Origin: Cryobacterium sp. SO1 | GTDB lineage: Bacteria > Actinomycetota > Actinomycetes > Actinomycetales > Microbacteriaceae | DNA length: 64,000 nt | NCBI RefSeq assembly: GCF_004210215.2 | Contig: NZ_CP067394.1 | Location: 2,852,001 to 2,916,000 of the forward strand | Direction of reading: 5' to 3' | Shown here: positions 1-64,000 of the stretch, in pieces | Position numbering within the stretch: position 1 is the stretch's first letter | Layout of the letters: each line of letters begins with the position of its first letter | Program-made: the position numbers and the translations under genes | The notes under the pieces: model-generated | Seen by the model: only the letters and a program-made list of their open reading frames with translations | Database searches by the model: none | What the model was told of the DNA's origin: nothing

Positions 1-44
1 AACGGCGGCAGTCCTCTGGCACCGCCGACATGCTGGGGGCAGTA

Positions 45-269
45 ATGAGTATCGCAAGAAGCCTTGTCGTGGCCAAGGTGGTCCTGTCAATTGCAGTGCT
101 GGCTTTGGTTGTGACTGCCGGATTGCTCGTGACCAGCTTCATCGCCGGTGTCGATACGGAGACCGGCGCGCAACTCTCGCGGACGGGCTCCGGGCTCACG
201 GTCGGCATGGTTGTGATCGTGGTGCTGCTATCCGGCTGGATCGTCCGTCTCCGTCGCCACCAGGACTAG
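45..269 (+). CDS. Small two-helix membrane protein, unknown function
   Basis: The protein has 74 residues when started at the ATG at 45, which has a G-rich Shine-Dalgarno-like stretch (35-39) six bases upstream. An in-frame ATG at 30 is possible but has no visible ribosome site. Two hydrophobic stretches, roughly residues 5-32 and 50-68, predict two membrane helices with a short polar loop between them and a basic tail (RLRRHQD). No family is recognised. It ends about 160 bp before the convergent permease gene, so it belongs to whatever operon lies to the left of the window. Confidence 0.55.
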   Translation: MSIARSLVVAKVVLSIAVLALVVTAGLLVTSFIAGVDTETGAQLSRTGSGLTVGMVVIVVLLSGWIVRLRRHQD

Positions 270-426
270 CCGAGCACCCCGACAATCACCAGCAGGCCGA
301 GCTGCGCCGTGAGCGCCGCCGACGGTCCTCGTCACCGCAGCATCCGGTGTCTCTTGCACGCCCGGGCACCTGTGCGATGGGGCCCCGCAGCACCCGCCCA
401 GCGCACGGCTACACCGACCAGGGTCG

Positions 427-2274
427 CTACGGTTGCGGAGTGGGCGCAGTTGCAGGCGCGGGCGCCACTGCCGGCACGGCCGCGGCAGCGACCGGCACCG
501 GCACCGGCCCGGCAGCCGCACCCGCACCCGCACCACCCCGCGGCCGACCGAGCCGCCGCCCACGCCGCCGCCGGGACGCTCCCCCGCGCCCGTAAACCAA
601 CCACATGGTGAACGCCATGATGATCATCAACAGCACCGTGTACACGAAGGTGATCGACATGGCGTCGAGGTTGTTCTCCCCCTCGGTGCTCGCCCGAATA
701 GCGAGACCCAGCGGCTCGTAGAGCGGGTGGTAGAGGAACACGGCCGCGTCGTAGTCATCCAGCAGGCTGTTGAAGTTGAGCGCGGTGATGGCCGCGGCGG
801 TGGGCAGCACCAGCGGCACCAGCACGGTGCGCAGGGTGAACAGCGGGCCGGCGCCGAGGATGCGCGCGGCATCCTCGAGGGATTCGGGCACCGACGCGAA
901 CGCCGCCTTGAGCAGCCGCAGCGTGAACGGGATCTTGATGATCACGTACGCCACCAGCAGCAGCATCGTGGTGCCGGTGAGCACCTGCCCGCCGATCAGC
1001 GGGTTGGGCCGGTCGAAGGTCATCACCAGCGCCAGCGCAATGAGGATCGTCGGCAGGATCCACGGGATGTGCAGCAGGTATTCCAGCAGCGATGTCACCG
1101 GGTTCCGGTGTTTCTGGAACACCCGGGCGACGAACAGCATGCCCAGCACCACGATCAGCGACGCCAGAGCGCTATAGACCACGCTCACCACAAAGGGTTT
1201 CAGCACCGCGGGGGTGCCGAACACGGTGGCGTAGTTGGCCAGCGTGAAGGCGTCCCAGGTGATGGTGCCGGTGCTGATCGCGGTGGCCTCGAGAAACGAG
1301 AACAGCACGATCAACAGCACCGGCAGCGCGTAGATCACGAACAACACATACGCGACCACGTGCACGAGCACGTTCGCCACCGGGTTGCGGATCGGCTGCT
1401 TCTGCAACGGGGTGGCCACCTTGGCCACCGAGAAGTAGGTGCCGCTCTTCTCCACCCGGTTCATCATCGCCAGCAGCACGATCGTGGCCAGGCCCAGGAT
1501 GATCGCCAGCAGCGCGGCCAGGTCGCGGGAGCCGCTGCTCTTGGAGAAGGTGAGGATCATCGGGGCGATGGTCTGGAAGTCGGTGCCGCCGAGCACCAGG
1601 GGCGCGGTCAACGCGCCGAGCCCGGTGAGGAAGGTGAGCACGGTGACGGCGAAGATCATCGGGCGAAGGGCCGGCAAAACGATCCGCCAGAGGATGCGCC
1701 AGGTCGACGCGCCCATATTGCGGGCGGCTTCGATGGTCTGGTAGTCGATCTTCGCCAGCGAGGAGCCCAGGAACAGCATGTGGTTCGTGGTGGTGGCCAG
1801 GGTCATCACCACGACCACCGCGAAGTAGCCGGAGAACCAATTCGGGTCGATGTCGGGGACGACGTTCCGCACCGCGTTGGTGATGAAACCGTACTTGCCG
1901 TAGATGAAGTTGTACCCGGCCGCCAGCACGATGCCGCCGTAGATCAGGGTGGTGGCGTAGCCGAGCCAAAGCACCCGGGAGCCGCGAATGGTGAAGTAGT
2001 CGGTGACCAGCACGATGAAAATGCCCACCACGTTCACCGTCACGGCCAGGGTCGCGGCCAGCGCGAAGCTGTGCCAGAGGCTGTTGATCGCCCGCTCGGA
2101 GCTGACCAATTTCTCCAGCGCCCGAAAGCTGATCGTCCCGTCGGGAAAGAAGGTGCTGATCAGCAGGGTGGCGTTGGGCAGCACGAGGAAAGTGGCCACG
2201 AACCAGACCAGTACCACCAGCACCACGACGACGAGTGGGGAGCGGAGCATCGCCCGCCAGGAGGAGTTACGCAT
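427..2274 (-). CDS. Double-length ABC transporter permease, Fe3+/phosphonate type
   Basis: This 615-residue inner-membrane permease consists of two homologous halves (about residues 1-275 and 295-560), each with several helices and an EAA-like loop (EAARNMGAS near 185, EDAARILGAG in the second half). This is the FbpB/ThiP/PhnV-type fused architecture. It is the last gene of a minus-strand operon: the ATPase gene stops ten bases upstream and the binding protein precedes that. The ATG at 2274 is used. Odd: after the last helix there is an Arg-rich patch followed by about 35 residues of almost pure Ala/Pro/Val/Gly, which is not typical of the family. This could be a real cytoplasmic tail or an extension created by loss of the original stop codon. 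The substrate cannot be fixed from sequence; Fe3+, thiamine or 2-aminoethylphosphonate are the family options. Confidence 0.9.
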   Translation of the reverse strand: MRNSSWRAMLRSPLVVVVLVVLVWFVATFLVLPNATLLISTFFPDGTISFRALEKLVSSERAINSLWHSFALAATLAVTVNVVGIFIVLVTDYFTIRGSRVLWLGYATTLIYGGIVLAAGYNFIYGKYGFITNAVRNVVPDIDPNWFSGYFAVVVVMTLATTTNHMLFLGSSLAKIDYQTIEAARNMGASTWRILWRIVLPALRPMIFAVTVLTFLTGLGALTAPLVLGGTDFQTIAPMILTFSKSSGSRDLAALLAIILGLATIVLLAMMNRVEKSGTYFSVAKVATPLQKQPIRNPVANVLVHVVAYVLFVIYALPVLLIVLFSFLEATAISTGTITWDAFTLANYATVFGTPAVLKPFVVSVVYSALASLIVVLGMLFVARVFQKHRNPVTSLLEYLLHIPWILPTILIALALVMTFDRPNPLIGGQVLTGTTMLLLVAYVIIKIPFTLRLLKAAFASVPESLEDAARILGAGPLFTLRTVLVPLVLPTAAAITALNFNSLLDDYDAAVFLYHPLYEPLGLAIRASTEGENNLDAMSITFVYTVLLMIIMAFTMWLVYGRGGASRRRRGRRLGRPRGGAGAGAAAGPVPVPVAAAAVPAVAPAPATAPTPQP

Positions 2275-2283
2275 CCGATGCCC

Positions 2284-3294
2284 CTAGTACTGCAGGATCG
2301 ACGACGGGTCGATGTAGAGCTGCGCCTTGGCACCCGGCGCGAGCGGCAGCGCCCCGTTCTCGGGAACCAGCGCCCGCAGCCGGCTGCCGTTGCTGTCGAT
2401 CGTGTAGGTGCTGTGCGAGCCCTGGTAGACCCGGTCAGCGATCACGCCGTCCAGCCGAATGGATGCGCCGCGCGCCGGCGGCTGCAACCCCACCTTCTCC
2501 AGCCGCAGGTAGGAGCTCTTCCCGGCGGCGAGGAACTCCCCGCCGCTGCCCCGCAGGTGCTGCAGGAACTCGCCGGAGAGCCGGTTCGTGGCGCCCACGA
2601 ACGTGGCGACGAACTCGGTGGCCGAGCGGTTGTAGATCTCCTCCGGGGTGCCCACCTGCTCCACCACGCCGTGGTTGAACACGGCGATCCGGTCGCTCAT
2701 GGTGAGGGCTTCCTCCTGGTCGTGGGTCACGTACACCGTGGTGATGCCCAGCTCCCGCTGCAGGTTCTTCAGCTGCTCGCGCAGCTGCACACGCAGCTTG
2801 GCGTCGAGATTGGAGAGCGGTTCGTCCAGCAGCAGGATGCGGGGCTTGAGCACCAGCGCCCGGGCGATGGCCACCCGCTGCTGCTGACCGCCGGACAGCT
2901 CGGACACGTTCTTGGTCAGCTGCTCCGGGGTGAGCTCCACCTGCGCGGCGATTTCGTCGACCAGCCGGTCGGTTTCGGCCTTCGCCGTCTTCCGCACCTT
3001 GAGGCCGAATCCGATGTTCTCCCGCACGCTCATGCTGGGAAACAGGGCGTAGTTCTGGAACACCATGCCCACGCTGCGCTTCTCGCTGGGCAGCTTGCTG
3101 GCCGCCTTGCCGTCGATGTAGATCTCCCCCGCGCTGGGCTCGATGAAGCCCGCGAGGGTGCGCAGCGCCGTGGTCTTGCCGCAGCCCGACGGGCCGAGCA
3201 GGGTGAAGAACTCACCCTGCTCCACCCGAAGGTTCAGCTGCGGAATGGCGACCTGCTCGCCGAAGGTGACCTCGATGTTCTCGAACCTGATCAT
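2284..3294 (-). CDS. ABC transporter ATP-binding protein, Fe3+/polyamine/phosphonate type
   Basis: A 336-residue ATPase that would energise the adjacent fused permease on the cytoplasmic face. Walker A is GPSGCGKTT (near residues 34-42), the ABC signature is LSGGQQQR, and Walker B is ILLLDEPLSNLD followed by the switch His in YVTHDQEEAL. Residues from about 235 onward form the C-terminal TOBE-like regulatory part seen in the PotA/FbpC/CysA group. The gene starts at the ATG at 3294, about 80 bp after the binding-protein gene, and ends 9 bp before the permease start. The transporter is therefore complete with one binding protein, one ATPase and one double permease. The cargo is unresolved. Confidence 0.93.
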   Translation of the reverse strand: MIRFENIEVTFGEQVAIPQLNLRVEQGEFFTLLGPSGCGKTTALRTLAGFIEPSAGEIYIDGKAASKLPSEKRSVGMVFQNYALFPSMSVRENIGFGLKVRKTAKAETDRLVDEIAAQVELTPEQLTKNVSELSGGQQQRVAIARALVLKPRILLLDEPLSNLDAKLRVQLREQLKNLQRELGITTVYVTHDQEEALTMSDRIAVFNHGVVEQVGTPEEIYNRSATEFVATFVGATNRLSGEFLQHLRGSGGEFLAAGKSSYLRLEKVGLQPPARGASIRLDGVIADRVYQGSHSTYTIDSNGSRLRALVPENGALPLAPGAKAQLYIDPSSILQY

Positions 3295-3375
3295 GGTGAT
3301 GCTCTCTCGTGCGGTCTTCGACGGGCAACGGCGGCCTCGGGTGCCGGCGAGGGATGAGCGGAGTGCGACCGCCGG

Positions 3376-4446
3376 TTACGGCAGGTACTCGAGCTCGGTC
3401 TTCTCCACCCAGGAGCCGATGTTCTCGCGGGTGAGCGCGTAGTCGATGTCCTGCTTGGGCAGCGACTCGATCAGCTCCACCACCTCGGGCAGCGCCTCGG
3501 CGCGAGCCTTCTCGTTCACCGGGTACGACGCGAACTCGGCCGCGAACTTGCCCTGGGTCTCGGCGCTGCCGAACCAGTCGATGAACTTCTCGGCCGCGGC
3601 TTCACGCGGGGTGCCGGCGATCACGGCGATCTGCTCGGTCACGTACGGCACGCCATCCGCCGGGCTGATCACGCCGGTCGTGGTGCCGTACTCGGCGTCA
3701 CGGCTGGTGATGCCGCTGGACGGCAGCACGCCGAAGTCGACGTCGCCGCGGGCCATGCGGGCGTACAGATCGGTGCCCTCTTCGGAAGGCGAGCCATTCG
3801 CGTAGTACTCCTTCACCTGGTCCCAGCCCTCGTCGGAGACGCCGAGGTCGCCGTCTTCGTCGAGGTACGGCGCCAGCAGGCCGGCGAGCACCAGCTGCGG
3901 GGTGGCCTGACCGAGGGCGGTGTTCACTTCGTAGCGGCCGTCGTAAGCGGGGTCCTGCCACAGGTCGGCCACCTCGGTGGGGGCGTCGGCGGCGGGGATC
4001 TTGTTGGTGTCGTAGACCGTGACGATGGCCTGCTCCACCAGCGGCCAGAACAGGCCGTCCTTCGGGTCGCCGGACTCCTGGTCGACCTCGGCCGACCACG
4101 ACGGCTCGTACGCGCTGACGGCCTCTTCGTCTTTGAGGGTTTCGAAGAACATGTTGTTCAGGCCGAACACCACGTCGCCCACCGGGTTGTTCTTCTCGGC
4201 CACGATGCGGTTGGCCAGGTCGGCGCCGCCCAGGCCCACGATCTCGATGTCGATGCCGGCTTCCTTGGCCTGCGCGGTGACCCATTCGCCGCGACCGTCG
4301 CCGTTGGAGTTCGTGTAGACGATCAGGGTGCCACCGGCGTCGCCGCCATCACCGGAGCCGGCGTCCGCCATGGCACACGACGCCAGCACCAGGGTGCTGA
4401 GGATGAGGGTGGCAACGGAGGCCGTCTTGAAGGTGCGCTTGTGCAA
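3376..4446 (-). CDS. Extracellular solute-binding lipoprotein, Fe3+/phosphonate family
   Basis: A 356-residue periplasmic-binding-fold protein. The N-terminus is a lipoprotein signal: basic start, hydrophobic core, lipobox L-A-S-C with the acylated Cys at residue 24. A Gly/Asp/Ser linker then leads into the typical LIVYTNS first strand. The only sensible start is a TTG at 4446, with AGGA about 11 bases upstream. The mature protein resembles the FbpA/AfuA/PhnS group, but the Tyr-Tyr iron-ligand pair seen in true FbpA proteins is not evident, so phosphonate or another anion remains possible. It heads the operon binding protein, ATPase, permease. The 266-bp divergent gap to the acetyltransferase gene presumably holds its promoter; no operator was identified. 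Confidence 0.9.
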   Translation of the reverse strand: MHKRTFKTASVATLILSTLVLASCAMADAGSGDGGDAGGTLIVYTNSNGDGRGEWVTAQAKEAGIDIEIVGLGGADLANRIVAEKNNPVGDVVFGLNNMFFETLKDEEAVSAYEPSWSAEVDQESGDPKDGLFWPLVEQAIVTVYDTNKIPAADAPTEVADLWQDPAYDGRYEVNTALGQATPQLVLAGLLAPYLDEDGDLGVSDEGWDQVKEYYANGSPSEEGTDLYARMARGDVDFGVLPSSGITSRDAEYGTTTGVISPADGVPYVTEQIAVIAGTPREAAAEKFIDWFGSAETQGKFAAEFASYPVNEKARAEALPEVVELIESLPKQDIDYALTRENIGSWVEKTELEYLP

Positions 4447-4712
4447 TTGTGTTCGTCCTATTCCAGGCCGCGAGGGCGCCGAGGGCGCTCACCGGCCGTA
4501 TCTGCGTCTGGCAATCGTCACTTCACGCTACGGCGGTGCGAAACCGGCCCCTGTCCGTTCGAGTGACTGTTCGCCTCGTGTTTGTTCGTTGTACATCGGC
4601 GGATGGGGCATCCGATTCACACCGATCGAGGGCGCCGCATAGCAATAGTGCCGGGTTTATAACGTGTCATCTTCCCTTGACCCGCTCCCTCCCGGGGGCA
4701 GAGACTCAACGG

Positions 4713-5321
4713 GTGAACCGGATACGCCCATACGAACCGAGGGACCTCACCGACCTCTACGAGATCTGCGTGCGCACCGGAGCGTCCGGCGGCGACGCGA
4801 CGGGCCAGTACGAATCGGACAACCTGCTCGGGGACATCTTCGCCGCCCCGTACGCGACGTTCGAACCGGAACTCGCGTTCGTGGTGGACACCGGCGACCG
4901 GGTCTCCGGCTACCTTGTGGGGACTGCGAATACGAGCTCGTTCGTAAAGCAGTACCGCGAGGACTGGCTGCCCCGATTCGACGCCCGATATCCCCTCGTC
5001 GAACCGGCGGTGACCGCTAACCAGAAGATGGTCGCACGCGGCCACAACCCGGATTCGATGATCACTCCCGGAACCGAACTCTTTCCGGCACACCTACACA
5101 TCGACCTGCTCCCTCAGCTCCAGGGCCAGGGCTTGGGCCGAATCCTCCTGCGCACGCTGCTCGCCGCGCTGCGGGAACGTGACGTGCCGGGAGTGCACCT
5201 CGGCGTCGGCATCCACAACCTCGGGGCGAGGGCCTTCTACTCGCGGGTCGGCTTCCGCCCGCTCCCGATCGACCCGACCAACGAGACCGTACTCGGCATC
5301 CGCACCGACGCGGAGATCTAG
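4713..5321 (+). CDS. GNAT family N-acetyltransferase
   Basis: A 202-residue acetyltransferase of the GCN5-related fold, predicted to transfer an acetyl group from acetyl-CoA to an unidentified amine. The acetyl-CoA pyrophosphate loop is visible as Q-G-Q-G-L-G-R in the second half, followed by the helix LLRTLLAALRE. The C-terminal strand and helix (GVGIHNLGARAFYSRVGF) are typical motif-B sequence. The GTG at 4713 is chosen because the conserved start of the domain (IRPYEPRDL) follows at once; the frame stays open further upstream but codes nothing family-like there. The gene is divergent from the importer operon and may be a housekeeping or resistance-type enzyme. The substrate is unknown. Confidence 0.85.
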   Translation: MNRIRPYEPRDLTDLYEICVRTGASGGDATGQYESDNLLGDIFAAPYATFEPELAFVVDTGDRVSGYLVGTANTSSFVKQYREDWLPRFDARYPLVEPAVTANQKMVARGHNPDSMITPGTELFPAHLHIDLLPQLQGQGLGRILLRTLLAALRERDVPGVHLGVGIHNLGARAFYSRVGFRPLPIDPTNETVLGIRTDAEI

Positions 5322-5472
5322 GATTCTGCAGGCGGCAGGGAAGCCGACAAGGCGTGCCGGCAGCGCTCACCGCTTCGCACGGACAGCACTATCGAGCGCT
5401 CCCGACGGCTTTGCCAGCAGCCTCCACTCCTGCCCGGACTGTCCGCTGAGCGTTGGTGTTGCGAGCGGTGTG

Positions 5473-5643
5473 TCAGCGCCCATGGTGGTCCCTGCATCCG
5501 GCGACACGGAGGTCGTCGGTCTCGACCGTGTAGATCAGGCGGTGTTCGTCGGTAATCCGACGTGACCAATACCCATGGAAGCCGTTCTTGAGGGGGTCGG
5601 GTTTGCCGATGCCTTCGTTGCCGTTGCGCAGTCCGGCGGCAGT
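5473..5643 (-). pseudogene. C-terminal fragment of a YoeB/Txe-type toxin
   Basis: On the minus strand the frame ending at the TGA at 5473-5475 reads G-I-G-K-P-D-P-L-K, then GYWSRRITDEHRLIY and a degenerate tail ending in H-H-G-R. These are the characteristic core motifs of YoeB mRNA interferases (GIGKPEPLK, WSRRI.DEHRLVY, C-terminal His-Tyr). The N-terminal third is missing: the frame is open upstream only to a TAA near 5667, contains no start codon, and shows no antitoxin gene. The last residues are H-H-G-R, not H-Y. The piece is therefore a dead remnant. An intact homologue lies at 11248-11508. Confidence 0.75.
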
Positions 5644-5781
5644 CAGTGTCAGGCCTGTCGACCGCCGTTAGACACCTGTAAGGAATTCTCTGCCGCCCTG
5701 ACATTCCTGTGGGGCATACTGGTGTGGTCGGGCCCGCAGCAGCGGTGTCAAGAAACTTGCGCAACGATGCCAGGAGACCAG

Positions 5782-6915
5782 ATGACCATGACGCAGTTGA
5801 CCATCGAAGACGCTGTGGCGCAGGTAGCGGCGGTAGCCGCCGCTCACGCCCAACAGGTCGATGCCGATGGCAGCTACCCCGTTGATTCAGTCGCGGCCCT
5901 CCGGTCGAGCGGGCTGCTCGGCCTCGTGATCAGCGAGGAGGCCGGCGGCATGGGGGCCGGGCCCGTCGAGTTCACTGAGGTGCTGACCGCAATCGCGGCG
6001 GCGTGCGGCTCAACGGCGATGATCTACCTGATGCATGTCGCGGCCGCGGTGACGGTGGCATCTGCTCCGTCGGCCGCGATGCCGGACCTCCTGTCTCGGA
6101 TGGCTTCCGGGGAGGTGCTCGGCACCCTCGCGTTCAGTGAGAAGGGGTCGCGATCTCACTTCTGGGCTCCCGTGTCTGAATCCATCGCCGACGGGGACGA
6201 CCTTCGTTTCACGGCCTACAAAAGCTGGGTGACCTCGGCCGGGCACGCCGACGTGTACGTGATGTCGTCGAAAAGCGCGGTCGAGCCGGAGGCCGTTGAC
6301 CTGTACGCGATCCCGGCTTCGACGCCGGGTTTGGACATTGCCGGCCCGTGGAGCGGACTGGGCCTGCGCGGCAATGCGTCGAGCCCGATGACGGTCGCGG
6401 TCACAATTCCGGCCAGTTATCGTATCGGTGAGCCGGGCAGCGGGTTCGGCACAATGATGGCCACCGTGCTTCCCTGGTTCAACCTGGGCAACTCCGCAGT
6501 GTCGCTCGGACTCTCCACCGCCGCTGTCGATGCCGCCGTCGCACACGTGACCGGTGCCCGGCTGGAGCACCTGGACCAGGCTCTGTCCGCGTTACCGACG
6601 ATTCGGGCACAGATCGCGAAGATGAGCATCGCCTTGACGGCGCAGAAGTCCTATCTTGCACAGGCGGCCGCGAAGGTGGCGAGCCCGGCCGAGGACACTC
6701 CGCTGTTCGTGCTCGGGGTGAAGGCCTCCGCCAATGACGCTGCGCTGACCATCACCGAATCGGCTCTGCGGGTGTGCGGCGGAGCGGCGTTCTCAAAACA
6801 CCTACCTATCGAGCGCGCGTTCCGGGATGCGCGCGCCGGGTCGGTCATGGCCCCGACCGCCGACGTACTCTACGACTTCTACGGGAAGGCCGTCACCGGC
6901 CTTCCGCTGTTCTGA
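5782..6915 (+). CDS. Acyl-CoA dehydrogenase-family flavoprotein
   Basis: A 377-residue member of the acyl-CoA dehydrogenase fold: an N-terminal helical part (LGLVISEEAGGMGAG near 45-60), a middle beta domain (FSEKGSRSHF, YKSWVTSAGHADVYV) and a C-terminal helical domain (LRVCGGAAFSKHLPIERAFRDARAG). FAD binding is expected. The start ATG at 5782 has AGGAG nine bases upstream. It is the first gene of a compact plus-strand operon with a PhnD-like protein, a radical SAM protein and a DoxX protein. No beta-oxidation partners are present, so a specialised redox or monooxygenase role of the DszC/SfnB kind is at least as likely as fatty-acid oxidation. The substrate is unknown. Confidence 0.82.
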   Translation: MTMTQLTIEDAVAQVAAVAAAHAQQVDADGSYPVDSVAALRSSGLLGLVISEEAGGMGAGPVEFTEVLTAIAAACGSTAMIYLMHVAAAVTVASAPSAAMPDLLSRMASGEVLGTLAFSEKGSRSHFWAPVSESIADGDDLRFTAYKSWVTSAGHADVYVMSSKSAVEPEAVDLYAIPASTPGLDIAGPWSGLGLRGNASSPMTVAVTIPASYRIGEPGSGFGTMMATVLPWFNLGNSAVSLGLSTAAVDAAVAHVTGARLEHLDQALSALPTIRAQIAKMSIALTAQKSYLAQAAAKVASPAEDTPLFVLGVKASANDAALTITESALRVCGGAAFSKHLPIERAFRDARAGSVMAPTADVLYDFYGKAVTGLPLF

Positions 6916-6922
6916 GTTTCTG

Positions 6923-7747
6923 ATGTCGAAACTCGTCGGAGCCCCCCTGCTCATCGGAGCGGTCGCCTACACCCCCAACGTCGTTCCCATCTGGGAAGGC
7001 ATCCGCGAATATTTCGATGAACCGGCAACGGCGATGGATTTCGTGTTGTTCTCGAACTATGGCCGCTTGGTCGACGCGCTGCAGGCGGGGATGATCGACA
7101 TCGCCTGGAACACGAATCTTGCGTATGCGCGGTCCGTGCTTCAGACCGACGGGCACGTGAGACCACTCGCCATGCGCGACACGGACGCCACATTTTCGAC
7201 GGTGTTCGTCGCGGCAGCGGGAAGCGGCTGGTCCGGGCCCGGCGATATCGCGACTCGGCGCCTGGCACTCGGATCGGCGGACTCAGCGCACGCCGCGATT
7301 CTGCCGTTGCATTATCTGCGCGAAGCCGGGGTGGATGTCGATCACATGCACGTACAGCGTTTCAACAGTGACATCGGCAAGCACGGTGACACCGGTCGCA
7401 GTGAGCTGGACGCGATCGATGCGGTGCTTGCGGGTGATGCTGATGTCGCTGCGATAGGTATCACGGTGTGGGAGAACCTCGGCCGCGGCGACCTGATGCC
7501 GGGCATGCTGGAGCCGGTCTGGCAGACCGAGACCTACTCGCACTGCATGTTCACCGCGCTCGACACCCTGCCCGAGTCGGTCTATGCACCGTGGGTGGCG
7601 AAGCTGCTCGCCATGGACTGGGAGGTGCCAGCGCACCGTCGCATCCTCGAATTGGAGGGTCTGACCCGATGGGTCGAACCACACCTCGAGGGCTACAACG
7701 GACTGTTTGCGGCGATCAAGCAACAGGGCGTCGACGCCCGATGGTAG
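6923..7747 (+). CDS. PhnD/SsuA/MqnA-fold protein without signal peptide
   Basis: A 274-residue protein with the type II periplasmic-binding fold of the PhnD/SsuA/transferrin-like group (IGAVAYTPNVVPIWEG at the start, LQAGMIDIAWNTNLAYA near 45-60, ADVAAIGITVWENL near 170-185). It starts at the ATG at 6923, seven bases after the preceding stop. There is no signal peptide, lipobox, permease or ATPase nearby, so it appears cytosolic. Cytosolic proteins of this fold can be enzymes (MqnA/MqnD, THI5-type), and its neighbours are a flavoprotein and a radical SAM protein. Its last seven bases overlap the radical SAM gene. The role is inferred to be a biosynthetic or binding step in that pathway; it could also be a sensor. 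Confidence 0.75.
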   Translation: MSKLVGAPLLIGAVAYTPNVVPIWEGIREYFDEPATAMDFVLFSNYGRLVDALQAGMIDIAWNTNLAYARSVLQTDGHVRPLAMRDTDATFSTVFVAAAGSGWSGPGDIATRRLALGSADSAHAAILPLHYLREAGVDVDHMHVQRFNSDIGKHGDTGRSELDAIDAVLAGDADVAAIGITVWENLGRGDLMPGMLEPVWQTETYSHCMFTALDTLPESVYAPWVAKLLAMDWEVPAHRRILELEGLTRWVEPHLEGYNGLFAAIKQQGVDARW

Positions 7748-8739
7748 TCATGGCGCTGATGCGCACCCTGGAGAAAATGGCCGAAGGCGACACGGCAGAG
7801 TTTGCGGTGGCGTCGGCCACCGAACTGGAACTCGTGCGCCGATGGTGCGAGAAAACAGGCAACACCGTCGTCAGCACCCTGATGGTCGAACAGGACACCG
7901 GCCATGTGACCGTGAGCCGAGGACGGCCGCGCAACCCCGGCAGCATGATCCCCGCCGACCGTATGCCCGGAGCGCGGCTCTGGCTTTACACCAACTTTCA
8001 CTGCAACCTGGCCTGCGACTACTGCTGCGTCGCGTCGTCGCCGAAGGCCGATCCGCGTCTGCTCGGCATCGACAATATTCAGGCACTCGTCACCGAGGCC
8101 GCCGACTGGGGGGTGAAGGAGCTTTATCTCACCGGCGGCGAGCCGTTCCTGCTGCCGGACATCGCCGTTATCGTGCAAGCCTGCGTCGACCGGCTGCCGA
8201 CCACACTGCTGACCAACGGGATGCTGTTCCGAGGCCTCGGGCTGCGCAAACTACAGGCGATGCCACGTCAAGGCTTCGCGCTCCAAATCAGTGTGGATTC
8301 ACCCACTCCCGAGGTGCACGATTCCCACCGCGGTGTCGGCAGCTGGAAACGGGCCCTTGCCGGGATTCGAGTAGCGCTCGACGAGGGGTTCACCGTGCGG
8401 GTCGCCGCGACGATCTCGGCGCACGACGACCCGGCCCTCGATCAGCTGCACGCGCTATTTGACGGGCTCGGGATCCCGCGAGCCGACCAGGTTATCCGCC
8501 CCATCGCGCTCCAAGGCGTCGCCGAAGAGGGTGTCGCATTCACGCGCGAATCGCTGATCCCCGAGGTGACCGTGACCGCGGACGGCATCTACTGGCATCC
8601 CGTCGCCGCCCTTGACGAAGACGCGCTCGTGAGTCGTCAGATACTCCCCCTGGCTCCCGCGCTCGACCGGGTCAGCGAACTCTTCACCCAACAGTGGTCA
8701 TCGGCAACGTCCGCCACGTCGATGTTCGCCTGCGCCTGA
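7741..8739 (+). CDS. Radical SAM protein with TusA-like N-terminal domain
   Basis: The protein has 332 residues. Residues 88-95 carry the radical SAM cysteine motif C-N-L-A-C-D-Y-C (Cys88, Cys92, Cys95), followed by the SAM-binding GGEP near 130. The first 65 residues (MRTLEKMAEGDTAEF, WCEKTGNTVVS) resemble a TusA sulfur-carrier domain but lack the Cys-Pro active site: the equivalent position upstream of the start reads Arg-Pro. The ATG at 7741 overlaps the preceding gene by seven bases; a second ATG lies at 7750. The DoxX gene follows after 17 bp. The C-terminus carries no further cysteine cluster of the SPASM type, only a lone penultimate Cys. Reaction and substrate unknown. Confidence 0.85.
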   Translation: MVVMALMRTLEKMAEGDTAEFAVASATELELVRRWCEKTGNTVVSTLMVEQDTGHVTVSRGRPRNPGSMIPADRMPGARLWLYTNFHCNLACDYCCVASSPKADPRLLGIDNIQALVTEAADWGVKELYLTGGEPFLLPDIAVIVQACVDRLPTTLLTNGMLFRGLGLRKLQAMPRQGFALQISVDSPTPEVHDSHRGVGSWKRALAGIRVALDEGFTVRVAATISAHDDPALDQLHALFDGLGIPRADQVIRPIALQGVAEEGVAFTRESLIPEVTVTADGIYWHPVAALDEDALVSRQILPLAPALDRVSELFTQQWSSATSATSMFACA

Positions 8740-8756
8740 AACGAAAGGAGAACGCC

Positions 8757-9302
8757 ATGACCACCACCCGCACCACCGCACTGACAGATATCAACCAGAT
8801 CGAGACCGGGCGTTTCACTCGTGCAGTGCTCGCGGCAGTGCGGATCGCAGTGGGGTTGATGTGGCTACAGAATGTGAATTGGAAACGCCCGCCCGACTTC
8901 GGGCAAGCTTCCCAGAAAGGCCTCTACCAATACACTGAGGATGCGGTGCAGCATCCGGTGCTCGGAGCCTTCAGCTGGCTGGTGCAGAATGTCATTTTTC
9001 CCAACTTCGCGCTCTTCGGCTGGGGTGTGCTGATCGTGGAATTCTGCCTCGGCGCGTTCCTGCTGGTGGGATTCCTGACACGCTTCTGGGCGGCCATCGG
9101 CATCCTCCAGACCATTGCCATCACCCTGTCGGTGCTGAACACTCCCGGGGAGTGGCAATGGAGCTACTACCTGATGTTCGCAGCGCAATTTGTCATCCTG
9201 GCAACCGCCGCCGGAAGGATCGCCGGTGTTGATGGGCTGCTGAGACCCCGGTGGTCGCTCGGCACAGGCCGGCCGGGTCGGATCGCGATGGCCCTCTCAT
9301 GA
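8757..9302 (+). CDS. DoxX family membrane protein
   Basis: A 181-residue protein of the DoxX/DoxD-like family with about four membrane helices (near residues 25-40, 70-90, 100-125 and 135-155) and conserved family features such as the early RIAVGLMWLQN segment and the LLVGFLTRFWA loop. An excellent ribosome site, AAAGGAG, precedes the ATG at 8757. DoxD proteins form part of thiosulfate:quinone oxidoreductase in some organisms, while many DoxX proteins have no assigned function. Its place behind a TusA-like/radical SAM gene hints at sulfur redox chemistry, but that is inference. Its last four bases overlap the next gene (ATGA). Confidence 0.82.
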   Translation: MTTTRTTALTDINQIETGRFTRAVLAAVRIAVGLMWLQNVNWKRPPDFGQASQKGLYQYTEDAVQHPVLGAFSWLVQNVIFPNFALFGWGVLIVEFCLGAFLLVGFLTRFWAAIGILQTIAITLSVLNTPGEWQWSYYLMFAAQFVILATAAGRIAGVDGLLRPRWSLGTGRPGRIAMALS

Positions 9303-9679
9303 GCGCCACCCCATCCACCGGGAGCACAGCGCTTTGGCGCACCCGCGGCCTGATCGTCGCCGGTTTCACGGCTCTCAGCTCCTTGTTCTCGCTGCTTGAC
9401 TACACACCGCTACAGTTCATATCGGTCAGCCTTGTGCAAGCACTCGTCCTGGTCGTACTCGGTGCCGTCGCCGCGCTCGGCTGCGCCCTGCGAATGCCCG
9501 CGCTCCTGCTTGCAGCAGGCGCGATCCTTATCGTCGTCGGACTGGTGCGCCTCGTCACCTACGATGCGACTATCGGAATCATCTCCGGCTCTGTCAACGC
9601 CGCCGCCCTCATGACCGGACTCGGCACCGCCCTCATCGCCATTTGGATCACTTCGCGGCCAATGCCAAAGAGTAGTTGA
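9299..9679 (+). CDS. Four-helix membrane protein, unknown
   Basis: A 126-residue protein with four strongly hydrophobic stretches (about residues 17-35, 42-62, 67-88 and 95-115) and short polar loops, so it is an integral membrane protein. The ATG at 9299 overlaps the DoxX stop by four bases, which indicates translational coupling and a shared function. No family is recognised. It is the last gene of the operon starting at 5782; the next gene lies 258 bp further on, beyond a region without a convincing gene. Confidence 0.65.
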   Translation: MSATPSTGSTALWRTRGLIVAGFTALSSLFSLLDYTPLQFISVSLVQALVLVVLGAVAALGCALRMPALLLAAGAILIVVGLVRLVTYDATIGIISGSVNAAALMTGLGTALIAIWITSRPMPKSS

Positions 9680-9937
9680 AGACACGAAGGCTGAGTGGCC
9701 ATCTCCAACATGCATCCTGATACTCCTCGGAAGCACTCTTCGTTGAGTCGACAGGCAGCGAACACCCCTCTGTTGCACGTCACCGTCACGTGCGAGGCGG
9801 GCGGTCTTACCCGCTCCCGTTCGAAAGTTGCCGGGTGTTCACCTGGAAAGGCCTGCGGTGCCGACCTGCCACCCGAGAGGATCGAGACAATCCGATGAAT
9901 CGATAATTCCGGTTCGCGGTCGATCCTAGGAGTCTCG

Positions 9938-10570
9938 ATGACACGTCCATACCCGGCCCTGCTACTGACGGGTGTACTCGTCGTTGTGGCGACTCAACTG
10001 ACGGTCACCCCGGCCTTCGCCTCCCCGCCGGACCCGCCGGCGCTCAGCACGATCAACAGCGAGCTGGCCGCGATCCCCACCAATGTGGAGACCAGTTCGG
10101 CCGGGTACTCCCGAGACCTCTTCCCGCACTGGTCCACGCAGTCCGGTAGCTGCGACGCACAAGAGATCGCGCTCCAGCGGGATGGCGTCGACGTCGTGAC
10201 CAGCTCGACCTGTTCAGCGACCTCGGGAAGCTGGTACTCCGTCTATGACGGCGCCTGGAACTACGCGTCGTCGGATGTCGACATCGACCACGTCGTCGCA
10301 CTGTCCGAGGCCTGGGGCTCCGGAGCCTCGACCTGGACGACGAGCAAGCGCCAGCAGTTCGCCAACAGTCTCGGCGACGGCCAACTGATCGCGGTCACCG
10401 ACAATGTCAACGCGTCAAAGTCCGACCGGGACGCGGCGGAGTGGCAGCCGCCGCTGGCCACCTACCACTGCACCTACGCCAAGCACGTCGTGCACGTGAA
10501 GTACGGATGGGGCCTGTCAATGGACTCCGCGGAGAAGACTGCGATCAACACGATGCTGGCCACCTGCTGA
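9938..10570 (+). CDS. Secreted HNH-type nuclease (GmrSD C-terminal/DUF1524-like)
   Basis: A 210-residue protein with an N-terminal signal peptide (hydrophobic core about residues 8-27, A-F-A-S cleavage-like site). The mature part carries the HNH-like core of the DUF1524 group: DIDHVVALSEAW near 110, a block reading FANSLGDGQLIAVTDNVNAS, and DAAEWQPP near 165, where His, Asn and the following residues would bind metal. The start ATG at 9938 has AGGAG seven bases upstream. Close homologues are common secreted proteins of Gram-positive actinobacteria and probably degrade extracellular DNA. It stands alone, followed at 10602 by a 20-bp palindrome that may terminate transcription. Confidence 0.85.
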   Translation: MTRPYPALLLTGVLVVVATQLTVTPAFASPPDPPALSTINSELAAIPTNVETSSAGYSRDLFPHWSTQSGSCDAQEIALQRDGVDVVTSSTCSATSGSWYSVYDGAWNYASSDVDIDHVVALSEAWGSGASTWTTSKRQQFANSLGDGQLIAVTDNVNASKSDRDAAEWQPPLATYHCTYAKHVVHVKYGWGLSMDSAEKTAINTMLATC

Positions 10571-10601
10571 CGGCGGCACCAACCCACTTAGGTGCAATCG
10601 C

Positions 10602-10621
10602 ACCGAGGGTGCACCCTCGGT
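10602..10621 (+). terminator. Perfect 20-bp palindrome, possible terminator
   Basis: The bases ACCGAGGGTG are followed directly by their exact reverse complement, CACCCTCGGT, 31 bases after the nuclease stop codon. As RNA this can fold with a minimal loop. No T-run follows, so it could equally be a protein-binding site. It fits a GC-rich actinobacterial terminator of the nuclease gene. Confidence 0.45.
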
Positions 10622-10965
10622 ACCGCCACTATGGCGGCGAACAGGAGTACCCAGCTGACGGCCGCGGCGATGATCGCGATCGGTGCTGACGGCGACAGGA
10701 ATCCTGTCGTGAAGCATTGCGCCGATCCGGGGCGGCGTTCTCCGCGACGAGCTGGTGGCGGTGCCGGCTGTCGGCCCGGTCGACGGCCCAGGTGAGCGGG
10801 CCGTCGGGGTGGGGGCGAAGTGCCGCCCACACCAGCACCCGGATGTCGACGAGCTGAACGCTCACTCCACGCCGCGCCGGGCCGGGCCGGTCCGGTCCGA
10901 CCCATTCGACGCAGTAGTTGCCCACCGGCATGCTGACCGTGCTTCCGTCACCCCCGCTCTGACTG
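10622..10965. other. Gap without a convincing gene
   Basis: No credible gene is seen. A minus-strand frame near 10600-10720 encodes a hydrophobic stretch resembling one membrane helix (PIAIIAAAVSWVLLFAAIVA) but lacks a plausible start and family features. It may be the end of a decayed membrane-protein gene. Confidence 0.4.
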
Positions 10966-10981
10966 GTACGCTATCAAGTAC
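10966..10981 (+). promoter_or_regulatory. YefM-type double operator (two GTAC cores)
   Basis: Two hexamers with central GTAC, GGTACG (10965-10970) and AGTACT (10977-10982), lie with their centres exactly 12 bp apart, just upstream of the antitoxin gene. In E. coli the YefM-YoeB complex binds two TGTACA-core palindromes at this spacing to repress its own operon (established knowledge). Here the cores are visible but the outer bases are degenerate. The site lies 18 bp before the antitoxin start, where it would overlap the promoter. Confidence 0.5.
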
Positions 10982-10999
10982 TACTCAGAGGAGGCGATC

Positions 11000-11251
11000 A
11001 TGTCGGCGATCACCGCGACCGAAGCACGCAAGAGCCTGTTCGGACTCATCCAGCAGGTCAACGACGACCACACCGCTATCGAGGTCGTCTCCCGGCACGG
11101 AAACGCGGTCATCCTGTCAAAGGAGGACTACGACGCGTTGACCGAAACGGCCTTCCTGCTGCGGAACCCTGCGAACGCGGAGCGGTTGCTCGCAGCGATC
11201 GAGCGAGTCCGGCGCGGCGAGTTCGAGCAGCACGACCTACTGGACGCGTGA
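11000..11251 (+). CDS. yefM: YefM/Phd-type antitoxin
   Basis: An 83-residue antitoxin. The N-terminal half has the Phd/YefM DNA-binding pattern (TATEARKSLFGLIQQVNDDH, then VVSRHGNAVILSKEDYDAL), and the C-terminal tail (NAERLLAAIERVRRGEF) is the usual toxin-wrapping segment. It should neutralise the YoeB toxin encoded immediately downstream and repress the operon through the GTAC double site at 10966-10981. GGAGG precedes the ATG at 11000. The last four bases overlap the toxin start (GTGA). Confidence 0.93.
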   Translation: MSAITATEARKSLFGLIQQVNDDHTAIEVVSRHGNAVILSKEDYDALTETAFLLRNPANAERLLAAIERVRRGEFEQHDLLDA

Positions 11252-11508
11252 GTCGGACGATCGCCTTCGACCCGAATGGGTGGGAGGACTACGTTTACTG
11301 GCAGACCCAGGACCGCAAGACGCTCAAGCGGATCAATCAGCTGATCACCGACACGCTGCGCGATCCGTTCGCGGGCATCGGCAAGCCTGAGCCCCTTCGG
11401 CACGTTCTCTCCGGCGCTTGGTCACGCCGCATCGACGACACGAACCGCCTGGTCTACTACGTCACCGACGACCGCATCGTCATCCTGCAAGCCCGCGAAC
11501 ACTACTGA
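11248..11508 (+). CDS. yoeB: YoeB/Txe family mRNA interferase toxin
   Basis: An 86-residue ribosome-dependent endoribonuclease. Family landmarks are complete: LKRINQLITDTLRDPF, GIGKPEPL, GAWSRRIDDTNRLVYY and the C-terminal R-E-H-Y, so the catalytic Glu, Arg and terminal His-Tyr positions of YoeB are all present. It starts with a GTG inside the antitoxin stop (GTGA overlap), so toxin synthesis is coupled to antitoxin synthesis. The module sits between unrelated genes and is presumably an independently acquired toxin-antitoxin unit. A dead relative lies at 5473-5643. Confidence 0.95.
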   Translation: MSRTIAFDPNGWEDYVYWQTQDRKTLKRINQLITDTLRDPFAGIGKPEPLRHVLSGAWSRRIDDTNRLVYYVTDDRIVILQAREHY

Positions 11509-11655
11509 CCAGAAATCCACGCCGCCCGTCCAAGGTTCTCTTCTTTCCCGGCAGTGGCACCCTCGGCCATGGGCCGACTGGCCGCGAGTCTGTCGCGGTG
11601 GGGTCCGGTAGCCTGCGCAGATGACTACTGCGTGTGCGACTTCGCTCGAGGATTC

Positions 11656-13473
11656 TCAGTGCAGTTCGGCCTGGTGGATGGCCCAGGCTGCGTTCACAAG
11701 TCCGACGTGACTGAAGGCCTGCGGAAAGTTGCCGAGTTGCTCGCCGGTGACGGAGTCGATCTCCTCGGCGAGCAGACCGACATCGTTGACGTGGCTCACG
11801 GCGTTCTCGAACACCGTGCGGGCTTCACCGGTCCGGCCCGCGTCGGCCAGGACCTGGGCCAGCCAAAAAGTACAGAGCAGGAAGGTGCCCTCGTTGCCGG
11901 TGATTCCGTCGACACCGGACTCAGTTTCGTAGCGGTAGACGAGTCCGCGTGCGTCGGTGAGCCGGTGAATGATGGCGTCCACGGTGGACACCATCCGCGG
12001 ATCGGAGGCCGGCAGGAAGCCGACAATGGGCATCATCAGCGCCGCCGCGTCGAGGTCGGGCGAATCGAAGGCTTGCGTGAACGCACCAGCCTCCTCGTTC
12101 CACCCTCGGGTGAGGATGGCGGCGCGGATGGTGGCGGCCATCCGCGACCACTCGGCAACGCGGTGGACGGCGAACAACTGCTCAGCCAGGCCGATCGCCC
12201 GGTCCAGCGCGACCCAACACATCAGTTTCGAGTAGAGGAAGTGCTGCGGCTCGCCGCGGACTTCCCAGATACCGTTGTCCGGCTGCTCCCACTGGCGCGC
12301 GGCAGCATCGGCCAGTGCGATCAAGAACTCTCGCGTGGCGGGTTCAACATCGCCGAGCTGCTCTCGAAGCCGGAAGGCGGCGTCGAGGAGCTCGCCGTAC
12401 ACGTCGAGCTGCGGCTGGTCCCAGGCGCCGTTGCCGACCCGGACCGGCCCGCTCTCGCGCCACCCGGACAGCTGCGGGAGGAGGCGCTCGGACAAGTCGT
12501 GTTCCCCACCGATGCCGAACATGATCTGCAGATGACGGTCGGGGCGAAAGTGCGCCGCCGCCGCGGCCATGAAGCCGAAGAACTCCTGGGCCTCGTCAGG
12601 GCAGGCCGCCACCCACAGGGCCTTCATGGTGAAACTTGCGTCACGCACCCAGGAGTACCGATAGTCCCAGTTCCGATCACCGCCGATTTCCTCGGGCAAG
12701 GATGTTGTGGCAGCGGCTACGATCGCGCCGGTTGGTTGATAGCTCAGCGCCTGCAACACCCGCCCCGAGTGACGAACCAAGTCGCGCCAGGGACCGTCGT
12801 AGTTCTGATGTAGTTCGGACCAGCCCCGCCAGCTCGCAATCGTTGCGTCCAGCGCGCACTTGATCTCACCCTGGGTGTACGCCGGAGGAAGAGGCTCACC
12901 GAGCCGGGTGCGCTGCAAGGCGAAAAACCGTTCTTCCCCGGCCTCAAGGGTGAACCGCACCGAGATCTCCCCGTCAGCGGCGACGACCGTCTCCGGCATC
13001 GATAGCGTGAGCCGACCCGACCCACCCGTGGCAACGGAACCGGAAAGGATCTCGCTGAAGATGGGCACCACCAAGCCGTATTCCGGACGTGGCCGATACG
13101 TCATCTCAACCACTGCTCGTCCGGTGGTGCAGCGCACGCCGCGAAGCAGGGTGTGCGGGGCGTGCTCGCCCAGGCGGTGCGGATCGGACGAGTCCCCCAG
13201 TTCCATGGCGTCAAGGAGTTCGATAACGCCCGTCGCCGTGAGAAAGGTGGTGCGCAGTGCCATCGTTTCGTCCACGTACTGCCGCGTTGACGTTGCTGTT
13301 TCGGTCGGCTGGATCGACCAGTGCCCGGCGTCATCGTCCAGAATTGCGGCAAAGACGGATTCGCTGTCGAATCGGGGGAAGCAGAGCCAGACGACGGACC
13401 CGTTCCGGGTCACCAGAGCAGCGGAATGCCGGTCCGACAGGAGCGCGTGCTCGGCGATCGGGAGTGCGCTCAT
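11656..13473 (-). CDS. Glycoside hydrolase family 15 protein (glucoamylase/trehalase-like)
   Basis: A 605-residue cytosolic protein (no signal peptide) of the bacterial GH15 group. It has an N-terminal beta-sandwich domain (about 1-210: LLSDRHSAALVTRNGSVVWL) and an (alpha/alpha)6 barrel with the hallmark GGDRNWDYRYSWVRDASF near 265 and GNFPQAFSHVGLVNAA near the end. Members hydrolyse glucosidic bonds; several actinobacterial ones are trehalases. It starts at the ATG at 13473, which overlaps the stop of the hydrolase-OsmC gene by four bases, so both are made from one transcript. A stress-sugar role (trehalose turnover) would fit the OsmC partner but is inference. Confidence 0.9.
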   Translation of the reverse strand: MSALPIAEHALLSDRHSAALVTRNGSVVWLCFPRFDSESVFAAILDDDAGHWSIQPTETATSTRQYVDETMALRTTFLTATGVIELLDAMELGDSSDPHRLGEHAPHTLLRGVRCTTGRAVVEMTYRPRPEYGLVVPIFSEILSGSVATGGSGRLTLSMPETVVAADGEISVRFTLEAGEERFFALQRTRLGEPLPPAYTQGEIKCALDATIASWRGWSELHQNYDGPWRDLVRHSGRVLQALSYQPTGAIVAAATTSLPEEIGGDRNWDYRYSWVRDASFTMKALWVAACPDEAQEFFGFMAAAAAHFRPDRHLQIMFGIGGEHDLSERLLPQLSGWRESGPVRVGNGAWDQPQLDVYGELLDAAFRLREQLGDVEPATREFLIALADAAARQWEQPDNGIWEVRGEPQHFLYSKLMCWVALDRAIGLAEQLFAVHRVAEWSRMAATIRAAILTRGWNEEAGAFTQAFDSPDLDAAALMMPIVGFLPASDPRMVSTVDAIIHRLTDARGLVYRYETESGVDGITGNEGTFLLCTFWLAQVLADAGRTGEARTVFENAVSHVNDVGLLAEEIDSVTGEQLGNFPQAFSHVGLVNAAWAIHQAELH

Positions 13474-14759
13474 GCCTGCACTCCGACATCCAGCTCATCT
13501 CTCATCATTGTCGGACCGCGACCGTCTCCCGAGACGGTCGTGTCGATGACGACTTCCGAGTGTAGGGTGCGGTGCACCGGGCATTTGTCGGCGATTTCGC
13601 GTAAGCGCTGACGCTGATCGTCGTCAAGGTCGCCGTCGAGGCGGATGATCCGTTCGATGTGGTCTACCCGGCCGGTTTCGCTTTCGCAGTTGTTGCAGTC
13701 CTGCGCATGGATTCGGGAGTGCCGCAGTGAAACAGTGACCTTTTCCAGCGGCCATCTCTTGCGCTCGGCGTACATTCGGACGGTCATCGATGTGCAGGCG
13801 CCCAGGCCGGCCAGCAAGAAATCATAGGGCGACGGTCCGGTGTCGGTGCCGATGGGAGCGGGTTCGTCAGCGGTCAGCCGGTGCCGGCCGATCCTGATCT
13901 GCTGGGCGAATGCTCCGGTTCCGGTTTCGGCCACTTCGACGAGCCCTTCAGCCGGGTCTTCCGGCGTGGAGGGCGCAGCCTGCTCCGGGAGGGGAGCGAA
14001 CACGTAGCGGCCGGCCCAGGTGGCGAGCATGGCGGCCGCGTAGACGGCATCCGTCGGCTTCGTCAGCAGGTGGTCGGCCCCGTCGAGCGCCACGAAGGAT
14101 TTGGGGTGCCGGGCTGCCTCGTAGATGCGACGCGCGTTGTCGGCGTCGACCGTGGTGTCGGTCGGCGAGTGCATGACGAGCAGGGCCGCCCCCAGGGTGC
14201 GGATGCGCTCGGCCTGAGGCTGGGCAGCGATGTCGTCGAGAAACTGACGACGGATGCGGAAGGTGCGGCCGGAGAGCTGCACCTCGGCCTCCCCGCAGGC
14301 TTCAATCTCCGCACGGCTCTCGCGCAGCAGGTGCGAGAGGTGGTCCGGATCGGCCGGCGCGCCGATCGTCGCCACGGCCCGCACCTCGGGGATGCGGTGG
14401 GTGACGGCGAGCACGGCGGCGCCGCCCAGCGAGTGCCCGATCAGCAGGGACGGCGCCGCGTGGTGCTCCCGCAAGTAGTCGGCGGCGTGCACCAGATCTT
14501 CGATGTTGGAGCTGAAGTTGGTGTTGGCGAAATCTCCCCCGGATTGGCCCAGGCCGGTGAAGTCGAACCGGAGCACCGCGATGCCGAAGTCGGTCAGTGC
14601 CCGGGAGATGCGGGCGGCCGCGAGCACGTCTTTGCTACACGTGAAGCAGTGCGCGAACAGCGCGAAGGCCCGGGGCGTCGATTCCGGCAAGTCGAGACGC
14701 GCCGCCAGTGCCGACCCCTGGGACCCGGGGAATTCCAGTCTCTCGCTCTGCCTGCTCAT
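13470..14759 (-). CDS. Bifunctional alpha/beta hydrolase - OsmC family protein
   Basis: A 429-residue fusion. Residues 1-260 are an alpha/beta hydrolase with the nucleophile elbow IGHSLGGAA, the acid-bearing MHSPTDTTV and a final DGADHLL. Residues about 290-429 are an OsmC/Ohr peroxidase-like domain with both redox cysteines in context (LGACTSMTVRMYAERK and ADKCPVHRTL). Members are thought to protect against organic peroxides or to process thioesters. The ATG at 14759 is used, where the family sequence begins; an upstream frame adds 19 unlikely residues. It is first in a two-gene operon with the GH15 gene. Confidence 0.88.
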   Translation of the reverse strand: MSRQSERLEFPGSQGSALAARLDLPESTPRAFALFAHCFTCSKDVLAAARISRALTDFGIAVLRFDFTGLGQSGGDFANTNFSSNIEDLVHAADYLREHHAAPSLLIGHSLGGAAVLAVTHRIPEVRAVATIGAPADPDHLSHLLRESRAEIEACGEAEVQLSGRTFRIRRQFLDDIAAQPQAERIRTLGAALLVMHSPTDTTVDADNARRIYEAARHPKSFVALDGADHLLTKPTDAVYAAAMLATWAGRYVFAPLPEQAAPSTPEDPAEGLVEVAETGTGAFAQQIRIGRHRLTADEPAPIGTDTGPSPYDFLLAGLGACTSMTVRMYAERKRWPLEKVTVSLRHSRIHAQDCNNCESETGRVDHIERIIRLDGDLDDDQRQRLREIADKCPVHRTLHSEVVIDTTVSGDGRGPTMMRDELDVGVQA

Positions 14760-14842
14760 ACGTTGCCCGTTCTCTCGTTGGGTCAGTGCTGCGGCCTCAC
14801 CTGGTTCACTGAACACAACGGCCGATCAGTCTCTTTTATTGC

Positions 14843-14980
14843 ATGGAGCCGCACTCGGTGGCCCGGCGCGAAAAGACCGGCGGGCGGAGACACCCCCACC
14901 CGCCGGCCGGGATGCCGATCGACTTCCTCCTCGAACCCGACAGGCGCGTGGAGCTCGAGGCCTACGCGGTGGTCGACTGA
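14843..14980 (+). pseudogene. C-terminal remnant of a RidA-like gene (copy 1)
   Basis: The plus frame ending at the TGA at 14978-14980 reads D-F-L-L-E-P-D-R-R-V-E-L-E-A-Y-A-V-V-D. This matches the end of RidA/YjgF proteins, where a Phe-x-x-Pro-(Asp/Glu) turn is followed by the strand (V/I)E(I/L)EA.AV. Nothing RidA-like precedes it, so it is a truncated remnant and not a gene. A near-identical peptide occurs at 33670-33730, and both are followed by the same palindrome family. Confidence 0.45.
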
Positions 14981-15043
14981 CCGCGGCGCTCGTGTTGCCG
15001 CCGGCCCAGGCACGCGGATGGCCGTAGCTGCGATCCGCGGGTC

Positions 15044-15087
15044 AGGCGCCGTTGCGCGGGTGGCGCGCCACCCGCGCAGCGGCGCCT
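15044..15087. repeat. 44-bp near-perfect palindrome, family copy A
   Basis: The sequence is symmetric about 15065.5 with a single mismatched pair (15052/15079). The central core is TGGCGCGCCA, the arms contain GCGCGGGTGG and the ends are GGCGCC. A diverged copy lies 160 bp away at 15206-15245 and another at 33847-33888, so this is a dispersed palindromic unit of REP/PIME type. Confidence 0.8.
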
Positions 15088-15205
15088 TGCCCGCGTAGCT
15101 CCAAAAAGCCCGGCCGCCCAACGCGCGACCCGCGCCGGGTCCTCAGCCCACGGCATCCGAGCACGCCGCGTCAGCCCTGACCGTTTCGCGCGATTCGCGG
15201 GTGCC

Positions 15206-15245
15206 GCGCCGCTATGCGCCTGGCGCGCCACCCGCGTAGCGGCGC
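15206..15245. repeat. Palindromic unit, family copy B
   Basis: The right arm after the core TGGCGCGCCA (15221-15230) is CCCGCGTAGCGGCGCC, nearly identical to copy A. The left arm is the matching inverse with three mismatched pairs. A further partial CACCCGCGCAGCG follows at once. It lies between the hydrolase start and the mannosidase stop, together with copy A. Confidence 0.7.
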
Positions 15246-15366
15246 CTCACCCGCGCAGCGCCGTCCCGGTACACGAGCAGGTGCAGCACCTGGTCACCTG
15301 ACCGCGCTCCCCCTTGCGGTGCCCCAACGGTTTCACCGACGCGACTGCCACGGCCTCCGCCTGCCG

Positions 15367-18018
15367 CTAGCGCTCTCCCGCCCGCAGGATGAGGGTTTCC
15401 AGGCCGAACGGACCCAGTTCGACAGTGAGCCGGTTGCCGTGGGCGATCGGCAATGTCGCCAGGACTGTCTCGTCGATCCGAGCTCGCTCGACGGTGCCCA
15501 CGCGGGTCGGCAGGTGCACCGAGGCCGTCACGGCCTGTGGGGTGGGGTTGCTGATGCGCAACACGCTGCCGCCGCCACCGGTCGTCTGATCCACCGGCTT
15601 CCAGGTCGATACCAGCGCGCCGATCACCTGGGGCGCGTCGCCCGGCTCCGACTGAGCGCTCGGCGCGGGGTGACCCGGGCGAAGCGGGAACGCCTGCAGC
15701 GGCACCCGGCGAAGAGCGGCCGCCGCGGGGAGATGGAGCGAGCCGGCCTCTGCACGGGTGCCGAAAATGATCGACAGATGCGCCGTCAAGACGCCGTGGC
15801 ATTGAGCCTCCGGGACAGGCAGCATGGGGCCCGCGCCCGTAGTGCGCGTCCTGAGATCGAACCGGGACATCCAGCCGACAGCCCGAAGCACAGTGACGGC
15901 GAGCACGCTGGCCCCGCCCGCCGTGTAGGCCTGAATTTCCGGCAGGCCGCGGGTCAGCAGAGCGACCGCGTTCGCCCCCGTGCCGACGCTTGCCCAAGAA
16001 TGCACGGGGGCGACCCCGCTCGCCGCCTCCAGCGCCGGTCCCGTTGGCAACTCACCGAGCTCCGGCCCGATCGGACGGGTGAGTGCAGACCAGTGTTGGT
16101 CCGCCGTCCACTGCGTGGCGGTGCTGTCGACCGGAACTTCGAATCGAAGACGGTGGTCATCGGCCTTGTTGTCGATGCTCACCGCCCAGTCGAGTTGGTC
16201 GCGATCTCTCCAGTGCTCGATCGAGATGGTGAGGGGCACCGAAACGCACTCGGCGCTGCGGGAGTCGCGGTCGGCGGTCAGGGCGGCCGGCAGCAGCAAG
16301 GACGCCGTGATTTCGAGGCGGGTGCGCACCGGGGTTTCTGTCACTCGCACACCGGTAACTCTCGGCTCGACCGCGCTGTCGTTCGCCGGGGGGTCATAGT
16401 TGTAGCTGTCCCCGCGGTCGCCGGTGGAGACCAGCCGTCCGATGTGGTCGTGCACGACTCCGGTGTCGCGGTCTTGTACGCGCACGGATGCGTCGGGGTT
16501 GACGGTGATCGAGAACCGTCCGGACACGATCGGCTGGCCGGTTTCCACCTCCTGAGCCCGTGCGACCACCGCACCTCCCAGGCGGGCCGTGTACGCCTTC
16601 CATCCGAATGCGGGCACGTCTGTGGCGGTGAAGGCGATCCGGTGGATGGCGCACTGGCGAGAATCGGGCAGCAGGTCCAGGTCCGCTTCGAAGACCGTTT
16701 CGAGCCGGGTCGATTCGATTTCGAAGGGGATCTCGTGCCCGTCCGGGGTGACGAGTGCGGTGACGCTGGAGCCGACGTCCGTGGCCACCTCGACCACCAC
16801 GGGGCCCGAGACCACAGCGCCAAGACCGGACAATACGACCAGGTCGACCTTTTCTGTCGGCGGCGTTCCATATCGGCGCGTGTCGAGCCCCTCCTCGAGG
16901 AGCATCCGCTGAACGAGGAGCTCGCCTGTTTCGACGGCGCGTTCGGCGCGCACGGTTGTTGTTCTGTGCACCTCGTCCACGCTGCACCCGCAGATGGAGT
17001 CGTGCGGGGAGTTCTTGATAACCAGGTCCCAGGCATGGTCGAGCAATCCCGACAGCGAACGGCTATCTGAAACGGGGATGGTGCTCGGTCCTGATCGCAA
17101 CTCCAGCCGGGCCAGCTGCGGCTCAACAAATCGTTCGAGCAGGGTTTGCACGTGCTCGTTGGCCAGCTTGACGTAGGTGCGGGCCGAGAGCGTGCCTGGC
17201 AACAGGAACGTGAGTCTGTTGCCCGGCCGGCGCAGTTCTCCGTCGATCACGGGGAGGGATGCGCCGCTCTCGCGTGCGGCCGCGAAGAAGTCCGCGAGGG
17301 TGGACTCGATCAGGTCGACCCTGGCTTCGGCGCTGTGTTGTTCCCGTGTCGACGGCGGTTGCGGCACCAGGTGGTCGCCGCCGTTCAGCAGCAACCACGG
17401 CCCGTCCGGCAGTCGCACCTTCTCGGCGTCAACGTAGGCTCGGAGCTGCACGCTGCTGGCGTCAGCGTCCCAGAGCACTTCGGTTTGGTGGTACGACTGG
17501 TTGACGGTGAAGACCTCACTGCCATCGGGTGCCCGCCACCGGAATCGGGCCAGTTCCGGCGGGGCTCCCCGCCACACCAGGGCCGTGTCCATGCCGAAGC
17601 CGACGAGCAGGCGGGGTAGATCGGCGGGATGGCCGAACGCGTCCGGAGAGTATCCCACCGTGGACAGCCGGCCGATCCGGTTTCCCCAGCGACGGGCGCG
17701 GAACAGATTGCGCACGAGATTTTCCGCAGAGACCAGCTGATTGTCCGCGAGAACATGCCACGGACCGACGGTGAGCCGACCGTCAGCGATCAGACCCGCG
17801 AGACGGGGCTCGAGGTCGGGCCGGATTTCGAGGACATCCGCGAGCACAACGGTCTGCCCGTCCAGGTGAAAGGTTGCATAGGTGTCATCGTCCAACGAAT
17901 CGCAGACCCGTTCAACGAGGTCGACCAGTCGCCCGCGGTAGCCGTCGAACCCGCGGTACCACTCCCGGTCCCAGTGCACGTGGGAGATGACGTGACAGGT
18001 GTCCAGATGCTCAATCAA
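15367..18018 (-). CDS. Glycoside hydrolase family 38 alpha-mannosidase
   Basis: An 883-residue retaining alpha-mannosidase, cytosolic by sequence. The zinc-binding start motif HVISHVHWDREWY lies at residues 8-20 and the nucleophile region YSPDAFGHPADLP near 125. The middle three-helix region contains KNSPHDSICGCSVDEVH, and the C-terminal half is the usual all-beta domain. The start is a TTG at 18018: GGAGG lies nine bases upstream, and the nanE stop codon overlaps it, giving coupled translation. It is the last gene of an eight-gene operon and would release mannose-type residues from an imported glycan or glycoside. The fine linkage specificity is unknown. Confidence 0.92.
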   Translation of the reverse strand: MIEHLDTCHVISHVHWDREWYRGFDGYRGRLVDLVERVCDSLDDDTYATFHLDGQTVVLADVLEIRPDLEPRLAGLIADGRLTVGPWHVLADNQLVSAENLVRNLFRARRWGNRIGRLSTVGYSPDAFGHPADLPRLLVGFGMDTALVWRGAPPELARFRWRAPDGSEVFTVNQSYHQTEVLWDADASSVQLRAYVDAEKVRLPDGPWLLLNGGDHLVPQPPSTREQHSAEARVDLIESTLADFFAAARESGASLPVIDGELRRPGNRLTFLLPGTLSARTYVKLANEHVQTLLERFVEPQLARLELRSGPSTIPVSDSRSLSGLLDHAWDLVIKNSPHDSICGCSVDEVHRTTTVRAERAVETGELLVQRMLLEEGLDTRRYGTPPTEKVDLVVLSGLGAVVSGPVVVEVATDVGSSVTALVTPDGHEIPFEIESTRLETVFEADLDLLPDSRQCAIHRIAFTATDVPAFGWKAYTARLGGAVVARAQEVETGQPIVSGRFSITVNPDASVRVQDRDTGVVHDHIGRLVSTGDRGDSYNYDPPANDSAVEPRVTGVRVTETPVRTRLEITASLLLPAALTADRDSRSAECVSVPLTISIEHWRDRDQLDWAVSIDNKADDHRLRFEVPVDSTATQWTADQHWSALTRPIGPELGELPTGPALEAASGVAPVHSWASVGTGANAVALLTRGLPEIQAYTAGGASVLAVTVLRAVGWMSRFDLRTRTTGAGPMLPVPEAQCHGVLTAHLSIIFGTRAEAGSLHLPAAAALRRVPLQAFPLRPGHPAPSAQSEPGDAPQVIGALVSTWKPVDQTTGGGGSVLRISNPTPQAVTASVHLPTRVGTVERARIDETVLATLPIAHGNRLTVELGPFGLETLILRAGER

Positions 18019-18754
18019 CGGCGTGACCTCCGGTAGAACGCAGACTCGAGGTCTGCTGAACGAAGCCCGCCGTGATGACCTGCGGGCGGGTGATGGCGGA
18101 TCCAACGACGACGGCTGCAGCCCCGTGTTGCAAAGCTGCGAGCGCCTCGGCGGGAGTGCTGATGCGCCCTTCGGCAAGGATCGGGATGTCAAGCACCGCA
18201 GCCAGTTCAGCCACCAGCTCAAGATCCGGCGCGGGCCCGGGGCGGCTGTGCGGCGTGTAACCGGAGAGCGTCGTCGAGACCAGGTCGGCACCAGCGGCGA
18301 CGGCGGCAATCCCCTCACTGACAGTGGACACGTCGGCGAGGACGACGACGTTCGGCGAGGCATCCTTGAGCCGCCTGATGGTCTCGGCCAGGCTGAGGCC
18401 GTCGGGTCTGTCGCGGGCGGTGCCGTCGAGGGCCACGATGTCGGCGCCGGCTTCACGCACCTCTCTGGCGGAGGCAAGCGTTGGAGTGATGTACACGCCC
18501 TCGTCGCCGACCTTCCAGAGCCCGATGATCGGCAGCGCAGTCACTGCCCGCACCGCGCGGATGTCGGAGGGTCCCTCGATCCGCAGGCCCCGCGCTCCGC
18601 CCGAAACCGCGCTCAAGGCCATCGCGACCATGTGATCCGAGCCGAAGAGGGCTTCCCCGGGGCGTGCCTGGCAGGACACGATGAGCTGGCCCCGCAGACT
18701 CTCGATCAGTGCGGACGGCGTGGTCAGCGGGGGCGCAGTGCGGTATTCAGTCAT
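18011..18754 (-). CDS. nanE: N-acetylmannosamine-6-phosphate 2-epimerase
   Basis: A 247-residue TIM-barrel enzyme that interconverts ManNAc-6-phosphate and GlcNAc-6-phosphate. Family blocks are clear: LRGQLIVSCQARPGEALFG, SGGARGLRIEGPSDIRAVR, ALPIIGLWK, DIVALDGTARDRP and GADLVSTTLSGYT. It overlaps the FAD oxidoreductase stop by eight bases and the mannosidase start by eight. No sialic-acid lyase, ManNAc kinase, nagA or nagB is in the window, so the rest of the amino-sugar route must lie elsewhere or be bypassed. Its presence suggests the operon yields ManNAc, and the dre-like operators upstream fit GlcNAc-type control. Confidence 0.93.
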   Translation of the reverse strand: MTEYRTAPPLTTPSALIESLRGQLIVSCQARPGEALFGSDHMVAMALSAVSGGARGLRIEGPSDIRAVRAVTALPIIGLWKVGDEGVYITPTLASAREVREAGADIVALDGTARDRPDGLSLAETIRRLKDASPNVVVLADVSTVSEGIAAVAAGADLVSTTLSGYTPHSRPGPAPDLELVAELAAVLDIPILAEGRISTPAEALAALQHGAAAVVVGSAITRPQVITAGFVQQTSSLRSTGGHAVD

Positions 18755-20357
18755 TCGGATTCTCCGTTGGGTTTGGTGCAGGTTCGCAGTCAGGCTGAGG
18801 ATGCTGCTGCCAGCTCACGGGTGCTCCGCGCTCGTGCAGGGCGGATTGCACGCTCGCCAGAGCAGCATCATCGTGGATCAGACGTCGAGGGGTTGTGTGC
18901 AGGGCCAGGCAGCGAGCTGCGATGGTGCCGGCAGCCTCGCCGATAGCCCACTCGGCGGGATGCACCCGGTACGCTGCGGCGGCCACCTGCGTCGCTGCCA
19001 GGTTTTTCGCCCCCATCAACAGGTTCGCTGGGCCGATGCCGAGGGCAGGAACGAGCGCCCTGGCAGGAATGTGGAACGGGGCGGTGTCGCCATACACGGA
19101 GGTTGGATGGCCCACTCGAGGATGAAGATCCATCTGGTACCAGGCGATACCAACAGAATCGGTGATCTCAGGCGCAGCGATGCCGGGTAGGGACGCGGCG
19201 ATATCGTTGCCTGTTATCGGACGCGGATTGGCCAGGCGCCTGGACTCCCGCACGTAGGCTGCTTCGGCCAGACCGTCTGGTGTGCCGGTGAGCTCGGGGG
19301 CAAGGCGGAGTTCTGGGTATCCCCGCCCTGTTCCGTGTGGGCCGGGACCGTCTGGAGAATCCCGGGGAGCTTCGGTGCGGAGCCAGTGGACGAAGGCCAG
19401 GGTGAGCGCTCGGGCGCCCTGTCGTGTCTGTTCAGGGTTGTGCACAAGGCCACTGTCGCGGTAGTCGTTTCCCGCCCAGTTGATGACGGCGGCTTCGAGC
19501 ACACCGGCGTCCCCGGCCGTGCGAATACGTCGGTAACTCCAGAACGAGGGCAGACCGGTCGGCCCCGCAGTGAAAAACCCGCGTCTGGCCACGGCCCCGT
19601 CCGTGCCGACCAGGTCGAGCGTGAAGGGCTGCGAGTCACGAAAAGCAACATAGCCGGGAGGGCGCTCAACGACGGGCTGCGGCTCGGCCTCACGCACCAA
19701 GACAGCCGCCCAGGTGCAGGATTGCTCTGCCAAGGCATCGGCCGCGCCGGGTACAGCATCCCGTTCGGCAAATGCGCAACTGCCTTCAGACCCGATCGTC
19801 CACGCGGTGTCGGTGAGCGGAAGAAGATCACCGAGCTCGGTGGCATCGATGAAGACGGATGCCCGCACAATCAGGTCGGGCCTCCCCCGCACCACAAGAC
19901 GCACAGCTTCGATGGTGGGGTCGGCGCGGGTCTCCGCGGAACCGACCGCGACCGTTGCCGCCACCGGCCGGGCGTTTCTGACGATCCGTAGCCGACCAGA
20001 CTCCGTGTGCGCTCGGAGCAGGTCCTCCAGAACCCGGAGGCCCACGAGGGGTTCGAAGCAGAGACGGCTGACCCAGCCGTCCCCCGGGTTGTCGACGCCC
20101 CCAGACTCCGCGCGCACGAGATCTCGGAAGCGGCGATAGCTTCGTGTTGCCCCCCAGGTCTCGATTCGCGGGTGCTCGTCCAGCGGTGCGGTCAATTGAG
20201 CAGTGATCTGCCCCCCGATCATGGACTCTTCGGCAGTCATGATCACTGACGACCCAGTATCCGCTGCGGCAAGAGCTGCCGCGATGCCGCCCAGGCCACC
20301 ACCGATCACTGCGATATCGGCCGCCAAGTCGAGGGTGTCGTGGGCAAGAAATGGCAT
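18747..20357 (-). CDS. FAD-dependent oxidoreductase (PF12831-like)
   Basis: A 536-residue flavoprotein. The N-terminal Rossmann motif is IAVIGGGLGGIAAALAAADTG (about 14-34), followed by a family segment MIGGQITAQLTAPLDEHP and the late FAD-contact region PANLLMGAKNLAATQVAAAAYRVHPAEWAIGEAAG. Proteins of this type recur in sugar-degradation operons in actinobacteria, where they may oxidise a sugar or remove an unusual substituent; no substrate is established. The start ATG shares one base with the DUF4127 stop and the 3' end overlaps nanE. No signal peptide is visible, so it acts in the cytosol. Confidence 0.82.
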   Translation of the reverse strand: MPFLAHDTLDLAADIAVIGGGLGGIAAALAAADTGSSVIMTAEESMIGGQITAQLTAPLDEHPRIETWGATRSYRRFRDLVRAESGGVDNPGDGWVSRLCFEPLVGLRVLEDLLRAHTESGRLRIVRNARPVAATVAVGSAETRADPTIEAVRLVVRGRPDLIVRASVFIDATELGDLLPLTDTAWTIGSEGSCAFAERDAVPGAADALAEQSCTWAAVLVREAEPQPVVERPPGYVAFRDSQPFTLDLVGTDGAVARRGFFTAGPTGLPSFWSYRRIRTAGDAGVLEAAVINWAGNDYRDSGLVHNPEQTRQGARALTLAFVHWLRTEAPRDSPDGPGPHGTGRGYPELRLAPELTGTPDGLAEAAYVRESRRLANPRPITGNDIAASLPGIAAPEITDSVGIAWYQMDLHPRVGHPTSVYGDTAPFHIPARALVPALGIGPANLLMGAKNLAATQVAAAAYRVHPAEWAIGEAAGTIAARCLALHTTPRRLIHDDAALASVQSALHERGAPVSWQQHPQPDCEPAPNPTENPND

Positions 20358-21853
20358 CAGCCCACCTCAAGGCGCAGGTCGATCTCAAAGGACCGCTGCC
20401 ACGGGAGCGAGAGACTGTCGGGGGTGATTCGAAGCTCTTCGAAGCCCGGTCTGGCCGCGAGAAGCATGCCGAGCCGGGTTTCTGCCGCTTTCAGTACGGG
20501 GTTGTCAGTGGTCGCCGGCGAGATGTGGTCGTGCTGAGTGTGGGACGAGCCGAGTTCGGCGCGCACCCGTGTCCTCTCGATGGTCATCCAGCCGTAGTCC
20601 TCCACGACCCGGCGAGCAACGGCCAGTCGCAGCTGGTTGTCATCGAAGGTCCCGGCCTGGCGACCAGCCCACGTAGCAACAAGTTGGGCCGCCACCGTGC
20701 CGACAGTGTTGCCCGCCGTGTTCCACGCGGCGAACCCGCACAGAGCGCGCCAAGCATCCGCCGCGTCGAGGGCGGCGACGAGGAGCGGGTCGGCACCATT
20801 GGGCCTGCCGACATCGGCGACGCCGACGATCTCGGTGCGGGCGAGAGCGTCGATGACGTCAGTGACGGTGGAATCCGCCTGTTCCGGGTCCAGATCATTG
20901 TTGGGGGCCACAGCCCAATCCGAGACCACTCCGCGAGTGAGCTCTGGCGGGTGGATGACCATGATGGCGTCGACGTCAGTTGTGCCTGCATCGGGGAAGA
21001 TGGCTTGTCCTCCCGCTGCCTCCACCTGACGCCGGATCGTCTCACGCACCGGAGACGACTCATAGGGCGCCACCCGGTCGAGGGCTTGCAGATTGGAACA
21101 GGCAATCCCGATTCGGGGAGCCCGAACGGCGTGCACCTCGAGTGAGGCCCGGGCGACGAGAACGGCGCCGATTTCGTCGGCTCCCGGTTGCACCGACACC
21201 CGCCGACCGAGTTCTCGTCGGTCGACCCAGTCGAGAAGCGCACGCTGATCGCACGCGGACAGGGACTCTTCGGCTGCATCGTCGATGCCGACAACCAGCC
21301 TGCTGATCGTGGTGTCAGCGGCGAGCTCGAGGGAATACAGCGCAAGGGCCTGCTGGCGTAGTCGTCGGGAGATCCAATCGATCCGCACCGCTTCGGGGAG
21401 AGCTGCCCGGGCCTCATCCACGCCGACGCCGGTGCTCAGGGCAGCTGACAACCGGTGCAGGGCTGGCCCGTGCGGGTTCCAGTAGTCAGGTTCTTCCATG
21501 GCGTCGGAGGAGTCCGGCGTTCGAGGCACCAGGACCGAACCGAAGACCGCGCACCCTGGCATCCTCAGCGCGTTCCAGCGGGCGGCCACCTCGTGGGAGG
21601 TCTCCGTGCCGATCCGGGACGGAATCAAGCCGCCGAAGCCGAGTCCCTCAAGGGAGACGACCGCGTGTGACGCGGTTCGACGCGCCTGGCTGAGCCACGT
21701 GCTGAGTAGGACGGTGTCACCGGGTTCGCGAATCCTCGGCAACAACTCGGCAGGCGGGACAAGGCAGGTTAGCCCCGAGATCCGTGCGATGCTCGCCGGC
21801 AAACTTGTGCAGACAGGGCGTTCATCAAGCGGAATGAGCGCAATGGCCGTCAT
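20357..21853 (-). CDS. DUF4127 family protein
   Basis: A 498-residue protein that opens with the DUF4127 hallmark IPLDERPVC, followed by LVPPAELLP and LSLEGLGFGGLIPSR-type blocks; later parts include EPDYWNPHGPALHRLS and a C-terminal AAWNTAGNTVGTVAAQL. The biochemical function of the family is not established, but it is frequently found with amino-sugar and glycan catabolism genes. Here it sits between the GntR regulator (55 bp upstream) and the FAD oxidoreductase (one-base overlap). Conserved Asp, Glu and Asn residues suggest an enzyme, possibly a hydrolase or deacetylase; this is inference. Confidence 0.8.
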   Translation of the reverse strand: MTAIALIPLDERPVCTSLPASIARISGLTCLVPPAELLPRIREPGDTVLLSTWLSQARRTASHAVVSLEGLGFGGLIPSRIGTETSHEVAARWNALRMPGCAVFGSVLVPRTPDSSDAMEEPDYWNPHGPALHRLSAALSTGVGVDEARAALPEAVRIDWISRRLRQQALALYSLELAADTTISRLVVGIDDAAEESLSACDQRALLDWVDRRELGRRVSVQPGADEIGAVLVARASLEVHAVRAPRIGIACSNLQALDRVAPYESSPVRETIRRQVEAAGGQAIFPDAGTTDVDAIMVIHPPELTRGVVSDWAVAPNNDLDPEQADSTVTDVIDALARTEIVGVADVGRPNGADPLLVAALDAADAWRALCGFAAWNTAGNTVGTVAAQLVATWAGRQAGTFDDNQLRLAVARRVVEDYGWMTIERTRVRAELGSSHTQHDHISPATTDNPVLKAAETRLGMLLAARPGFEELRITPDSLSLPWQRSFEIDLRLEVG

Positions 21854-21908
21854 CGAGCGCCGGCCCGACCAGCGGCGCCGGCGGACGCTATCGGTTCACG
21901 GGCGGGGA

Positions 21909-22622
21909 TCACCGGGGCCGCTCCCGTTTCACCGTGAGCCGATAGTCGTATCGGTCGGCGCGGTAGAGGCTCACGGCAAACTCAACCTCGCGACCGGCTT
22001 CATCAACAGCAACACGCGTCACCGACATGGCCGGCGACTGCGGGGGAACATCCAAGAGCGCGGCTTGACCGGAGTCCAGAACAGTGGCCTGAATCGTCTG
22101 TGTCGCCGTCTCCGGTGCCCGTCCTATGCGTTCGAGATATTCGTAGACCGACGGTTGGGTATCGAGCGAGAAGTCCTCGGGGATGATGTCACCGGGAATC
22201 CAGATGTTCTCCAGACACATCGGGGCGCCGTCCGCGGTGCGAACGCGTTCAAGATGCACCACGTCAGATCCCGGCGAGACACGAAGAATGCTGGCGATGC
22301 GCGCATCGGCTTCCACCCGATGCAAGGTCGCAGAAATTGATCCGGGCTCCATCCGACGAGAGCGGATGTCCTCACTGAACGACGTGAGCGTGAGCGACTT
22401 CGTGATCTTGGCCGCATCCGCAACGAAGGTACCGGCACCGTGCACCCGGTAGATGAGGCCGTCGTCGACGAGCCGGGTGAGGGCCTGTCGAACCGTTACT
22501 CGCGACACTCCATACGTGGTCATCAGGTCGCGCTCGCTGGGCAGCGGCGAATCGGCGGGCATCCCGGCGAGAATCAATCGTTCGAGCTCTGCACTCAGCA
22601 TCGCGTACTTGGGAACATTCAT
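21909..22622 (-). CDS. GntR family regulator, HutC/DasR-type with UTRA domain
   Basis: A 237-residue transcription factor: an N-terminal winged helix (residues 1-70, with SERDLMTTYGVSRVTVRQAL as helix-turn-helix) and a C-terminal UTRA effector domain (about 80-230). The recognition helix S-R-V-T-V-R-Q matches DasR/NagR-type proteins, which bind ACTGGTCTAGACCACT-like sites and respond to phosphorylated amino sugars. Two such sites lie upstream of the operon at 25804 and 25868. It starts at the ATG at 22622, overlapping the permease stop by four bases, so it is autoregulated within the operon. The start is supported by AAAGG just upstream. Confidence 0.9.
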   Translation of the reverse strand: MNVPKYAMLSAELERLILAGMPADSPLPSERDLMTTYGVSRVTVRQALTRLVDDGLIYRVHGAGTFVADAAKITKSLTLTSFSEDIRSRRMEPGSISATLHRVEADARIASILRVSPGSDVVHLERVRTADGAPMCLENIWIPGDIIPEDFSLDTQPSVYEYLERIGRAPETATQTIQATVLDSGQAALLDVPPQSPAMSVTRVAVDEAGREVEFAVSLYRADRYDYRLTVKRERPR

Positions 22623-23509
22623 CCTTTGAGGCCTCCTTCGCCGACTCCACGGAAAAACCATCTCTGCAGGGAAAAGAAGAGCACGAGCAGGGGAATCACG
22701 GCAATCATTGTGCCGGCCGCCACCACTCTCTGGTTGCTGGTGAAGGTGCCGGACAGGTATTGGATGCCGACTGTGAGGGTGAAGTTCGCGGAATCTTTGA
22801 GGATGACCAGGGGCCAGAGAAAATCGTCCCAAGCGAACACAAAAGCGAAGATCGCGACCACGACGAGGGATCCCTGCACGGAAGGCAGTGCCACGCGGAT
22901 GAACCGTTGCCAGTCCGAGGCGCCATCGATCATGGCGGCTTCTTCGATCTCTCGAGGCAGGGCCATGAAGGCTGTGCGCATGATGAGGATGGACAGCCCC
23001 GTGACGGCCGTGGGCAGAATAACCCCGAGCAGGCTGTCGACCAGGCCCAACGACCTGGAGGTGAGGAAGACGGAGACCATGATCACCTCGAAGGGGATAA
23101 TGATCGTTGCGAGGAAGACCAGATCCACGAGGGTACGGCCGCGAAAGCGCATCCGAGCGAGCACATAGCCGGCCAGGGAGGCCAGCACGCAGTTCAGAAT
23201 CGCGGAGGACGTCGCGACGACGAGGGAATTGCCGAGGTACCGGAAGACGGGAATCGTGTCGGCGACCATGCCGTAATTCGCGAGGGTCGGCGAAGCCGGG
23301 AAGGGATTCGCCGTGTAGATCGATTCGCCTGCTCCCTTCAGCGACGTGCCGAACTGCCAGATGAACGGGCCGACCAGAAGCACGAACACGAACATGAGTA
23401 GTGCGTAGCGGATCGTGTATTCCACGGTTTTGCGTTTGGTGGCGCCGCGGCGCCGGTGCGTGCGTGCGGGGGTGCGCGCCTGAATCGGGCGCGCCATAGT
23501 GGTGCTCAA
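22619..23509 (-). CDS. Sugar ABC transporter permease, MalG type
   Basis: A 296-residue inner-membrane protein with six predicted helices. Its EAA loop reads EIEEAAMIDGASDWQRFIRVALP near 205, the site where a shared MsiK-like ATPase would dock. No ATPase gene is in the operon, which is normal for actinobacterial CUT1 sugar importers. The start is a TTG at 23509 in a TTGA overlap with the upstream permease stop; an ATG twelve bases later is an alternative. Together with the MalF-type permease and the binding lipoprotein it forms the uptake system for the glycan or amino-sugar substrate. Confidence 0.9.
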   Translation of the reverse strand: MSTTMARPIQARTPARTHRRRGATKRKTVEYTIRYALLMFVFVLLVGPFIWQFGTSLKGAGESIYTANPFPASPTLANYGMVADTIPVFRYLGNSLVVATSSAILNCVLASLAGYVLARMRFRGRTLVDLVFLATIIIPFEVIMVSVFLTSRSLGLVDSLLGVILPTAVTGLSILIMRTAFMALPREIEEAAMIDGASDWQRFIRVALPSVQGSLVVVAIFAFVFAWDDFLWPLVILKDSANFTLTVGIQYLSGTFTSNQRVVAAGTMIAVIPLLVLFFSLQRWFFRGVGEGGLKG

Positions 23510-24384
23510 CGCAATTGGTCCGTTCTCTGGGAGCGTAGGTACAGTATGGAGAAGCCGATGGTGAGGATGAAAAGCGCCAGGCTCATGGCGGAGGCATAGC
23601 CGATCTCGCCGCTGAGACCCAAACCAACTTCACGGATGGTGTACACCAGACTCCGAGCCTGACCGCCCGGCCCGGCGGTTCCGCTGCTGATCACGAAGAT
23701 CTCCGCGAAAACCTTCATAGCAGCAATGGACCCGAGCAGTCCGACGAGAAGCATGGTCGGGCGCACACCCGGCAACGTGATCGACCACAAGCGGCGGCCG
23801 GAGCCGGCACCGTCGACCTGGGCGGCCTCGTGCAGTTCTTTGGGCACGTTGCCCAGGGCCGCCAAGTAGATGACCATGTAGTAGCCGAGGCCCTTCCACA
23901 CGGTCACCAGCATGCAACTCAGCAACAACAGTGTCGTGTCGGTGAGGAAGGGAAGGGGCTTCTGGATGATGTGGAGGGCCTCCAGCAGACCGTTCACGGC
24001 TCCGTCCGAGGAGAGCAGCCAGGACCAGATGAGACCCACGACGACCATGGACGCCACGACCGGGGAGTAGAAGACCGACCGAAAAAACCCGATAAGTGGG
24101 ATGTTGCGCTCGACGAGCACCGCAAGCAACAGTGGCAGAACCATCAGTAGCGGGACGACGACGGCGACGTAGAGCAGCGTGTTCCGGGTTGAGATCCAGA
24201 ACTGCGGGCTGTTGGCCAGATCGAGGTAGTTTTGGATGCCGTTGAACGTGCCGCCGCCGAGGGTGGTCGAGTTGGTGAAGGAGAGCACGATCGTGTTCAG
24301 GAAGGGGCCGATTGTGAAGACCAGGGCGATGATGAGTGCCGGCGTCAGGAACAGCCACGGCAGCCATTTGTACTGTGCTTTCAT
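23506..24384 (-). CDS. Sugar ABC transporter permease, MalF type
   Basis: A 292-residue permease with six helices and the EAA loop ELHEAAQVDGAGSGRRLWSITLP near 190-210. Its ATG at 24384 follows the binding-protein gene by 78 bp, and that gap contains a stable hairpin (24418-24445) likely to lower permease synthesis relative to the binding protein. Its stop overlaps the MalG-type start. The pair defines a CUT1-class importer; the sugar is inferred to be a mannose- or ManNAc-containing oligosaccharide from the downstream enzymes. Confidence 0.9.
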   Translation of the reverse strand: MKAQYKWLPWLFLTPALIIALVFTIGPFLNTIVLSFTNSTTLGGGTFNGIQNYLDLANSPQFWISTRNTLLYVAVVVPLLMVLPLLLAVLVERNIPLIGFFRSVFYSPVVASMVVVGLIWSWLLSSDGAVNGLLEALHIIQKPLPFLTDTTLLLLSCMLVTVWKGLGYYMVIYLAALGNVPKELHEAAQVDGAGSGRRLWSITLPGVRPTMLLVGLLGSIAAMKVFAEIFVISSGTAGPGGQARSLVYTIREVGLGLSGEIGYASAMSLALFILTIGFSILYLRSQRTDQLR

Positions 24385-24417
24385 GAGCGCTGAACTTTCG
24401 TAGTTCGAGTGGATGGG

Positions 24418-24445
24418 CCGGGGGCTGCGGGTGGGCAGCCCCCGG
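24418..24445 (-). terminator. Intra-operon hairpin after the binding-protein gene
   Basis: An 11-bp perfect stem (CCGGGGGCTGC with GCAGCCCCCGG) with a six-base loop lies 18 bp after the binding-protein stop and 34 bp before the permease start. There is no T-run. It probably acts as a partial terminator or mRNA 3'-end stabiliser, the usual way binding proteins are made in excess over permeases. Confidence 0.75.
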
Positions 24446-24462
24446 GAGGAATGGTTCGGGTT

Positions 24463-25761
24463 CTACTTGGCTGTGACGGCGTTTGCCTCTTCGACGGCCT
24501 GGTCCAACGCCTCTGCGGGAGTCAGATCGCCCTTCATGGCGAGCTGGACTTTGCCGATGACGATGGCCTTGATCCTGTCGTCGAACTGCACCGGCACGAT
24601 GTTCTCTGCGTCTGGAAGCTGTTCGGCTGCAATACGACGGGCCTTGGACTCCACGGTTCCGTCGGAGTCATCCATGAAGTACGGATCGGCGAGAGCTTCA
24701 GTGACAGATGGGAAGATCGTGACGATTTTCGAGAACGCCAGCTGGTTCTCGGCATTGGTGATGTACTCCGCGAACGCGAGAGCTGTGGCCTTGTTCTCGC
24801 TGGACTTCGGAACGAGCAAACCCATCACGGACACGTTCGTCGGACCGCCCTCGCTTGTGATCTGAGGCCCGACATTCGTGGCCTTGGCGATATCCGGAGC
24901 GTTCTCTTCGATGATGGTGAGGAAGTTGGCGCCGGACGGGAACAGGGCGATCTGGCCGGCCTGGTAGGCCTCGGTCTCCTTGGCGTGATCCTGGGTCAAG
25001 GAGTCAGGAGGGAAGACGCCGGACTGGTACAGATCGGCGAGTTCTGCGACGTAGGCTTCGGCGTCCGGGGTATTGAAGGTCCACTCGGTGCCGGCTTTGT
25101 TCATGAGCGGAACGCCCATGCGCCCCAGGTCGGTGATGAAACGGTTCTCCAACGCCGGGTGCATCCCCGTGAAGTCGGCACCCGCACCGGCCAGGGTGCG
25201 AGCGTCCGCGAAGAGTTCGTCGTAGGTGGCGGGAGGACTATTGGGATCGAGCCCCGCCGTTTCGAACATGGAGCTGTTGTACATGGTGACCTCGGAGCTG
25301 AGGTACCACGGGAACCCGAAGGACCCGTCCTCCCCGGGAACCTGGAATGCGTCCCACGCGCCCGTGACGAATTTCGAACTCAGACCCGGCATGGCGTCGT
25401 CGAGGTTGACGAAGGCGCCCTGCGCTTCGAGCGGCTGAGCGAAGTTGGGATTGAGATTGATGACATCGGGCAGGGTCCCGGCCTGCGCATCCGTCGAGAT
25501 CTTCTCCTGGGCGCCATCGAAGGGAACGTCGATCCATTTGACGGCGGTGCCCGGGTTCGCGGTTTCGAAGTCGTCGATGACGCCCTCGATGTAGTCGGTG
25601 AAGGTGGGCTTGAGCTGAAGGGTGGAGAACGTGATTTCGCCCGTGATCTCATCGCTGGACGACCCCGAATCAGTGGAGGTGCCCGAGCCGAGACCGCAAC
25701 CGGTCAGCCCGATGGCCACGACGCCCGCGAGGGCAAATCCAATAGTGGGCAACTTCTTCAT
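24463..25761 (-). CDS. Sugar ABC transporter substrate-binding lipoprotein
   Basis: A 432-residue CUT1-type binding protein. It has a lipoprotein signal with lipobox L-T-G-C (Cys22), a Ser/Thr/Asp linker, then the mature fold (EITFSTLQLKPTFTDYIEGV, GTLPDVINLNP, VNLDDAMPGL, GQIALFPSGANFLT). The ATG at 25761 has GGGAG eight bases upstream; an upstream in-frame ATG at 25776 has no better site. It is the promoter-proximal gene of an eight-gene operon running down to 15367. Two palindromic operators sit 43-122 bp upstream. The substrate is inferred from the operon as a mannose/ManNAc-type glycan piece. Confidence 0.92.
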   Translation of the reverse strand: MKKLPTIGFALAGVVAIGLTGCGLGSGTSTDSGSSSDEITGEITFSTLQLKPTFTDYIEGVIDDFETANPGTAVKWIDVPFDGAQEKISTDAQAGTLPDVINLNPNFAQPLEAQGAFVNLDDAMPGLSSKFVTGAWDAFQVPGEDGSFGFPWYLSSEVTMYNSSMFETAGLDPNSPPATYDELFADARTLAGAGADFTGMHPALENRFITDLGRMGVPLMNKAGTEWTFNTPDAEAYVAELADLYQSGVFPPDSLTQDHAKETEAYQAGQIALFPSGANFLTIIEENAPDIAKATNVGPQITSEGGPTNVSVMGLLVPKSSENKATALAFAEYITNAENQLAFSKIVTIFPSVTEALADPYFMDDSDGTVESKARRIAAEQLPDAENIVPVQFDDRIKAIVIGKVQLAMKGDLTPAEALDQAVEEANAVTAK

Positions 25762-25803
25762 TGACAGTACTCCCATAACTTTTCTCGAATCGGGTGCGTC
25801 CGT

Positions 25804-25819
25804 AGTGGTTCCTACCACT
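25804..25819 (-). promoter_or_regulatory. dre-like operator, proximal site
   Basis: AGTGGTTCCTACCACT has perfect six-base inverted arms (AGTGGT/ACCACT). This is the arm sequence of DasR/NagR dre sites, whose consensus is close to ACTGGTCTAGACCACT. It lies 43 bp upstream of the binding-protein start and would block transcription when bound by the operon's own HutC-type regulator. Confidence 0.7.
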
Positions 25820-25867
25820 CTGGCAATGGTTGCGCACATTATGAGTCAAGTCAAGAAGTTTTGGATT

Positions 25868-25883
25868 ACTGGTCCCTACCACT
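25868..25883 (-). promoter_or_regulatory. dre-like operator, distal site
   Basis: ACTGGTCCCTACCACT matches the dre consensus at 13 of 16 positions, with one imperfect arm base. It starts exactly 64 bp from the proximal site, about six helical turns, so both sites face the same side of the DNA. A CATAAT -10-like hexamer (minus strand, 25838-25843) lies between them. Confidence 0.65.
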
Positions 25884-26466
25884 TTGGCCACAAGGAGAAG
25901 GGCCGGAGTGCAGGTGGGAGCCGTGCGGCGGTCGGCCTCACCGGCTCCAACTGCTCCTGTCGAGCCGTGGTGGCGAGCACAACTCCTGCATTCCTCCTAC
26001 AGCGGGCAACGGATGCCAGTGGTTCCGGGCATCCGGTGGCCAACGGTGAGAAATTGCAGGAGTTATGCTCTCGGCGCGCCTGTTACGGGCCGAAACCACC
26101 GGGCACCGGCACGGAACTGCCGAGGTGGCGTCACGCCGACCGGGCCCGACGGCGCCTACTGACCTCCCGAGACGTCGCTTCGGTTCCCTGCAGCACGACC
26201 AACGGGTCTCAACTGCCACCTCGGCGGGAGCACTCTCGCGAGGTGACAGCTGGGACCGCTTCACTCACCACCAGCGGAACCGGCGCGGCACCGCGCCAAC
26301 CAGCGTCGGTCGAGCCCCACCGCCGGTCGAGCCCGCTACACTCGCTGCGCAACCGTCGGCCGAACTGGGTGAACGGTTGTTGGCGAGCGCGCTCCCTACC
26401 GGTCCCAGCACCCTCTCCCACTTTGCCTGGCATCCACCATCGGCTCGATGCTCCAGATTGCTGCGG
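25884..26466. other. 583-bp gap without a convincing gene
   Basis: Frames are open by GC bias only; none has a ribosome site plus recognisable protein features. Nothing repeat-like or RNA-like was recognised. The convergent VapC gene ends at 26467. Confidence 0.45.
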
Positions 26467-26862
26467 TTACGGCTGGACGAGAGTTAGGCCCGCCGATTGC
26501 GCAGCTTCAGCCTGACGACGGTCATACGTGATGAATTCATCGGTCGCCACCCTCACGGCAACCGCGATATGGAGTGCATCCACGCTCCGAAGCGACGACC
26601 CGGGCAGGATGAGACCCGCTTCACGAAACGACCCGCGTTCGATGTCCACAAGAGTGATCCGTCTCAGCACGTCGGTGACCGCGAGCTGCGACACCGCAGT
26701 GCGATCCGCCAATCGACGCAGCTCAGTCTCCAGGAGTGCAGCCGAAACCAGGGTTACACCGTCCCTGGCCGACAACTCGTCGAGGTACTGGGCGAGCGCG
26801 GTCGACTCGGGTTCCTCCAAGATAAGTTTCCGGACGGCGGAGGTATCGATGTAGACGATCAC
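26467..26862 (-). CDS. vapC: PIN-domain toxin (VapC family)
   Basis: A 131-residue PIN ribonuclease. The acidic metal-binding residues are in place: Asp6 in YIDTSAV, Glu near 45 in LLETEL, Asp near 94 in SVDALHI and Asp113 in TYDRRQ. It should cleave tRNA or rRNA when unneutralised. It starts with a GTG at 26862, twelve bases after the antitoxin stop, so the two form one operon. The start is fixed by the conserved first strand. The cognate antitoxin is of Phd/YefM type, not AbrB-type. Confidence 0.9.
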   Translation of the reverse strand: MIVYIDTSAVRKLILEEPESTALAQYLDELSARDGVTLVSAALLETELRRLADRTAVSQLAVTDVLRRITLVDIERGSFREAGLILPGSSLRSVDALHIAVAVRVATDEFITYDRRQAEAAQSAGLTLVQP

Positions 26863-26874
26863 CGGCGCAGTTTC

Positions 26875-27126
26875 TCAGCGCTCTTCGCGGAGGTCGTCCA
26901 GAACGCCGCCGACAGCCTGGGGGGACGAGTGTCGCGTCAATTCGGAGAACCCTCCTCGTGACAATTGCGGGCGAAACCGAATGCCCCGAAGGGCTGCGGA
27001 GGTCGGCGGCGTCAGCAGTGCGACAACCTCGCCGTTGTTGGTCACCTCGAAAGACTCTCCAGATTGAACCGAGCGAAGAACCTCCGCACTGTTGTTTCTG
27101 AGTTCACGATGCGGGATGGTTTTCAT
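26875..27126 (-). CDS. Phd/YefM-type antitoxin of the VapC module
   Basis: An 83-residue antitoxin with the standard N-terminal Phd pattern: PHRELRNNSAEVLRSVQSGE, then FEVTNNGEVVALLTP. The remaining C-terminal half would bind VapC. The ATG at 27126 is where family similarity begins; the frame extends further but codes unlikely residues. It precedes vapC by 12 bp and probably autoregulates the pair. No operator was recognised. Confidence 0.88.
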   Translation of the reverse strand: MKTIPHRELRNNSAEVLRSVQSGESFEVTNNGEVVALLTPPTSAALRGIRFRPQLSRGGFSELTRHSSPQAVGGVLDDLREER

Positions 27127-27217
27127 ACGGCGAGCGTAGCACTCGTAGCACAACCCCACCCGTGTCGGTATTGTGCGGTCATCGCCGCCGTGATCGCCCA
27201 CATCGCCGAAGCCATTA

Positions 27218-27937
27218 TCAGGTTGTCGCGGCCGCGATAACGAGCGGCGCGATGATCGTCGCCGTCACATTGTTGACGCCGTGCAGCACGACCCCCGGCC
27301 AGATGGAGCCGGTGCGGCGAAAGAGAAGGGCGGTGAGAACACCGACGACGAACGCCACGGGCAGCACCGTGTTGAAGCCATGGGCGACGGCGAAGATCGT
27401 GGCACTCGCAATGACCGCGAGCCAAGCGGGAAATCGGTTGAACAGGGAGTTGGCGACGACACCGCGGAAGAAGGCCTCTTCACCGATCGGAGTGATGATC
27501 GAGCCGGCGATCACCGTCATGACCAGCCCCAGCAGGCCGGCCGCGGCGCCTGCCTGGTAGTCCGTCTGCACATTCTGGGCGTCGCCACTCAGGACCGAGT
27601 AGATGGCGGAGGCGATCCCGCCGAGGATGAACGCGACGAGACCGAGTCCCGCTCCGGCAAGGAGATGTCGTGCTTTGGCGCGGCGGATGCCGAACGCGGC
27701 GAGCCCGCGAATGCGCACGAGCGCTGCGACCGCCAGCGCGACCATCCCCATGGCGCCAGAGACGACGAACCCGACGACCCCCGCTACGGCATCGTTCTGG
27801 ACAAGCGGGAGCAGCAGATACACCAGCGCTAGGCACCCGATGTATGCCGCCCCTCCGGCCAGGAGCTCTGGCCAGCCCGGTGCCATCCGCCGTGTTGGTT
27901 CCGTGTGCGTCTGGGATGTTGCGGTGGTCATGGTCAC
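27218..27937 (-). CDS. CPBP family intramembrane metalloprotease
   Basis: A 239-residue membrane protein with about seven helices and the CPBP/Abi catalytic motifs: Glu-Glu and Arg in GEEAFFRG near 155, the His in FAVAHG near 190 and a final LHGVNNVTA near 220. Bacterial members relate to Rce1 CAAX proteases and to bacteriocin self-immunity proteins. No bacteriocin gene is nearby, so a general membrane-protein processing role is more likely. It is a single gene transcribed towards the VapBC module, with 91 bp between. Confidence 0.88.
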   Translation of the reverse strand: MTMTTATSQTHTEPTRRMAPGWPELLAGGAAYIGCLALVYLLLPLVQNDAVAGVVGFVVSGAMGMVALAVAALVRIRGLAAFGIRRAKARHLLAGAGLGLVAFILGGIASAIYSVLSGDAQNVQTDYQAGAAAGLLGLVMTVIAGSIITPIGEEAFFRGVVANSLFNRFPAWLAVIASATIFAVAHGFNTVLPVAFVVGVLTALLFRRTGSIWPGVVLHGVNNVTATIIAPLVIAAATT

Positions 27938-28141
27938 TCCTTGATGTTGATCGCGCGCGTTATCGCCCGAGACCGATTAGAGGCTATGCCCTGGGGGCAG
28001 TGTCAAGCTGAGGTCGCGCACTCTCACACGGTGGTCCTCACCGGTGGGATCGCACGCAGCCTCCGACTGAACTTGACGGTGCCCCGTGGTCACACGTTGC
28101 GAAGGAGAAAAGACCTGCGCCATCGCCCTCGAATCCGCCGA

Positions 28142-28684
28142 TCACTTGGCGATGGCCTCCCGTACGAGTTCGGTAAGTTCGTCTGCCCGCACCTCACGGT
28201 GGTAGTAGGCCGCCTTGAGGGCAAAACCGTAGACGATTCCCCTGATGCCGAAGGGCATCCCCTTTCCCGTTTGCAGCATCGGTTGGCCGTTGCGGAAGTC
28301 CTTCTTGTGCCCCCAGAAGATGACCCATGTCGCGTCCGGGCGCGCGTTGGTCGTCACCTCCGCCACATAGGCCTGCATCTCGTCGATGAGGGCGAGCTGG
28401 GCCGAGGAGAACGGGTTAGCTTCCGGATGTGATTCTGTGGCGGTCGGGGTCGCCGGGTCCCACCGCGACGGCAACTCAGCCGGCTCGTCCCACCGCGGCT
28501 CCAGGATGCGCGTCAGAAACCATCGGGTGACGGCGGTCAAGCTATCGAGGGTGCCGTCCGGATCCGGATCGTCAGCTTCCACCATCCGAGCCCGTAGCCT
28601 GGCCTGAGCCGGCTCAAGGTTTCGGAGGTAGGCCTCGTGCAGTTCGGCGACCCGCTCCCGCGACGCATTCATCGTGTGCCACAT
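28142..28684 (-). CDS. Hypothetical cytosolic protein
   Basis: A 180-residue soluble protein, no signal peptide or membrane segment. It has an acidic middle part with a Pro/Thr/Ser-rich stretch near residues 70-90 and a C-terminal half (VIFWGHKKDFRNGQPMLQTG, then GIVYGFALKAAYYHREV) that looks like a folded domain. No family is recognised. The ATG at 28684 is followed by a second in-frame ATG four codons later. It follows the gene at 28708-29958 by 23 bp on the same strand, so the two probably share a transcript. Confidence 0.6.
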   Translation of the reverse strand: MWHTMNASRERVAELHEAYLRNLEPAQARLRARMVEADDPDPDGTLDSLTAVTRWFLTRILEPRWDEPAELPSRWDPATPTATESHPEANPFSSAQLALIDEMQAYVAEVTTNARPDATWVIFWGHKKDFRNGQPMLQTGKGMPFGIRGIVYGFALKAAYYHREVRADELTELVREAIAK

Positions 28685-28707
28685 GCGCCCAGGCTGCCCA
28701 GAGAGAG

Positions 28708-29958
28708 CTAGCCGCGCTTCTTCGACTTGAACAGCCCCGCGATGCTACCGCCCACCGAGTCCGCCGCACCGGCGATGGCACCGCCGACGCCCTTGACGGC
28801 GGTCAGCGCCTGCGCCTCATCCGGGATACCGTCCCCGTCGATGTCCACACTCCGGAACACGCGGGTCACAGTCCCGGCCGCCGACGCAACACCGGTCCCC
28901 ACTGCGACGGCACTCGTCGCGACACCGCCTCCGACGGTGCTGGCAGTATCGGAGATCCAGGTTCCCGTCGCTTTCGCTGCATCGTCCAGAGCAGCCAGTG
29001 CCCGGTTCGGCTCGGCCTCGCGGTCATCGGCATCAGGCGTCACCGGAACGGCCAGGTGCGCGGGGAACTCGTCGGGGGCAGCGGCAAAGGCGGACCGGGA
29101 GGCTACGATGACCTCGCGTCCGAACAGAAAGCGCGTGACGCCTCCTGCCAAGGCTCCCACGCCATATTCGATGGTGGCCTGCTGCTTCCCACTCAGCGTG
29201 TCCCGCACAGTGTCGAGCTGGCCGGTTTGGATGGTCTGAACAAGGCTTTGCGCCGCGCCCTCCGGAAGCGTGTCAGAGAGCGTGTTCGCCCAATGTGACC
29301 AGTCCGTGCGGCCAGCTGCGATCTTGTGCCCGACAGCGGTGACACCCTGTGACGACACGTCCGCGAGGTCCGCCGCCATCGTCGCGATCTGTTGAGGGCT
29401 GACGCGGCCGTTCGACAGCCCGTAAACCAGCGCGTGAGCCTGGTCCTGGTCGAGGTCCATGCCGTGGATGTCGGCGATTGCGAGTGCGAAGATCGCGGTG
29501 ATCTCAAACTGCAGCTGTTCGTCACCCGCTGGGAGGAACGCTGCTGCTCGCTGAGCGCCGGTCTTCGCCACGCCCAACGCCATGCTCTTGGCGGCCATCT
29601 TCGCAGCCGACTTAGCCGCTACCTTCGTGACTTCTTTGGTGGCCTTCTTGGCGGCCTGTTGGCCCGCGCTCTTGGCGCCGGCTGCGGCGGCCCCAACGAC
29701 GGGGATCAGCGCGATGCCGACGTCGGCAGCGATCGCTCCGGCGGCGATGACCGCGCCCGCGGTGGTAATCGACGTGCCATAGTGACGCTCGAGCATCTGG
29801 ATCACCTCGGCGGGCGTCGCCTCCGGATGCCGGCGACGAAGCCGCATCACGTACTTGCGAGCGATTGAATGCCGGGCGCTCACCGCCTTCGCGATGTCAC
29901 GCGCGGCTTCTTCCTCAACAATCTCCGCCTCCAGCATGAAGGGCACGATGTCGGTCAT
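28708..29958 (-). CDS. Ala/Gly-rich protein with calcium-loop-like motif, unknown
   Basis: A 416-residue protein. Residues 1-70 are charged and helical (YVMRLRRRHPEATPAEVIQML). Residues about 75-140 form a long hydrophobic/Ala-Lys segment (ALIPVVGAAAAGAKSAG), resembling pore-forming or EcsC-like sequences. The middle is helical, and the C-terminal quarter is Ala/Gly/Val/Thr-rich and contains DIDGDGIPDEA near 375, a dockerin/EF-hand-type Ca2+ loop. It ends in a basic FKSKKRG. No family is recognised with confidence. It is likely co-transcribed with the downstream hypothetical gene and follows the DUF4234 gene by 39 bp. Confidence 0.65.
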   Translation of the reverse strand: MTDIVPFMLEAEIVEEEAARDIAKAVSARHSIARKYVMRLRRRHPEATPAEVIQMLERHYGTSITTAGAVIAAGAIAADVGIALIPVVGAAAAGAKSAGQQAAKKATKEVTKVAAKSAAKMAAKSMALGVAKTGAQRAAAFLPAGDEQLQFEITAIFALAIADIHGMDLDQDQAHALVYGLSNGRVSPQQIATMAADLADVSSQGVTAVGHKIAAGRTDWSHWANTLSDTLPEGAAQSLVQTIQTGQLDTVRDTLSGKQQATIEYGVGALAGGVTRFLFGREVIVASRSAFAAAPDEFPAHLAVPVTPDADDREAEPNRALAALDDAAKATGTWISDTASTVGGGVATSAVAVGTGVASAAGTVTRVFRSVDIDGDGIPDEAQALTAVKGVGGAIAGAADSVGGSIAGLFKSKKRG

Positions 29959-29997
29959 TCGGGGTTCCTGTCTAGCAATCGGCTCGATCTACGCCGC

Positions 29998-30345
29998 TTA
30001 GGCGAGGACCGATTCCTGAAGCGCTCTGTTGCTCGAAGCCGGCGAATCAGCCGCCACGTTGAGCGCGATCTGCACGAACAAAGCGCCGAGCGGGCCGAGC
30101 AGGAAGAGAAGCCAGAACGCGCCGTGCCGGCCGAGTCCACCATTGGTGGCTTCCTCGACTCCGACGGCAAGCTTCCACTCCCACCAGATGCTGACGACCG
30201 GCAGAATCAGCAGCCAGGCCGTGGGGATCCTGCTGTGCGCGACGAGATTGATCTCGTTCTTGGTTTTGACAAACCACACCAACGTGTAGATGCCGAAGGT
30301 GACGAAGGGCAAAAGCAGCGGCGCTGCGGGACTACGACGTTTCAT
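29998..30345 (-). CDS. DUF4234 family membrane protein
   Basis: A 115-residue protein with three predicted membrane helices and the DUF4234 signature: PFVTFGIYTLVWFVKTKNEIN near 13-33, then WLLILPVVSIWWEWKLA and FLLGPLGALFVQIALN. The ATG at 30345 has a purine-rich GGGGGAAG ribosome site. Function unknown; such proteins often co-occur with small signalling or stress genes. It appears to head a minus-strand transcript with the Ala/Gly-rich protein and the hypothetical gene at 28142. Confidence 0.8.
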   Translation of the reverse strand: MKRRSPAAPLLLPFVTFGIYTLVWFVKTKNEINLVAHSRIPTAWLLILPVVSIWWEWKLAVGVEEATNGGLGRHGAFWLLFLLGPLGALFVQIALNVAADSPASSNRALQESVLA

Positions 30346-30520
30346 GAGCTTCCCCCGGTGTTGATGATCAATAGTCAGCGTCGCATCCCGGCTAGGTGAG
30401 CCCTGACCACGTCCTACCCCCAGTCCGGGTCTCACCGGGTCACTCCCGTTGCGCGACCGTACCCCAACCGAAAGACTGACCAGCGGGGGTCGCACGTGCG
30501 TCACTCACGAGGAGCACCGG

Positions 30521-31453
30521 ATGGCCGAGCAGTCAGAAGATCAGGTTGGGGTCTATCTGGACTTCGACAACATCGTCATCTCCCGCTACAACCAGCTTCA
30601 CGGAACCAATCAGTTCGCCAAAGACAAGGCCCGCCACCACACCAATGGCCATGCCAAGGCCGACCCCGCGGTCACCGCACGCATCCAGCTGGCGATGATC
30701 GATGTGGGCGCCGTGCTCGACTACGCCTCATCGTTTGGCGCCATCGTCATCAGCCGCGCCTACGCCGACTGGTCGGCCGCCGTCAACGCACGCTATCAGC
30801 GGCAACTCACCGACCGCGCAGTCGATCTCATTCAGCTCTTCCCCACGGTGGCGTCGCTCAAGAACGGGGCGGACATCCGCCTGGCCATCGACGTGATGGA
30901 GGATTCGTTCCGTTCCGCCGACCTCAGCCACATCGTCATCGTCGCCGGCGACTCGGACTACATCCCGCTCGCCCAACGCTGCAAGCGGCTCGGGCGGTAC
31001 GTCATCGGTATCGGCGTGTCCGGCGCGACCAGTACCGCCCTGGCTGCGGCCTGCCACGAGTTCGCCGACTACGACTCCCTGCCCGGAGTGGTGAGTGCGG
31101 CACTGCTCACCGAGTCGCCGATCGAGCCAACGGATGCGCCGGTGCCAGCGCCTTCAGTGCCAGCCGTCACGACGCCGAACGCCGGATTGCCGAGTAAGGA
31201 TTCGTCGAGCCCAGCCGCTCGCAAAGCCGCAACCGCCCTGCTCGTGAGAGCGATGGACTTACTCGCCAAGAATGACCAGGACTGGCAGCATGCCTCCACT
31301 CTCAAGCAGCAGATGAAGCGCATGGACCCGTCGTTCCAGGAACGCACGCTGGGATTCCGTCAGTTCTCGGATTTCCTCAAGTCCCGCCACGCGGCGATCG
31401 AGATTGACCAGAAGAGCCCGTCCAGCCCGATTCTGTTGCGCCTACGGAGCTGA
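30521..31453 (+). CDS. NYN-domain ribonuclease-like protein with OST-HTH/LOTUS domain
   Basis: A 310-residue protein. The N-terminal NYN (PIN-like) domain spans about residues 8-180 and has the acidic catalytic positions in VYLDFDNI, NGADIRLAIDVMED and IVAGDSDYIPL. After a Pro/Ser/Ala linker (about 195-235), residues 240-310 form an OST-HTH/LOTUS-like RNA-binding domain (DWQHASTLKQQMKRMDPSF, GFRQFSDFLKSR). This arrangement suggests an RNA-guided or RNA-binding nuclease. The ATG at 30521 has GGAG eight bases upstream. Monocistronic. Target RNA unknown. Confidence 0.88.
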   Translation: MAEQSEDQVGVYLDFDNIVISRYNQLHGTNQFAKDKARHHTNGHAKADPAVTARIQLAMIDVGAVLDYASSFGAIVISRAYADWSAAVNARYQRQLTDRAVDLIQLFPTVASLKNGADIRLAIDVMEDSFRSADLSHIVIVAGDSDYIPLAQRCKRLGRYVIGIGVSGATSTALAAACHEFADYDSLPGVVSAALLTESPIEPTDAPVPAPSVPAVTTPNAGLPSKDSSSPAARKAATALLVRAMDLLAKNDQDWQHASTLKQQMKRMDPSFQERTLGFRQFSDFLKSRHAAIEIDQKSPSSPILLRLRS

Positions 31454-31632
31454 ACCTTCCGGAGAGATTGCACGCCTTCTTTCCTTCCAGGCTCCGACAA
31501 CCCGCCGCCAGCCGACCTACCGCTCCTCAGTGTCGCGGTCACACCGAGCGAGTTGCCGAGGTCGCTAGTGTCGAGGCCATGACTGAGGACGCCACCGTCG
31601 CGGCCCACAGCGCCCGGCGTTAAACTTCGAGT

Positions 31633-32295
31633 ATGTCCAACCCCTTCGATGACCCTGACCTCCGAAACGCCTTTGGCGCAGCAGGCATAGTTCACCAGCC
31701 AGGCATGGCCAATGATCTACTGCAGGAAATGGCACCGCTTCTCGCTGAAGACGGCATCGATATCAATGATCCGTCGACCTTCGACATGGCCTCTCTCAAC
31801 ACGGCGCTTAGCCGCGCGGTTGAGCGAACGAATCTGGAACGATTTACCCCGATTGGTGTGACCAGGTCCAATGCGTTGAGCGTGCTCCGATCGACGTCGG
31901 AGGCCATCAGCGCGAGCAAAACGCAGGATGCGCAGGCCACAATCCTGTCCATCGCGCCCGAGCCTAAACAGCCCGGCGAACCATCCGTCGCTCACCTCAT
32001 CGGAGCCAGCCTCGGCCTGCTCGATTTTTGGCATCGTGATCCGAGTCTCACCCCGCTACTGGTTCGTACCCGGGTTCCGCGTTGGGCGAGCCGCTCCAGG
32101 GCCGCGGGCACGGACATCGTCGCCCTGGCCCGAAAGGGTCGGGCCTTCGAGTCGATTGCGGCTCTTCACGGCCGTTACGACGGACTGACGATCCTTGAGG
32201 GAAGCATCCTCGCGGTCGCTGGAACCCTCCACACCTGGGCTGACGCGACAGACCAGAGCGTGCACGACCTCAACATGGCCGTCCTGGCGGACTAG
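31633..32295 (+). CDS. Hypothetical protein
   Basis: A 220-residue soluble protein without signal or membrane segments. The N-terminal third is acidic (AEDGIDINDPSTFDMASLN); the C-terminal half contains WASRSRAAGTDIVALARKG and a helical end (LAVAGTLHTWADATDQSVHDL). No known domain is recognised. The base composition resembles its neighbours. The ATG at 31633 is chosen because no better start exists; a clear ribosome site is not visible. It may be a stand-alone gene; the next gene is convergent. Confidence 0.6.
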   Translation: MSNPFDDPDLRNAFGAAGIVHQPGMANDLLQEMAPLLAEDGIDINDPSTFDMASLNTALSRAVERTNLERFTPIGVTRSNALSVLRSTSEAISASKTQDAQATILSIAPEPKQPGEPSVAHLIGASLGLLDFWHRDPSLTPLLVRTRVPRWASRSRAAGTDIVALARKGRAFESIAALHGRYDGLTILEGSILAVAGTLHTWADATDQSVHDLNMAVLAD

Positions 32296-32370
32296 AAGCG
32301 AGTCAGAGCCGGCGAGCGGATGCTGACGGGGCCGACCGCCAGTATCACAGCGCTGTCCGCGCGTCCGTTC

Positions 32371-33474
32371 TCACTCCTGTGTGGAGCGTTCGCGCTGCCC
32401 GGGTTCTCCGCCAAGCTCCGCTTCCAGCACCTCGATCGAGGGCAGGCTGGAGGCGAACTCCTTCGGAAGCGAGTCGGAGATGGTGCTCGTCCACTCTGCC
32501 ACCCCGATCGGCGCTGAGGAGCTCCGCAGTGCATACTCTGCAACCATGTTGTTCTTCGTCTTGCACAGCAGCAGCCCGATGGCCGGCTGGTCGTCCGGCT
32601 GGTCGTCCGGCTGCGCTAGGACCTCGTCCACCGCAGCCATGTACATTCCCAACTGACCGACGAAACCCGGGTCGAACGGCGCGACCTTCAACTCGATCAC
32701 AACGTAGCAGCGCAGCTTCAGGTGGTAGAACAGCAGGTCGGCAAAGAACTCGTCGCCACCGACCTCCAACCGCACTTGCTGCCCCACGAAGGCGAACCCC
32801 TGACCGAGCTCGAGCAGGAACTTCTGCACATGGGCAATCAGCTGCGTCTCCAGCTCCCGTTCGTCGCTTCGACCGGTCATCGCGACGAAGTCAAGGATGT
32901 AGGGATCCTTGGTCACCTGCTGCGCAAGGTCAGACTCCGCCGGGGGTAGCGTCGCCGAGAAGTTCGTCACTGCAGCACCGGAGCGTTCATGTAGCCGGGT
33001 GGCGATCTGGTGCACCAAAACGTTGCGGGACCACCCTGCATCCACGGCCGCTGCGGTATACCAGAGCCGCAATTCAGCGGCGCCAAGCTTCTCAAGAAGG
33101 GCGACGTGGTGGTACCACGGCAATTGTGCAAGCGGCGCTTGCACAATTGCATTCCTCGGCCAGGCCTCAGCGAAGGCTCGCATGTATTTCAGATTGCGCG
33201 GCGAGAACCCCGTCGTCCCTGGGAACTCCTCGCGCAGGTCCACGGAAAGCCGGTCGATGACGCGCGACCCCCAGCCTTCCTGCTCCTGGCGCTCAAGAAT
33301 GTCACGACCGATGGCCCAGTAGGTGGCCACAAGGTGCTGATTGGCAGCAGCAGTCGCCCGAACTCGGCCATCAGCGATCCGCCGAGTGACGGATGCGAGC
33401 AGGTCCGGATACCACCGCGGCAGTGCAGACCGAGCGGGCACAGCCGGAATGCGAGTGGATTCATCTTCACGCAT
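32371..33474 (-). CDS. YhcG/DUF1016-type PD-(D/E)XK nuclease
   Basis: A 367-residue protein of the YhcG family: an N-terminal DUF1016 helical domain (RWYPDLLASVTRRIADGR, then YWAIGRDILERQEQEGWG and FSPRNLKYMRAFAEAWP) and a C-terminal PD-(D/E)XK nuclease domain with Asp in FFADLLFYH and the ExK motif in VVIELKVAPF, about residues 225-250. Such proteins accompany restriction or mobile systems, and some bind Holliday-type DNA. Translation starts at the ATG at 33474. Odd: the coding sequence contains a 31-bp perfect inverted repeat at 33120-33150, and a short DNA tandem repeat gives DDQPDDQP near residue 300. Confidence 0.9.
   Translation of the reverse strand: MREDESTRIPAVPARSALPRWYPDLLASVTRRIADGRVRATAAANQHLVATYWAIGRDILERQEQEGWGSRVIDRLSVDLREEFPGTTGFSPRNLKYMRAFAEAWPRNAIVQAPLAQLPWYHHVALLEKLGAAELRLWYTAAAVDAGWSRNVLVHQIATRLHERSGAAVTNFSATLPPAESDLAQQVTKDPYILDFVAMTGRSDERELETQLIAHVQKFLLELGQGFAFVGQQVRLEVGGDEFFADLLFYHLKLRCYVVIELKVAPFDPGFVGQLGMYMAAVDEVLAQPDDQPDDQPAIGLLLCKTKNNMVAEYALRSSSAPIGVAEWTSTISDSLPKEFASSLPSIEVLEAELGGEPGQRERSTQE
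33120..33150. repeat. 31-bp perfect inverted repeat inside the YhcG-type gene
   Basis: Fifteen bases GCAATTGTGCAAGCG, one central base, then their exact reverse complement. In the gene it encodes A-I-V-Q-A-P-L-A-Q-L. It is AT-richer than its surroundings and has no other copy in the window. Confidence 0.9.
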
Positions 33475-33517
33475 GTGAGGAGCCTTTCGTCGATTCGACA
33501 GGCACGAGGTCTTCAGG

Positions 33518-33775
33518 ATGCCCGCGACCACCGACATTGAAGGCGAACGCTCCCCTTCCCCGGCACCACGCCTCCGGTGCATCGAACCGTTCCCGCGCCC
33601 GCTGCACCTCGGCCCACCCATCGACGAAGTCAGCCTGCCGAAGCCGCTGCCACCCGTATCGGTCATCGGCGTGGACTTCCTCTTCGAACCCGACGTGCTC
33701 GTGGAACTCGAGGCGTACGCCGTGCTCGACTATGCCAACCCCGCCAACGCCGCAACTCCACTACGGATGCCGTGA
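33518..33775 (+). pseudogene. C-terminal remnant of a RidA-like gene (copy 2)
   Basis: An open frame of 85 codons whose second half reads GVDFLFEPDVLVELEAYAVLD, the terminal strands of a RidA/YjgF protein, then a short Asn/Ala-rich tail. The first half (PSPAPRLRCIEPFPRP) has no RidA features, so the 5' part of the gene is missing. The same peptide, more degraded, is present at 14912-14980, and in both cases a 42-bp palindrome of the same family follows within about 75 bp. Confidence 0.45.
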
Positions 33776-33846
33776 CCGGGTCACAACGTCCGTCTGCGCC
33801 CGCGCGGGCCACCTTTCAACGGGCCCATGCGGCGGTCCGCCGGTAT

Positions 33847-33888
33847 GGCGCCGTTTCGTGCGAGGCGCGCCACCCGCGAAGCGGCGCC
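33847..33888. repeat. Palindromic unit, family copy C
   Basis: A 42-bp imperfect palindrome with ends GGCGCC, centre GGCGCGCC and right arm ACCCGCGAAGCGGCGCC, matching copies A and B at about 15.05 and 15.2 kb. Four arm positions are mismatched. It lies between the RidA remnant and the PTS operon terminator. Confidence 0.75.
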
Positions 33889-33947
33889 TCGAACGCGCAA
33901 CACGCGGACCGCGACAGGTCCGCCTTCCCTACGCTCCGCACACGCCG

Positions 33948-33978
33948 GAGGGCGGCCCCGCACCGCGGAGCCGCCCTC
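33948..33978 (-). terminator. Probable terminator of the PTS operon
   Basis: A nine-bp perfect stem, GAGGGCGGC with GCCGCCCTC, and a 13-base loop, 22 bases after the IIC stop on the minus strand. No T-run follows, as is common in GC-rich actinobacteria. Confidence 0.6.
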
Positions 33979-34000
33979 TGACGAGACAAACGAACCGAAA

Positions 34001-35527
34001 CTACACGGCCTCAGCCGCCGCTTCCTTCGTGGCCTTGCGCTCCGCCTTCTCGGCGTCGAGCACAGCCTTCTCGGCCGCCTTCTCCGCAGCGATCCACACG
34101 TCACGCTTGGCCCCGGGCACCCAGCCCTTGTCCACGACGCGGATCTGGTAGACGATCGCGACGCCGACGAGCACCACGGCGATGAGGATCGCGAGGATGA
34201 CCGCGAGGCCGCCGCCCACACCGACGCTCACACCCACGAGGGTGCCGAACCAGCCGAAGTCCGCGTCGCCGAAGGTGCTGTTGGCGAAGCCGAAGTCACC
34301 GAGCACCAGCAGCAGAATGGCGGGCAGGATGGTGATGATCACGCCGTTGACGAAGCCACCGATCATCGCGCCCAGGCGTCCGCCGGTCGCGTTGCCGTAG
34401 ACACCGGCTCCACCACCGGTGAAGAAGTGCGGCACCATGCCGGGCAGGATCAGCGCGAGACCGAACACCGGGTTCAGCCACACCGCGAGCACACCGAGCG
34501 CGATGAGGCCACCGGCGAAGGAGCTGAGGAAGCCGATCAGCACGGCGTTGGCGCCGAACGGGAACACGATGGGGATGTCCAGGGCCGGGCGGGCTCCGGG
34601 GACGACCTTCTCGGCGATGCCCTGGAACGCGGGCACCAGCTCACCGAGCACGGTGCGCACACCGTAGAGGATCACCGCGACGCCCACACCGAACTGCAGC
34701 GCCTGCGCAAAGGCGGCCATGATGAACGCGCCGGCGTCGGCGGATCCGAAGATGTCCAGCGCCTCCTGCATCGGCAGGGCGATGAGGCCCCAGATGGCGA
34801 AGACCATGTAGATGAGCACCATCGACAGTGACGTGGCCACCATCGAGTCGCGCAGGAACTTCAGGCCCTGGGGGAACTTGATGTCTTCGGTGGACTTGCT
34901 GTTGCGGCCCACGACCTGGCCGGCGGCACCGGCGGCGATGTAGCCGAGGGTGCCGAAGTGCCCGATGGCGATGGTGTCGTTGCCGGTGATCTTCTTGGTC
35001 CACGGGTGCACGAACGCGGGCATCACGACCATGATCACGCCCAGCAGCAGTGCGCCGATGAGCACTACGAGCCAGCTGGCGCCGTCGCCGAAGCCGACCG
35101 AGAGCACCACGGTGAGCATGGTGGCCATGAAGACCATATGGTGTCCGGTGAGGAACACGTATTTGAGAGGAGTGAAGCGAGCCAGCGCGAGCATCACCAG
35201 GAACCCGAGGGTGAGCACATAGGCGCTCTGGGCGCCGAACTTGTCCTGCGCGATGGCGGTGATGACCTCGTTGGTGGGGATGACGCCCTGCGCGCCGGTC
35301 ACCGCGAGGATCAGTTGGCCCAGCGGGTCGAGGGAACCCACCACCACGTTGGCGCCGGCGCCGAGAATCAGGAAGCCGAGGGCCGCCTTGAGCGCCCCGC
35401 CGATCACCTGCCCGGAGTTGCGCTTGAGGGCCATCAGCCCGATCGCGGTGATGATGCCGATCAGATACGCGGGCACGTTGAGAATCTGCTGCCCGATGAA
35501 ATTCAGTACGACGACAAGCCACTCCAT
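34001..35527 (-). CDS. ulaA: PTS ascorbate-type IIC component (UlaA family)
   Basis: A 508-residue inner-membrane sugar channel of the UlaA/SgaT family with about eleven helices. Family blocks include GAGANVVVGSLDPLG, VFLTGHHMVFMATM, GNDTIAIGHFGTLGYI and GMVPHFFTGGGAGVYGNATGG. It moves and, with IIB, phosphorylates a sugar-like substrate. The C-terminal 45 residues are a Lys/Glu/Ala-rich cytoplasmic tail. The gene follows IIB by 42 bp and IIA precedes that, so IIA-IIB-IIC form one operon. The linked transketolase and DeoC suggest a pentose-like substrate, not necessarily ascorbate. Confidence 0.92.
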   Translation of the reverse strand: MEWLVVVLNFIGQQILNVPAYLIGIITAIGLMALKRNSGQVIGGALKAALGFLILGAGANVVVGSLDPLGQLILAVTGAQGVIPTNEVITAIAQDKFGAQSAYVLTLGFLVMLALARFTPLKYVFLTGHHMVFMATMLTVVLSVGFGDGASWLVVLIGALLLGVIMVVMPAFVHPWTKKITGNDTIAIGHFGTLGYIAAGAAGQVVGRNSKSTEDIKFPQGLKFLRDSMVATSLSMVLIYMVFAIWGLIALPMQEALDIFGSADAGAFIMAAFAQALQFGVGVAVILYGVRTVLGELVPAFQGIAEKVVPGARPALDIPIVFPFGANAVLIGFLSSFAGGLIALGVLAVWLNPVFGLALILPGMVPHFFTGGGAGVYGNATGGRLGAMIGGFVNGVIITILPAILLLVLGDFGFANSTFGDADFGWFGTLVGVSVGVGGGLAVILAILIAVVLVGVAIVYQIRVVDKGWVPGAKRDVWIAAEKAAEKAVLDAEKAERKATKEAAAEAV

Positions 35528-35569
35528 TGTGGGAGCTCCTAATTCTGTGAGAGAGAGACGGTAACGGGG

Positions 35570-35842
35570 TTACTCGACGGCGGCGGTGAGCTTCTCGGTG
35601 ATCTCCTCGAGATCGAAGAAGTTGTTGATGATGATGACCTCGGCGGGCACATCGCCGAGCTCCTCGGCCAGCTCCTCCGAGGTGAGCACGATCTCGGCGG
35701 TCTGCGCGGCGCCACGGGCCACGCCCATGTCGGCGGCTTCAACATCCGCATCGATGCCGAGCTTGGCGAGAACCTTCTCGGCGTTCATTTTGAGCAGCAC
35801 TGAGGTTCCAATGCCCATTCCACAGACGGCGACGATCTTCAT
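35570..35842 (-). CDS. ulaB: PTS IIB component, lactose/ascorbate type (UlaB family)
   Basis: A 90-residue cytosolic phosphocarrier. The phosphorylated cysteine is Cys7 in the P-loop VCGMGIGTSVLLKM, the standard PTS_IIB pattern. It receives phosphate from the IIA protein and passes it to the substrate in the IIC channel. The ATG at 35842 has AAAGG eight bases upstream; the longer frame starting at 35926 overlaps the IIA gene and is not family-like. It lies between the IIA stop (58 bp) and the IIC start. Confidence 0.92.
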   Translation of the reverse strand: MKIVAVCGMGIGTSVLLKMNAEKVLAKLGIDADVEAADMGVARGAAQTAEIVLTSEELAEELGDVPAEVIIINNFFDLEEITEKLTAAVE

Positions 35843-35900
35843 GGGGTGCCTTTCGATTGGGTGAGACAAGTAAGTGAGAAGTGGATGCGTGGGGGCCGGT

Positions 35901-36359
35901 TTACGCGGCGGCGGCGAGGTCGCCAAGCACGGCGCGCACCTGGTCGGAGGTGTCGGCAGTGCGGAGCTTCTCCATGGCCGGCGCGTCGGAGAGCACCCCG
36001 GCCAGGGCCCGCATCACCTGGAGGTGTGCGTCGTGGTCCTTGGCGGCGAGGCCGATCACCAGGGTGACGGGGTCGTTGTGCTTGTTGCCGAACTCCACGG
36101 GGGTGGCCAGGCTCACCCAGCTCAGTCCCCCGGTGAGCACGGCGGGTGAGGGGCGGGAGTGCGCGAGGGCGACGCCCGGGGCGATGACGATGTAGGGGCC
36201 GTGCTTTTCGACGCCGTCGATCATCTCGTCGGTGTAGGCATCCGTGGTGGCACCGCCGGAGACCAGGCCGTCGCCCGCCAGACGAATCGCCGCGCGCCAG
36301 TCGGAGGCGGTCGCCTGGGTCTGGATCGACGACAGCGATTCAGCGAGGTTGAAAGCCAC
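35901..36359 (-). CDS. ulaC: PTS IIA component, mannitol/ascorbate type (UlaC family)
   Basis: A 152-residue phosphocarrier of the PTS_EIIA_2 group. The active-site histidine is in APGVALAHSRP near residue 67, preceded by the family start TDAYTDEMIDGVEKHGPYIV. It accepts phosphate from HPr. A GTG at 36359 is the start, with AAGGAG eight bases upstream. It is the first gene of the IIA-IIB-IIC operon; a promoter with -10 TATACA is visible 60 bp upstream and overlaps a ROK-operator candidate. Confidence 0.9.
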   Translation of the reverse strand: MAFNLAESLSSIQTQATASDWRAAIRLAGDGLVSGGATTDAYTDEMIDGVEKHGPYIVIAPGVALAHSRPSPAVLTGGLSWVSLATPVEFGNKHNDPVTLVIGLAAKDHDAHLQVMRALAGVLSDAPAMEKLRTADTSDQVRAVLGDLAAAA

Positions 36360-36416
36360 GGGGGAACTCCTTTGTTGGGTGCAAGCCGCTTCGCACGCAA
36401 GAGCGACTGGGATGAC

Positions 36417-36460
36417 TGTATAAGCCTAAGCGACCTTTTGTCTACAAGTGCACCAAAGTA
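36417..36460 (-). promoter_or_regulatory. Promoter of the PTS operon with ROK-operator candidate
   Basis: On the minus strand, TAGACA (36444-36439) and TATACA (36422-36417) are spaced 16 bp, a good -35/-10 pair. Overlapping and upstream of the -35 is TTTGTCTAC followed by ACCAAAGTA (36437-36460). TTTGTATAC and the same ACCAAAGTA recur in front of the transketolase gene, which suggests one repressor acts on both. Confidence 0.55.
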
Positions 36461-36542
36461 ATTCGAGAAGTGTGCCCGAGGTCGTCGAACACGGGAACTC
36501 GCAGTCGGGGCGGTCGAAAGCGCCGCCGCCCTGTCGAGACAA

Positions 36543-37727
36543 CTACGCCGACTGGGTGCGCAGCGAGACCCCGGCGCCGCCGCCGCGGGTGAGCCGGCTG
36601 ATGCGGTCGGCGTCGAAGAGGGCGTCCTGCGCGATGAGCGAGGCGCCGGTGACCCCGGCGGTGTGACCGAGCCGGGTCTTCTCCACCACGAGGCCCTGCA
36701 GGGCGAAGTCCCGGGCGCCGGCGAAGATGGCCTCCCGGATCGGGCCGAGGAACGGTTCGCCGGCCTGTGCGAGGTTGCCGCCGATCACGACGGCCTGGGG
36801 GTTGAGCAGCCCCACCACGTGGGCGAGGCTGCGGCCGATGGCGGTGCCGGTCTCGCCGAGCATCCGCAGCACGTCGGCGTCGCCGGCCAGGGCGAGGGCC
36901 ACGAGGTCGTTGCTCGTGCGCACGCTGCGGCCCCGGCTCAGCAGCTCCTGGCGCATCACGGCGCCGCTGGCGATCGACTCGAGGCGCTGCATCCGGGCAC
37001 CATTTGCACCCACCGCGCTGAGGTCGCCGGCTCCGCCGCGGGAGCCGTGGTAGATCGAGCCGTCGAGCACAAAGGCGAGGCCCACGCCGATGCCGGCCTT
37101 GAGCACCGCCACGTCGCGGTAGTCGCTCCAGGCCCGGCGCACCTCGGCGAGCGCCATGATGTTCACGTCCCGGTCCACCGCGAAGACGGCGTGGTCGTAG
37201 CGGCCGGCGAAGTAGTCCTTCACCAGCACGCCCTCCCACTCGGCGTAGACCTGCGGGGTGGCCAGTTTGCCGGTGACGAAGTCAACCGGGCCGGGCACTC
37301 CCACGCCGATGCCCACCACGTCCGCGCGGGTCTTGCCGAGCCTGTCGAGCATGAAATCGAACACCTGGCCGGCCCACTCGAAGATCTGCGCGGGGCCCTC
37401 GCTCAGGCCGATGTCGGCCTCGTCTTCACTGAGGATCGTCGACACCAGGTCGGTGATGGCCAGGCGGGTGTGCGAACCGCCGATGTCCACGGCCAGCAGC
37501 AGGCCGGCATCCGGGTTCACGGCGAATTCTTCGGGCGGCCGGCCGCCGCGGGAGTCGAGCTGCCCCACGCTCATCACGATGGACGCGTGCAGCAGTTCGT
37601 CGAGCCGGCGGGCCAGAGTGATGCGCGACCAGCCGAGCTGCTCGATGAGGTCGGTGCGGGTGGTGGCACGGCCGGAGCGGATGAGGTCAAGCACCACACC
37701 CGAACCGGTGGACAGAGCGTGTGCCAT
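36543..37727 (-). CDS. ROK family transcriptional regulator
   Basis: A 394-residue NagC/XylR-type repressor: a winged helix at residues 5-65 (RTDLIEQLGWSRITLARRLDELL) and a ROK sugar-kinase fold after that (LLAVDIGGSHTRLAI, GIGVGVPGPVDF, VVIGGNLAQAG). Odd: the zinc-binding Cys cluster that usually follows the ROK signature (CxCGxxGC) is replaced by GANGARMQRLESIASG without any cysteine. The ATG at 37727 is chosen; an upstream ATG at 37751 has a weaker site. It is divergent from transketolase and sits upstream of the PTS operon, both of which it probably represses until a sugar or sugar phosphate appears. Confidence 0.9.
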   Translation of the reverse strand: MAHALSTGSGVVLDLIRSGRATTRTDLIEQLGWSRITLARRLDELLHASIVMSVGQLDSRGGRPPEEFAVNPDAGLLLAVDIGGSHTRLAITDLVSTILSEDEADIGLSEGPAQIFEWAGQVFDFMLDRLGKTRADVVGIGVGVPGPVDFVTGKLATPQVYAEWEGVLVKDYFAGRYDHAVFAVDRDVNIMALAEVRRAWSDYRDVAVLKAGIGVGLAFVLDGSIYHGSRGGAGDLSAVGANGARMQRLESIASGAVMRQELLSRGRSVRTSNDLVALALAGDADVLRMLGETGTAIGRSLAHVVGLLNPQAVVIGGNLAQAGEPFLGPIREAIFAGARDFALQGLVVEKTRLGHTAGVTGASLIAQDALFDADRISRLTRGGGAGVSLRTQSA

Positions 37728-37785
37728 GGAATTCCCATCCTTCGAACGCATCCGCCCGGCCTGCGGGTGGTGCAAAACCAACTGT

Positions 37786-37816
37786 TTGACTTAAGTACAT
37801 TTGTATACCAAAGTAT
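37786..37816 (+). promoter_or_regulatory. Promoter region of transketolase with ROK-operator candidate
   Basis: TTGACT at 37786-37791 is a good -35 hexamer; a clear -10 is not seen. TTTGTATACCAAA (37800-37812) is a near-palindrome, and ACCAAAGTA overlaps its end. The same elements lie before the PTS operon at 36437-36460. Confidence 0.5.
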
Positions 37817-37821
37817 CTCGC

Positions 37822-39903
37822 ATGGCTACCGAAACGAAGAAGTTCCCGTCACAGACGACGCCCGCCGACCTTGATGCCCGCGCCGTCGCAAGCGCCCAGG
37901 CCCTGGCCGCCCACGTGGTGCAGGCCAAAGGACATGGACACGGCGGCACCGCCATGGCATTGGCACCAGTGTCCCACGTGTTGTTCTCCCGAGTTCTGCG
38001 CCACACCCCCTCCCACCCCGACTGGCCCGCCCGCGACCGGTTCGTTCTTTCGGCCGGTCACGCCAGTCTTTTGCTCTACACCCAGCTGTTCCTCACCGGC
38101 TACGGCCTCACCCTCGACGACCTCGCCAAGAGCCGCACCCTCGGCTCCCAGACCCCCGGGCACCCCGAGGTGCATCACACCGTGGGTGTGGAGATGAGCA
38201 CCGGCCCGCTCGGCCAGGGTGTCGCCTCCGCGGTGGGCATGGCCATGGCCGCCCGGCACGAAAGCGCCGTGTACACCCCCGGCTCCGCCCTGCTCGACCA
38301 CACCACCTGGGTGCTGGCCGGCGACGGCTGCCTGCAGGAGGGCGTCTCCGGCGAGGCGTCCAGCCTGGCCGGCACCCTCGGCCTCGACAACCTGGTGCTG
38401 ATCTGGGACGACAACGGCATCACCATCGACTCCGGCACCGACGAGACCTTCACCGAAGACGTGCGCGCCCGGTACCGGGCCTACGGATGGCGGGTGCTCG
38501 AGATCGACACCCCCACCGACCTCGAGACCGTCGAGGCCACCCTGCACAAGGCCGCCGAACGCACCGGCCGCCCCACCCTGGTCGCCCTCCGCACCGTGAT
38601 CGGCGCACCCTCGGCCAAGTTCGGCGGCACCTCCGCCGCGCACTCGGGCGGTTTCGGCGCCGACGAGCTCGCCGTGGTGAAGACCAGCCTGGGCTTCGCC
38701 CCAGACGCTCCGATTGAGGACCTCGTCTCCCCCGAGACCCTCGAGCACACCCGCGAGGCGCTGGCCCGCGGCGAACGGATGCACACCGCCTGGGAGGCCG
38801 ACCTCGCCGCCTGGGCCGCCCGGGAGCCCGAGGCGGCCGCCCGGTGGCGGGCCTTCCGCGGCGGCGAGGTCGATACCGCCGCCCTCGACACGGTGAAGCT
38901 CGGCGAGCCCGGCGACCTGATCGCCACCCGCAAGACCAACGGCGCCGTACTCCGAGCCCTGCAGGGCTCGGCTCCGCTCTGGGGCGGCTCGGCCGACCTC
39001 GCCGGGTCCACCACCGTGGAGGTTGACGGCGCCAGGTTCTCCGCCGCCAACCCCGCCGGCGAGTTCATCCGGTTCGGCATCCGCGAACACGCCATGGCCG
39101 CCATTCTCAACGGCATCGCCCTGCAGGGTCCGTGGCGCCCGTTCGCCTCCACCTACCTGGTGTTCAGCGACTACATGCGCCCGAGCATCCGCCTCGGCGC
39201 GCTGATGGGTCTCGGCGCGGTCTACGTGTACACCCACGACTCCGTGGCCGTCGGCGAGGACGGCCCCACCCACCAGCCGGTCGAGCAGATCGCGTCGCTC
39301 CGCACCGTCCCGGGCCTCGACGTCGTGCGCCCCGCCGACTCCGTGGAGGTCGTCGCCGCCTGGCGCCGCATCCTCGCCTCCCCCAACCGTCCGGTCGCCC
39401 TCATCCTCAGCCGGCAAGACCTGCCCGTGCTGCCCAGCACCGAGCGCACGCAAGCAGGGGTCACGGCCGGCGGCTACGTGCGCTGGCAGCACGGCGACGG
39501 CGGCGACCTGGCGATCCTCGCCACCGGCAGCGAGGTGCACCTCGCCATCGAAGCCGCCACCCGGCTGGCCGACGAAGGCGTCAACGCCCGCGTGGTCTCG
39601 ATGCCCTGCGTCGAGTGGTTCGCCGAGCAGACCGCCGAGTACCGCGAGTCGGTGCTGCCCGCAGCCCTCCGCGCTCGGGTCGCGGTGGAGGCCGGCCGCG
39701 GCGACGCCTGGTACCGCTGGGTGGGCCTGGACGGCCGAGTGGTCTCGGTCGAGGAGTTCGGCGAGTCCGGCAGCGGCCCCGAGGTGCTGCGCCTGCGTGG
39801 CATCCACTTCGACGCGGTCATCGCCGCCGCGCACGCCACCCTCGCCACCGCATCCGGCGACCCCGCCACGGCCCACGGCACCCCCGAACTCGTCACCAGC
39901 TAA
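37822..39903 (+). CDS. tkt: Transketolase
   Basis: A 693-residue thiamine-diphosphate enzyme of the pentose phosphate pathway, transferring two-carbon units between sugar phosphates. The TPP/Mg2+ motif runs from [18 protein letters not shown] to the downstream DDN near residues 175-205. Substrate histidines are in [20 protein letters not shown] and the later SRQDLP region. The ATG at 37822 is used although no strong ribosome site is visible; the mRNA may be nearly leaderless. It is followed eleven bases later by deoC. As it is controlled with a PTS operon it is a pathway-specific copy, not the housekeeping enzyme. Confidence 0.94.
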
Positions 39904-39914
39904 GGACGCGCCCC

Positions 39915-40610
39915 ATGACTTCCCTCTACCCCGACGCCGCCACCGTCGCCCGCATGATCGACCACACCCTGCTCAAGCCCGAGGCCACCGCCGCCGACGT
40001 GACCGCCCTCATCGCCGAGGCCATTGAGCTGGGCACCTACTCGGTGTGCGTCTCCCCCTCGATGCTGCCGCTGACCATCCCCGCCGGCACCGACCTCAAG
40101 GTCGCCGTCGTCTGCGGCTTCCCAAGCGGCAAGCACCACAGCAGCATCAAGGCCGCCGAAGCCGCCCTCGCCATCGAGCAGGGCGCCGACGAGATCGACA
40201 TGGTCATCGACGTCGGCGCCGCCAAGGCCGGCCGCTTCGCCGATGTGCAGGCCGACATCGCGGCCGTGCGCGCCAGCGTGCCGGGTCCAAAGGTGCTCAA
40301 GGTGATCATCGAGTCCGCGGCGCTGACGGATGCCGAGATCGTCGCCGTTTGCCAGGCGGCAGTGGCCGCGGGCGCCGACTTCGTCAAGACCTCCACCGGC
40401 TTCCACCCCGCCGGTGGCGCGACCGTGCATGCGGTGCAGCTGATGATGCAGACCGTGGGCGACCGGGCCCAGGTGAAGCCCTCGGGCGGGGTGCGCAGCC
40501 TCGCCGACGCCGTGGCCATGTTCGATGCCGGCGCCACGCGGCTCGGAGTCTCCGGCAGCACTGCGGTCCTCTCGCACGCCGCCGCGGTCGACCTGGCAGG
40601 CAGCTACTGA
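39915..40610 (+). CDS. deoC: Deoxyribose-phosphate aldolase
   Basis: A 231-residue class I aldolase cleaving 2-deoxyribose-5-phosphate to glyceraldehyde-3-phosphate and acetaldehyde. The Schiff-base lysine is in DFVKTSTGF near 160, with the supporting lysine in KVLKVIIE near 130 and the phosphate-binding VKPSGGVRS. It starts eleven bases after the transketolase stop, in one operon. With the UlaABC-type PTS and the ROK regulator it forms a carbon-source module for a pentose-like or deoxy-sugar substrate, or DeoC may act on a related phosphorylated aldol compound. Confidence 0.94.
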
Positions 40611-40808
40611 TCCCACCGCTCGGCGACACCTGTCTTGGTGACGCCGTTGACCTGTCAAGTATGCACGATTCCTACCCATGGCCCGCGCGGTACTTCTGCG
40701 GGCTCCCTACGACCCAAAAATCGTTCGGACAACTCCCCCAAACAGGTTGGCACCAGTGCGCAGCTCCAGTACGTCCACACACACAACTCGAATTACGAGT
40801 GGGGCGGC

Positions 40809-41672
40809 CTAAAACAGCTCGACGGGGCTGTCGGTCATCGGTCCCCTCGGAAGATTGTCCAGAAATGCGTGCAGTGCCCCCGGAGCTCGGATTGGTGTTG
40901 CCCCAGCTTCTAGGAGCATTCTGTTTCCTGCTGGCGTGGCATCTCCGAAGTCCACGACCATGACTGGTCGGCCAAGTTTCATAGCGCCCTCACCGGCGGC
41001 TAGCGTTCCACCTTTCTCGCCCGCTTCAATCACCACGAGAGCCCTGGACAACCCGAAAATGATGCTGTTTCTCGCCATAGCTGCGTGGGCCTGCCATGGC
41101 TGCGTGGGGGAGAATTGTGAGATCACGAGGGTGCGCTCGGGGTCAAAATCCTCGGCAAACTCTCGTTTGATTCGAAAATGGTCTATGCCTTCTGCGAGAA
41201 CAATGACTGTGCGGCCTCCGTTTTGGAGCGCCGCGAGATGCGTGGCAGTGTCAACTCCTTTTGCATAGCCGGACACGATCGTAAGGTCTCTCAGACTCAC
41301 GGCAGCCCCGCAGCGGTCCGCAGCGATGAGGCCTTGCCTCGAAGCGTGTCGGGAGCCGCACATGCCGACTCCATCGGAGTACAGGAGGTCTTTGTTTCCC
41401 TTGAAGAACAGGACTGGCGCAAGTGGCTTGCCGTTAGCAACAAGCATTCCCGGAAAGTCCGAATCACCATAGATAACCGCTCGTACCCCGTCGGAGTGCA
41501 GCTGAGACGCTTTGAGATCGGAATTTGCTGCCATCGATGATTCAGCTGCGCGAGCCGCTTGCGCTATAGCGTCACGGCCTCCTGCTTTCAGCGCCGCAGC
41601 AATACGCGCCGGGGTTCTGAGAACACCGAACGCGAGGAGAGCGAGTTTTAGCGAGAGAAGTTCTGATTCCAT
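40809..41672 (-). CDS. DprA/SMF-like protein, ShosA-type antitoxin candidate
   Basis: A 287-residue protein with the DprA/SMF (SLOG-type Rossmann) fold: VGMCGSRHASRQGLIAADRCG, TIVSGYAKGVDTATHLAALQNGG, TVIVLAEGIDHF, RNSIIFGLSRALVVIEAGEKGGTLAAGEGAMKLGRPV. The ATG at 41672 shares one base with the stop of the phosphoribosyltransferase gene. In ShosTA, a known toxin-antitoxin/defence pair, a DprA-like antitoxin follows a PRTase toxin; the order, coupling and families match here. A competence role is less likely because no other competence gene is near. It ends the left side of the defence island. Confidence 0.82.
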   Translation of the reverse strand: MESELLSLKLALLAFGVLRTPARIAAALKAGGRDAIAQAARAAESSMAANSDLKASQLHSDGVRAVIYGDSDFPGMLVANGKPLAPVLFFKGNKDLLYSDGVGMCGSRHASRQGLIAADRCGAAVSLRDLTIVSGYAKGVDTATHLAALQNGGRTVIVLAEGIDHFRIKREFAEDFDPERTLVISQFSPTQPWQAHAAMARNSIIFGLSRALVVIEAGEKGGTLAAGEGAMKLGRPVMVVDFGDATPAGNRMLLEAGATPIRAPGALHAFLDNLPRGPMTDSPVELF

Positions 41673-42430
41673 TAATTACTAATCGTTCGGGCCACTGCCA
41701 ACGAGAATACGCTGTTGGCGCCGGCCCTCCGAGCCGCAGCTCCAGCTCCTCGAGCACTACCACCTGATTGATAGACGTCATCGATGACGATCACCGTTCC
41801 CCAGAGCGCCAGATCCACTTCGAAGGAATGTGAAAGGTCCTGTTTAACCTCTTTTTGAGCAGGACGGGGGCCATCGGACCTAGACTCCACAAATTTGATG
41901 CCGACTCTGCGAGCGACTTCTCTGGCAAGAATCTCGCCGAAGCTCTCGCCGTCTCCGAGATGTCCCGGTGCAGCGATGATGGTCTCCGCAGATGAATACA
42001 GCGGGTGGCTGGAGATGAACTCCGAGAGCCCGCCCACCATTCGTTGCCGAGCTCTGCGTGAGTTGCTCCATTCAGGATGCGTTGCGTGCTTTGTCCAGTT
42101 GATGCAATCCCCCATCTCCGTGTGGACGAGATCTTCGCCACCCGGGACCGTGTACCAGTCGAGCGCTATGGCAATGTCTACGAACTCGGGGCATGGAATT
42201 GATAGGACCTCCGTCAGGATGCCAAGCAGCTGACGGACGTCCGGCCCCACGCCAGCAGGGAATTCAAGCACGTGCGTCCAGTTCTTGGTTCCGCTCTCGG
42301 TGAGCTCGCGCGCTCTGAAGCGCGAATCAGCCAAATTGGCAATCTGCTCATACGCTTCGTGCGGGCCACACAGAAACAGCAGATCGCCGGGCTTCTCCCT
42401 AGAGTTCGCGCTGATTTTGTATCGCTCCAC
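41672..42430 (-). CDS. Phosphoribosyltransferase-like protein, ShosT-type toxin candidate
   Basis: A 252-residue protein with a C-terminal PRTase domain: the PRPP-binding loop is VIVIDDVYQSGGS near residues 220-232, preceded by family helices (GESFGEILAREVARRVGIKFVE). Residues 1-110 are a separate N-terminal part (ERYKISANSREKPGDLLFLC). The GTG at 42430 is chosen because AGGGGG lies six bases upstream; an earlier GTG at 42541 has no such site. It is coupled to the DprA-like gene by a one-base overlap. By comparison with ShosT it may interfere with nucleotide metabolism when released, but activity is not shown. Confidence 0.78.
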   Translation of the reverse strand: MERYKISANSREKPGDLLFLCGPHEAYEQIANLADSRFRARELTESGTKNWTHVLEFPAGVGPDVRQLLGILTEVLSIPCPEFVDIAIALDWYTVPGGEDLVHTEMGDCINWTKHATHPEWSNSRRARQRMVGGLSEFISSHPLYSSAETIIAAPGHLGDGESFGEILAREVARRVGIKFVESRSDGPRPAQKEVKQDLSHSFEVDLALWGTVIVIDDVYQSGGSARGAGAAARRAGANSVFSLAVARTISN

Positions 42431-43005
42431 TTTTCCCCCTCGCCTGTTTGGGATATACGGGGGAAGCTCGAAGTCTGTCAGCCTGGTCAAGTTACGCTTT
42501 CCGTTTGATTTCTGCTCGTGTTCTCTACTTTGGCCGCGCACAGGTTCGGTGGGCTAGTCCCCCTTTAGGTCACTTGAGGGTGGGCAGAACGCTGGCCTGC
42601 GAGGTCCAAACTCGGCGATTGCCGCCACCCCGACCTGGCCACTCGCGTTCCAGTACCGGGCATTCTTTCTCGGGTTGAGTTCGTTCTTTGCGAAGAAGTC
42701 ACCCGCGAAGGAGCCGCCCTATCGATTCGGCAGATGTGTCCCAAGTCTCTACCCCAATCGTTGTGTGGCCGAAGGCCACCAGCTGGTAAGACTCTCGCAA
42801 TGGGCGGCAGCGCCACATCCCAATTCCCGTCCGGTCATGCCATGGTTTAGCGTTCCCTGGTTCCGGTAGTCTCGAAGTGCAGGACCAGTTCGACGTGATC
42901 CTGAAGGACTGACGAGTGTCACAAGTCCGTCGCTAGCAGGTTGCTCGTGAATCGTCGCCCCGAGGGAAGCCCGCAACAGCCCTCCATTACTGGGATGAGG
43001 TAGCT
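42431..43005. other. 575-bp gap with no clear gene
   Basis: No family-like protein is seen on either strand. Near 42870-42912 a plus frame reads L-E-V-Q-D-Q-F-D-V-I-L-K-D before a stop, which looks like the end of a lost gene but cannot be identified. The divergent promoters of the ShosTA-like pair and the sce7726 gene must lie here. Confidence 0.4.
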
Positions 43006-43575
43006 ATGCACGACATCGACGTGCGCATTGCGCTCCACGAGAGACTCCAACGGACTCATCGCAGAGAGCTTTCATCGACACGATTCGTAAACGAACTTGG
43101 TGTCGCCGGAGAAGTCCGAATCGACTTGGCCGTCTTGAACGGAGCGTTCTCAGGTTATGAGATCAAGAGCGCTTCCGATAATCTACGTCGGCTTCCGCGA
43201 CAAGTGCAGGGATACTCAAAGGTGCTTGACTACTGCACGTTAGTTGTAGCCAGCGGCCATGTCGTTCACGCAGCTGCACTCTTGCCCACCTGGTGGGGAG
43301 TCATCGAGGCTCAGTCGACGCCAAGAGGTATTCGACTTCGGCGAGTGAAGCCCGCGCAGCTTAATCGTCAGATCGACCCTTGGTTCCTCGCTACACTCCT
43401 TTGGCGGGATGAAGCGCTGGAACTCCTAGACCGTTCTGGAAGCGCCAAAGGGTTGCGCGGCAAAGCGAACCATCACCTGTGGGAACGGCTCGTCGAGGTT
43501 ACACCGCCGAAAAACCTGAAGGCCGACGTGCGCGAAACGCTGAAGGCTAGGGCATCGTGGCGAGTTGATGGCTGA
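43006..43575 (+). CDS. sce7726 family protein (PD-(D/E)XK-like)
   Basis: A 189-residue protein of the sce7726 family. The nuclease-like core is RIDLAVLNGAFSGYEIKSASD (residues about 45-62) with the ExK motif in G-Y-E-I-K, followed by RRLPRQVQGYSKVLDYCTLVV. GAGG precedes the ATG at 43006. It is convergent with, and overlaps by 29 bp, the sce7725-type gene ending at 43547, the partner with which it is usually found. Both families are commonly seen in defence islands; no mechanism is established. It may be a DNA-end-processing or restriction-like subunit. Confidence 0.85.
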   Translation: MHDIDVRIALHERLQRTHRRELSSTRFVNELGVAGEVRIDLAVLNGAFSGYEIKSASDNLRRLPRQVQGYSKVLDYCTLVVASGHVVHAAALLPTWWGVIEAQSTPRGIRLRRVKPAQLNRQIDPWFLATLLWRDEALELLDRSGSAKGLRGKANHHLWERLVEVTPPKNLKADVRETLKARASWRVDG

Positions 43576-44044
43576 CGGATTCGATGTGACGCAAGGTACC
43601 CCAGGTCCTCCATGTCTCCGGTCCGCCCGGAGTTGCCCTGCCCGAAAGCACGTCCCCAACCCATGTGTCCATAGCCGTAAGAATGGGATCTCCGAAGCTT
43701 GGGTGCGCGACTAGGAGATCCAAAGCCGGAATAAGCGCGGCTCCCCCACGGCTCTTACCTGCCGGCCCCTTGAAGAGCTCGCCCTTGGCGATGAGCCATC
43801 GGTCGCTGGTGGTGTATCGCATGAGCGCGCTTATGCTCAAGAATCGGGGATCGACACCAACATCGATGAAACTGGGGTTCTGTATCGCATTGTCGAAAAA
43901 GTCCATTGGGGACAGGCCTGCAAGCTTGCGCTTAGCGAACACTGCCTGAAAGAGCGTCCAGTCTTCCCTGAGGTGCTCGCTTACCCCCCTTGCCAGGCCC
44001 GTCGTGTCCGGGAATCCGGCACCGCCAACAGTCCGAGACCCCTC
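43547..44044 (-). pseudogene. sce7725/beta-family gene, C-terminal part (IS-interrupted)
   Basis: These 166 codons (FPDTTGLARGVSEHLREDW, RFLSISALMRYTTSDRWLIAKG, AMDTWVGDVLSGRATPGGPETWR) are the second half of a beta-family (sce7725-type) protein whose first half lies at 48947-49540. Deleting the intervening mobile DNA joins both halves in one continuous frame of about 364 codons, the family's usual size. The protein is therefore disrupted unless both insertions excise. An ATG inside the IS end at 44116 could allow a truncated product, but that is unlikely to function. Confidence 0.8.
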
Positions 44045-44093
44045 TGCGTCAGGCTGTTCGTGAGTCAGTTCACGATCAGTAGGAGGCAAGAGC

Positions 44094-44498
44094 ATGTCGA
44101 TAACCCCAGGGTTCACCGCGGTAGAGATCCGCAGGTTCGTTCACGAGTATGACGGGTTGGCGTATGGGCAAAAGAGCCCGTGGTTAGCGGAGCGCAAGCT
44201 ATCCAGGCACCGGCTGGCCCGGTGGCGTGACGCGGTCTATGAGGGTGACCTCGAACGCGGGCTGATTCCGCGAGAGGGTAGTTACATGACTATTCCACCG
44301 GGTAAGCGCAGTGCGCTGGAGAAAGCGCGTGCGGCTGAGCAGGCCAGACACGAGGCTGAAGTTGCCGAGCTGACCGCGCGGGTGCGCGAGTTGGAGGGCA
44401 GCAACAACGCGTTGGGAAAAGCTATCGGGCTCTTGCACTCGTTGAACGAGGAAGAGCCCGCAGCTACCCTGACGACGACCGATCCCTCGACTTCCTGA
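44094..44498 (+). CDS. IS3-type transposase OrfA
   Basis: A 134-residue helix-turn-helix protein (SRHRLARWRDAVYEGDLERG) with a C-terminal coiled coil rich in Ala, Glu and Arg (about residues 75-120), typical of IS3 OrfA. AGGAGG precedes the ATG at 44094. OrfB lies in the -1 frame relative to OrfA and its frame is open through the OrfA end, so the full transposase would be made by -1 frameshifting. It is intact but useless alone because OrfB is split. Confidence 0.82.
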   Translation: MSITPGFTAVEIRRFVHEYDGLAYGQKSPWLAERKLSRHRLARWRDAVYEGDLERGLIPREGSYMTIPPGKRSALEKARAAEQARHEAEVAELTARVRELEGSNNALGKAIGLLHSLNEEEPAATLTTTDPSTS

Positions 44499-44515
44499 CC
44501 CGGGAGAACGAGCTC

Positions 44516-44916
44516 GTGGCCGAGCTGACGCGCACGACAGGCTCGCAACGCAGCGCGTTGGCGATGACCGGCGTCGCCCGTTCGACCTGGCAGTACCGGC
44601 TCAAACCCCGCGCCCGGGTTCCTGAGCCGGTATTGCAACAGGACCGCGCGTACTTGTCTCGAATTCCCGCGCCCGATCGGGTAACGATCGCCGCGAAGAT
44701 CACGGCCGGCTGGAAGGTCGGGCATTCGGTCGATCACACGTTCGCGACCACCTGGGACGAGGGCGTCATGCTTGCCGGGCGCCGGTCGTGGTGGCGGATT
44801 GCCGCCGATATCGAAGACCAGAGCGCCCGCCCCGTGGTGCCCACCAAGCGCGGGTCAAAGACACCGCGGGAGACTCCGGTCCTGATCGCGACCGGGCCCT
44901 TGCAAGTGTGGTCGTG
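44516..44916 (+). pseudogene. IS3-type OrfB, N-terminal part
   Basis: 133 codons plus two bases of OrfB (SQRSALAMTGVARSTWQYRL, GRRSWWRIAADIEDQSARP) ending at ...L-Q-V-W-S and the partial codon TG at 44915-44916, exactly where the RIT element begins. The next base of the codon is at 48323, restoring W-D-I-T-D-L. The first DDE aspartate is therefore separated from this half by the insertion. Confidence 0.85.
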
Positions 44917-45001
44917 TTATGCCGACATTGTGATTATGCCGATGTTCGCCTCCGATCTCAGGTTCCTGGCGGTGAGCGGGCGAAAAAGGTCGGCATAATC
45001 A
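44911..45001 (+). repeat. RIT element left 91-bp terminal inverted repeat
   Basis: It runs from the target hexamer GTCGTG through TTATGCCGAC, a second TTATGCCGA after seven bases, and an inverted GTCGGCATAA at the inner end, where it provides the stop codon of the last recombinase. It matches the right repeat (48206-48296, inverted) at 89 of 91 positions. Confidence 0.92.
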
Positions 45002-45991
45002 CAGTGCCGCGAGGAATGTCAGAACGGCGTCCGTGGGCTGGTAACGACCCGACATCGTGACGCTGGATGGGGTGACTTTCGCGATCGCGGCTTCCTTCAA
45101 AGTCATGTCGGCGTGGAGGTAGATGTTCGTGGTGACGATCTGTTCGTGGCCGAGCCAGAGGGCGATGACGGTAGTGTCAACGCCGGCGTTGAGCAGTCGC
45201 ATCGCGGCGGTGTGCCGAAGGGTGTGCATGCTGACGTGTTTGCCAACCAGCGAGGGGCATGTCGAGGCCGCGATGGTGATGTTGTGGTGGATGCGGTGTT
45301 CGATCGCGTCGCGGCTGAGGGAATGTCCGGTGCTGCTGGTGAACAGCGGGGCGTTCGGCGGGCCTGCGTTCTCGGTGATCCAACGTGTCAGAGCCGTGAC
45401 GGTTGCCGTCAGCAGTGGGGTGCGGCGTTCTTTGCGGCCTTTACCGAGGCAATAGACGTGCGCACCCGTGCCGGTGTGAATGTCGGCGATGGTGAGGTTG
45501 AGCAACTCGCTGATGCGCAGTCCCGTCTGGATGGCGAGGGTGAATATCGCATGGTCACGGCGGCCGGTGCGGGTGTCCTGGTTGCAGGCGCCCAGTAGCG
45601 CGTCGGCTTCAGCGAGTTCCAGCCAGGTGACGGTAGTGCGGTGCGTCCGTGCCGCGGGGATCGCGAGGACGCGTTGGATGACCTCGGCATGCTCGTGGTG
45701 GCGTAGCGCCGCGAAGGCGAACAGGGAGTGGATCGCGGCCAGGCGGGTGTTGCGGGTGCGGACGCTGTTGCCGCGGCTTTCCTCCAGGTAATGGAGGAAC
45801 CCGGTGATGGCATCGGCGTCTAGGTCGCTGATGTCGATGTCCGACGGCCTTTTGCCTGTCTGGGCGCAGATATAGCCAAGTAGCAGGGTGATGGTGTCAC
45901 GGTAGGAGGCGATGGTGTTGCTGCTGGAGCGGCGTTGCGTGATTAGCCGGTCGGTGAAGAAGGCCTGCAGCAGTGGCGCGAGAGTGGTCAC
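44999..45991 (-). CDS. Tyrosine recombinase, third RIT gene
   Basis: A 330-residue integrase. It has an N-terminal SAM-like core-binding domain (residues 1-90) and a catalytic domain with Arg in QTGLRISELLNL, Lys in GKGRKERRTPL, His-x-x-Arg in MHTLRHTAAM, His in LWLGHEQ and the nucleophile Tyr in TTNIYLHAD. The start is a GTG at 45991 in a GTGA overlap with the previous gene; the stop codon lies in the left terminal repeat. It acts with the two upstream recombinases in excision and integration. The catalytic set appears complete. Confidence 0.92.
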   Translation of the reverse strand: MTTLAPLLQAFFTDRLITQRRSSSNTIASYRDTITLLLGYICAQTGKRPSDIDISDLDADAITGFLHYLEESRGNSVRTRNTRLAAIHSLFAFAALRHHEHAEVIQRVLAIPAARTHRTTVTWLELAEADALLGACNQDTRTGRRDHAIFTLAIQTGLRISELLNLTIADIHTGTGAHVYCLGKGRKERRTPLLTATVTALTRWITENAGPPNAPLFTSSTGHSLSRDAIEHRIHHNITIAASTCPSLVGKHVSMHTLRHTAAMRLLNAGVDTTVIALWLGHEQIVTTNIYLHADMTLKEAAIAKVTPSSVTMSGRYQPTDAVLTFLAAL

Positions 45992-46935
45992 GACTGCACC
46001 TGCAGCCGGAGGGTCGCGCTCTGAAGCCGGTCGGCGGCAAGGCCAAGCAGCTCGGGAACGGCGCTGATATACCAATAGGTGTCCGCGGGCCTGGAGTGGC
46101 CCAAATAGATGGACAGGGCCGGCATCTTCGCGGCGACATCGGCGCCGTTGCGATACCAGCCCAGGAGCGTGTTGACCGCGAACGTGTGTCTCAGGTCGTG
46201 CATCCGTGGTTGTCGTTCCGCGGTGCGCAGCCCCGACGCCGTGGATGCCTGGACCCAGTTGTCGCGAACGGCCGCGTATTTCAGCCGCTGACCGGCCTGA
46301 TCGGTGAAGAACGCGGCCGAGCGCACCCCAGTGTGGTCGTGCTGCTGGTCGTTGCGCCAGTGCCCGTAGCGTTCCAGGGCCGCGGTCGTGGTCGGATGCA
46401 GCGGGACCAGGCGCGGGTCTCGTCCCTTGCCCCGGCTGATCAGCAACACCCCAGCGTCCAGATCCACGTTTCTGCGATCCAGATCGATCGCCTCCCCGAC
46501 GCGCAATCCAGTCGCGGCCAGCGCGGCGAATAGCACCGAGTAGGTCTGGGCTCGGCTGCCGCCCTCCAGAGCGGTCGCGGCATGGATCACCGCCGTGATC
46601 TCCGCGGGAGAGTAGATGTAGGGGTTTTTGCGATGGAGGGGATCGGAGAAGATCCCGCGGGGCGGGACCTCGTGGATCGAATCGAGCGCGTGCATGTAAT
46701 CAGCGAAGCCGCGGACCGCCGTCATCCGCGTGGATGCTCGCGTCGCCGGCGGCGTCGTCACCCCGGCAGGCAGGACACTGGAGAAGGCGATCGCGTCGAC
46801 GATCGTGATCACCGTGATGTCGTCGTTCACAAGGTGAGCGGCGAACTGGTGGAGCAGGTGCTCGGGCCAGTGCAGGCGGGCTCCGAACTGGCGGCGCAGG
46901 CGGATGTAGTCGTCGACGTTCTCCGCCCAGGTCAT
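45988..46935 (-). CDS. Tyrosine recombinase, second RIT gene
   Basis: A 315-residue recombinase with catalytic Arg in ATGLRVGEAIDL, Lys in RGKGRDPRLVPL, His-x-x-Arg in MHDLRHTFAVN, His in YLGHSRPADTYWY and the Tyr in that same segment. Its ATG overlaps the stop of the first gene by four bases (ATGA), and its own stop overlaps the third gene. The strict four-base overlaps suggest production in fixed ratio, as expected if the three proteins work in one complex. Confidence 0.92.
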   Translation of the reverse strand: MTWAENVDDYIRLRRQFGARLHWPEHLLHQFAAHLVNDDITVITIVDAIAFSSVLPAGVTTPPATRASTRMTAVRGFADYMHALDSIHEVPPRGIFSDPLHRKNPYIYSPAEITAVIHAATALEGGSRAQTYSVLFAALAATGLRVGEAIDLDRRNVDLDAGVLLISRGKGRDPRLVPLHPTTTAALERYGHWRNDQQHDHTGVRSAAFFTDQAGQRLKYAAVRDNWVQASTASGLRTAERQPRMHDLRHTFAVNTLLGWYRNGADVAAKMPALSIYLGHSRPADTYWYISAVPELLGLAADRLQSATLRLQVQS

Positions 46936-48152
46936 GCGAGTTCACCGCCGGCCGGCCAGGGCTGGGCTAGTTGTCGCAACCGCACCACATCGACCCGGGC
47001 GTAGTTTGCTGTCGTCGCCGGATCCTCATGGCGCAGCACCTGTCCGATGCCGGCCAACGGCACTTCAGCAGCGACCATCGCTTCGGCCAGGCCATGCCGC
47101 AACTGGTGGGGCCCAAACGGCTCCAAATGCGCGCGGGTGCATGCGCGGGTCACGATCACCCAAATTGCCGGAGAACCCAGCCGGTTTCTCGGCGCGCGCA
47201 GGCCGCAGAACACTTCCCGGACGGACGCGTCCGCCGAGCGGGCGTGCATCAGATAATCGACCACCGCAGCGCCGACTTCCGCCGGCAATGGAAGGTATTC
47301 GTCTTTGGCTCCCTTGCCGCGGATGAGGACTTCACCGACGTGCCAGCGAATGTCGTCCAGTTGCATCCCGGCGACTTCCCCGGCGCGAAGGCCCAGCCTG
47401 CTTAGCAACATGATGATCGCGTATTCTCGCCGCCCCGCTGCGGTGCTCCGGTCGCAACTGTTCAGGAGGATCGCGATTTCTGCCGCGCTGGCGCCCACCG
47501 GCAGCAAGGACGGCAACGGGTTCCGGATCACCAGCGTCGCGCCAGTCAGATCACGGTCCAGTTCCCCGGTGACGAAACAGAAGCGCAAAAACGACCGCAG
47601 CGCGTAACCGAACTTCTTCACCGACGCCGGCGCCCGCCCCACGCCCTCGTCCAGCAACGCCCTCGTCACCTCGGCGCCACCAAGCGCGGTGAACCCGTCA
47701 GGCGGAACATACGCGGCCAAAAAACGCCGGATCCGCACGACATACGCCGACGTGGTTCGCGCCCCGATCCGACGCTCCCGCAACAGGTAACGCTCGAACC
47801 GCACCAGTACCACCGGATCCTCCGGCAGCGCCGCAGCTTCTGCCGCCTCCGCAGGGATCGATCCGGACAGCGCAAGCCATCTCAGCAAAGTTCGTAGGGC
47901 TCTGCGGGTGAATAACGCCGTGTGGGTCGCTTTGCGCTCGACGAGAAACGCATCAACTTGCCCCACGCTCAGATCCGCGAGGACAATCCCCTCATCCTGG
48001 AGCCAGTGGCTGAAATGTGCCAGCAAATAGAACTGGTTCACAATCGACACCGGCGTAAACCCCAGCCGCCGCAGCTCGACCTCGAATCCCTCCCGATGTT
48101 CTACCAATTGGCCCTGGACCTGCACTCGCGCCGCCGCACCTGTAACCGCCAT
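46932..48152 (-). CDS. Tyrosine recombinase, first RIT gene
   Basis: A 406-residue recombinase, the longest of the trio, with an N-terminal extension of about 110 residues before the core-binding domain. Catalytic residues: Arg in RLGLRAGEVAGM, Lys in RGKGAKDEYLPL, His-x-x-Arg in PHQLRHGLAEAM, His in VLRHEDPATTANYAR with the Tyr nucleophile. The ATG at 48152 lies 54 bp inside the right terminal repeat, so the promoter is probably within that repeat region. Confidence 0.92.
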   Translation of the reverse strand: MAVTGAAARVQVQGQLVEHREGFEVELRRLGFTPVSIVNQFYLLAHFSHWLQDEGIVLADLSVGQVDAFLVERKATHTALFTRRALRTLLRWLALSGSIPAEAAEAAALPEDPVVLVRFERYLLRERRIGARTTSAYVVRIRRFLAAYVPPDGFTALGGAEVTRALLDEGVGRAPASVKKFGYALRSFLRFCFVTGELDRDLTGATLVIRNPLPSLLPVGASAAEIAILLNSCDRSTAAGRREYAIIMLLSRLGLRAGEVAGMQLDDIRWHVGEVLIRGKGAKDEYLPLPAEVGAAVVDYLMHARSADASVREVFCGLRAPRNRLGSPAIWVIVTRACTRAHLEPFGPHQLRHGLAEAMVAAEVPLAGIGQVLRHEDPATTANYARVDVVRLRQLAQPWPAGGELA

Positions 48153-48205
48153 CAGATTCTCCCTGCCTGCTCAATCGTTGAGAAGACAAGCCGATCACCC
48201 GGCAG

Positions 48206-48296
48206 TGATTATGCCGACCTTTTTCGCCCACTCACCGCCGGGAACCTGAGATCGGAGGCGAACATCGGCATAATCACAATGTCGGCATAACACGAC
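48206..48296 (-). repeat. RIT element right 91-bp terminal inverted repeat
   Basis: The inverted copy of the left repeat (44911-45001) with only two differences. It ends outward in GTCGGCATAA-CACGAC, so unlike the left repeat it is not directly at the target; a further 20-bp palindrome follows (48297-48316). Confidence 0.92.
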
Positions 48297-48322
48297 TTAT
48301 GCCGACGTCGGCATAAGTCGTG
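48281..48322. other. RIT right-end recombination core
   Basis: GTCGGCATAA, spacer CACGAC, TTATGCCGAC, GTCGGCATAA, then the target copy GTCGTG. The first three parts form a full tyrosine-recombinase core: inverted arms around a six-base crossover. Read on the minus strand it is the sequence expected at the joint of an excised circle. Confidence 0.8.
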
Positions 48323-48920
48323 GGACATTACCGATCTGCGCTGCCCGTGGCGGGGCAAAGCGTTCAAGGCCTATTCGATCATCGACATCTACTCGCGAAA
48401 GATCATGGGCTGGCGCGTCGAGGAACGCGAGAGCGACCAGCTCGCCGTGGAGATGTTCGAGGCCGCGTTTGCATTACACGGCACCCCAGATTTCGTCCAC
48501 GCCGACAACGGCCCTGCAATGCGCTCAGATGCTCTGGCCGTGCTCCTGGTCACGCACGGCGTCACGAAGACCCACAACCGGCCCTACGTCTCCAACGACA
48601 ACCCGTTCTCCGAGTCCGAGTTCCGCACCATGAAGTACCGACCCAACTACCCCGGCACGTTCGACGATCTCCAATCCGCACGCGACCACGTGGCCAACTA
48701 CGTGCCCTGGTACAACACGAACCACCGGCACTCCGGGATCGCGTTGTTCTCGCCCCAGCAAGTCCACGACGGCACCTGGCGACACGTGCACCGCATCCGG
48801 GACCGCGCCCTCCAGCGCTACCACCACAAGCACCCCGAACGATTCCACGCCAGACCGACAACCCCGACACCAACAAACACCGTCGGCATCAACATTCGCA
48901 AAGAAACCGTCAAAATCTAA
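48323..48920 (+). pseudogene. IS3-type OrfB, C-terminal part
   Basis: 199 codons carrying the DDE integrase core: first Asp in W-D-I-T-D-L, second Asp in FVHADNGPAM, Glu in NDNPFSESEFRTMKY, then the family end YVPWYNTNHRHSGIALFSPQQVHDG. Joined to the part ending at 44916 it makes an otherwise normal OrfB. The RIT insertion separates it from its start, so it is inactive. Confidence 0.88.
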
Positions 48921-48946
48921 CCCAAGTGACTCCACACAGCTTGACA

Positions 48947-49540
48947 TCGCGCGGACCTGAACAAATATCGAGAATCCAACTCCGCTAGTTCCGTGAGTAG
49001 GCTCCGCTGCACGAGAGGGCCAAAAGTCGAACCACAGTCGATGAAAAGGTCGACGTCCTGGGGCGAGAGGCCAGTCGCGGCAAGTAGACGTTCCAGGTGA
49101 GTGTCGTCAAGCGACACCCATTCCTCAGGGGCAATCCGGATGCCGACACCGCGCCCGTATTTTTGGTGCAGCTTTCGCACAGCGCCAAGTGCGGAAGAGG
49201 CGCTAAAGGGAGTCACCAGCGGCACAAGCTCGAGCCCGAGCACATTCGACTCCTCAACGATCCAAGTTAGAGGGTCTACACCACCAAAAATCGACTCGTC
49301 GGAATCGAGAAGACTAACATCAACGAACGCCACAGCCGAGCCTAGGGAATCACGGTATTTCTTCGGAAACGATTCGAAATGTTCACTTAGCGATTTGGCA
49401 TACTCGTCACTCTCGAAATCCCAGGAACGGCCCGGGACAACTAGGACCGGAGTAAATGCGGATCGCGCCGCCGGCGACAGCTTGGAAATAGCACTCAACT
49501 CTCCACGGCGGGCCAGGATAAAGGGACGGTAATGCTGCAT
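48947..49540 (-). pseudogene. sce7725/beta-family gene, N-terminal part (IS-interrupted)
   Basis: 198 codons from the ATG at 49540 (GGAG eight bases upstream) with the beta-family start HYRPFILARRGELSAISKL and the middle LGLELVPLVTPFSASS. The frame runs into the IS end and would add eight foreign residues before a TAG at 48917. The C-terminal half is at 43547-44044. The gene is therefore knocked out by the nested mobile elements. Confidence 0.8.
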
Positions 49541-49706
49541 GTTTTGCTCCAAGGATTGATACTTGAAGTCTCATGGGGAGTCGCGGGAGCCACCAGCCCA
49601 CGTTCGAGTGCCACCTCGAAATACGTCGGTCGCCTTCCGCGAGGTAGTCAACACTCGAGGATCGAGTCCGAGCCTGGCACGGCTGTCACTTTTCCCTGGC
49701 GTATGT

Positions 49707-52613
49707 CTACGTCCCAGAAGCCCGAGTCGCAAAGTACTCGTAGAGACTTGACTCGATGGGGCTGGCAAGGGCAAGAGTCATCGAGACAACGTCAAGGTCG
49801 TGGCCGCCACTTCTAGACATGGTCGTCTGTCGAGCGTCCTGTGACATCGCTTTACCGAGGTAATAGAAATCGGTGCCTTCTGCATCGTCTTTCTTTGCGA
49901 ACACGTGAAGCGGAAGCCGATTTTCCACAATCGACTTCACTTCGGAGCTCGCGAGAGTGCGGCGGCTGCGCGTATACCAGGTCAAGGTCGATGGATTGAG
50001 GAACGCGTCTCCGTAATTCGTGCTCTCTGACACCTCATCGCCTTTGTGGTAGGTGACGAAAATGGGGCAACTGTTCGAGAAAGTGTCGACCTTATAGCCA
50101 TAGATCGTGCTCTGCTGGTTCGATTTCCAGTTGAGGAGCCGGCACACGTCCTTGCGTGAGTATCGTTGGCCGACTTCGAGCAGTCCCGTCCACTGGTATC
50201 GGTGCCGGGCCAGATATAGCCCGGTGTCCACGACATCCCGCACCTGATCGCGGAACATCGATTCTTTGTCCCATGCTTCGGAAAAGCCTTCGCCCAGGCG
50301 ATAGAATCCGTCCCGGAGGGTGACGATTGGGGAGGAACCGTACTTTGCGACATCCGCCTCCGTGAAGAATGACAGGCTCAGCAGAGCGTGCACTGAATCG
50401 AGCGTCGCCGGTTCGCTGGACAGATCGTTCTCCCCCAGCAATGCCTTGAATTCTTCAACCATCACTCCGTTCGGGGTGAACAGTAGTTCATCGAGGAGCA
50501 GAAGCTCGTGTGGGCGCTTGCCGTTCAAGAGCTCCCCCGAGAGAAAGGTCAGAATAGCGTTCTCGTAAGCGCCGGCCTCGACGTTGGCCGCCCCAACTTT
50601 GCACAGGAACCGCCAGTAGTTTTTCTGCTTTGTCGCGATGACAACCGGGTCAACCAGGTCGAAACGAGCGAAGTCGAGTAGCGCCGGCGGACGACCCAGT
50701 CGGTTCTTCAGCTCGAGGAAGGACTTCTTCAGATTGGTCATGCTGTCGAGGGTCGTGGTCGCAAGGGACGCAAAAACCCTCTCCCTCGATATCTCATCGA
50801 AGTTGACGCTTGACAGCCCTGCAATCGCGCCCGCTTCCTGGGCGTCGATGATCTTCTTACGAATTGAGTCCTTGTTCAGCGTGCTGTCGCCGAACAGCGC
50901 AATGGGGATCAGGTAGTTGTTGTCGTAATTGCCGATGAAGTCGATGACCACGAGGTGATCTTTTCCTGCAGCCTTTCGAAGTCCGCGTCCCAGTTGCTGG
51001 GTGAACACGATGCTGGAGAGAGTCTGCCGGAGCATGAGCACTTGATTCACCGACGGGATGTCGATGCCCTCGTTGAAGATGTCTACAGTCGCGATGTAGT
51101 CAAGCTCACCCCGCTCCAACATTTGCACAACCAGCTCGCGTTCTTCAACCGAGTCTGTGCCGTTTAGTGCGCGGGTGCGCAGCCGGTGTCCATGAACGTC
51201 CCGTTGGTTCAGAAGAATGACGAGCTCGGCAGCCTCAGCGTTCTTGCTGCAGAAAATCAGCCCTCGAACTGGAACGCCAGCGTGGCCGTAGCGTTCGATC
51301 GTCGACACGAGATGATCCACCCTCTCGGAGGCCACAAGCCGACGGAGCTCTGCCACTTCATCGATGACCTCGCCGTCCGCCTGAACAAAGTCGGTCACCC
51401 CGTAGTAATGGAACGGCGTCAACATGTCTGCCTCAAGGGCCTTCTGGAGACGAATCTCATATGGCACGTTGTAGTCAAAAAGCTCGAACACGTTGAAATC
51501 GTCGGTGCGCTCGGGCGTCGCGGTCATTCCGAGGAGGAAGTCCGGCTTGAGGTACTCGATCAGACGTCGGTAACTGGCGGCACCGGCACGGTGGACTTCG
51601 TCGATCAGGACATAGTCAAAGGCTTCGGGCGAGATCGCTTCGAGATTCTCTGCCCGCGTCAGCGATTGGATCGAAGCAAAGACGTAGCGGCGGTCAAGTT
51701 CTTTCTTTGACCCGACGAACTTGCCAAAGTCGCTATCCGGGGCTCCTAGTACTCGCTTGAACTCACTGATTGCACGGTCGAGGATCTGTTCACGGTGCAC
51801 AACGAACAACATCCGCTCCGGTGAATAAGCACGTACATCCAGGGCGGAGAGGATCGTCTTTCCAGTCCCTGTCGCAGAAATGACGACAGCTTTGTGCTCG
51901 CCCGCATCCCGCAGCGCAGCAATGTCAGCAAGTGCTTCAACCTGCATTGCATTCGGGAAAATCATTCCGCTCGGTGGAAGACCACCCGACGGTTCAGTCC
52001 CGCCGGGAACGGCGCGAGAACCCTGAGGTGGTGCCGCCCAGGTCAACGCATACACGTCAACCCAGGCCCGGGTGAGAGCAGCTGAAGCGTCAATATGTGC
52101 TTGAGCCGCTCGCTTCAGCTGCTGCACGATGTCACCGTCGGGAAGAGCGGAGAAGCGCAGGTTCCACTCGTGGTTCTGAAGCAGCGCGCGTTCGGTCAGG
52201 TTTGAACTGCCCACTATGGCTGTGGTGCTGGATTTCTGCTCGAAGATGTAGCCCTTGGCGTGGAAGCCTGCAGCCGAATCTGGGTGCACGTAGACGTCGA
52301 TGCCCTCTAGGTTCAGCAGCTCATGGAACGCGGCTGGTGAGTTGAATCCGAGGTAGGTGGAGGTGATGATCGTGCCGGTACCGCGAAAATCGAGGAGGGC
52401 CTGTTTGAGCATGGCGATAGCGCTCGGCGTGATGAATGCGACGGAGAACACGAATCGTTCTGAGCGCTTCAGCTCATCGCGAATGGCCCGAAGCATCGTA
52501 TTGCCGTCGGTGTTCGAGACAAGGGTGGGATTGAATAACTGATCGGCCTCGACCTGTGAATCCAGGAATCCAAACGTGTTGTCGCGGGTTAGCTGCGTGC
52601 TTGTCGAACTCAA
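49707..52613 (-). CDS. PLD-nuclease / SF2 helicase / DUF3427 protein
   Basis: A 968-residue fusion. Residues 20-190 are a phospholipase-D-type nuclease domain (H-x-K at 118-120, GSSNLT near 137). Residues 220-600 are a superfamily 2 helicase (Walker A SATGTGKT near 246, DEVH at 338, SAT-like GMTATPE, motif VI QQLGRGLRK). The C-terminal third has the DUF3427 pattern (WTGLLEVGQRYSRKDVCRLLNW, PIFVTYHKG). Start: a TTG at 52613 in a TTGA overlap with the NUDIX gene. Probably a DNA-targeting defence or repair effector. It is not the SF1 Mokosh type. Confidence 0.88.
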   Translation of the reverse strand: MSSTSTQLTRDNTFGFLDSQVEADQLFNPTLVSNTDGNTMLRAIRDELKRSERFVFSVAFITPSAIAMLKQALLDFRGTGTIITSTYLGFNSPAAFHELLNLEGIDVYVHPDSAAGFHAKGYIFEQKSSTTAIVGSSNLTERALLQNHEWNLRFSALPDGDIVQQLKRAAQAHIDASAALTRAWVDVYALTWAAPPQGSRAVPGGTEPSGGLPPSGMIFPNAMQVEALADIAALRDAGEHKAVVISATGTGKTILSALDVRAYSPERMLFVVHREQILDRAISEFKRVLGAPDSDFGKFVGSKKELDRRYVFASIQSLTRAENLEAISPEAFDYVLIDEVHRAGAASYRRLIEYLKPDFLLGMTATPERTDDFNVFELFDYNVPYEIRLQKALEADMLTPFHYYGVTDFVQADGEVIDEVAELRRLVASERVDHLVSTIERYGHAGVPVRGLIFCSKNAEAAELVILLNQRDVHGHRLRTRALNGTDSVEERELVVQMLERGELDYIATVDIFNEGIDIPSVNQVLMLRQTLSSIVFTQQLGRGLRKAAGKDHLVVIDFIGNYDNNYLIPIALFGDSTLNKDSIRKKIIDAQEAGAIAGLSSVNFDEISRERVFASLATTTLDSMTNLKKSFLELKNRLGRPPALLDFARFDLVDPVVIATKQKNYWRFLCKVGAANVEAGAYENAILTFLSGELLNGKRPHELLLLDELLFTPNGVMVEEFKALLGENDLSSEPATLDSVHALLSLSFFTEADVAKYGSSPIVTLRDGFYRLGEGFSEAWDKESMFRDQVRDVVDTGLYLARHRYQWTGLLEVGQRYSRKDVCRLLNWKSNQQSTIYGYKVDTFSNSCPIFVTYHKGDEVSESTNYGDAFLNPSTLTWYTRSRRTLASSEVKSIVENRLPLHVFAKKDDAEGTDFYYLGKAMSQDARQTTMSRSGGHDLDVVSMTLALASPIESSLYEYFATRASGT

Positions 52614-53008
52614 ACCCGAAAGTCCTTCATGACCCGTTCCACAGCAGGTACGTCAGCGGGAGCCCAATCAAGCTGGTCTAGCTCGGTGGCCTGTACCCAG
52701 CGAATTTCTGAGTGCTCGGTCAGGCGGGGTTCAGCCCCGACCAGCGAGCAGTAGTACGTCGTGAGAATCACGATCCCAAAGTCATACTCGTGCTCCGTGG
52801 TTTCGACGTGCTCGCCGATCTCTGCCGAGCAAAGCAGCTCTTCGTCCAGCTCGCGGAGCAAAGCTTGCTCGGGCGACTCGTTCTGCTCAATCTTGCCCCC
52901 CGGGAATTCCCACATGCCGGGCAGCGACATTGTAGAGCTACGACGCGCCGCAAGAATTGTCTGACCCCTGGTAAGAACAGCACCGACGACATTGATTCTC
53001 TTCTTCAC
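52610..53008 (-). CDS. NUDIX (deoxy)nucleoside triphosphate pyrophosphohydrolase
   Basis: A 132-residue MutT-like enzyme with a complete NUDIX box, GGKIEQNESPEQALLRELDE plus E-L (residues about 37-58), and the substrate-pocket start NVVGAVLTRGQTILAARR. It would hydrolyse modified or canonical dNTPs to the monophosphate. Its stop overlaps the helicase start, so both proteins are made together. This pairing recurs with DUF3427 helicases (general knowledge) and suggests nucleotide signalling or sanitation linked to the nuclease-helicase. Confidence 0.92.
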   Translation of the reverse strand: MKKRINVVGAVLTRGQTILAARRSSTMSLPGMWEFPGGKIEQNESPEQALLRELDEELLCSAEIGEHVETTEHEYDFGIVILTTYYCSLVGAEPRLTEHSEIRWVQATELDQLDWAPADVPAVERVMKDFRV

Positions 53009-53215
53009 AAGTGCACTCCGTTGCTTGGCCGTCGATGCGTAGTGTCAGCTTAGCTAGCGACGTGCTGGAGGATGCTCACCAGTTGCCTTCGAAAAAGCAC
53101 GCCAAGGATTGGGCAACCCACTCGCTCCCCCGTGGTTCTCGTACGAACGTCCGTGATGGGACCCGCTGATGCGGGAACGATTCTCGGTTCGCGGATCAGC
53201 ACCTTGGCGATTTGA

Positions 53216-53779
53216 CTAGTGCAGCTGACCTCTCCGATTCAATTCCTCGATTGCTGAAAACCGGATGTAGGTCTCTGGGTCGTTATCCGCGAGGTACTGC
53301 AGAGCCTCATCCGGCACTTTCGGGTTATCGTAGGTGAGCCGTGCTCTAACGAATTCCTTCTTGTCGCGTGCAGCATCGATAAGAATGTCAATGGGAACGT
53401 TGGTGTGGCCGACGACCATTTCGCGCACATACCTGTCACCATGCTGGAAAAGTGAGGCAAGGATCTCGACCGTTATCTCTGGTTTAGCGGCGATTGCCTG
53501 TAGGACGTAAGCCGCTTTTTTCCAATCCTCGCTGACCACTTCCATGACATAGGAGAGCGTCACCACTGAGGTGTTTTCATGTTCGACGAGCATTGTAGTC
53601 ATTGCGAGATAGTCCATCGCGAGCATGTCTGTAAATTCGGAGTCAACGTCCGCGAGTCTTGCGAAGCTGTCCAACTCCTCAGTGGTCGTTTCGTTGTTCT
53701 CGAGGAATTCTGCATACCAGTCCTCGATATTGTCGACGGTACGCGGCGCGGGTTCTCGGGGTGCACGACGTTTGATCAT
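53216..53779 (-). CDS. HEAT-like helical repeat protein, hypothetical
   Basis: A 187-residue all-helical protein. Similar 25-residue helical units recur, each ending in a short acidic turn (YVLQAIAAKPEITVEILASL, YVREMVVGHTNVPIDILIDA, FVRARLTYDNPKVPDEALQY), which resembles leucine-rich-variant or HEAT repeats used for protein or DNA binding. No catalytic motif is seen. It stands alone between two defence-type loci and is divergent from the giant helicase gene (206 bp). It may be an accessory to either, which is inference only. Confidence 0.65.
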   Translation of the reverse strand: MIKRRAPREPAPRTVDNIEDWYAEFLENNETTTEELDSFARLADVDSEFTDMLAMDYLAMTTMLVEHENTSVVTLSYVMEVVSEDWKKAAYVLQAIAAKPEITVEILASLFQHGDRYVREMVVGHTNVPIDILIDAARDKKEFVRARLTYDNPKVPDEALQYLADNDPETYIRFSAIEELNRRGQLH

Positions 53780-53985
53780 CTTGCCAAGCTACTGGAGTGG
53801 AAGCATTCACCCATGGATCCGCTCGCGAATTGCTGAACCTCCCGGTTCGAACATTTACGGCCAGCTTCCAGATCACTGGTTAAACAGCGGGCCGGTCAGC
53901 AATGTCTCTCGACTGTCCGATCGAGCCAATACACTTCGGGGGAAGACGCCGCGATGCCTTATGCCGCATTTCAAGGGGGATTTCT

Positions 53986-56900
53986 GTGAACCAGGCTGAA
54001 CACCACTCCGTTGTTGGAGATGGGCTTGCCCTACTGATCGACGGTTTGTCGCCGTTCGTAGACAAGATATTCGCAGCGGCCCTCCCACCCGAAGTGGAGT
54101 GGACGTCGATACTCGAGCGCAAGGACAATCTGGCCGGCCGCCGCGGCGGGGTCTATTCGAAGCGGGATCTCTCGCTCCTGCTGCGCGCCCTTACCGAGCG
54201 GCTGGGCGAGCTCGGGTTTCCGTTCGACCGCGAGCTTCCCCGACAGGGCCAGACCTACGCGAGTGAACTGCGAGAAGTGCGCAACCAGTGGGCGCACAAC
54301 CAGGAATTCACCGCCCAGACGGCATACCGCGCCCTCGACTCGGCCGAGCTTCTGCTCCGTATGATCGATGCCGATGCCCCGGCCGCGGAACTCGCAACGT
54401 TGAAGCAACGAGTACTTCCCGTGCGCCCGGCCGCGCCCGCTGAACCGCAAGAATCGGGTCCGCTAACCGCTCCGGTTGTGGCACCAGAAGTGCTCATCAC
54501 CGAATTCCCCCCTGAGGCCTCGGCCACAACCCCAGCATCGGCCACGATCACCATCCGTTCGTTGCCCTTCCTGAGCTGCGCGATGGCACACTGCCGAATT
54601 CCAGTCGTTGATGAAATCGTCGTGGAGAATCTGGCCGGCGAAACCCGCGGAGCCTCCCTCGAGGTAGACGTCGTGAGTGCCGAAGGCTCACTCGGCGGGC
54701 CGAAGGTGCTCCTCGTGGACCTTGGAGACAAGCAGACGACGGTCCTCCGCACCGTTGATCTCGTTCTCGATCCGGCCCGCATGCTCAGCGTTGATGAGCA
54801 GCGCCCCGGACTCATCCGCGCAACGTTGCGGAACAGTGCAGGCGTGCTTCTCGCCGAGACTTCGGTCAACGTGGAGATACTCGCCTTCAACCAGTGGGTG
54901 GCAAATCCGCTCAACCTCGGTCTCGAACTACTGGCTGCGCATGTACAACCGAATGCTGCCGTGATCGCACCGCTTCTGACCGAAGCCTCCGACCTGCTCA
55001 AAGAGCGCACTGGCAACTCCTCGCTCTCTGGCCACCAATCGGAGAGCGAGGAACGTGTCGATAACACCGTCGCCGCAATCTACGACGCGATGCGAGCCCG
55101 CGACATCCGCTATGCGGAACCGCCTGCAAGTTGGGGCTCCAAGGGTCAAAAGGTTCGCACGCCCGCCGAGGTACTGGAAGGAAGACTCGGCACCTGCCTG
55201 GACACCACGGTCACCCTTGCGGCCGCGCTGGAGCAGGCCGGCATCAACTCGACGCTGTGGACTCTGAACGACCACATCTTCATCGGCTATTGGCGCATCG
55301 ACTCATCGCTGGGTGCACCAGCGCTGACTGACGTGGCCGACATCGTTAATCTGGTCGACCTCGGCGCTATCGGACTTCTTGAAACGACTTTTGTTACCGG
55401 CGGCACCGACTCGCGTACCTTCGCCGATGCTCGGCGATACCCGCACACCAAGCACCTCGACGCCGGACTGGAGAGGTTCCTCGGGGTCACCGACATCCGC
55501 CAGGCCCGCGAGTCCGGGATCTTCCCGCTTCCCAGCCGTTCCTCGGGCGCCGACGGTGAAACCATAGTCACCGTTTACCAGCCCGGTGCCGGGCCGACCA
55601 TTGCGCCGTACTACGCGGCACCTTCGGGCGCCACCGCCGAGGGCACGGCCGTGCCCGCCCGCGTGGCCCAGTGGAAGAACGCCCTGCTCGACCTGAGCCT
55701 GCGCAACAAGCTGATCAACTACACCGATCGCTCCGGATACCCGCTCGCCGTACCGGCACCGGCTGTTGCTCGGATGGAAGACGCAATTAGCGCCGGAACC
55801 CCGATCACCCTGGTGCCCTCCGACGCCGTGCCCACCATCGACCGGGCTCGCGGCGTGCGCTATGGACGGGATCTCTCCGAGACCGCCCGGGAGCTCATGC
55901 TCGCCGACAAGAAGAGCGCCTTCATTGACATCACTGAAGCCGCGTACACGACCAAGCTGCGCTACCTCGCCAACAAGGCGAAGACGATCATGGAAGAAAC
56001 CGGCGCGAACAACCTGTACCTTGCGTTCGGGATGCTGCACTGGAGCTTCAACGACCGTGAGCTCCGTTCTCCCCTCGTGCTGGTTCCCGTCACGATGGTG
56101 ACCGCGAGCCGCGGAAACTCCTACCGGCTTACCGTGGACGAAACCGGGGCCTCCACCCCCAATTACTGTCTGCTCGAGAAGCTGCGCCTGAGCTTCAACC
56201 TCGAGATTCCGGGCCTTTCCGACCCGACCCAGGACTCCTCGGGCATCGATCTGCCGGCGGCGTTCACGGCCGTGCGCGAGGCCATCGCCAAGGCTGGGCT
56301 TCCGTTCCGGGTTGAGGAGTCCGTGGACCTGTCGATTCTGCAATTCGCCAAATTCCGGCTCTGGAAAGACCTGGACGAAAACTGGGAGATCCTGTCGCAG
56401 AACAGCCTCGTCTCCCACCTGATCAACTCCCCGCTGGAGGCCTACGCCGATCCCGTGCTGACGGCACCGAGCGTGGATCTTGATGAGCTGGGCGGGTCCG
56501 TACCGGTACCGGCGGACTCCTCCCAGCTGGAGGCCGTCGCCGAAGCTGTAGGCGGACGCACCTTCGTGCTCGAGGGCCCTCCGGGCACCGGCAAGTCGCA
56601 GACGATCACCAATCTGCTCGCCCGCTCGCTCGCGGCCGGCAAACGAGTGCTGTTCGTCGCTGAAAAACGTGCCGCCCTGGATGTGGTGAAGAAACGCCTG
56701 GAAAGCGTCGGGCTCGGTGACTTCTCCCTGGATCTGCACGACAAGGGCGCCCGACCGGCTGCCGCTCGCGCGCAGATCAAGGCGGCGCTCGACCTGCGCG
56801 TGCGGGCCGATGAAGCTGCGTTGCAGGCCAACCTCGAGGCTGCCCAGTCGAGTCGGCGCAGCCTCGCCCGGTACGCCGACCGCCTGCACGAATCCAACGC

Positions 56901-59900
56901 CGCCGGGCTCTCCCTCTACAGTGCCCGCACGCACGAACTCACCGCGGACCCGGGCATCACCGCGCTGGCGATTCCGGCTGCTCTCGTGGCCGGAAGTACA
57001 CCGGAGATCTTCACGACCCTCCGCAACGTCCTCCGCCAGCTCCCCGAGTTCTCCGATCTGGCCCGCCCGAGTGCCGCGCACCCGTGGGCGTTCCTCGACG
57101 AGCGGCCTGGCTCAACGCTGGACCCGGTCGCGATTCATGCCGCCGCACGCGAATTCGACGCTGCACTGGTCGACGCGCAGGAGGCCGGGTTCAGCCTGCA
57201 GGCACTGAGCCGGTTGGCGACTGCTGACGCGGTCAGCGGATGGCGGGATCTGGCGCGTGCGCCGCGGCATCCCTTGCCCGTGGTTGACACGCTTCACAGC
57301 GACGCCTGGCAGGCCTACCTGGCCGCGCTCGAGAGCCACCTCGCCTCGATTGTGGCGTCGACTCCGGAGTGGCGGGAGAGCGTGAAGCCAACCGTGCTCG
57401 CGCGGGACATTCCGGCCATCCATGCAGCGGCCCTTGCGGCCGATCAGGCTGGTTTCTTCGGTCGCAAGAAGAAGCGTCGAGCAGTGCTGGCGCAGCTCGG
57501 TGACGACCTCATCGTCGACACGGCCAGCGTGCCGCTCAAGACGCTCTCCACGCTCACTGCCGCGATAGCCGCCTCTCATGCCGAAGCCGTGAGCATTCGT
57601 GAAGCCGCGCTCAAACTCCCCCTCCCGCTCGTGTCGCCACAGTGGAATCCGTTCATCGCCGAACAGGCGGACGACGTCTCCGTCACCCTTACGTGGTTCG
57701 GTTGGCTCGGCGACACGCTGAGCCCTGCCGGCGACCCGCAGATGACCGATCTGCGGGAGTACTACTCGTCGACCGCCACAGGAGCTGACGCCGATCAACT
57801 CGCTCGCCTGGCCGCCGCGTGGAACCAGCTCACCACGGTGGCGTCCCTCCGGCCGGACGATGTTCAACGTTGGTCGAGCACAGACGGCTTCATCGCCGCC
57901 TGGTGGGCGACTCGTGCGCCCCGCAACCTCGACACCAGCCAGCCCGTCGTGTTGGAGCGCTGGCTCGATCTGGTGCGCCACATCGAACCGCTCCGCCGTC
58001 ACGGCCTCGACGACGCCCGTTCCGCCATTCTGGCCGGAAGCATCCCTGCCGACGATGCGGCACTCGCCTTCGACAAGGGTGTGGCCATTGCGTCGATCTC
58101 CGAACGAGAAGACGCAACCGCGCTGAACGACTTCGATATCGCCGCGCACAACAAGACCATTGGCCGCTTCACCACGAGCACCCAGGCCGTGCGCGCCGAA
58201 CTCCCCCGCGGAATACCGGCCGAGGTGCTGGCGCTGCGCCGGTTCGACACGAATCTGGCCTCCGGTCAGGTCGGCGGCCTTCGCCGGCAGCTCGACCGTC
58301 AGCGCGGCGGGATGAGCGTGCGGGCGCTCTTGGAGAACTATGGCTCCCTCATCACCCAAGTGATGCCGTGCACGCTCATGAGCCCCGAGTCCGTGGCCCG
58401 GTTCTTCCCGGCGCAATCTGACCTGTTCGACATCGTCGTGTTCGATGAGGCGTCACAGATTCGAGTGGCGGATGCCATCGGTGCGATGGGACGCGCCGCA
58501 TCCGTTGTAGTGGTGGGCGACAGCAAGCAGATGCCACCGACCAGCTTCGCTGAAGCAGGCAGCAGCATCGACGAGGAATCGGAGTCCGCCCCCGACGTCG
58601 TGGTCGACGAGGAATCAATTCTGACCGAGTGCGTGCAGGCTCGGGTGCCGAGTAAGTGGCTGTCGTGGCATTACCGCAGCCAGGACGAGTCGCTGATCGC
58701 GTTCAGTAACCACAACTACTACGAGAGCCGGTTGTCTTCCTTTCCCGCCCCGCTGCAGGGCGCCTCGCACACCGCAACAGACGGGCACGGCGTCTCCCTG
58801 GTGCGAATTGACGGTCAGTTTGAGCGGTCGGGCCGCGGCAAGACGCTGCGAACGAACCTCGCGGAGGCAACCGCTATCGTCGACGACATTCAACGCCGAT
58901 TCTGGGCGTCCCCTCACGAGTCGCCGTCGGTGGGCGTCATCACGTTCAACATGCAGCAGCGCAACCTCATTGAGAACATGTTGCGCGACTGCGACGACCA
59001 ACGTATCGCTGCCGCACTCGATGAGCCGGATGGCCTGTTCGTCAAGAACCTGGAGAACGTGCAGGGTGACGAGCGGGACAGCATCCTGTTCTCGATCGCG
59101 TTCAGTGCCAACGCGAGCGGCGTGGTGCCACTCAACTTCGGGCCGCTTTCTCGCGCGGGCGGTGAGCGACGGCTCAACGTGGCCATCACTCGCGCCCGTC
59201 GACAGGTGGTGCTGTACGCCAGCTTCGACCCGAGCGTGCTGCGCGCGCAGGACACGAGTTCGGTCGGTATCAAACACTTGAAGGCATATCTCGAGATGGC
59301 CGACAGCGGCACTGACGTAATGACAGACGACGTTCGCCGCCAGTCGATCGTCGACCACCACCGTGATGACATCGCCGCCGAGCTGCGAACCCTCGGTTTT
59401 CCGGTGCGCACGGATGTCGGGCTCTCCGACTTCCGCGTCGACATCAGCATTGCCGATCCCGCAGAGCCGGAGCGGCCTCTTGTCGCGGTACTCCTTGACG
59501 GCCCGAGTTGGCGAGCGCGGCAGACCGTGGCGGACCGGGACGGCCTGCCCATCGACGTCCTGCAGGGAATCATGCGCTGGCCCGGAATCGAACGCGTGTG
59601 GTTGCCCGAGTGGCTGCACAATCGTGAGGCGACGCTATCTCGGCTCGGCGCAGCCGTAGCTACAGCATCGGAGAAAGCACAGCAACACACCGAGGAGGTG
59701 CCGACGGCTGTTCGGACCGGTCAGTTGGCTGCCACAGTTGCGTCGGCGTCCCCGGTCTCCAGCGCGTCAGCTCGGCAGCCGGACCTCAGCATTCGGTCAG
59801 CGCCGTCGACACGACGTGCGCCCACCCGCGAGAACCCGCTCATCCACCAGTTCAGTGCGTGGGCGCCGCGTGCCCTCGGTACCGTGAGTGTGCTTGACGA

Positions 59901-60396
59901 TCTGCCCAGGCAGAACGCGGCGGGCAAAGTGCAGTCCGCGATCCGCTCCGCAGTGGCGGCGGAAGGCCCCATTCATAGCGCCCGGCTAGCGAAGCTCGTC
60001 GCCGGCGCGTTCGGTCTGGACCGGGTGAATCAAACGCGCGCGGAGGCTATTCTGCGGTGGGCCCCGGCAGAGCTGCGCCCGTCTGCGGGCGGACCATTCC
60101 TGTGGCCGGCGGATGTCGACCCAGCCGCGTGGCACTTCGTCCGTCGGGCGCCCCTGGGCGATTCACGCCAGCTCGACCATGTGCCGCTGATCGAGATCGC
60201 GAACGCGATGAGGATCGTGGCGGAGGCTGCCGCCGGTATCGAAGAAACGGAGTTGAAGAGAGAAGCGCTCTCTTTGTTCGGCAGCCGTCGTTTGACGGAC
60301 GGAATCAACGCGCGCCTCGACCTTGCGCTGGCCGCCGGAATCGAGACCGGGCGTCTCAAACGCACGAGCTCAGGAATGCTGGTAAGCGGCTTGTGA
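53986..60396 (+). CDS. HEPN(Swt1)-DUF4011-SF1 helicase-nuclease giant protein, Hhe-like
   Basis: A 2136-residue protein. Residues 1-125 are a Swt1-type HEPN domain with R-N-Q-W-A-H (Arg99, His104). About 560-640 is DUF4011 ([20 protein letters not shown]). The SF1 helicase has Walker A GPPGTGKS (864-871), DEASQ (1487-1491), QGDERD and a final VAITRAR. A Vsr/PD-(D/E)XK-like domain follows (Asp1819 in FRVD, Asp1838 in LLDG), then a DUF3320-like end. This is the layout of the Hhe (DUF4011-helicase-Vsr) antiphage protein. The GTG at 53986 has AGGGGG seven bases upstream. The nuclease shows LLDG where the family usually has E-C-D-G, so its activity is uncertain. Confidence 0.9.
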
Positions 60397-60932
60397 TTTG
60401 GACCCGCGCAGGGCTCGAGACCGAGGGTTTCGACGGGTTCGTGCCGTTCGCCGAGCTGCCCGGGACCTCTGTGCCCGCCGACCCGGGCGTCTACGTGGTG
60501 ATTCGCTCGTCGATGTCGCTGCCTGCGTTCAACGTTGAAAGCACCGCTGGCTGGTTCAAGGGCAAGGAACCATCCGTTCTCGTCGAACTTCTGCAAGCAG
60601 CGTGGGTACCGGATGCCGTCGTGCTCTACATCGGGAAGGCGAGCGCCGGCGCGACCGGCCGACGCGGACTGCGCAAGCGACTGGACGAATATCGTCGGCA
60701 CGGAGCAGGAGAGCGTGTGGGCCACTGGGGCGGCCGATACCTCTGGCAGCTCGAGGACAGCGACCACCTGCTCGTCGCCTGGAAGAAGACTCCGGATGCT
60801 GAGGCCGAGAACCTGGAATCCGCGCTGATTGGTGACTTCGTGGCGCACTACGGCGTTCGTCCGTTTGCCAACCGCAAGGCTGGGCGATCGATCGATGACA
60901 GTGTCGAGAAGAACGGTCGGGCGCTGGAGTAA
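60393..60932 (+). CDS. GIY-YIG nuclease domain protein coupled to the giant helicase
   Basis: A 179-residue protein with GIY-YIG features: G-V-Y near residue 30 ([11 protein letters not shown]), Y-I-G in VVLYIGKAS near 77, Arg in [11 protein letters not shown] near 92, and Glu plus Asn in [12 protein letters not shown] and PFANRKAG. All catalytic positions are present. It starts with a GTG inside the helicase stop (GTGA overlap), so it is made with Hhe and probably belongs to the same system. It could cleave invading DNA or act as a ligand-sensing or structural partner. It ends 66 bp before a convergent gene. Confidence 0.8.
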
Positions 60933-60998
60933 GCCTTCCTGGGGAGCCATTCGAAGCCAGGCACGATGTGAGTTCTTGCTGGCGACATCACCAGCGAT

Positions 60999-62259
60999 TC
61001 AGGCGCGCTCGAGCAGGGAGCTCAGTCCCGCTTCGCTCACGACCGGGATGCCATAGTCCCGGGCCTTCCGCGCCTTACCCGACAGGGAGTCGGGGTCAGC
61101 GGCCACGAGCAGCCGGGATTTCTTGGTCACTCCGGCGCCCGGCCCGAATCCCGGGTGGGTGAGCTCGGCGTGCCAATCGGCGCGCGGACGCTGCATTTCG
61201 CCCGTCAAGACCACGATGTCCCCTGCCGTCAGCATGAAGCGTGCCAGCGCGTCGTCGGAGACCGCGACCACGGCGACCAGCTGGGGCGGGTGCATCGCCG
61301 TGGCGACGGCCGAGGCAGGAAGTCCCAGGAGCTGCGCAACCGTGATCAGGTCAGCGATTTCTCCTTCGGTCAACACTGCGTCAGCCCAGGCGAGGGCTAC
61401 GAGGTCGGCGAAGTAGCGCTCGTGCAGAGCCACGCAGGTGCCGCGGTTGATGCCAAGGTCTTCAGCGAGCTGCACGAGCGCCAGCGCTTCATGGGACGAG
61501 AGCTCCCTTGTCCAACAGGCACAGGTCGAGGAGCGCAAGATAGTCCAGTTGCTCGTCCGGGCCAGCGAATTCTGGCATCTTCAGGGTGATGCGGTCCAGC
61601 CAGGATGCAGGGGTGATGGGGCCGGCCGGCAGGACGTCGTCGCGGGACACCCACACCGCAGGGTCGCCCGGGAAGGGTGGCCATGGGGACGCTGCCGCTG
61701 CGTCCAAATGCAGCGCCCAGACCGGCGCATCCGGGTCGTCGGCAATGTACGCGCCCAGCAGGTGCACGGTGGCAACGGCATCGGCGAGAGCGCGGTGGGC
61801 GTCGACCAGAGGGATGTCGTACGCCGCGCAACAGTCGGACAACTTGCGGCCAGAGCCCGGGAGGAAGTCGCGGGCGAGCTGCATCGTGCACAGCCCAAGG
61901 GGTTCCAGGTCGCCGCCGTAAGCGAGCCGACTCAGTTCTGCCAACAGGAAGCTCGTGTCGAAGCGAGCGTTGTGCGCCACCAGCACGCGCCCGGAGAGAA
62001 GTTCGATCAGTTGCGGCGCGACGTGCGCGAAGTCCGGTGCCTGCATGATGTCGGCGGCGCGGATGCGGTGGATGTCCTGCCTGCCCAGATCTCGGCCCGG
62101 ATTGATCAGCGTGTCCCAGCTGCCGGTGATGCGACCACTTGGATCGACGTGGACAACGGCCACCTCGATAACCCGGTGGCTCGACTTGGCGAAGAGGCCG
62201 GTGGTTTCGAAGTCGATGACCGCGTAGCCCCTGGCGCTCGAATCAAGGCTGTGCGACAT
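60999..62259 (-). pseudogene. DnaQ-like 3'-5' exonuclease with BRCT domain, frameshifted
   Basis: Residues 1-170 of the first frame (62259-61489) are a DEDDh exonuclease (IDFETTG, AHNARFDTSFLL, DAHRALADA). The second frame (61514-60999) continues with a helical TerB-like part and a C-terminal BRCT domain (VVLTGEMQRPR, VTKKSRLLVAADPDSLSGKARKA). The frames join at L-L-D / R-E-L-S-S-H-E if one T is removed at 61508-61509. The total length, 1261 bp, is three times 420 plus one, as expected for a single-base insertion. This is either a real inactivating mutation or a sequencing error. The exonuclease half alone would still be made. Confidence 0.82.
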
Positions 62260-62577
62260 AGTGCGTCCGTTCCCCCGTGCGCCTGAGGCATCGGGGATGA
62301 TGGCGGCGTCGGCTCAGCTTTCCAGGGAGTTGGTGCTCTGTCCACTCCCCAGTGGTGGTGGGTGCGAAGGGCTTCTCGCTGAGCGTGCGCCGTGCGGTCG
62401 ATCACTCTTCCCAGATCCACGAACAGGTAGATCGTCCGGGTTGACTTCCCCGGCGCCGGCCCCGGTTGGGGGTTGGTGCCAAGCCACTCGCTCCTGAAGG
62501 ATGAAAGAGCGCGGGTGCGCCGCCTAGGGGGAATTCCATGGACAGATCTACGCAGCCGTGTGCCCGCTCAAGGACTC
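62260..62577. other. Divergent gap without a gene
   Basis: Promoters of the exonuclease (minus) and NERD (plus) genes must lie here. An ATG at 62538 preceded by a G-rich stretch opens a short frame that has no family features. No operator or hairpin stood out. Confidence 0.45.
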
Positions 62578-63282
62578 ATGGCCATGGTGCTCAACTCTCA
62601 GACCAGCGGCGATCTGGCGCCGTCGCCACGGCCTGGAATGATTCGCCTCAACGAAGAAGCTCGGCCTTGGTACACGGGTGCGATCGGCGAACGCCGGGTG
62701 GGGAGACTACTGGCTGAGCTCGGGCCCGACTGGACTGTGCTGCACTCCGTGCCGGTTGGCAGCGGTACAAGCGATATCGATCATGTCGTGATCGGCCAGC
62801 CGGGCGTATTCACGATCAATACGAAACACCACCCGGGCAAGTCTGTCTGGATCGGTGGAAAGGGAATGCTGGTCGGTGGTCACCGGGTGCCATACATCCG
62901 CAACGCCATCCACGAAGCCGAGCGCGCGGCTACCCTGCTTTCGGCAGCGAGCGGAATGACTGTACCGGTGACGTCCATAATCACGCTCGTGGATGTGTCG
63001 AACGTCGTCACGAAGAGCCCACCGGATGGCGGCGCCGTCGAATTGCACATCGTGACAGAGCGCCGACTTCTCCAAACCCTCACGACTTGGCACAAGAAGC
63101 CTGAGCAGCATCAGGACGGAGTCGCGATCAACACCGCATTCGAAGCGCTGCATGACGGTGTCGCCGTGATGGACGCGCACATCCGCCGCCGCGCCTACTG
63201 GGTTGGCCTAGCGAAGCGGCTGGTGCCAGTGTTGGTCCCATTCGTTGCGGCCGCGATTTTCTATCGGTCGTTCGCCCGCTGA
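62578..63282 (+). CDS. NERD (nuclease-related) domain protein with C-terminal helix
   Basis: A 234-residue protein. Residues about 30-140 form a NERD domain: GAIGERRVGRLLAEL, SDIDHVVIGQPGVFTINTKHH with the Asp and Lys of the PD-(D/E)XK-like core, and YIRNAIHEAERAATLL. A single hydrophobic stretch near 212-230 (RLVPVLVPFVAAAIFY) suggests membrane anchoring. The ATG at 62578 has AAGGA six bases upstream; the frame extends 35 codons further without family similarity. Function is unknown; the actinobacterial variant with N-T-K in place of E-V-K may not cleave DNA. Confidence 0.8.
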   Translation: MAMVLNSQTSGDLAPSPRPGMIRLNEEARPWYTGAIGERRVGRLLAELGPDWTVLHSVPVGSGTSDIDHVVIGQPGVFTINTKHHPGKSVWIGGKGMLVGGHRVPYIRNAIHEAERAATLLSAASGMTVPVTSIITLVDVSNVVTKSPPDGGAVELHIVTERRLLQTLTTWHKKPEQHQDGVAINTAFEALHDGVAVMDAHIRRRAYWVGLAKRLVPVLVPFVAAAIFYRSFAR

Positions 63283-63307
63283 GTGCCTGGCGGCAACCGC
63301 GCCGTCA

Positions 63308-63601
63308 TCATCGGGCATCCAAGTTCTCGAGCGCAGCCTGCAGGGTGGAGGTCGCGTCGACGCAGCCGGGCAGCGCCGCGAGACCCGCGAGGGAAGGCGT
63401 GAGTCGCTGCCCACCGACCGACGCGGAAACGCTGGCTTTCTCCCGCACTGCATTAGCTGGCACTTCGTATCCGGCCAAGATCTCGTAGGTCTGGGCCGCG
63501 AACACGACGAAGATCGCGGCGTCAAAGTCGGGGCGACATCCGCCACACGTTCCGCGGGCATCAACACGGGAGCGGGGCTTCGCAGCATCTAGGGTGAGCA
63601 T
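63308..63601 (-). CDS. Truncated hypothetical protein (C-terminal domain)
   Basis: A 97-residue frame. The segment PDFDAAIFVVFAAQTYEILA, the VPANAVREKASVSASVGGQ block and the end LPGCVDATSTLQAALENLD read like the C-terminal half of a larger soluble domain seen in hypothetical proteins that handle plasmid or restriction functions. The first 20 residues (TLDAAKPRSRVDARG) look random. The ATG at 63601 overlaps the region right before the divergent lipoprotein ATG (63603). It is probably a decayed gene, but a short functional product cannot be excluded. Confidence 0.5.
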   Translation of the reverse strand: MLTLDAAKPRSRVDARGTCGGCRPDFDAAIFVVFAAQTYEILAGYEVPANAVREKASVSASVGGQRLTPSLAGLAALPGCVDATSTLQAALENLDAR

Positions 63602-63602
63602 C

Positions 63603-64000
63603 ATGGGGCGAACACGGGCACGTCGATGGATGGGCATGGTCGGGATTCCGGTCGCGGTGTTGATGGGCGGGTGCACAGCGACCTCAGATCCGGAGCCGCC
63701 ACCCACGGCCGCCACCGCGCCTCCGACCGGGGACGCCCAGGCATCCGATCTCAGTAAGTTCGAACAGCAACTGCCGCTCAGCGGGCAGTTCGTCTCCCAA
63801 GCAACAGCCACTGAGGGCACCGTCGACATTGAGCGCCGCAATGATGGGTCAGTCTGGGTCCTGCTCGAGGACTTCCACACCGGGGACGCCGCAGATCTGC
63901 GTCTCTATCTGAAGGAGGATGCCCTGCTTCAGGATGCGGACGGCTTCTGGGGCTCCGCCGAGGGCGGTTACGAGATCGCGGTGATCGACCCGGGCGCCTC
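63603..64000 (+). CDS. DM13-like lipoprotein, truncated by the window end
   Basis: 132 codons are visible without a stop. The N-terminus is a lipoprotein-type signal (Arg-rich start, hydrophobic core, G-G-C with Cys24), followed by a Pro/Thr/Ala linker and a domain reading LSGQFVSQATATEGTVDIE, then VLLEDFHTGDAADLRLYL. The Gly/Phe start, the LEDF block and the DLR.YL block are typical of DM13 domains, which bind electron carriers or act at the cell surface. The protein should continue for perhaps 60 residues past 64000. Promoter elements were not identified. Confidence 0.7.
   Translation, partial: MGRTRARRWMGMVGIPVAVLMGGCTATSDPEPPPTAATAPPTGDAQASDLSKFEQQLPLSGQFVSQATATEGTVDIERRNDGSVWVLLEDFHTGDAADLRLYLKEDALLQDADGFWGSAEGGYEIAVIDPGA

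Follow-up and report, generated by a model that had tools for sequence, protein, structure and literature searches.

A ProA-family giant helicase gene overlapping a GIY-YIG nuclease gene at a variable site in Cryobacterium

Introduction

MTES_1575, from Microbacterium testaceum, a member of the same bacterial family as the host studied here, is the reference for a type of giant multidomain protein. Together with a Brachybacterium protein, it was described in 2013 with an architecture that combines HEPN, transglutaminase-like, SF1 helicase, Vsr REase and wHTH parts (PMC3710099). The passages of that paper dealing with these proteins propose that the wHTH part recognises invading DNA and that HEPN acts as a suicide RNase upon failure of the DNase. 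Two NCBIfam models cover comparable proteins, NF058533 for the anti-phage protein ProA and NF042953 for Hhe, while the passage concerned in PMC12409345 gives, with PD-T4-3, a precedent for defence by a lone GIY-YIG gene.

The window, a stretch of 64,000 nucleotides from Cryobacterium sp. SO1 (contig NZ_CP067394.1), contains a giant helicase gene overlapping a GIY-YIG nuclease gene (Table 1). A first-pass annotation regarded the pair as an Hhe-like system with two nuclease folds and an HEPN domain in a combination not described before. The architecture of the giant protein has in fact been in print since 2013 in the passages cited above, and all the parts named there are found here, the transglutaminase-like domain falling below the Pfam cut-off but retaining its Cys and His. 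No pair of a DUF4011/ProA gene and a GIY-YIG gene was found among the open-access PMC papers listed, as judged by titles, openings of abstracts and selected passages.

Table 1. Features of the proA and GIY-YIG locus, in window positions.
Feature	Position	Strand	Remarks
Segment with HEAT-repeat-like gene (weak match), proA and GIY-YIG	53059..61011	.	Absent at the same site in G422 (L258)
proA-family gene	53986..60396	+	2136 aa, GTG start, TGA stop; NF058533 1758 bits, PDC-S37 901 bits
Swt1-like HEPN domain	54022..54369	+	aa 13-128; PF18731 E 3.6e-25; RX4H = R99/H104; optional in family
Transglutaminase-like domain	55063..55305	+	~aa 360-440; C404 and H430; Pfam E 0.068, below cut-off
DUF4011	55684..56184	+	aa 567-733; Pfam E 2.1e-34
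SF1 helicase	56515..59214	+	aa 844-1743; GPPGTGKS 864, FDEASQ 1486, NVAITRAR 1731
Vsr-like REase domain (MTES_1575)	59365..59655	+	aa 1794-1890; L1836, R1843 vs Glu, His in two more distant relatives
C-terminal wHTH region / DUF3320	59896..60393	+	aa 1971-2136
GIY-YIG nuclease gene	60393..60932	+	179 aa, GTG start 60393-60395
GTGA start/stop overlap	60393..60396	+	Same in L198
Exonuclease-BRCT gene	60999-62259	convergent to GIY-YIG	RNase_T and C-terminal part (BRCT by eye); two frames

Results

Architecture and family of the giant protein

The open reading frame and the Pfam families over their cut-offs (HEPN_Swt1, DUF4011, AAA_11, AAA_12 and MTES_1575, a Vsr-type REase) bear out the earlier description of a 2136-residue HEPN-DUF4011-SF1-Vsr protein. 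On inspection, the open frame extends 5' to an ATG at 53902; the sequence upstream of the GTG at 53986 is AAGGGGGA, and the homologue L098 aligns with the giant protein from residue 1. The transglutaminase-like domain, which the passages in PMC3710099 name for such giant proteins, the C-terminal wHTH/DUF3320 part and a changed REase site were absent from the first-pass annotation. The locus differs from the published proteins in two respects: the main text of that paper does not contain the term GIY-YIG, and it treats Vsr as a DNase, whereas here two site residues are unlike those of more distant relatives. HEPN is optional in the ProA family, tblastn detecting it in 16 of 35 other loci (34 fetched loci and L198), and the RX4H pattern is present in 76 of the 85 homologues of at least 2090 aa among the matches listed.

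The giant protein scores 1758 bits against NF058533, over the cut-off of 1500, with an alignment spanning model positions 2-1903 of 1903; it differs from the ProA model in having an HEPN domain upstream of the model part and a GIY-YIG gene downstream. Its helicase and REase regions also align with the Hhe model, but the score of 578 bits falls short of that model's cut-off (2000), and PADLOC gives 901 bits for the candidate family PDC-S37 (aa 556-2128; a model without a stated cut-off) and 383 bits for Hhe. The likeness to Hhe thus stands, while the NCBIfam class is ProA. NF058534, considered as a possible ProB model, is a different family (HyoA) and has no match here. No paper defining "ProA" was found among the open-access PMC papers listed, and DefenseFinder "Prometheus" is named in papers without description in the passages concerned; that ProA equals Prometheus is a guess from the name. 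Relatives of the C-terminal part of the giant protein comprise at least 903 proteins at E <= 0.001 (7985 candidates scored).

The same genome carries a second ProA-family gene, L104 (G000:C1:1191649-1197042), lacking the C-terminal wHTH part and adjoining a gene that by eye is ribosomal protein S15-like; 11 other Cryobacterium genomes have over-cut-off matches with the coverage end of L104 (~model position 1720).

The Vsr-like REase site

Relative to the comparison set, which consists of L225 and L227, L1836 and R1843 replace the Glu and His of an ExDG..YH stretch, residues for which we infer a catalytic role. Close ProA homologues carry Leu at the position of this Glu, which is missing in 119 of 119 scorable sequences, and the His of the two more distant relatives is mostly missing from them as well. 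Because of these replacements, DNase activity of the ProA Vsr-like domain appears doubtful. L225 and L227 were considered as Hhe-like proteins and rejected as such: both lie below the ProA and Hhe cut-offs, with ProA scores (1164 and 753 bits) exceeding those for Hhe (835 and 596 bits). The matches listed for the ProA C-terminus include I-Bth0305I and 3hrl, with Vsr itself not among them. Of the two nuclease folds and HEPN claimed for the locus, the Vsr-type and GIY-YIG folds are confirmed; since the Vsr-like domain is without two residues of these two more distant relatives, however, two folds may mean one working DNase.

The GIY-YIG protein and its family

The protein encoded downstream, whose GTG start overlaps the proA stop as described earlier, has GIY, YIG, Arg, Glu and Asn in the order of the GIY-YIG superfamily, and the fold as well. 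G32, Y34, Y79, G81, R96, E139, E142 and N160 are invariant in an alignment of 24 sequences and are taken by us to be the catalytic positions, in agreement with the full catalytic set claimed earlier. Fold and motif order are shared with the UvrC GIY-YIG domain and R.Eco29kI, but identity in structural alignments is 26-28% and 14-17%, respectively, and the protein stays below all Pfam and NCBIfam cut-offs (GIY_YIG_2: 11.9 bits against a gathering score of 22.4). Unlike PD-T4-3, the protein has no PADLOC match at E 0.01, and a PDB sequence search returned chance-like matches only.

The family comprises 1429 proteins at E 0.001, distributed patchily over hosts from Actinomycetota to Bacteroidales. 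Relatives occur in 26 plasmid records, none of them among the 40 of 321 ProA-like plasmids listed, and in one of 50,697 phage records. Across 89 distinct loci, the commonest neighbour family occurs in 15 and an Mrr-like protein (by eye) in 5. This commonest neighbour, of ~300 aa and by eye WYL-regulator-like, is found in Bacteroidales-type records including L135, L142, L151 and L177, and lies on the GIY-YIG strand in all 12 of the 15 loci listed. G441 (L199, L200; G441:C19:30386-51184) holds four GIY-YIG copies, one of them broken, and a further piece within ~21 kb; the copies are 88-94% identical in DNA over roughly the gene, lie amid unrelated genes and have short repeats of other kinds between them.

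Adjacency of ProA and GIY-YIG genes

Adjacency was assessed in three genome samples with thresholds of E <= 1e-100 for ProA-family matches and E <= 1e-8 for GIY-YIG, at which less similar GIY-YIG genes were possibly missed. The family sample (398 genomes) contained 51 genomes with a ProA-family match (27 over cut-off), 38 with GIY-YIG and 3 with both, against 4.9 expected by independence; the genes touch in one, the window. In the genus sample (57 genomes), the corresponding numbers are 19 (16 over cut-off), 7 and 5, against 2.3 expected, with 2 touching, and in the phylum sample (396 genomes) they are 25 (7 over cut-off), 6 and 2, against 0.4 expected, with one touching, again the window. Genome sharing therefore exceeds expectation in two of three samples, genus and phylum, while adjacency is nearly nil. 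After merging, 91 genomes have a ProA-family match (46 over cut-off), 49 have GIY-YIG, and the two touch in 2. A neighbourhood conserved enough to define a two-gene system is not seen: the search for homologues followed by the GIY-YIG gene, proposed in the first-pass annotation, finds it absent next to nearly all of them, the outcome which that annotation had itself named as refuting its reading, and the gene is not a general component of the system.

Locus-level searches agree with these counts. By tblastn, the GIY-YIG gene is present in the window and L198 and in none of 34 fetched ProA-family loci (L086-L105, L221-L228, L231-L236; L236 with less than 0.5 kb downstream). Conversely, a ProA-like gene occurs in 2 of 100 GIY-YIG loci (89 distinct), neither touching (L163, ~1.4 kb away; L106, ~2.4-2.9 kb away), and a coding-like same-strand ORF ends within 40 nt upstream of GIY-YIG in 9 of 87 loci. 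Where both genes share a contig at larger distance, they are ~11-15 kb apart in G398 and G404 and ~55 kb apart in G452.

A second pair and an empty site

The second touching pair lies in another Cryobacterium genome, G432 (L198), whose GIY-YIG is 83% identical and whose GTGA overlap is the same. Its DNA is 87% identical to the window from 54467 to 60916; ProA there is frameshifted, its coding sequence lying in two frames, and has no HEPN part, GIY-YIG is intact, and an extra gene, DUF262-like by eye, separates GIY-YIG from the exonuclease gene. Comparison of the two genomes by the Nei-Gojobori method gives dN/dS values of 0.27 (GIY-YIG) and 0.08-0.09 (ProA), which place GIY-YIG under purifying selection, though less constrained than ProA. 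With the overlap kept across a dS of 0.35-0.55 and this dN/dS, the gene is not simply decaying.

In a third Cryobacterium, G422, the exonuclease gene, which carries an internal stop, is followed after ~155 nt by NUDIX and type IV REase genes, and the 8-kb segment is missing, so the proA-GIY-YIG pair is best regarded as accessory cargo at a variable site. No target-site repeats were seen at the segment ends, and a scan of 53700-61100 gave 1 promoter-like signal against 0.7 in shuffles and 3 terminator-like signals against 4.0.

Elsewhere in the window, a type IV methyl-directed REase gene (PADLOC mREase_IV, 765 bits) overlaps a NUDIX gene at 49707-53008, a pair kept in G422. Three adjacent tyrosine recombinase genes with overlapping ends occupy 44999-48152 on the minus strand, beside a transposase fragment at 48405-48920; the trio presumably resembles a recombinase-in-trio element.

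The exonuclease-BRCT neighbour

The convergent gene lying 66 nt beyond GIY-YIG in the window encodes a DEDDh exonuclease (RNase_T) whose C-terminus is BRCT-like; it is split into two frames in the window and uninterrupted in G432 and G401. Nine of the sampled genomes, from 7 genera, have it next to proA (G000, G432, G132, G323, G259, G257, G214, G357, G384; loci L017, L018, L025-L028, L035, L096, L097, L102, L103, L198 and the window), on the proA strand in 6 of the 9. By loci, it stands beside proA in 6 of 36 with wide flanks and 7 of 45 with 1.5-kb flanks, the genomes being partly shared. A single stop-free frame (2774 aa in G257 and 2771 aa in G214, both of one genus) spans exonuclease, BRCT, HEPN and ProA, although an ATG just 5' of HEPN could give ProA a separate start. 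The exonuclease-BRCT protein is a candidate ProA partner, and a hotspot could account for the nearness as well: the exonuclease family is present in 36 of 57 genus genomes, and its gene also lies beside GIY-YIG in G282 (L077) and G441. At L077 it stands directly 3' of GIY-YIG on the same strand, with no ProA in the fetched stretch.

Discussion

The locus is likely to represent a known ProA-family (MTES_1575-type) defence protein with an accessory GIY-YIG neighbour at a variable defence site. This interpretation is favoured because NF058533 is passed, adjacency is limited to 2 of 91 genomes, tblastn finds the gene in 0 of 34 loci, and G422 lacks the segment; the kept overlap, the dN/dS of 0.27 and the excess genome sharing in the genus and phylum samples count against it, as does the changed REase site, which would give a reason for an outside nuclease. 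Judging from the domains and the available passages of PMC3710099, ProA, as an SF1 helicase, would probably engage foreign DNA via its helicase and wHTH parts, and HEPN-bearing members, including the window protein, would respond mainly through the HEPN ribonuclease, RNA cleavage stopping the infected cell. GIY-YIG would form a nuclease family of its own, as a rule not accompanied by ProA, with a member that came to lie downstream of proA in one Cryobacterium lineage; the two genes are probably co-translated there, and the GIY-YIG protein most likely acts on DNA as an independent nuclease. What we infer here is that ProA senses DNA, that HEPN is the effector, that GIY-YIG cuts DNA alone and that no obligate partnership exists.

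A two-gene variant, in which ProA recognises and unwinds invading DNA, the co-translated GIY-YIG protein cuts it and HEPN serves as back-up suicide RNase, is improbable. The identical overlap in two genomes, the intact motifs under purifying selection and the universal lack of the REase-site Glu in scorable close homologues all fit it; the pair nevertheless touches in so few genomes, the same REase site occurs in ProA proteins without a GIY-YIG gene, the second genome keeps an intact GIY-YIG beside a frameshifted, HEPN-less ProA, and the exonuclease-BRCT gene is the commoner neighbour. GIY-YIG as the cutting subunit of ProA is accordingly possible, its distribution being unfavourable. Least probable is a mobile, homing-like or dispersing GIY-YIG gene for which the proA overlap is one landing among many: the copies and fragment among unrelated genes in G441, the patchy spread over such distant hosts and the plasmid records suggest mobility, but those copies, with other short repeats between them, could be segmental duplications, no insertion-site signature was found at the segment, and the fold is like that of UvrC and type II REases. 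A further account, likewise unlikely, makes ProA a helicase sensor with a chemically dead REase, acting via HEPN or outside nucleases, often the DEDDh exonuclease-BRCT protein and here also a GIY-YIG protein captured by translational coupling; if true, the window would capture a defence system of one gene in the course of becoming multi-gene.

Under the preferred interpretation of an accessory neighbour, the proA-GIY-YIG pair probably reflects a local gene neighbourhood rather than a new two-part defence system of wide occurrence, a striking gene overlap not being the same as a conserved system. The filing of the giant protein is corrected from Hhe to ProA, and a large family of GIY-YIG proteins, with 1429 members at E 0.001, emerges that the Pfam, NCBIfam and PADLOC models miss here. 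For the ProA family as a whole, the Vsr-like domain may not cut DNA, which puts the effector of these giant proteins in question; the exonuclease-BRCT protein is a candidate partner.
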